Shown: in pieces, positions 1 through 21,016 of the stretch
How the letters are laid out: every line of letters begins with the position of its first letter
How positions within the stretch are numbered: position 1 is the stretch's first letter
Origin: a virus
Virus record (IMG/VR): IMGVR_UViG_3300020377_000042
Span: 1 to 21,016 of that record
Length of the DNA: 21,016 bases
Reading direction: 5' to 3' (one strand)
Program-made: the position numbers and the translations under genes
Notes under the pieces: generated by a model
The model's database searches: none
Told to the model about the DNA's origin: nothing
What the model saw: only the letters and a program-made list of their open reading frames with translations

Positions 1-35
1 AAGTTTAGTTATAGTATACAAATAGGAGAATACCA

Positions 36-287
36 ATGGCGTTAAGCGCAGAACACAAATCAGCATTGGCGAGACAATTTGGTTATGACAGCAGCGAGAA
101 TATCGTTCTGTACAAAATTGAAAACGCCACTCAGGAAAAAGTAGCAAATAGATTCACCAATTCACATATTAACCATCCGAGATCTTTTGCAACATGGCAA
201 GGTGACTTGTTCACCGGTGTTGTTATATACGAAGATTCGGCAGGAGAGATACAGCTCTCCTCAGATTGCGTAGAGGTAACAGAGTAA
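36..287 (+). CDS. Small hypothetical protein, first gene of structural cluster
   Basis: This is an 83-residue protein that I do not recognise. The ATG follows an AGGAG Shine-Dalgarno at 24-28 with 7-nt spacing, so the start is well supported. There is no signal peptide, membrane segment or known motif. The composition is that of a small soluble alpha/beta protein, with a charged N-terminal helix and a C-terminal part rich in Val, Glu and Asp. Its TAA stop overlaps the ATG of the next gene (TAATG at 285-289), so the two are probably translationally coupled. Its position at the head of a run of virion-protein genes suggests a structural or assembly role, but that rests on context only. Confidence 0.75.
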   Translation: MALSAEHKSALARQFGYDSSENIVLYKIENATQEKVANRFTNSHINHPRSFATWQGDLFTGVVIYEDSAGEIQLSSDCVEVTE

Positions 288-1510
288 TGTATTTTAAACT
301 AGTAAGTAACGGCACAAGTTTTGGTGGGCCAAACAACACAAACTATGCATCATATAGGAGATATGTTTTAGAAGATCTTCGTGGCGTGATTATGGGTAGT
401 ATCACTTCTACTTCAGGACTTAATACTACTGTGCATAATACATCATCATCAGTAATTACTGGTACACGGCCTTCTACAGGTATCTATCATGAAACAGGTT
501 GTAATAGAAATACTTCATCATCTGCAACCAGTGATGATTATTTTATTCAGTTTTATAAAAGACACCATGGATATCTTCAAGATAATACTAATGCAGATAT
601 GCAAAGAGCTGTTCACATTAGGAGCGAAAATACTTATGCCATGACACCTAGGATGGGAACAGATGTAACAAACTCTGTGACAGGTATCAACAATGATTTT
701 CCTAATTCATTGAATGGCTGGTTAGATGCTGGTTCTACTTATGATCCATCAGCTGGTTACACTACTCCTTACTATTGGCATTCGCTTGAAGGAATTCTTA
801 ATGATAAAGTTTTTGTTCTTAAATTAAATATGAGTCCATTAGGTAGTAGTTATTCAGATATGATTTTTATTATGGCTGACCAAGAATATCAAGCAAACTA
901 TGACAATCATACTCGAGCACAATTTCAATATCACTGTCCTACTGTTGCAATATATCATTCAGAATTTAATTTAGAAAGTAATAACACAGTAGGTTCTACT
1001 AGTACTTCCGGTAAACGAGCAGGAAATAATATTGGTAAAGTGCAGAGATTTGGTAGATACTACCCAACAGGAAATAATAGCAGTGATTCCTATACAAGTT
1101 CTTATATAATGGGTCAGTACTCAACAAATACTACATATGATAGTTACAATAGTTTATTTCCGCCACCGTGGTATGAAATTCTTGGTAGAACACCAGTTGC
1201 AAACGGTAACGCAGGATTTGTAATGCAGCCTCTATTGTATGTGCCACATATAGGTCTACCTGTTACTGCAAATTATTATCATAGTGATTATAAAGAATTC
1301 TCTAGACTAATGGGTATATGGAGAACCGGTGACGATACTTTCTACAGTGGTGAACGTGTTACTGATGGCGACGGCAATGCATATAGAGCATTTAGAGCAT
1401 ATAAAGTTGGATCTCCAACATCATCAGACACTGGTTATACTTACAGTTGGGGTTATTCTCAAGAACATTCACGTAGTGCAGTTTATCTATTTCCGGAAGC
1501 AGGAACTTAA
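287..1510 (+). CDS. Tyr/Ser/Asn-rich probable virion structural protein
   Basis: This 407-residue protein has no family I can name. I chose the ATG at 287, which overlaps the upstream stop and follows GAGG at 273-276, over an in-frame TTG at 266 inside the previous gene. The protein is rich in Tyr, Ser, Thr, Asn and Gly with scattered aromatic clusters, for example near residues 165-170 and in the last 40 residues. That composition fits extended beta-structure of phage fibre or decoration proteins. There is no signal peptide or transmembrane segment. The same Tyr/Ser style appears in two large segments of the giant protein at 2693-8398. A virion, possibly host-contacting, role is inferred from composition and neighbours. 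Confidence 0.75.
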   Translation: MYFKLVSNGTSFGGPNNTNYASYRRYVLEDLRGVIMGSITSTSGLNTTVHNTSSSVITGTRPSTGIYHETGCNRNTSSSATSDDYFIQFYKRHHGYLQDNTNADMQRAVHIRSENTYAMTPRMGTDVTNSVTGINNDFPNSLNGWLDAGSTYDPSAGYTTPYYWHSLEGILNDKVFVLKLNMSPLGSSYSDMIFIMADQEYQANYDNHTRAQFQYHCPTVAIYHSEFNLESNNTVGSTSTSGKRAGNNIGKVQRFGRYYPTGNNSSDSYTSSYIMGQYSTNTTYDSYNSLFPPPWYEILGRTPVANGNAGFVMQPLLYVPHIGLPVTANYYHSDYKEFSRLMGIWRTGDDTFYSGERVTDGDGNAYRAFRAYKVGSPTSSDTGYTYSWGYSQEHSRSAVYLFPEAGT

Positions 1511-1513
1511 TAT

Positions 1514-1855
1514 ATGCCAGTAAGAACGGGTTATACAGATTCAACGTATCACTTAGATACGCCATGGAATCAAGACGGATATGTCAATGATTATATCTAT
1601 GGCGATTCTTCTCCTGTTCTAGACAATAGTAATGATATTATTTTAATTGAGTCTGATGGAACACTAGATTCTTCTTATAATAATAATCATGTTCTAGACT
1701 TTACGAATGATATCTATCTAGTTAAAGCTGCTGACGCAGCTGTAGCAGCACAAGCATCAGCAGACTCTGCAAATACTTTAATAAGCACACTAAGAGTACA
1801 ACTTGCCAATGCCGAAAGTGGTGGCGGTGGCGCAATACAGACTTGGAGTTCATAA
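1514..1855 (+). CDS. Small structural protein with Ala-rich helix and Gly-rich C-terminus
   Basis: This 113-residue protein is not assigned to a family. The first 70 residues are acidic and rich in Asp, Tyr and Asn. Residues of roughly 72-100 are Ala/Ser-rich and look like an amphipathic helix or short coiled coil. The C-terminus is a GGGG run followed by Ala-Ile-Gln-Thr-Trp. A helix followed by a glycine hinge and a Trp also occurs in the two fibre-like proteins downstream, so this may be a minimal version of the same layout. It starts 3 nt after the previous gene. Its stop overlaps the next start (TAATG at 1853-1857), and the GGAG for that next start lies inside this gene. A virion role is inferred from context. 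Confidence 0.75.
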   Translation: MPVRTGYTDSTYHLDTPWNQDGYVNDYIYGDSSPVLDNSNDIILIESDGTLDSSYNNNHVLDFTNDIYLVKAADAAVAAQASADSANTLISTLRVQLANAESGGGGAIQTWSS

Positions 1856-2289
1856 TGGCGACAAAGGCAAGATTATTATCACAAACTTTTTCATCAACGC
1901 CTACTGGCGATATAAGATTAAAGGGTGAATTTGCAGATAGTGCTGCACCGGAAGCTCCTGAAATATTTACTGGAAGCGCTACTATAGCAGACTCAGCAGA
2001 AACAGCAATTAATACATTTGATGGAACTACGATTAGAGCTGCTCACTATGATATCATATGTCAAACTTCGGGCGACAGTGATCATCAAGCTGGACAGGTA
2101 TTTGTAACGCATACCGGTGATAGTGCAACTCTTACTTCATATGGTACGTTGTTGCATGCAGCTGGAACTTTAGTAATGTACGATTGTAGCATTGACGGGT
2201 CTGATCAGGTTTCGTTACTAGCAGATCCTCAAGGACATGCTGGATTGAAGTTTTCATTTAAAAGAATTGACACGCCGGTTACGACGTAA
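1855..2289 (+). CDS. Virion structural protein with marine T4-like beta domain
   Basis: This is a 144-residue protein. I chose the ATG at 1855, preceded by GGAG at 1845-1848, over an in-frame TTG at 1843 inside the previous gene. From about residue 50 to the end it resembles a small beta domain that I recall from structural proteins of marine T4-like phages. That domain has a start like F-D-G-T-T-I-R-A-A-x-Y, a middle strand with H-x-G-D-S-A-T-L-T-S-Y-G, and an end like L-K-F-S-F-K-R-I. The domain is usually found in fibre or baseplate-associated proteins. The assignment rests on remembered family patterns rather than a search. A candidate late promoter directly follows its stop codon. Confidence 0.75.
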   Translation: MATKARLLSQTFSSTPTGDIRLKGEFADSAAPEAPEIFTGSATIADSAETAINTFDGTTIRAAHYDIICQTSGDSDHQAGQVFVTHTGDSATLTSYGTLLHAAGTLVMYDCSIDGSDQVSLLADPQGHAGLKFSFKRIDTPVTT

Positions 2290-2292
2290 GTA

Positions 2293-2300
2293 TATAAATA
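2293..2300 (+). promoter_or_regulatory. Candidate T4-type late promoter (TATAAATA)
   Basis: An exact TATAAATA, the T4 late promoter -10 element recognised by gp55-directed RNA polymerase, lies 22 nt before the ATG at 2323 in the short gap after the previous stop. The phage encodes gp55, gp45, gp44 and gp62, which are needed for late transcription. In DNA this AT-rich the 8-mer also arises by chance, so the support comes from its position. Confidence 0.5.
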
Positions 2301-2322
2301 GAATCAAATTAAAGAGGTTGAT

Positions 2323-2688
2323 ATGGCAAAAGCAGCATTTAGAGTAGAAGATGGTTTAATTCCTGGTCACACCAATGCTGACCTTGGACATACAGCATTA
2401 AAGTTTAGAGACATTCACATGTCAAACGACATGCATATTGATAATGATATACATGTCGGTAGAGATATTGATATTACAAGAGATGCAAATGTTACAAGAG
2501 ACGTTAACGTAACTAATGATTTAAATGTTACAACAGATCTGGATGTAGATGGTAATACAATTCTTAATAACTTAAGTGCCTTAGGACCTACAATTAATTT
2601 ACCGAATTTCGCTGGTGGTGGCGGAGGTGGTGGAGGCGGCGGTGTCTCTGAGGCCGAAGCTATAGCATTTGCAATTGCGTTAGGATAA
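2323..2688 (+). CDS. Short fibre-like protein: hexapeptide repeats and poly-Gly hinge
   Basis: This 121-residue protein is probably a virion fibre component. Residues 1-29 form a capping segment with an L-G-H-T-A-L-K-F pattern. Residues 30-77 are eight perfect 6-residue repeats, each starting with Asp (D30, D36, D42 and so on to D72) in the pattern D-hydrophobic-[HDN]-hydrophobic-x-x. Residues of about 97-106 are ten consecutive Gly, and the tail is a short Ala/Ile helix. Hydrophobics alternating on a 6-residue period fit a trimeric beta-helix or beta-prism shaft as in phage fibres. The ATG follows GAGG (2313-2316). The next gene begins 4 nt after the stop. The fold is inferred and I can give no specific gp number. 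Confidence 0.8.
   Translation: MAKAAFRVEDGLIPGHTNADLGHTALKFRDIHMSNDMHIDNDIHVGRDIDITRDANVTRDVNVTNDLNVTTDLDVDGNTILNNLSALGPTINLPNFAGGGGGGGGGGVSEAEAIAFAIALG
2410..2553 (+). repeat. Eight tandem 18-bp units encoding a hexapeptide repeat
   Basis: Eight consecutive 18-bp units each begin with a GAC or GAT codon. The period is exact but third positions have diverged, so selection appears to act on the protein pattern rather than on DNA identity. The units encode residues 30-77 of the protein at 2323-2688. Confidence 0.8.
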
Positions 2689-2692
2689 AAGA

Positions 2693-5600
2693 ATGGCAAA
2701 GAAGATTTTAGCAACAGACTATAGTATCAATTCTGATAGTGATACAATTACCGTAAAGGGCTTTTATCGAGCAGAACAGTTTCAATTAATTACAGATGTT
2801 ACTCCTAATAGCGGTGGAACGATTATATTTAATTTTGCTGATGGTGCTAAAGGACATAAAGGCGCGGTATTTAATACGATAGATGAAACTACTACTTTAT
2901 ATTTAGAAACAAGTTTAGCAGCATATGCTATTGATTCTACATCTAACGTACAAATTATTGTTGATCATCCGGAAATGGAGATCGAAGTCTCGGACTCATT
3001 ACTTGATCCTGTACATAAGATTCGAGTATCAACTCCGGAAAACTTAATCGATACTGACTTTGAATATGGATTGCAGCCAACTAAATGGGAAACATTAGAA
3101 CTATCAAACAACGTTCCGTCATTCTTCGTTGCCGATGGTGATACTGCTTTACCTATTGTTGAAACAATTACTGCTACTACTGGTTCTGATGTTATTAAAG
3201 TTTCATGTACAGATGCTCATAATCTTGTTGTCGGTACGCCTATCGATGTATCTGGTCTAGACTTTAGAACTGCAGAAGGTAAATTCCTAATTATTTCTGC
3301 AGATTCAAATAATTTCTTTTATAGAGCAAATGCTCCTCAAACTGTTACTGGTGCTATCGGTTCTCTTTATTCTGCTGTTACGCCTGGATCGTTTTATGCT
3401 GGTTCTCAAATTCCATATGCTCAAGATTCGGGTTTAGAAACAAATGAATTAGATCCATCAACCCTTAGAATTAATACGCCGGACGTTCATGGTTTTGTCG
3501 AAGGATCACAGTTTTACTTAGTTAATACTATTGCATCTAAATCTCTTAAAATTACAGATAATAAAACTGCGCCAGACGGTGATCCTATTATTGATAAAAG
3601 AAATACATTTACTAGAGAAGTACCTCTAGATTTATCTAAAACAAAAACAAACGAATTACGTGGTCGATACAGTCGATACTTTCCTGCTTCAGACGTAGAC
3701 GTAGCCTCTAATACTATTAGCTGGCCTAGCCACAATATGAACACCAACTACACTCTTTTATATGTCCCACCAGCTGGTGCTCAAGGTATAGGCGGTTTAG
3801 ATAGATTCGAAATCTATTATGTAAAAAGAGTAGATGCTAATAATATTCAGCTAACAACTTCACAAAACGGTAGTGCAATTAGCTTTAGCAGTGCAGGAGA
3901 TACATCCGTAGCACAGCATTCATTGCACCTAGTATATGAATTAAGATACTCAAGTAAAAGTTATAGAAACTCATATACTTATCACTATACTTGGGGTTAC
4001 TGGTATGGTACTGCTAATTATTCTGGTTACGATATGCGTCAAGGAGGCAAGTCAGATCCAAACACAGGACAAACTTTTTACGGGTTAGGCGATAAAAAAG
4101 AAGATGGCCTAATGGTCATGACTCGTAACTATCAGTATCCTGGCTATAGCGCAAGATGGATGGATTATTACAGACCAGAATATCAAAACTATTATAACGT
4201 TTATGGTGGTAACCACTACTTATATACAGACTTTCCTGAGTATGATAACCAAACACCAAGTCTCCATCCATCGCGATGGAATCCAATCGAAGACTTTGGT
4301 AGATGGAGAAGCTACTCATGGAATAGTTATACCTACACATATAGTAGTGGCTATTTTAGATTTCAAACATATTACTATTCCGGTACTTATAATTACTATT
4401 GGTCTTCTCGCCGTATGTTTGTATTCCCATTCATATACGATGAAGAAGCAGATACATTCTTTTCTCAAAGTCATGGATTAGCGCAAGGCGACACAATTAC
4501 TTTCGCTACTAAATCAGGTTCTGCACCTACAGTTAACTCTGGTAGTTATATGGGAGATACTCGAAGCAACACAACATTAGCTGATGGTGATTATACTATT
4601 GATGTTGTTTCTCCTGATAGATTTAAAATAGGTGGTTCTAGAATAGCAACCGCGGTAGGTGATTCAAACGGAGCTTACAATATTGTAGGTAACGTTGCCA
4701 ATCCAAACGCTAACTCATTCTATGTCGATCAGCATGGTCTTATTGACGGAGATGAAATGGTATTGAGCAAAGTAGGTAATCCTACTTTACCAGCCGTACC
4801 AAGTGGTGCATTGGCTCCACGATGGAAATTAGGTACTCAAGGTAATGCTCCATATTTCGCACAAACAATAAATGATGCTGTACAGAATCACGTTGACAAT
4901 CACAGTGATTTTAGCAATCATCAAGACTTTAGAACATCAAACCATAGTGGTAACTCAGAAAGACTTACATCAAGTGGTGAAGCCGGATTAAGTACACCGG
5001 GTTTTGATTATGTTAATACAAGATATTCATCAAACTACTTAGGCGTTGTTAAAAATGGTTCGTATGTTAAGAGCCAAAGCTATTACAATTACGCTGATAC
5101 TTATGTAGGTAATTTTGATCTTACAACACCTAAAAACTTATTTGAAACTACTGATGCTAAGTCATACGGTATTTTCAGACTTGCTACTCCATGGCAACAG
5201 TATACGCAAATACCTTATTATATGGATGTAACCTTTGGTTCTGATGCTGCGCATGGCGCTACTGATGGTCAGTATAATTCTAGTAATTATTGGATATACT
5301 ACAATTATACATTCATGGATCACCGGTATTATTACGTGTATGATCATTATTCTACATCGCGATACATGAGTAGTACTGTTGGTAATACATCAGGTGATAC
5401 ATATCATTGGTCAGTAGCTTATGTTAACGTGCAGTATTCTTCTGAATTTGTACAATTAATGCTTACATTCGGTAAAACTACGCCGAACAAAGGATGGTCC
5501 GGTTATAGCACTAACGGTAGCGGATTGTACACATATAACTATCGATATAATTCATATAACTCATATTCATATCTGTACAATAGCAGTTATAACCAAGATG

Positions 5601-8398
5601 AAGTTACTGTAAGACTATTCTTTGCTGGTAACACATCATTCAACTTTAATAACAGCAAAATGGTTAACTTAGTTAACGCTATCATTCAAGGTGTTGATGC
5701 GAATTTCTTAAATCCATCATTCACTGTAGGTGATACATTAACTGCTAATGTTATTAATAACAATAGATTTAGTGTTTCAAATGCTGGAGCCTTAATAGAC
5801 CTAACAGATAGCGGCAGTGGTTTTGATAGTGCTAACCTTATGAAGTTTGCATTATCTGATGTACAAGGGGCAGCCGATGGATCTTACTCTGCTGAATCTG
5901 TAGGCGATGAATTTATTACCCTTAACACACCTTTCTTAGTTGAAGGTAATACAGAAATACTAAAAGCCGATAGTGCTGATTCTTCTACCATACAGACTTT
6001 TGGTGGACACAATTTCTTATCTGGTACAAAGGTAGTGTACAGTCATTCTTCTGACAGCGGACTAGGTGGTTTACAAAATGGCAACACATATTATGTACAT
6101 GCAATTGACGATAACTATCTTAGCTTACATGGTAACGGACAAGATGCTATAGTTGGTATTAATCCAATTCAATTAGCTTCTGACTCTGCGGGCGGTGCAC
6201 AGCTCCATCAGATTACAACAACATCGATTGCTGGTAGAACAGGTGCGTCTGGTACAGTTATTGTTAGAGACGGATCCAAAAAGGTTACTGGTAACCAAAC
6301 ACTCTTTAAACGATTCTTTAAATCTGGTGATACAATATTCTTTAAGAATGATTCATCAACTCCAGGTCGTTTAGATGAGCATACCATTGCTGTTATTTCA
6401 GATGATGAAAACATGGAACTTACAACACCGGCTAACTTTAGTAAATCTGACGCTACTCACTTCGTAAAAACTAATATTTACGCAAAACCTGATGGCTACT
6501 CAGTACACAGACCATTTGATGGTGGTGTTGAAATTGGCGCTGGTACTGCACCACTTTCGCAGATTACTAGACAAACAAGAAAATATTTCCGTTATCAGTC
6601 AGGTAAAGGTATTCAAACATCATTAGCTATTAACTTCAACCCACCTGTTATTTTAGAAACAATTAACTCGCTAGATACAACAGTTAGATGTAGGACAAAG
6701 TATCCTCATAGACTGGCAGTTGGAATGCAAATAACAATTGAAGGTGCATCGGATGGTGCGTATAATGGTGTTCAATCAGTAGCTAGTGTCGTAGATGATT
6801 ATAACTTTACCTACACTGCTGCGCAAGCTCCTAACGCTTCGATTCCTTCAGGTATCATACAGTATGTAGTTAATGGGTATTCAGGTTCTTTTGTTAGAGC
6901 TGGTATGTTTGATAACCAAAACGGATTCTTCTTTGAATGGGATGGCACTGTACTACACTGTGTAAGACGTTCATCAACTACACAGTTATCTGGTACAGTA
7001 GAAGCAGTTAAAGGAAGTGGACGTATTGTAGGTACAAACACTAACTTTAGCGGGCAGCTTGTAAGAAATGATAAAGTAGTTATCCGTGGACAAACATATA
7101 AGATTGTTAAAATTAATAGTAGAACAGAATTGTTTGTTCAGCCACAATATAGAGGTATTTCCAGTGATGGTATTATCCTTACAAAAACAGTTGATGTTAG
7201 AGTTGCACAATCTGATTGGAACTTAGATAAGTGCGATGGTAGCGGAAAACAAGGATTTAATTTAAATACATCTAAAATTCAAATGGCATACATGGATTAC
7301 TCATGGTACGGTGCTGGTAAAATTAGATTTGGATTTAAAGATCGTAAAGGTCACGTTAGATATGCTCATGAGTTTATTCACAACAACAGGTTGGACGAAG
7401 CTTATATGAGATCTGGTAACTTACCTGCTAAGTATGAAATTGAAAACGATGAAAATCCAACGTATGCTCCAACGCTATTCCATTGGGGTACATCGGTTAT
7501 CATGGATGGTACATTTGATGACGATAATGCATATCTATTTACTGCTCCTTCGAAAAACTTAACATTCACAAACGGTCAAACAAATAGTGCTAACACTAAT
7601 GGCAATTCATCTCTATCTTACAGATACAATAGAGGTACAAGACAGTATGACTTCTATGTAAGATTACCGTTTAGTTCAAGTGATGCATCTAAGTTTAACA
7701 CTGGTACAAAACTCTATACTTCAAACAATGAGTTGAATGGTCAAGAAGTTGCGTATACAGACTATAGTGGATCTACTTTTAGAGTTCACATTTACATATC
7801 TTCTGGTTATAGCTTTCCAGGTTCAGGTACTTATCCAGTAGTTAGTAGCGGAACTACAGTCAACATCGGTGCACCAGCTTCAGGTGGAGATGATGTTAAC
7901 TTAGGTACAGACGTTATCCCGCTAGTGTCACTTAGACTTGCGCCATCTGTTGATAACAACTTGACTGGTGATTTAGGTGAAAGAGATATCATTAACCGAA
8001 TGCAGTTAAAACTAAATGAAGTTGGTATGATTCTAACGCATGACTGCGAAGTTAAACTTATCTTAAATGGTGATATTAGTACAGTTTCTTGGGAAAATGT
8101 TAGATCTCCATCATTGTCACAATTGATCAAACATGAATCAGGTGATCAAATTACTGGTGGTAACGAAGTATTCTCCTTTAGAGCTTCGGGTGGTGCCGAT
8201 GGTACTTCATCTACATCTAACTTCTCACTAGGAGACTTGGTTGATATGGGTAACTCAATCTTAGGCGGTAACGGTATCTTCCCTAACGGGCCTGATATTC
8301 TAACAGTTGCTGTACAAGTTGTTGATACATCATCAATTAACGCAAGTCAGCCATTTACTGCATCATCAAGAATTACATGGGGCGAATCGCAGGCTTAA
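2693..8398 (+). CDS. Giant (1901-residue) virion structural protein, marine T4-like
   Basis: This is a large structural protein, probably tail fibre- or baseplate-associated. Residues of about 103-146 hold a block (TDFEYGLQPTKWETLEL and flanks) that I recall from marine T4-like structural proteins. Seven or so small beta repeats with an H-G/N-L/F-x-x-G-D/T core lie near residues 159-216, 254-290, 340-393, 584-650, 673-696, 1097-1147 and 1328-1378. A second repeat type (S-G-T-V...V-x-G-x-x-T-x-F...G-D/D-K) lies near 1186-1247 and 1433-1490. Two Tyr/Ser-rich segments occupy about 417-580 and 793-966. The C-terminal block of about 1740-1901 (RLAPSVDNNLTGDLGERDII to WGESQA) is also typical of marine T4-like phages. 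There is no signal peptide or membrane segment. The ATG follows AGGA (2683-2686), 4 nt after the previous stop. The exact virion location is unknown. Confidence 0.85.
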   Translation: MAKKILATDYSINSDSDTITVKGFYRAEQFQLITDVTPNSGGTIIFNFADGAKGHKGAVFNTIDETTTLYLETSLAAYAIDSTSNVQIIVDHPEMEIEVSDSLLDPVHKIRVSTPENLIDTDFEYGLQPTKWETLELSNNVPSFFVADGDTALPIVETITATTGSDVIKVSCTDAHNLVVGTPIDVSGLDFRTAEGKFLIISADSNNFFYRANAPQTVTGAIGSLYSAVTPGSFYAGSQIPYAQDSGLETNELDPSTLRINTPDVHGFVEGSQFYLVNTIASKSLKITDNKTAPDGDPIIDKRNTFTREVPLDLSKTKTNELRGRYSRYFPASDVDVASNTISWPSHNMNTNYTLLYVPPAGAQGIGGLDRFEIYYVKRVDANNIQLTTSQNGSAISFSSAGDTSVAQHSLHLVYELRYSSKSYRNSYTYHYTWGYWYGTANYSGYDMRQGGKSDPNTGQTFYGLGDKKEDGLMVMTRNYQYPGYSARWMDYYRPEYQNYYNVYGGNHYLYTDFPEYDNQTPSLHPSRWNPIEDFGRWRSYSWNSYTYTYSSGYFRFQTYYYSGTYNYYWSSRRMFVFPFIYDEEADTFFSQSHGLAQGDTITFATKSGSAPTVNSGSYMGDTRSNTTLADGDYTIDVVSPDRFKIGGSRIATAVGDSNGAYNIVGNVANPNANSFYVDQHGLIDGDEMVLSKVGNPTLPAVPSGALAPRWKLGTQGNAPYFAQTINDAVQNHVDNHSDFSNHQDFRTSNHSGNSERLTSSGEAGLSTPGFDYVNTRYSSNYLGVVKNGSYVKSQSYYNYADTYVGNFDLTTPKNLFETTDAKSYGIFRLATPWQQYTQIPYYMDVTFGSDAAHGATDGQYNSSNYWIYYNYTFMDHRYYYVYDHYSTSRYMSSTVGNTSGDTYHWSVAYVNVQYSSEFVQLMLTFGKTTPNKGWSGYSTNGSGLYTYNYRYNSYNSYSYLYNSSYNQDEVTVRLFFAGNTSFNFNNSKMVNLVNAIIQGVDANFLNPSFTVGDTLTANVINNNRFSVSNAGALIDLTDSGSGFDSANLMKFALSDVQGAADGSYSAESVGDEFITLNTPFLVEGNTEILKADSADSSTIQTFGGHNFLSGTKVVYSHSSDSGLGGLQNGNTYYVHAIDDNYLSLHGNGQDAIVGINPIQLASDSAGGAQLHQITTTSIAGRTGASGTVIVRDGSKKVTGNQTLFKRFFKSGDTIFFKNDSSTPGRLDEHTIAVISDDENMELTTPANFSKSDATHFVKTNIYAKPDGYSVHRPFDGGVEIGAGTAPLSQITRQTRKYFRYQSGKGIQTSLAINFNPPVILETINSLDTTVRCRTKYPHRLAVGMQITIEGASDGAYNGVQSVASVVDDYNFTYTAAQAPNASIPSGIIQYVVNGYSGSFVRAGMFDNQNGFFFEWDGTVLHCVRRSSTTQLSGTVEAVKGSGRIVGTNTNFSGQLVRNDKVVIRGQTYKIVKINSRTELFVQPQYRGISSDGIILTKTVDVRVAQSDWNLDKCDGSGKQGFNLNTSKIQMAYMDYSWYGAGKIRFGFKDRKGHVRYAHEFIHNNRLDEAYMRSGNLPAKYEIENDENPTYAPTLFHWGTSVIMDGTFDDDNAYLFTAPSKNLTFTNGQTNSANTNGNSSLSYRYNRGTRQYDFYVRLPFSSSDASKFNTGTKLYTSNNELNGQEVAYTDYSGSTFRVHIYISSGYSFPGSGTYPVVSSGTTVNIGAPASGGDDVNLGTDVIPLVSLRLAPSVDNNLTGDLGERDIINRMQLKLNEVGMILTHDCEVKLILNGDISTVSWENVRSPSLSQLIKHESGDQITGGNEVFSFRASGGADGTSSTSNFSLGDLVDMGNSILGGNGIFPNGPDILTVAVQVVDTSSINASQPFTASSRITWGESQA

Positions 8399-8399
8399 T

Positions 8400-9323
8400 A
8401 TGGGAAAAAGTATTAATAGGCTATTAGCCGAACTTATAGATGACGACGGCGATGTTCAATCTGAATACTTGGACAACGTTGAAGCTAGTGGATTAGTTTA
8501 CTATGAAACGCTAGATTCATTACCTGTAGGAAACGCGTTATCAGCTGGTAACTTAGCCTATGTTGCTGCAAATCAAAGAATGTACGTTTCAAATGGTGTT
8601 GGCTGGTATAACGCCGGTTTAATTAATAGATCACCTAGATGGCAAACAGAACCAAGCGCTACGTATGAAATCGTAGATTCAGCCACACCTCTTACAATTA
8701 CGGCTAAAGCTGTTGACAGTGATAATTCTAATTTAACTTTAGTAAATCAAAGTTTTGGATCTGATTCTGCTCAGTACAAACTTGATGTATCTGTTGATTC
8801 TTCGGTGTTTACATTTACACCTAAAACTGCAGCCGCGGTAGGTTCGGCGGTTGCTGCTGGTAATATACCAGATTCAAATGGAGATGTTAATTACACATTT
8901 AAGTGGTCAGACGGAATTGGTTTTGTTTCTAAATTAGTAACTCTTCAATACGCGCCTGGTGGCGGCGCGCCATTACAATGGGCAAATAGTAATTCTGATC
9001 CTTATATAATGTGGACAGATCCAACTGACTTTTCAAAGCGCAGATTTGCGTATCCTATTAACTGGCCATCTCAAACTCCTGGTACATGGAGATACGCGTT
9101 GAATTACCCATCTTCTCCTAGTAATTTTAGTAACCAAGGTCTAGTTGTTACTGTTCCTCAAGGAGTTGAATGGAATGGAACAGTGTATACTGCTTACGCT
9201 TTATCTAACCAATGGACTGGTGGAAATTACAACTATGAAATATGGAATACCGGTGTTAGTTCTCCAAGCTACACGAATGAATCAACCGCGGGATCTAATA
9301 ATGCAGGAAACATTCCACTATAA
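8400..9323 (+). CDS. Fibre/adhesin-like protein with swapped C-terminal tip (paralogue 1)
   Basis: This 307-residue protein starts at the ATG at 8400, just after the previous stop. An in-frame ORF extends upstream to 8307 but only inside the giant gene, and it lacks support. Residues of about 32-186 form a module shared with the protein at 10202-11665: a TLDSLP segment, a (M/L)Y-x-x-x-G-x-GWYN motif, P-R-W-x-T-E-P, D-S-A-T-P-L, a F-T-P-K strand and F-K-W-S-D-G-I. The second half of the module looks like a cadherin- or Ig-like beta domain. A GGG hinge (187-189) leads to a unique tip of about 110 residues rich in Asn, Trp and Tyr. I infer a tail-fibre or decoration adhesin whose tip differs from its paralogue's. 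Confidence 0.8.
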   Translation: MGKSINRLLAELIDDDGDVQSEYLDNVEASGLVYYETLDSLPVGNALSAGNLAYVAANQRMYVSNGVGWYNAGLINRSPRWQTEPSATYEIVDSATPLTITAKAVDSDNSNLTLVNQSFGSDSAQYKLDVSVDSSVFTFTPKTAAAVGSAVAAGNIPDSNGDVNYTFKWSDGIGFVSKLVTLQYAPGGGAPLQWANSNSDPYIMWTDPTDFSKRRFAYPINWPSQTPGTWRYALNYPSSPSNFSNQGLVVTVPQGVEWNGTVYTAYALSNQWTGGNYNYEIWNTGVSSPSYTNESTAGSNNAGNIPL

Positions 9324-9326
9324 ATA
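9319..9326 (+). promoter_or_regulatory. Candidate T4-type late promoter (TATAAATA)
   Basis: An exact TATAAATA overlaps the TAA stop of the previous gene and lies 28 nt upstream of the ATG at 9355. Just downstream, TGGTAGAAT (9330-9338) matches the extended -10 of the gene 45 promoter, but no TTTACA lies 17 nt upstream of it, so a late promoter is the better reading. Chance occurrence of the 8-mer cannot be excluded. Confidence 0.45.
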
Positions 9327-9354
9327 ATGTGGTAGAATAGTTATAAGGTATATT

Positions 9355-10233
9355 ATGAACGAACTTACAGAACATGAAAGCAATGAATTAAAACCAACTG
9401 ATCCAATTACATTTGGCATTACACCAGTATCAAGGAGTAAAATTAATCCAAAGGCTGTAGCTTTAGTAAATGAGTTTTTACCAGAACTTGATGAGAAAAC
9501 TAAATTCTTTGATAGAGGTAACTCACAATCGACTTTATCAATGATGTCTTTGACTATGTTAAATGGTCATTCACCTCATAGATTATTAAGACAAGTTTTA
9601 GCTGAAACAGAAACGCGGAAAATGGCATTGGCAGAAGCACAAGTAACGCATGCTAAAGCACTTGAAAAAATTGAAAAGTTACAGGATAAACTGTTCTTAG
9701 ATCCAGATAATAATGTTTTAAACGCTAAGTTACGTGCTGCGTATGTTGGTATTGAATCTATGGAAAGCAAGATAAATGGCTCTTTCAAAGATATCGCTAC
9801 ACTAATAACTGCGTATAATAATGTCAAAAAAAATTATAATATTGATAACTGGACTGAAGAAGAATTTGAGAACTCAGAAAAGAAACATCACGTTCGACGT
9901 GGGTTTGAATTGATGTATCGTAATTTGATGGATGGAGGCAGAGCTTCTACTGCAACTATCGAATACATGCAACAATATGGTATACATCCTCAAGTAGGAC
10001 ATACCGAAGTGAGTGGTTATATCGGTGCTGTTAATGAATTAATAAAGAATAATCAAATACCGCACTCTAATCATTTAGAAGAATTTTTAGATGCAATGGC
10101 TGAAAAATATTATAAGGAATCTGATAAAACAACTCAAAGAATTTTCGGTAAAGATAATATAACTAATACCGACATTTTGAGTTTGGTGCAGGATAAATCA
10201 AATGACGACTCTGTCGAGCATACGGAAGAATAG
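9355..10233 (+). CDS. Conserved-looking soluble helical protein of unknown function
   Basis: This 292-residue protein differs sharply in style from the surrounding fibre genes. It is charged and predicted mostly helical, without signal peptide or membrane segment, and looks like an intracellular factor rather than a virion surface protein. A coiled coil rich in Ala, Glu and Lys spans about residues 85-125. A second helical part (about 165-250) carries basic and aromatic motifs such as HHVRRGFELMYRNL. It feels familiar from marine T4-like genomes as a conserved hypothetical, but I cannot name a function. The ATG follows AAGG (9345-9348). Its end overlaps the next fibre gene by 32 bases, which suggests coupled translation. 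An assembly chaperone or scaffolding role is possible from position only. Confidence 0.8.
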   Translation: MNELTEHESNELKPTDPITFGITPVSRSKINPKAVALVNEFLPELDEKTKFFDRGNSQSTLSMMSLTMLNGHSPHRLLRQVLAETETRKMALAEAQVTHAKALEKIEKLQDKLFLDPDNNVLNAKLRAAYVGIESMESKINGSFKDIATLITAYNNVKKNYNIDNWTEEEFENSEKKHHVRRGFELMYRNLMDGGRASTATIEYMQQYGIHPQVGHTEVSGYIGAVNELIKNNQIPHSNHLEEFLDAMAEKYYKESDKTTQRIFGKDNITNTDILSLVQDKSNDDSVEHTEE

Positions 10234-11665
10234 ACAAAGAGAAGAACGCACGGCTGGATTAGATTCAGCGGAAGTAAGTGTTCTAGCGGCCGGCAGCAAT
10301 TTAGTTTTTTCTACTTTAGATTCTTTACCCGCCAGTGATTTAGTTCCTGGCCAAAAAGCATTAGTTGAAAGTGTTAATCGATTATACCTTACAGATGGAA
10401 ACGGCTGGTATAATGTAGGATTCAACGTAAATGCCAATCCGCGGTGGATTACGGAGCCTGATACCACTGCTACAATCACCGATTCAGCTACACCATTAAT
10501 TATTACAGCCTTAGCTGCTGATTCAGATGGAACTACGTTACTTAATCAAAGTAATGTGATTGGTGATAGTGCACAATACATGGTGTCTATTACAAACGAT
10601 TCATCAGTTTGGACATTCACGCCAAAAAGCGCAGACTCAATAGGCATTGAAGTTGCAGCAGGTAACTTAGTAGAATCAAATGGCGATTTCATTTATAACT
10701 TTAAATGGAGCGACGGAATAAACTATATTAGTAAAGATGTAACTATAGCATATAATCCTGCCGGTGGTGGGATAGATTGGGCAGGAACTCGAGGATTTTT
10801 TCTAGGTAGCTGGATGGATAGAGATGATGCCGGTTATATGGATATCGCTACAGGTACAAGCGTTACTGCTATGAGCAATTTACCTGGACAATGCGCTAAT
10901 GGCGATAACGCTGTTAGTACCGGTGAATTGATAATTGTGCCTCAATCAAATAGTAATATTTGGTCTATTAATTCGGCTACTGCAGGAACAGCGACTAATT
11001 TTGCGAACAGCCGTTTTAACAGAAATGCAGATTACGCTTCTGCCGCGGGTAATGGTTCAATTGGAATATGGCGCGGAGGTAATTCGAGTTATTACAATAA
11101 GTTCGATTACATGGCACTGACTAGTGGTTCAACATGCGCTAGTCATTCTAATCTTTCTTCACAATTTAACACTGCTGATGCTATGTGCGGAAATGATACA
11201 AAGGCATTATCTGGCATGGGAATACATAGTAGCGATTATGGTGGTACTGCAAGATGTAATTATGTTTTATATGATACTGTCGGCTCGGCTTATAATTTTG
11301 GTAACTTAGGATATGATGCTACTAGACCTGCAGCGGCCGGTGATGAAACACATGCTATATTTGCTGGTGGTGGGCATGCCAATACAATTTCTGTTTACAG
11401 TGGTTTAACTACTACAACATATGACACAGGATCATCTGCAATTAGTGGTGGATCTATTAGCCGTGCTAGAAAAGGTGGGCTAGCTATGTCGGATAAAACT
11501 TATTTTATACATGCCGGCGGATTTGCGAACGGCAACCTTTCTAGTGGTGCTAGGAATGATATAGATAGAAGAGTTATTGCGACTGGTAGCAACGCTACAC
11601 TGGTCGGAAGCTTAGGCAGTGTATCTGGATCATATGGTTCTGGCGCTTCCGGAAATGCTGCATAA
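10202..11665 (+). CDS. Fibre/adhesin-like protein with predicted six-repeat propeller tip (paralogue 2)
   Basis: This is a 487-residue protein. The ATG at 10202, with CAGGA about 8 nt upstream, lies inside the end of the previous gene. Residues of about 33-187 are the module shared with the protein at 8400-9323 (TLDSLP, GWYN, PRW-x-TEP, DSATPL, FTPK, FKWSDGI). A GGG hinge (188-190) then leads to a Gly/Ser/Thr-rich tip (about 194-487). The tip divides by eye into six units of 45-50 residues with a recurring layout: a hydrophobic strand ending near Gly-Gly or Gly, a Tyr/Asn strand, T-G-S/T-A, then N-F/F-G and a small-residue strand. This resembles Kelch-like repeats in marine phage fibres, so a six-bladed beta-propeller receptor-binding tip is inferred. 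It is the last gene of the structural half. Confidence 0.8.
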   Translation: MTTLSSIRKNRQREERTAGLDSAEVSVLAAGSNLVFSTLDSLPASDLVPGQKALVESVNRLYLTDGNGWYNVGFNVNANPRWITEPDTTATITDSATPLIITALAADSDGTTLLNQSNVIGDSAQYMVSITNDSSVWTFTPKSADSIGIEVAAGNLVESNGDFIYNFKWSDGINYISKDVTIAYNPAGGGIDWAGTRGFFLGSWMDRDDAGYMDIATGTSVTAMSNLPGQCANGDNAVSTGELIIVPQSNSNIWSINSATAGTATNFANSRFNRNADYASAAGNGSIGIWRGGNSSYYNKFDYMALTSGSTCASHSNLSSQFNTADAMCGNDTKALSGMGIHSSDYGGTARCNYVLYDTVGSAYNFGNLGYDATRPAAAGDETHAIFAGGGHANTISVYSGLTTTTYDTGSSAISGGSISRARKGGLAMSDKTYFIHAGGFANGNLSSGARNDIDRRVIATGSNATLVGSLGSVSGSYGSGASGNAA

Positions 11666-11670
11666 ATAAG

Positions 11671-11699
11671 TTTACATTACTGGCATATTATGATATAAT
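11671..11699 (+). promoter_or_regulatory. Sigma70-type early promoter for uvsY
   Basis: TTTACA (11671-11676), a 17-nt spacer ending in TGA, and TATAAT (11694-11699) make an extended -10 promoter. The same layout recurs upstream of genes 55, 45 and 44. The expected transcription start, about 7 nt after the -10, is 11706, which is the A of the uvsY ATG, so the mRNA may be leaderless. Confidence 0.8.
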
Positions 11700-11705
11700 A
11701 ACTAT

Positions 11706-12152
11706 ATGATTGACTTAAAGCAAATACATGAAATGTGGTCAGAAGACTGCAAGATAAAACAAACTAATCTAGATGAATCATCGCGTGTTACACCAGTGTT
11801 GCATGCTAAATATCTAGAAATGTTATCTCACACAAAGCTTATGTTAAAACGTGCTGAGTTTGCACAAAAGTCTTTATTAAAAGACAAGTGGTTATATTAT
11901 AATGGCAAGATGTCAGAAGAAGAGTTAAAGGACAAAGGTTGGAATCCGGATCCTTTTAATGGTCTAAAAATATTAAAAGGTGAAATGGATCATTACTATG
12001 ATTCAGATCCTGAGATACAAAAGTCTGAAGAAAAGATACAGTACTATAAGACCATAATTGAAACGCTAACAGAGATTATAAATAATCTTAATTGGCGACA
12101 TCAAACTATAGGTAATATGATTAAGTGGAAACAGTTCGAGTCAGGAAATTAA
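11706..12152 (+). CDS. uvsY: UvsY recombination mediator
   Basis: UvsY helps load the phage RecA-like recombinase UvsX onto single-stranded DNA coated with gp32. This 148-residue protein matches T4 UvsY (137 residues) in size and layout. It has an N-terminal acidic helix (MIDLKQIHEMWSED), a central helix with R/K, A and Q residues followed by K-x-x-L-x-Y-Y-x-G-K, and a C-terminal helix ending in M-x-x-x-x-x-F-E-S-G-N (T4 ends in a similar F-E-A-G-K). The start at 11706 lines up with the T4 N-terminus, yet it has no Shine-Dalgarno and lies only 6 nt after the promoter -10. The C-terminal codons overlap the start of uvsW by 28 bases. The assignment is from family memory and the match is clear. 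Confidence 0.9.
   Translation: MIDLKQIHEMWSEDCKIKQTNLDESSRVTPVLHAKYLEMLSHTKLMLKRAEFAQKSLLKDKWLYYNGKMSEEELKDKGWNPDPFNGLKILKGEMDHYYDSDPEIQKSEEKIQYYKTIIETLTEIINNLNWRHQTIGNMIKWKQFESGN
12077..12084 (+). promoter_or_regulatory. Candidate late promoter inside uvsY, upstream of uvsW
   Basis: An exact TATAAATA lies within the uvsY coding sequence and ends 40 nt before the uvsW start. In T4, uvsW is a late gene expressed from a late promoter, so this placement makes biological sense. The motif could still be a chance result of Ile-Ile-Asn-Asn codons in AT-rich DNA. Confidence 0.45.
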
Positions 12153-13615
12153 ATCACTCTACATTAAACGTTACGTGCGATAATGGTACAGCTCAAGAAC
12201 TGAATGAGTTCTTTTCTTTCTTTGTGCCTGGCTATAAGTTTATGCCTGCGTTTCGTAATAGGATGTGGGATGGTAAAATACGTTTATTCGCTTTAAACGA
12301 AAAAACTTTGCCTGTTGGTCTATATTACCACTTAAAAGAATTTTGCGATAAAAGAGATTATGAATTAGTTTCTGAAGAAAGCAAGTATGGTAAAGCAGAC
12401 GATAGAACTCATATAAGTCCAACACAGCTCAGTGATTATTTAAATACTTTAGATTTACCATTTCCTTTACGTGATTATCAATACCAATCAGTAGGCGAAG
12501 GTTTAGTACGAAAACGCGCGATTTTATTATCTCCTACTGGTTCTGGTAAATCTTACATGATATATGCATTAGCTAGGTATTGGTTAAATTTTTTAAGTGA
12601 CGGGCGTGGATACCCTAAAGGTGGTAGAGTTCTTATCATCGTTCCTACTACATCATTGGTAGAACAAATGCACAGCGATTTTATAAAGTACGGTATGCCT
12701 GAAGGAGGTATGCATAGAATTTATTCTGGCAAAGATAAAGCTGTAGACTCTGCTATTGTTATATCCACATGGCAATCGATATATAAGTTGCCTAAGGTTT
12801 GGTTCGAACAATTTGGCTGTGTGTTTGGTGATGAGGTGCATGGTTTTAAATCTAAATCATTAATGAATATAATGAATAAATGTACGGAAGCTGAATACAG
12901 GTTTGGTACTACAGGCACACTAGATGGATCACAGACACATGAACTGGTGTTGCAAGGATTATTTGGCAAGATCTATAAAGTCACAACAACTAAGAAGTTA
13001 CAAGATAATGATACGCTAGCACCGCTTTCTATTAAGAGAGTTGTTCTTAATTATCCAGAGCAAATTAGAAAAGACTTTGGTAAACAAACATACCAAGAAG
13101 AAATAGATTATATTGTAGCACACGAAAAAAGAAATAAATTCATAAGAAATTTATCATTAGATTTAAAAGGTAATACATTAGTCTTATATAATTATGTAGA
13201 TAAACATGGTAAGCCTTTATATAATATGATAAGAGATAAATCTGAAAACAAAAAAGTGTATTTTGTATCAGGCGAAACTAACGTATCAGATAGAGAAGCG
13301 ATACGAGGAATAGTTGAAAGTATGTCGAATGCAATTGTAGTTGCTTCACTAGGTACCTTTTCAACAGGTATAAATATTAGGAACCTACATAATATTGTAT
13401 TTGCCTCACCAAGCAAATCTCAAATACGAGTATTGCAGTCAATTGGTAGAGGATTACGAAAAAGTGACGACGGGCGTGAGACAACACTTTACGATATATC
13501 TGACGATATTAGTTGGTTAAAACGAAAGAACTTTTCTTTAATACATTCATTCGAAAGATTAAAGATATATAATAAAGAAGAATTTAATTATACAACATCG
13601 GTAATAGACTTATGA
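12125..13615 (+). CDS. uvsW: UvsW DNA/RNA helicase
   Basis: This is a superfamily 2 helicase that unwinds R-loops and branched DNA and promotes fork reversal; in T4 it drives the switch from origin-dependent to recombination-dependent replication. The protein has 496 residues, close to T4 UvsW at about 500. Residues 1-90 are the UvsW N-terminal domain (ELNEFFSFF...GYKFMPAFRNRMWDGKIRL). Walker A is S-P-T-G-S-G-K-S (136-143). Motif II is D-E-V-H (236-239). Motif III is near T-T-G-T-L (about 260), and motif VI is Q-S-I-G-R-G-L-R-K (about 438-446). I chose the GTG at 12125 because homology to T4 begins at the first residue. The gene overlaps uvsY by 28 bases, and its stop overlaps the next ATG (ATGA). 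Confidence 0.93.
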   Translation: METVRVRKLNHSTLNVTCDNGTAQELNEFFSFFVPGYKFMPAFRNRMWDGKIRLFALNEKTLPVGLYYHLKEFCDKRDYELVSEESKYGKADDRTHISPTQLSDYLNTLDLPFPLRDYQYQSVGEGLVRKRAILLSPTGSGKSYMIYALARYWLNFLSDGRGYPKGGRVLIIVPTTSLVEQMHSDFIKYGMPEGGMHRIYSGKDKAVDSAIVISTWQSIYKLPKVWFEQFGCVFGDEVHGFKSKSLMNIMNKCTEAEYRFGTTGTLDGSQTHELVLQGLFGKIYKVTTTKKLQDNDTLAPLSIKRVVLNYPEQIRKDFGKQTYQEEIDYIVAHEKRNKFIRNLSLDLKGNTLVLYNYVDKHGKPLYNMIRDKSENKKVYFVSGETNVSDREAIRGIVESMSNAIVVASLGTFSTGINIRNLHNIVFASPSKSQIRVLQSIGRGLRKSDDGRETTLYDISDDISWLKRKNFSLIHSFERLKIYNKEEFNYTTSVIDL

Positions 13616-14082
13616 ATTTAAAACAGTTTAAACTAACGAATAACGACGAAATAGTTGCAGAAATATTAGAAATCGTTGAAGAAGGCGATCTTGTACTACG
13701 CAATGCGCTAAAAATATTTCATGCTGAAGATTTCGATAATGGCGTTAGATATTATTCGTTTAAACCATGGATGTCATTTCAGGATAATGTAAGTGAAGTA
13801 ACTGTGTTAAATGTTGGTCATATCATTGGTGAAACGTCTCCTTCTGCTGCTTTATTGTTGCATTATACTGAAGCAATGAATCAAATTAAAAAGATGGAAA
13901 AGAAAAAAGAATTTAATATTGATGAGATAGTAACTGAAGTTGCAAATTTAAATAATGATGAGATGCGCGAGTATCTAAAGATGAAACTAGAAAAAATGGA
14001 TAATGAGGACATGTGGGACGACTCAGAAGAAGAAACCGATAACGTTATACAATTTACACCGCCGGGTACGAAATTACATTAG
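13612..14082 (+). CDS. Probable Sm-like (LSm fold) protein with acidic C-terminal tail
   Basis: This is a 156-residue protein. Residues of about 5-36 follow the Sm1 pattern: a strand, L-T-N-N-D-E-I-V-A-E-I-L, then E-G-D-L-V-L-R-N-A-L-K-I, comparable with G-x-x-x-x-G-x-L-x-x-x-D-x-x-x-N-L-x-L-x-x-A in Sm proteins. A later strand with V-T-V-L-N-V-G-H-I-I-G (about 62-72) could be Sm2. Residues 85-156 are helical, highly charged and acidic, ending in a likely flexible tail. Sm/Hfq-type rings usually bind RNA. I recall a structurally characterised Sm-like protein of putative cyanophage origin, which may belong to this family. The ATG overlaps the uvsW stop (ATGA). It is the last gene of the uvsY-uvsW unit. 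The fold is inferred and no function has been shown. Confidence 0.8.
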   Translation: MNLKQFKLTNNDEIVAEILEIVEEGDLVLRNALKIFHAEDFDNGVRYYSFKPWMSFQDNVSEVTVLNVGHIIGETSPSAALLLHYTEAMNQIKKMEKKKEFNIDEIVTEVANLNNDEMREYLKMKLEKMDNEDMWDDSEEETDNVIQFTPPGTKLH

Positions 14083-14113
14083 TGGTACCTCCATCCTCAG
14101 CCAGTACTCTACT

Positions 14114-14142
14114 ATTATACACCAGTATTACATGGTTGTACA
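14114..14142 (-). promoter_or_regulatory. Weak candidate minus-strand promoter in intergenic gap
   Basis: Read on the minus strand there is TGTACA (14142-14137), a 17-nt spacer, and TATAAT (14119-14114). It would transcribe leftward, antisense to the Sm-like gene. No minus-strand gene supports it. The -10 is perfect but the -35 matches consensus at only four of six positions. The surrounding gap (14083-14238) holds no gene and no clear terminator. Confidence 0.25.
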
Positions 14143-14187
14143 CCCCCTAATTTAATTATTCGCGCAGCTTAACAGCAAAAATAAAAT

Positions 14188-14216
14188 TTTACATTAATGA
14201 TATACTATGATATAAT
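14188..14216 (+). promoter_or_regulatory. Sigma70-type early promoter for gene 55 unit
   Basis: TTTACA (14188-14193), a 17-nt spacer ending in TATGA, and TATAAT (14211-14216) match the uvsY promoter almost exactly. The predicted start near 14223 leaves a leader of about 16 nt carrying AAAGGA (14227-14232) before the ATG at 14239. It would transcribe 55-47-46. Confidence 0.85.
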
Positions 14217-14238
14217 ATAGTTATTGAAAGGAATTGAT

Positions 14239-14832
14239 ATGGCACGTAAAAATAAAAAAAGCGCCCACTATGTTAATAACGCTGATTTTTCTAATGCCGT
14301 AGTAGCTTATGTACATACAGTCAATGACGCTAAAGACGCAGGTAAAACTCTTCCAGTAGTACCAGATTATATAGCTCAGTGTTTTCTAAGTATCGCTGAA
14401 GGTTTGTCTCACAAATCTAATTTTATTCGCTATACATATCGCGAAGAAATGGTAATGGACGCAGTTGAAAATTGTCTTAAAGCAGTTGAGAATTATGACA
14501 TAGCTGCAGCTACTCGTACAGGAAAGCCTAACGCTTTTGCATACTTTACACAGATAACATGGTATGCATTTCTTAGACGTATAGCAAAAGAAAAGAAGCA
14601 ACAAGACATTAAATTAAAATATCTTACAAGATCTGGTATTGAGAACTTTGTTGATGGCGATATGTCAGATGGAAGTTGGCAAGTAGTAGGATCCTTTGTT
14701 GATACTCTTAGAGATAGAATAGACAAGGTACGGCATTCAGATCTAGAAGTTCAGCAGTATGCTAAAGAGGAAAAAGAAAAAAAGAAACGAGCTAAGATTG
14801 TAGATTCAGATTTACAGGAGTTTATGAAGTGA
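14239..14832 (+). CDS. 55: gp55, sigma factor for late transcription
   Basis: gp55 is the phage sigma-like subunit that directs host RNA polymerase to TATAAATA late promoters, activated by the gp45 clamp. The protein has 197 residues (T4: 185). Recognisable stretches are an early Y-V-N-N, I-A-E-G-L-S-x-K-x-N-F near residue 50, E-M-V-M-D-A-V-E-N-C-L-K-A-V-E-N-Y-D (about 68-86), and N-A-F-A-Y-F-T-Q-I-T-W-Y-A-F-L-R-R-I-x-K-E-K-K (about 97-120). These correspond to the sigma2-like helices of T4 gp55. The ATG at 14239 has AAAGGA upstream; an in-frame TTG at 14224 is not needed. Its stop overlaps the GTG of gene 47. Candidate target promoters exist upstream in this window. Confidence 0.92.
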   Translation: MARKNKKSAHYVNNADFSNAVVAYVHTVNDAKDAGKTLPVVPDYIAQCFLSIAEGLSHKSNFIRYTYREEMVMDAVENCLKAVENYDIAAATRTGKPNAFAYFTQITWYAFLRRIAKEKKQQDIKLKYLTRSGIENFVDGDMSDGSWQVVGSFVDTLRDRIDKVRHSDLEVQQYAKEEKEKKKRAKIVDSDLQEFMK

Positions 14833-15890
14833 AGGTAGCAGTGTTAAACGATACTCATTGTGGTATCCGTAACTCTTCAGAAATATTTTTAAATAACGCA
14901 GCAGATTTCTATGGTAACGTCTTTTTTCCGTATTGTGAAGAACATAATATCAAGCAGATCATTCATTTGGGTGACTACTATGATCATCGTAAGTTTGTTA
15001 ATTTTAAGGCTCTCAATCATAATAGAAAAGTCTTTCTAGATCCTATGCGTAAAGCTGGTATGCAAATGGATATTATTCCAGGCAACCACGATACTTATTA
15101 CAAAAACACTAATGACTTAAATTCTCTAAAAGAATTATTAGGTTATTACATGAATGAAGTGCATATCATTATGGAGCCAAAGGTTATGGAATATGGTTCT
15201 CTAAAGATTGCTATGGTTCCATGGATTAACCAAGAAAATAATTCGTCAACTATGACGTTCTTAGAAAATTGTAAAGCCGACTGGCTTGGTGCTCACTTAG
15301 AGCTTGATGGTTTCGAAATGATGCGTGGTATTAAAAGCGTACATGGAATGGACCACAAGATATTTAATAAGTTTGAACAAGTTCTTACTGGTCATTTCCA
15401 TTGTGGATCTAAACGAGATAACATCTGGTATTTAGGATCGCAGATGGAGTTTTTCTGGTCAGATGCTCATGATCCTAAGTACTTTCATATTATCGATACT
15501 GAAACTCGTGAAGTAGAAAGAATTAAAAATCCGTATACTTTATTTCATAAAATTGTTTACAATGACGACAAAATAGATTATAATAGTTATGATGTATCAC
15601 AATTAGAAAAGAAGTTTGTAAAGATTGTGGTAGTAAATAAGAAGGATGCATTTTCATTCGATAGATTTGTAGATCGTGTACAGAGCGTGAATATTCATGA
15701 GCTGAAGATCGCAGAAAATTTTAATGAATTTATTGGTGAAAATGTAGAGGACACAGATATTGAGTTTGACGACACCACTACGATTGTTGATTCGTATATT
15801 GATGGTGTAGATACAGATTTGGATAAAGATAAAATCAAAGTCCAAATGCGTGAACTCATGACTGAGGCACAAGCACTGGAAGTTGCATGA
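14829..15890 (+). CDS. 47: gp47, Mre11-like recombination nuclease subunit
   Basis: This is the nuclease subunit of the gp46/gp47 (Rad50/Mre11-type) complex, which resects DNA ends for recombination-dependent replication and degrades host DNA. The protein has 353 residues (T4: 339). The calcineurin-like metallophosphoesterase motifs are all present: D8-x-H10, G48-D49-x-x-D52-x-R, G85-N-H-D88 and G-H-F-H near residue 188. A conserved E/D-rich C-terminal region (about 290-340) probably contacts gp46. The start is GTG at 14829, overlapping the gene 55 stop (GTGA), and homology to T4 begins at this codon. The stop overlaps the gene 46 ATG (ATGA). The gene is therefore tightly coupled within 55-47-46. 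Confidence 0.95.
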   Translation: MKVAVLNDTHCGIRNSSEIFLNNAADFYGNVFFPYCEEHNIKQIIHLGDYYDHRKFVNFKALNHNRKVFLDPMRKAGMQMDIIPGNHDTYYKNTNDLNSLKELLGYYMNEVHIIMEPKVMEYGSLKIAMVPWINQENNSSTMTFLENCKADWLGAHLELDGFEMMRGIKSVHGMDHKIFNKFEQVLTGHFHCGSKRDNIWYLGSQMEFFWSDAHDPKYFHIIDTETREVERIKNPYTLFHKIVYNDDKIDYNSYDVSQLEKKFVKIVVVNKKDAFSFDRFVDRVQSVNIHELKIAENFNEFIGENVEDTDIEFDDTTTIVDSYIDGVDTDLDKDKIKVQMRELMTEAQALEVA

Positions 15891-17599
15891 TACAATTTAA
15901 AATGGTTAAGTGGAAAAACTTTTTGTCCACTGGCAATACCTTTACAGAAATAGATTTAAATAGGAATAAGACTACATTAGTTGTAGGACATAATGGTGCT
16001 GGCAAATCAACAATGCTTGACGCCATTTCATTTGCGCTATTTGGTAAGCCACATAGAAACATTAATAAACCTCAATTGATAAACTCAATCAATAATAAAG
16101 ATTGTGTAGTTGAAGTACAATTCGATGTAGGCAAAAGTAGTTTTAAAGTTATACGTGGTATTAGGCCAGGTATATTCGAAATATGGAAAAATGGCACGAT
16201 GATTAATCAATCTTCGCATGCCAAGGAGTACCAGAAGATCCTCGAACAAAACATCTTGAAACTTAATCATAAAAGTTTCCATCAAGTTGTAGTGCTTGGC
16301 TCCTCATCCTTCATTCCATTTATGCAGCTTGCAGGTGGACATCGTAGAGATGTCATCGAGGATCTTCTGGACATTAATGTATTTTCAAAAATGAATCATC
16401 TTTTAAAAGAAAAGCAAACTGTATTGCGTGATAGTTTAAAAGATTTAAATTATAAGATTGACATACAATCTAATAAGATACAGACACAAGAAAAATACAT
16501 CCGCGATATAAAAGCAGTGACGGATGATAATAAAAAAGAATATGAACTAAAGATAGCAGAATCTCAAGAAAATATAAAAAAATTACAAGAAGATAATAAT
16601 ACTTTAAGTGAAGGTTTAGATGATGCTATAAAAGCTAATGAAGAAAAGCTAAAGAAACTACACGATAGACGACAGGTTTTATTACTTGACTCGCAAGATG
16701 TTCGAACTAGAATGTCTTCAGTAGCTAAACGTGCTAAGTTTTATGAAACCAATGTTTATTGTCCGGAGTGCTCAGGCGAGATCTCAGACGATCTGCGCGC
16801 CAACCAGTTAAGTGAATGTAAGACTGAAGCTAAATCACTTAAGTCTACATCTAAATCTCTAGGTGAAGAAGGTATGGTGTTAGAGAATCAAATACAAGAG
16901 ATTACGGATATAGCTAAAGAACTTAGAGTTAAATTAAATACTTTAGCTGATAACAATAAAGATATATCTTCATTACAAAAATCTATTACAGAGTACCAAA
17001 AGTTTATAGACAAAGAGGTAGCAGCAGATTTAACTGAAGCAAAGAATGATTGTGAAGGCATGAGAAAAGAAAGAGAATCATTTGTAGAGCGGAAGTTTGA
17101 AATATCTGAACAGTTTAATTATAATTCTGTAATGGGAGAAATGCTTAAAGATACTGGCATTAAGACTAAACTAATCAAACAGTATTTACCTGCTATCAAT
17201 AAGCTTACTAATCAATACTTACAAGTGCTAGACTTCTTTGTCCATTTTAATTTAGATGAATCATTTCAAGAAACAATACGTTCACGCCATCGCGACGCAT
17301 TTACATATGATTCATTTAGTGAAGGAGAAAAGCAACGTATTGACTTAGCGCTTCTCTTTACATGGCGTCAAATCGCTAAGATGAAAAATTCAGTAGCTAC
17401 TAATTTACTTATCTTAGATGAAACGTTTGACTCTTCGCTCGATCATGACGGTGTGGAAAATCTTCTTAAGATATTGTATACACTTGATGATGATACTAAC
17501 GTGTTTGTTATATCACATAAAGGCGAAATACTTGATGGCAAATTTGAAGCTAAGATTGAATTCAAAAAAGAAAGAAATTTTAGTAAAATGGCAGCATAG
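15887..17599 (+). CDS. 46: gp46, Rad50-like recombination ATPase subunit
   Basis: This is the ABC-type ATPase partner of gp47. The protein has 570 residues (T4: 560). The Walker A is G34-H-N-G-A-G-K-S-T42. A coiled coil runs from about residue 180 to 450, broken at about 290-297 by a zinc hook with C-P-E-C (near Y-C-P-E-C-S-G-E-I). The ABC signature is F-S-E-G-E-K-Q-R-I-D-L near 477-487, and the Walker B with catalytic Glu is N-L-L-I-L-D-E-T-F-D near 506-515. All key residues look intact. The gene starts with ATG overlapping the gene 47 stop by 4 nt. The gene 45 promoter begins 4 nt after its stop. Confidence 0.95.
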   Translation: MIQFKMVKWKNFLSTGNTFTEIDLNRNKTTLVVGHNGAGKSTMLDAISFALFGKPHRNINKPQLINSINNKDCVVEVQFDVGKSSFKVIRGIRPGIFEIWKNGTMINQSSHAKEYQKILEQNILKLNHKSFHQVVVLGSSSFIPFMQLAGGHRRDVIEDLLDINVFSKMNHLLKEKQTVLRDSLKDLNYKIDIQSNKIQTQEKYIRDIKAVTDDNKKEYELKIAESQENIKKLQEDNNTLSEGLDDAIKANEEKLKKLHDRRQVLLLDSQDVRTRMSSVAKRAKFYETNVYCPECSGEISDDLRANQLSECKTEAKSLKSTSKSLGEEGMVLENQIQEITDIAKELRVKLNTLADNNKDISSLQKSITEYQKFIDKEVAADLTEAKNDCEGMRKERESFVERKFEISEQFNYNSVMGEMLKDTGIKTKLIKQYLPAINKLTNQYLQVLDFFVHFNLDESFQETIRSRHRDAFTYDSFSEGEKQRIDLALLFTWRQIAKMKNSVATNLLILDETFDSSLDHDGVENLLKILYTLDDDTNVFVISHKGEILDGKFEAKIEFKKERNFSKMAA

Positions 17600-17602
17600 T
17601 GG

Positions 17603-17631
17603 TTTACAATTGCAGTGAACTATGGTAGAAT
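17603..17631 (+). promoter_or_regulatory. Sigma70-type early promoter for gene 45
   Basis: TTTACA (17603-17608), a 17-nt spacer ending in TATGG, and TAGAAT (17626-17631) have the same architecture as the uvsY, 55 and 44 promoters. The predicted start is near 17638. The leader of about 22 nt has GGAG at 17650-17653 before the ATG at 17660. Confidence 0.8.
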
Positions 17632-17659
17632 AAATAATGTTTAATCCACGGAGTATATT

Positions 17660-18337
17660 ATGGAATTACAAGAACAAACGTTAAACGTTCTTAAAAACTT
17701 TTCGGACATCAATCCGAATATTTTAATTAAATCAGGTAACACTATCAAAACAATTAGTGAGGCTAAAAACGTATTGGCCACTGCAATTGTAGATAATGAG
17801 TTCCCTCAACAATTTGGTATCTATGATCTTAAAGAGTTCATAAGCGTACTATCGTTGGTCGACAAACCTAATCTTAAATTTGCTGATGAGTCTGTAACTA
17901 TCAGCGATCAAAGTGGTCGATCAAAAATTAGGTATTTCTTCTCTCCAGAAGAAACACTTACGTCTCCACAAAAAGATATTAATATGCCTGAATGTGAAGT
18001 ACAGTTCACACTAGATGGTGATACTTTAAATAAATTGCGTAGTGCTGCTTCAGCATTAGGTCATAACGAAGTATCAGTTACTGCAGGTGAAAATGGCTTA
18101 ACGCTTTCTGTGGTAGACAATGAAAATGCGACATCAAATACCTATTCTATAGATGTTCCGCATACCTCCATATCCTTACAGAAGTTCAATTATGTAATTA
18201 ACATTGGTAATTTGAAAATCATTCCGGGTGATTATGAGGTAAGTATCTCTTCTAAACTAATTAGCCAATTTAAGCATAAGTCTACTAACGTAAGTTACTG
18301 GATTGCTCTAGAGAAATCGTCAACAATCGGAGAATAA
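17660..18337 (+). CDS. 45: gp45 sliding clamp
   Basis: This is the trimeric DNA polymerase processivity clamp, which also acts as a mobile activator of late transcription through gp55. The protein has 225 residues (T4: 228). It aligns with T4 gp45 along its length by eye: an N-terminal L-N-V-L-K-N-F-S-D-I-N-P-N-I-L-I-K-S-G segment, A-I-Y-D-L-type F-G-I-Y-D-L-K-E-F-I-S-V-L-S-L-V (about 53-70), and a C-terminal F-N-Y-V-I-N-I-G-N-L-K-I-I-P-G-D-Y-E-V followed by Y-W-I-A-L-E. The ATG has a GGAG 6 nt upstream. A dedicated early promoter precedes it. The next small gene starts one base after its stop. Confidence 0.93.
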   Translation: MELQEQTLNVLKNFSDINPNILIKSGNTIKTISEAKNVLATAIVDNEFPQQFGIYDLKEFISVLSLVDKPNLKFADESVTISDQSGRSKIRYFFSPEETLTSPQKDINMPECEVQFTLDGDTLNKLRSAASALGHNEVSVTAGENGLTLSVVDNENATSNTYSIDVPHTSISLQKFNYVINIGNLKIIPGDYEVSISSKLISQFKHKSTNVSYWIALEKSSTIGE

Positions 18338-18338
18338 T

Positions 18339-18545
18339 ATGACGGATAAAAAGTATGATGAGCTAATGAAGCTCGCTAATAACGTATCACGTTCTACTGT
18401 TGCAGTAGTAGACGCTGTTACACAACGTGGTGGATTTAAAGGTGAAGAACTTTCCACTATTGGTCAATTACGCGACCAAGCTATTCAAATCATTTCTATT
18501 GTTGAAAACTTGCAACAAGACGCTGCGATGGAGACTGACGAATAG
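18339..18545 (+). CDS. Small helical protein between clamp and clamp-loader genes
   Basis: This 68-residue protein is not assigned. It begins one base after the gene 45 stop, with CGGAG (18328-18332) inside gene 45, so it is co-transcribed and probably co-translated with the clamp. It appears all-helical: an N-terminal helix (about 3-28), a glycine-containing turn (R-G-G-F-K-G, about 30-35), a second helix (about 37-60) and an acidic tail. There is no Cys, no zinc motif and no membrane segment. T4 has no gene between 45 and 44. Its position suggests an accessory factor for the clamp, loader or RNA polymerase, but no residue proves that. Confidence 0.75.
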   Translation: MTDKKYDELMKLANNVSRSTVAVVDAVTQRGGFKGEELSTIGQLRDQAIQIISIVENLQQDAAMETDE

Positions 18546-18546
18546 G

Positions 18547-18575
18547 TTTACATTCTTGCTCAAATGTGATATAAT
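18547..18575 (+). promoter_or_regulatory. Sigma70-type early promoter for gene 44 unit
   Basis: TTTACA (18547-18552), a 17-nt spacer ending in TGTGA, and TATAAT (18570-18575) form an extended -10 promoter starting 2 nt after the previous stop. The predicted start is near 18582. The leader of about 17 nt carries GGAG (18589-18592) before the ATG at 18599. It would drive 44-glutaredoxin-62-regA. Confidence 0.85.
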
Positions 18576-18598
18576 ATTTTTTTGTAATGGAGTTATGA

Positions 18599-19528
18599 AT
18601 GGAACAATTTCTATGGGTCGAGAAGTATCGACCTCAAACTATAGATGAATGTATTCTACCACAATCTTTAAAGGATACATTCAATAAAATTGTAGAAGCC
18701 AGTGAGTTACCCAATATGCTGTTCACTGGTTCTGCTGGCTTAGGCAAAACAACTGTTGCCAAAGCTCTATGCAATATGCTTGATTTAGATTATATAGTGA
18801 TCAATGGTTCCGAAGAAGGTAACATTGACACTCTCCGTGGTAAGATCAAGCAATTTGCTAGCACTGTCTCGCTTCAAGGTGGTTATAAGGTTGTGATCCT
18901 TGATGAGGCTGATTACCTGAATCCGCAGTCAACACAACCAGCTCTTCGTGGTTTCATTGAAGAGTTTGCTAACAACTGCAGATTCATACTAACATGTAAT
19001 TTTAAGAATAGAATCATTGAGCCTTTACATTCTCGTTGTGGCGTGTATGAGTTCAATGGTGGCAGCAAACAAACTCTATGTCATGAGTTTATGACGCGCT
19101 GTCAAACTATACTAGATTCAGAAAACATTTCATACGATAATAAAGCTTTGGCTGAACTCATAATGAAACATTTTCCTGATTGGCGTAGAGTTCTTAATGA
19201 GTTACAACGTTATTCTTTATCAGGTAAAATCGACTTAGGTGTACTTGACAATATATCTGACAGTAACTATAACGATTTATTTGCGCATTTAAAAACAAAA
19301 GATTTTAAGAAGATGCGAACATGGGTTGTAAACAATATAGATATTGATGCAGCTGCAATTTTTAGATCCATATATGATCGTATGTCGGATAAAGTTTCAC
19401 CGGCATCTATCCCTCAACTGGTTTTAATTCTTGCAGACTATCAATATAAAAATGCATTCGTTGCTGATCACGAGCTCAACGTTGTAGCTTGCTTAACAGA
19501 GGTAATGGCCAATGTCGAATTTACTTAA
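18599..19528 (+). CDS. 44: gp44 clamp-loader ATPase subunit
   Basis: This is the AAA+ subunit (four copies per complex in T4) that, with gp62, opens and loads the gp45 clamp. The protein has 309 residues (T4: 319). It starts with the loader-typical W-V-E-K-Y-R-P-Q-T-I-D. Walker A is G44-S-A-G-L-G-K-T51, Walker B is L-D-E-A-D (101-105), sensor 1 is T-C-N (132-134), and the S-R-C arginine finger is at 145-147. The C-terminal 90 residues form the helical collar. The ATG at 18599 has GGAG 6 nt upstream; an out-of-frame ATG at 18595 overlaps it. The 3' end overlaps the glutaredoxin gene by 17 bases. Confidence 0.95.
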   Translation: MEQFLWVEKYRPQTIDECILPQSLKDTFNKIVEASELPNMLFTGSAGLGKTTVAKALCNMLDLDYIVINGSEEGNIDTLRGKIKQFASTVSLQGGYKVVILDEADYLNPQSTQPALRGFIEEFANNCRFILTCNFKNRIIEPLHSRCGVYEFNGGSKQTLCHEFMTRCQTILDSENISYDNKALAELIMKHFPDWRRVLNELQRYSLSGKIDLGVLDNISDSNYNDLFAHLKTKDFKKMRTWVVNNIDIDAAAIFRSIYDRMSDKVSPASIPQLVLILADYQYKNAFVADHELNVVACLTEVMANVEFT

Positions 19529-19799
19529 ACTCTATACTCAAAATGATTGTGGATATTGTGTAAGCATGAAACGTAAACTAGATTCATGGGGTATAGAGTA
19601 CGAAACAATAAACATATCAGAAGATACTAAAGGTAAGCAATTTTTAAAAGAACAAGGTCTTAAGACAGTGCCTCAATTATTTTTTAAAGATTTAAAATTA
19701 AATAACGTTGATACGAATATGTTTGATCAGCACCAATTACTACAATCATTGCGAACTGTATGGCCTGGTCAAGATAGCGGAGTGGAGGACATGTCTTGA
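19512..19799 (+). CDS. Glutaredoxin
   Basis: This is a 95-residue dithiol glutaredoxin, a small redox protein that typically reduces phage or host ribonucleotide reductase or protein disulphides. The fold is evident from strand L-K-L-Y-T, the active site C13-G-Y-C16, a helix, strand Y-E-T-I-N-I, the T52-V-P54-Q cis-proline motif and strand L-F-F. The usual glutaredoxin G-G near the end is replaced by a less typical segment (N-N-V-D-T-N-M-F), followed by an acidic tail. The ATG lies inside the end of gene 44 (17-base overlap). The stop overlaps the gene 62 start. In T4 gene 62 directly follows 44, so this gene looks like an insertion into the clamp-loader pair. Confidence 0.9.
   Translation: MSNLLKLYTQNDCGYCVSMKRKLDSWGIEYETINISEDTKGKQFLKEQGLKTVPQLFFKDLKLNNVDTNMFDQHQLLQSLRTVWPGQDSGVEDMS
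19784..19788 (+). promoter_or_regulatory. Strong Shine-Dalgarno (GGAGG) for gene 62 TTG start
   Basis: GGAGG inside the end of the glutaredoxin gene lies 7 nt before the TTG at 19796. It is the main evidence that translation starts at this non-ATG codon, which overlaps the TGA stop of the glutaredoxin gene (TTGA). Confidence 0.7.
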
Positions 19800-20173
19800 A
19801 TCCATTTGAATATGTCAATGCTATTAATATGACTAAAAAAGATATTATGGTAGATGATCTTGCGGAGAAAGCATATAATCCTTTTATGGTTAATCGTGCA
19901 TTATCTTACTTTCAAGATACAGTATTGTTTGCTAATGAAATGAATGTCAATCACACAGTCGATAAGCGTTTACAATTCGATTTTTTTATAAATATGGTCA
20001 GGAAACGGAAACGCTTTTCAAAATGGCAAAAGTCTGTTTCTAATAATGACGTGGATGTTGTTAAGGAATATTATGGTTATAATAACGAAAAAGCCAGACA
20101 AGCCTTAACTCTTCTTACAGCTGAACAACTCAGCGAATTGAAACAGAAGGTTTATAAAGGTGGAAGAAAATAA
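19796..20173 (+). CDS. 62: gp62 clamp-loader small subunit (short form)
   Basis: gp62 is the single non-ATPase subunit that completes the gp44/gp62 clamp loader. This protein has 125 residues, clearly shorter than T4 gp62 (187) and closer to my memory of marine T4-like versions. Recognisable parts are Y-N-P-F-M-V-N-R-A-L-S-Y-F-x-D-T-V-x-x-A-N-E-M-N (about 27-50), Q-F-D-F-F-I-N-M-V-R-K-R-K-R-F-x-K-W (about 60-78) and a C-terminal helix with L-T-A-E-Q-L. The start is TTG at 19796, with GGAGG upstream and a 4-nt overlap with the previous stop. The weak start codon would keep gp62 low relative to gp44, matching the 4:1 complex. Its end overlaps regA by 14 bases. Confidence 0.88.
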   Translation: MNPFEYVNAINMTKKDIMVDDLAEKAYNPFMVNRALSYFQDTVLFANEMNVNHTVDKRLQFDFFINMVRKRKRFSKWQKSVSNNDVDVVKEYYGYNNEKARQALTLLTAEQLSELKQKVYKGGRK

Positions 20174-20564
20174 TATAATAGAGTGGACACCTGCCTCTAT
20201 GTTAGAGGTTACACTAAACGAGCCAGATGACTTTTTAAAGGTTCGAGAAACGCTTACCCGTATTGGAGTAGCGTCACGTAAAGACAAGAAACTATATCAA
20301 TCTTGTCATATTTTGCACAAACAAGGCAGATACTTTATTGTGCACTTTAAGGAATTATTTTTGCTTGATGGCAAGAAGTCAAACTTAGAAGAAAATGACA
20401 TTGCCAGGCGAAATACAATTGCGCAGTTAATGAGCGATTGGGGACTTATATCAATAGATACTACAGTAGAGCCTTTGGCTCCTATGAGACAAATAAAGAT
20501 CATTCCGTTTAAAGAAAAGAATGATTGGGAGCTTTGCCCTAAGTATAACATTGGTTCAAAATAA
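20160..20564 (+). CDS. regA: RegA translational repressor
   Basis: RegA is an RNA-binding protein that blocks ribosome binding on many early phage mRNAs, including those of clamp and loader genes in T4. The protein has 134 residues from GTG at 20160, or 121 from ATG at 20199 (T4: 122). The family match is strong: E-V-T-L-N-E-P-D-D-F-L-K-V-R-E-T-L-T-R-I-G, D-K-K-L-Y-Q-S-C-H-I-L-H-K-Q-G, I-V-H-F-K-E-L, D-W-G-L-I, and C-terminal W-E-L-C-P-K-Y-N-I-G. The GTG start has AGAAGG about 9 nt upstream and overlaps gene 62 by 14 bases; the ATG has no good Shine-Dalgarno but fits the family length. Last gene of the 44 unit. Confidence 0.93.
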   Translation: MEENNIIEWTPASMLEVTLNEPDDFLKVRETLTRIGVASRKDKKLYQSCHILHKQGRYFIVHFKELFLLDGKKSNLEENDIARRNTIAQLMSDWGLISIDTTVEPLAPMRQIKIIPFKEKNDWELCPKYNIGSK

Positions 20565-20565
20565 A

Positions 20566-20593
20566 TTACGAGTAGCTGGTTTAAATCTCGTAA
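20566..20593. repeat. Inverted repeat after regA
   Basis: TTACGAG (20566-20572) and CTCGTAA (20587-20593) form a perfect 7-bp stem with a 14-nt loop, starting 2 nt after the regA stop. No T-run follows on the + strand, so it is not a standard + strand terminator. On the minus strand it is followed by TTTATTTT. A weak promoter-like pair, TTTAAA (20580-20585) and TATATA (20602-20607), overlaps it. It may be an mRNA 3'-end stabiliser or a processing site. Confidence 0.45.
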
Positions 20594-20632
20594 AAAATGA
20601 TTATATATAGTATAGAGTGCAGAATGATCTGG

Positions 20633-20663
20633 CTCTTTTACAATCTTGCTTGACATAAAGGAG
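20633..20663 (+). promoter_or_regulatory. SD-masking hairpin, candidate RNA thermometer for hsp20
   Basis: In the hsp20 leader, CTCTTTTA (20633-20640) can pair along all 8 positions with TAAAGGAG (20656-20663), with one G-U wobble. This would bury the whole Shine-Dalgarno sequence. The 15-nt loop can form an extra 3-bp CAA/TTG stem. The ATG at 20670 is 6 nt outside the stem. Short U-rich, wobble-containing stems over the Shine-Dalgarno are the hallmark of fourU-like and cyanobacterial hsp17-type thermometers. The pairing is seen in the sequence; heat control is inferred. Confidence 0.55.
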
Positions 20664-20669
20664 ATAACA

Positions 20670-21016
20670 ATGACAGGCTTATCAGGACTATTCCCGCGTG
20701 CATCATTTGTAGGGTTCGACCATTTATTCAATGAACTAGAATGGACGGCTAAACATGCAAACGATCACTACCCTCCACATAACATAATTAAAACAGGCGA
20801 ATCTGATTATCTAATAGAGATGGCAGTTGCAGGTTTTATGAAAGATGAATTATCAGTAGAAGTAAAAGATAGAACTTTAACTGTAACTGGTGATCATATT
20901 TCTAAGGGTAGGGAGTTTATTCACCGCGGTATTTCTACTAAGAAGTTTAAGCGAACATTTAGGCTGTCTGAGCACGTACAAGTGCACGGAGCAGATATTC
21001 AGGATGGTATACTTGC
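20670..21016 (+). CDS. hsp20: Small heat-shock protein (Hsp20 / alpha-crystallin), truncated by window end
   Basis: This is an ATP-independent holdase chaperone that binds unfolding proteins as large oligomers; marine T4-like phages commonly carry one. Only the first 115 complete codons are inside the window, and the gene runs off the end. A short N-terminal arm (M-T-G-L-S-G-L-F-P-R) is followed by Y-P-P-H-N-I-I (about 35-41), the usual lead-in to the alpha-crystallin domain. Next come Y-L-I-E-M-A-V-A-G-F (about 47-56), L-S-V-E-V-K-D-R-T-L-T-V-T-G (about 61-74) and the F-K-R-T-F-R-L strand (about 94-100). The ATG has a very good AAAGGAG 6 nt upstream, but that site can be masked by an upstream hairpin. 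About 105 nt of non-coding leader separates it from regA. Confidence 0.93.
   Translation, partial: MTGLSGLFPRASFVGFDHLFNELEWTAKHANDHYPPHNIIKTGESDYLIEMAVAGFMKDELSVEVKDRTLTVTGDHISKGREFIHRGISTKKFKRTFRLSEHVQVHGADIQDGIL

Follow-up and report, generated by a model that had tools for sequence, protein, structure and literature searches.

The short ROSE-like RNA thermometers, exemplified by the Pseudomonas ibpA leader (RF02523), are the described systems closest to the locus studied here. In the accessible part of PMC3669281, they are marked by a 61-62 nt leader that folds into two hairpins, the first of which (hairpin I) is stable, by U(U/C)GCU opposite the Shine-Dalgarno sequence (SD) in the second hairpin, and by an AUG that is left free. 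U(U/C)GCU, a bulged G, two hairpins and a small heat-shock protein (sHsp) gene likewise appear as marks of the type in the accessible parts of PMC3669281 and PMC11182007. Classical ROSE elements of rhizobia and enterobacteria likewise have an anti-SD with U(U/C)GCU and an sHsp gene as their target, and that same part of PMC3669281 gives them three to four hairpins.

Phage genes under translational temperature control are also known, namely lambda cIII, SPbeta blyA with a fourU element, and a sigma70-gene fourU, and warming lowers expression in the lambda case (PMC10586365, PMC11182007); in the accessible parts of these papers, none is described as being of ROSE type or as acting on a chaperone gene. 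We found no report of a ROSE element in a phage in the literature searched, which lay mostly outside subscription journals, and the main text of a study on marine-virus sHsps (PMC3827213) contains none of the terms "thermometer", "promoter", "untranslated", "upstream" and "regulat". The manA RNA motif (RF01745) also occurs in marine T4-like phages and on some chaperone genes, being located upstream of ibpA chaperones among others in marine and cyanophage sequences according to the accessible part of PMC2864571.

Here, we examined the window, i.e., the whole 21,016-base virus record analysed (positions 1 to 21,016 of IMGVR_UViG_3300020377_000042). We show by computation that its hsp20 gene is preceded by a conserved and covarying two-hairpin structure, which is found 5' of dnaK in other viral contigs and is predicted to occlude the SD. 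We consider it highly probable that the hsp20 leader acts, by the mechanism set out below, as a ROSE-like RNA thermometer of the short form with two hairpins. As a class, this candidate ROSE-like thermometer is widespread and, within the literature searched, new for phages. An earlier sequence-only reading of the window had already proposed an RNA thermometer on this gene; the functional class stood, in the form of a covarying, SD-occluding ROSE-like leader, and the helix that it named did not.

A two-hairpin leader upstream of hsp20

The window comes from a T4-like phage and has genes for a late sigma factor (14224-14829; phrog_234, E 1.6e-52), a sliding clamp, a clamp loader and RegA, followed by hsp20. 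The last is an Hsp20/alpha-crystallin gene on the plus strand (20670-21016; phrog_432, E 2.1e-28) that is truncated by the record end, and its earlier identification as the hsp20 of a T4-like phage holds. The regA gene (20160-20561) lies directly 5' of the hsp20 leader, and a T4-type late-promoter-like box, TATATATA (20602-20609, plus strand), lies just 5' of it. A box of this kind is present in 44 of 46 distinct leaders of the window's clade, drawn from the best 80 of 588 loci, and in 39 of the 46 it ends 9-10 nt 5' of the bulged G of hairpin I, a spacing that puts the probable transcription start at the base of this hairpin, near 20613/20614. With a start at 20614, the leader would be about 56 nt long. 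A scan of the region for sigma70 promoters and simple terminators found none. Between regA and the box, we observed an inverted repeat, TTACGAG...CTCGTAA (20566-20593), whose minus-strand copy is flanked by a T run, and which the terminator scan did not call.

The leader as a whole, running from near the probable 5' end of the transcript up to and including the AUG, spans 20613-20672 on the plus strand, as delimited by a covariance model (R1, below). Hairpin I (20614-20636) reads AGAGU, bulged G20619, CAGA, the loop AUGA, UCUG and GCUCU, and in folds begun at 20613 it forms with a pairing probability of 0.92-0.94 from 5 to 42 °C. Alongside it, the same folds give hairpin II (20643-20665), in which the anti-SD arm AUCUUGCUU (20643-20651), containing the ROSE motif UUGCU and a bulged G20648, makes 8 bp with the SD arm AAGGAGAU (20658-20665), an assignment of the anti-SD arm to which fold and conservation both point. 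The ATG of hsp20 (20670-20672) lies 3' of hairpin II and is unpaired in the fold of the 20613-20672 leader, in agreement with the earlier statement that the AUG lies immediately beyond the SD helix.

The features by which short ROSE-like elements are recognised in the literature can thus be located one by one in the window: within the 3' hairpin, U(U/C)GCU is paired to the SD (20643-20651 with 20658-20665), the SD hairpin has a bulged G (G20648), the two hairpins, with a stable one 5', fall within the two to four of ROSE-like elements, and the element occupies the 5' UTR of a heat-shock gene, as delimited by the probable transcript start, with its AUG free. The Pseudomonas ibpA element described in part in PMC3669281 (RF02523) is alike in leader length (about 56 nt here versus 61-62), in its stable hairpin I, where the ROSE_3 match reads AUGCC...GGGU with an unpaired G, and in its U(U/C)GCU-SD hairpin II, free AUG and sHsp gene. 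It differs in that the window leader is phage-borne and A/U-rich, has a late-promoter-like box 5' and a heat response that is predicted, and in that the phage class also occurs on dnaK and scores below the Rfam cut-off. Classical ROSE differs in its three to four hairpins versus two here.

We propose that transcription from the T4-type late promoter would begin near the base of hairpin I, which, being stable and carrying its bulged G, would fold first and might insulate the leader. Hairpin II, in which AUCUUGCUU and AAGGAGAU are predicted to pair around the bulged G, would then hide the SD and leave the AUG free. Upon warming, this weak, A/U-rich hairpin may loosen and let ribosomes bind, so that output of the small chaperone would rise without new transcription. 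We infer that the leader opens with heat in vivo around some set point and that the phage gains from it: the element could offer a virus a protein-free means of fitting late chaperone output to the temperature of the host cell.

To examine conservation, the best 80 of 588 loci confirmed in a protein search of viral contigs were used. After L041 (too short) and identical leaders were dropped, 46 of 81 leaders were distinct (the window and 45 relatives). What they have in common is a bulged-G hairpin whose stem letters vary freely, and AAGGAG before ATGACAGGC; UCUUGCUU is invariant in all 46, and the bulged G20648 is an invariant column in the clade alignment A1. Hairpin II is paired in 99.5% of cells, with an outermost pair that is U-A instead of A-U in seven of the 46. 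Because hairpin II is almost invariant within the clade, its covariation there depends on that one pair. More distant phages have UCGCU for the UUGCU of the window, so that a U-G pair becomes C-G.

Covariation was also scored in A5, an alignment of the 43 leaders matched by R1, where 93.6% of cells are paired versus 45.5-54.7% with slid partners. Changes on both sides occur at 10 of 17 pairs (7 of 9 in hairpin I and 3 of 8 in hairpin II), those of hairpin II amounting to only five cells, and the SD would be conserved for ribosome binding in any case; the outermost modelled pair of hairpin I is unpaired in 26 of the 43 rows. The covariation score was 0.456 versus 0.145 in shuffles and was reached by none of 500 shuffles, as was the case for four of the five measures, the fifth (further pair types) being reached by 19 of 500; since the rows are related, these shuffle counts do not equal probabilities. 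Overall, the analysis supports a conserved leader structure with covarying stems, whose predicted effect is to cover the SD of a phage sHsp gene; translation from the window leader would be expected to rise on warming as hairpin II melts.

Occurrence among phages and cellular genomes

R1 was built from 14 virus-record leaders, none of them from the window's clade and one of which precedes dnaK. The first MAFFT alignments of distant leaders (A2 and A3) misplaced the SD in some rows, and a 14-row seed (A4) was used instead, in which one row, L209, agrees poorly with the register set for hairpin I. In the window, the sole R1 match within 21 kb is 20613-20672 (31.3 bits, E=2.4e-6). Across a test set of 45 sources totalling 200 kb (the window, 31 clade loci and 13 annotated non-seed phages), R1 at E up to 1 matched 43, once each and always in the hsp20 leader, the weakest being L208 (E=0.28); it gave no match in L203 and L213. 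On 38 viral loci found by protein, R1 matched 30 at E below 1e-4, nine of which (L217-L224 and L254) are identical or close to the seed and ten of which (L233-L242) share one score; seven others matched only at E about 1, and L247 did not match. These eight weak or missing loci form one group, and the three members examined (L245, L247 and L251) have both hairpins and an extra one between them. At about 885-960 of these loci, an inverted repeat separates hairpin I from the anti-SD, perfect in L245 and L251 and with one mismatch in L247; this group possibly represents a three-hairpin form.

The anatomy was also looked for in 20 annotated hsp20 records. They were picked for diversity, with their leaders unseen, among the rows listed by two tblastn searches (60 of 506 records each). 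The bacterial-looking L343 was left out of the phage tally. Hairpin I with a bulged G, a ROSE-type anti-SD and an SD were found in 17 of the remaining 19, sixteen of which read U(U/C)GCU and one, PA5oct, UUGCG; the anatomy is absent from Vibrio phage PWH3a-P1 and S-TIM66. In the Prochlorococcus phage P-HM1 (L344), the annotated GTG start of hsp20 (339) falls within hairpin I, and an in-frame ATG 51 nt downstream, past the SD, fits better as the start.

We then compared the class with the Rfam models. In the window, Rfam gave no match at gathering and none in 20500-20750 at E up to 10, and the window does not attain the 43 bits of ROSE_3 (RF02523). At their cut-offs, the current Rfam ROSE models matched none of 60 phage loci, the window included, ROSE_3 matched none of 20 clade loci, and none of 20 cellular loci tested reached a Rfam cut-off; a ROSE_3 search across 114 genomes of one class gave no match even in the controls and so carries no weight. 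With relaxed thresholds, ROSE_3 matched seven of 39 phage loci, all below the 43-bit cut-off (34.1, 26.8, 23.7, 35.1, 33.6, 26.1 and 21.6 bits; three at E below 0.01 and four at E 0.08 to 0.5). On L343, whose leader resembles that of Pseudomonas ibpA, ROSE_3 scored 69.2 bits and the only R1 match was the same stretch with the same helices (E=0.0021). L343 (OQ572409.1) is an unverified record that bears the name "Pseudomonas phage Y7" and is described as a "complete phage genome", and it resembles bacterial ibpA DNA. Going by its anatomy and by the cross-matches between R1 and ROSE_3, the phage class is built like ROSE and probably works in the same way, and by score it stands outside the Rfam family. 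As for other known elements, manA RNA (RF01745) had no match at gathering in the window or in 20 related loci and none in 20500-20750 at E up to 10, and the UUUU-SD pairing examined for a fourU element is the helix of the earlier reading, which is not conserved.

A DNA pattern of TCTTGCTT, a gap, AAGGAG, a gap and ATG, scanned in viral contigs, gave at least 122 matches in 120 stretches. Since the pattern pre-selects the hairpin II motif, its loci were used to study hairpin I, gene context and SD accessibility and to seed the model, and were kept out of the hairpin II covariation analysis. Among the 122 matches listed, the element is followed by hsp20 in 102, by a truncated hsp20 in one and by dnaK in eight, and the other 11, with another or no clear heat-shock gene, were set aside. 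In L086 and L125, dnaK and hsp20 each have their own element and clpS comes next. Heat-shock clusters of dnaK, hsp20 and clpS were seen in L086 (775-4057), L125 (4102-8444), L169 (7280-10559) and L198 (5998-8771), with a clpX-like gene upstream in L125 and a heme oxygenase gene after clpS in L086. Pfam supports dnaK, hsp20, clpS and heme oxygenase in L086, ClpX, dnaK and ClpS in L125, and ClpS in L169, and the remaining cluster genes were assigned from their translations alone. In L115, an element with a well-formed hairpin I precedes a 65-aa frame (start 4207) that has no Pfam match; this may be a target other than a chaperone, or a gene with a frameshift.

From bacterial genomes, 80 hsp20 loci were retained, and R1 gave 18 matches in 16 of them (E up to 1). 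Seven loci were matched at E below 0.001, of which five belong to Pelagibacteraceae/Pelagibacter (SAR11) and the other two (L255 and L256) to one Rhodobacteraceae-labelled assembly, Water_Bin34. RegA-type genes were seen upstream of hsp20 in this assembly, by PF01818 on L255 and L335 and by eye on L339. A phage RegA in this position suggests that Water_Bin34 probably contains phage contigs binned with a bacterium, and L255 and L256 were excluded from the cellular count as probable phage DNA. Three SAR11 genomes searched whole with R1 had exactly one match each (E up to 0.001), at hsp20, where the neighbors of the element are cellular genes, e.g., prolyl oligopeptidase together with glutathione synthetase or aldo/keto reductase. 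One clear class is thus found on chaperone genes across numerous marine phages and in front of dnaK in viral contigs, and hsp20 of SAR11 bacteria has a matching element.

Predicted SD accessibility and alternative readings

In folds at 20 °C, the median fraction of unpaired SD was 0.03 for the 45 clade leaders. It was 0.09 for 114 other leaders, most of which were picked by motif, versus 0.53 for the 399 control starts, and 20% of these control starts also fall below 0.3. Predicted accessibility at 20, 37 and 42 °C was 0.03, 0.09 and 0.13 in the window and, nearly equal, 0.03, 0.10 and 0.13 in the ROSE_3-positive L343, whereas in two SAR11 leaders and that of S-RIM8 the SD was 0.24-0.34 open and nearly flat from 5 to 42 °C. 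The predicted melting is hence shallow, with 13% of the window SD open at 42 °C, in an energy model without G-G and U-U pairs; because such non-canonical pairs of ROSE are missing from it, set points are not readable from the model.

The behavior of the folds near the start codon bears on an alternative in which the leader is a two-state switch and not a simple zipper, with GCUUG alternating between the SD (off) and the CAGGC in codons 2-3 (on). When the leader was folded with nine coding bases, the GCUUG-CAGGC helix was preferred and the SD freed, and with 30 coding bases, hairpin II won; the two states are close in predicted energy. CAGGC (20674-20678) is complementary to GCUUG (20648-20652) in the anti-SD and may compete with hairpin II, and codons 2-3 read ACA GGC (20673-20678, plus strand) without exception in the 46 distinct clade leaders, although just 54 of the 466 Gly codons found at codons 4-115 are GGC. 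A flipping GCUUG would, if real, explain why these codons are frozen at the nucleotide level. The base after GCUU could be assigned in 155 distinct leaders, with four left without assignment: it is G in 58, all with ACAGGC, and in none of the 93 leaders lacking ACAGGC. However, four ACAGGC leaders carry T instead of G, and all of the ACAGGC/GCUUG evidence could reflect the common descent of one clade. Over 58 N-terminal groups, gene starts pair with the anti-SD better than control starts do, with nine groups in the top 5%, but the trend is weak, the groups are not independent, and the group of the window (MTGL) ranks only at the 30th percentile. Furthermore, the alternative fold with codons 2-3 pairs the AUG too in the window. 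Taken together, we regard the two-state switch as unlikely. A broader reading, in which a wide, unrecognised ROSE-type family on hsp20 and dnaK (in clusters with clpS) of marine T4-like and large phages is combined with such a switch in the window's clade, is for us a tentative one, short of being likely.

It is less probable still that the structure is real and serves another signal, be it that RegA or another protein binds the hairpins, or that hairpin I is a 5' stability cap with an SD hairpin tuning basal translation. Protein sites often take the form of a stem with an invariant bulged G. Also in favor of this reading, regA (20160-20561) adjoins the leader on its upstream side, and the spacing of the late-promoter-like box places the transcript start near hairpin I. 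On the other hand, the element favors heat-shock genes (103 hsp20, one of them truncated, and 8 dnaK among the 122 matches listed), and the ROSE motif in the leader argues against the sensing of something other than heat. It also occurs without an adjoining regA in PA5oct, Phosso and Melnitz-3, as well as between cellular genes in SAR11 genomes. The ROSE-like thermometer remains our preferred reading.

The sequence-only reading had placed the anti-SD at CUCUUUUA (20633-20640), which would melt on warming. The letters are as it gave them, CTCTTTTA at 20633-20640 and TAAAGGAG at 20656-20663, and 8 bp including one G-U are possible; such an 8-pair upstream run to the SD was found at 7 of 398 control gene starts (1.8%), these being SD-bearing starts of the same and related phage loci, excluding those with an upstream U(U/C)GC motif. 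A run of this kind is uncommon, yet too frequent to serve as sole evidence. In the leader fold, 20633-20636 is the 3' arm of hairpin I and the rest of the proposed arm is linker. The true anti-SD, AUCUUGCUU, begins 10 nt further downstream: coverage of the SD by pairing is indeed predicted, with 20643-20651 as the partner instead of 20633-20640. In folds from 20613, the proposed helix has a mean probability of at most 0.014 at all seven temperatures from 5 to 42 °C, and it dominates only when the RNA is cut at 20633, reaching about one half when cut to 20625-20680, i.e., with cuts that delete or shorten the competing hairpin. The fold of 20610-20690 that had been suggested was run and is misleading because the cut points choose the winner; folds begun at the likely transcript start replaced it.

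Across the 46 distinct leaders, 61% of the cells of this helix pair, the same as in shuffles (61%) and within the range of slid versions (38-64%). An alignment-free search for the longest run gave at most 6 bp between the equivalent arm and the SD in 45 of 45 relatives, with 8 only in the window. These relatives retain the SD without pairing to the 20633-20640 arm, which is the observation named beforehand as refuting the helix, and the first half of that arm covaries with the 5' arm of hairpin I. We therefore consider the 20633-20640 version very improbable. Chance complementarity in AT-rich DNA without any regulatory structure deserves hardly any credence: upstream runs of at least 6 pairs to the SD occur at 17% of the 398 control starts, but chance is contradicted by the held-out R1 matches, the gene specificity, the covariation of hairpin I and the U-G to C-G change in hairpin II.
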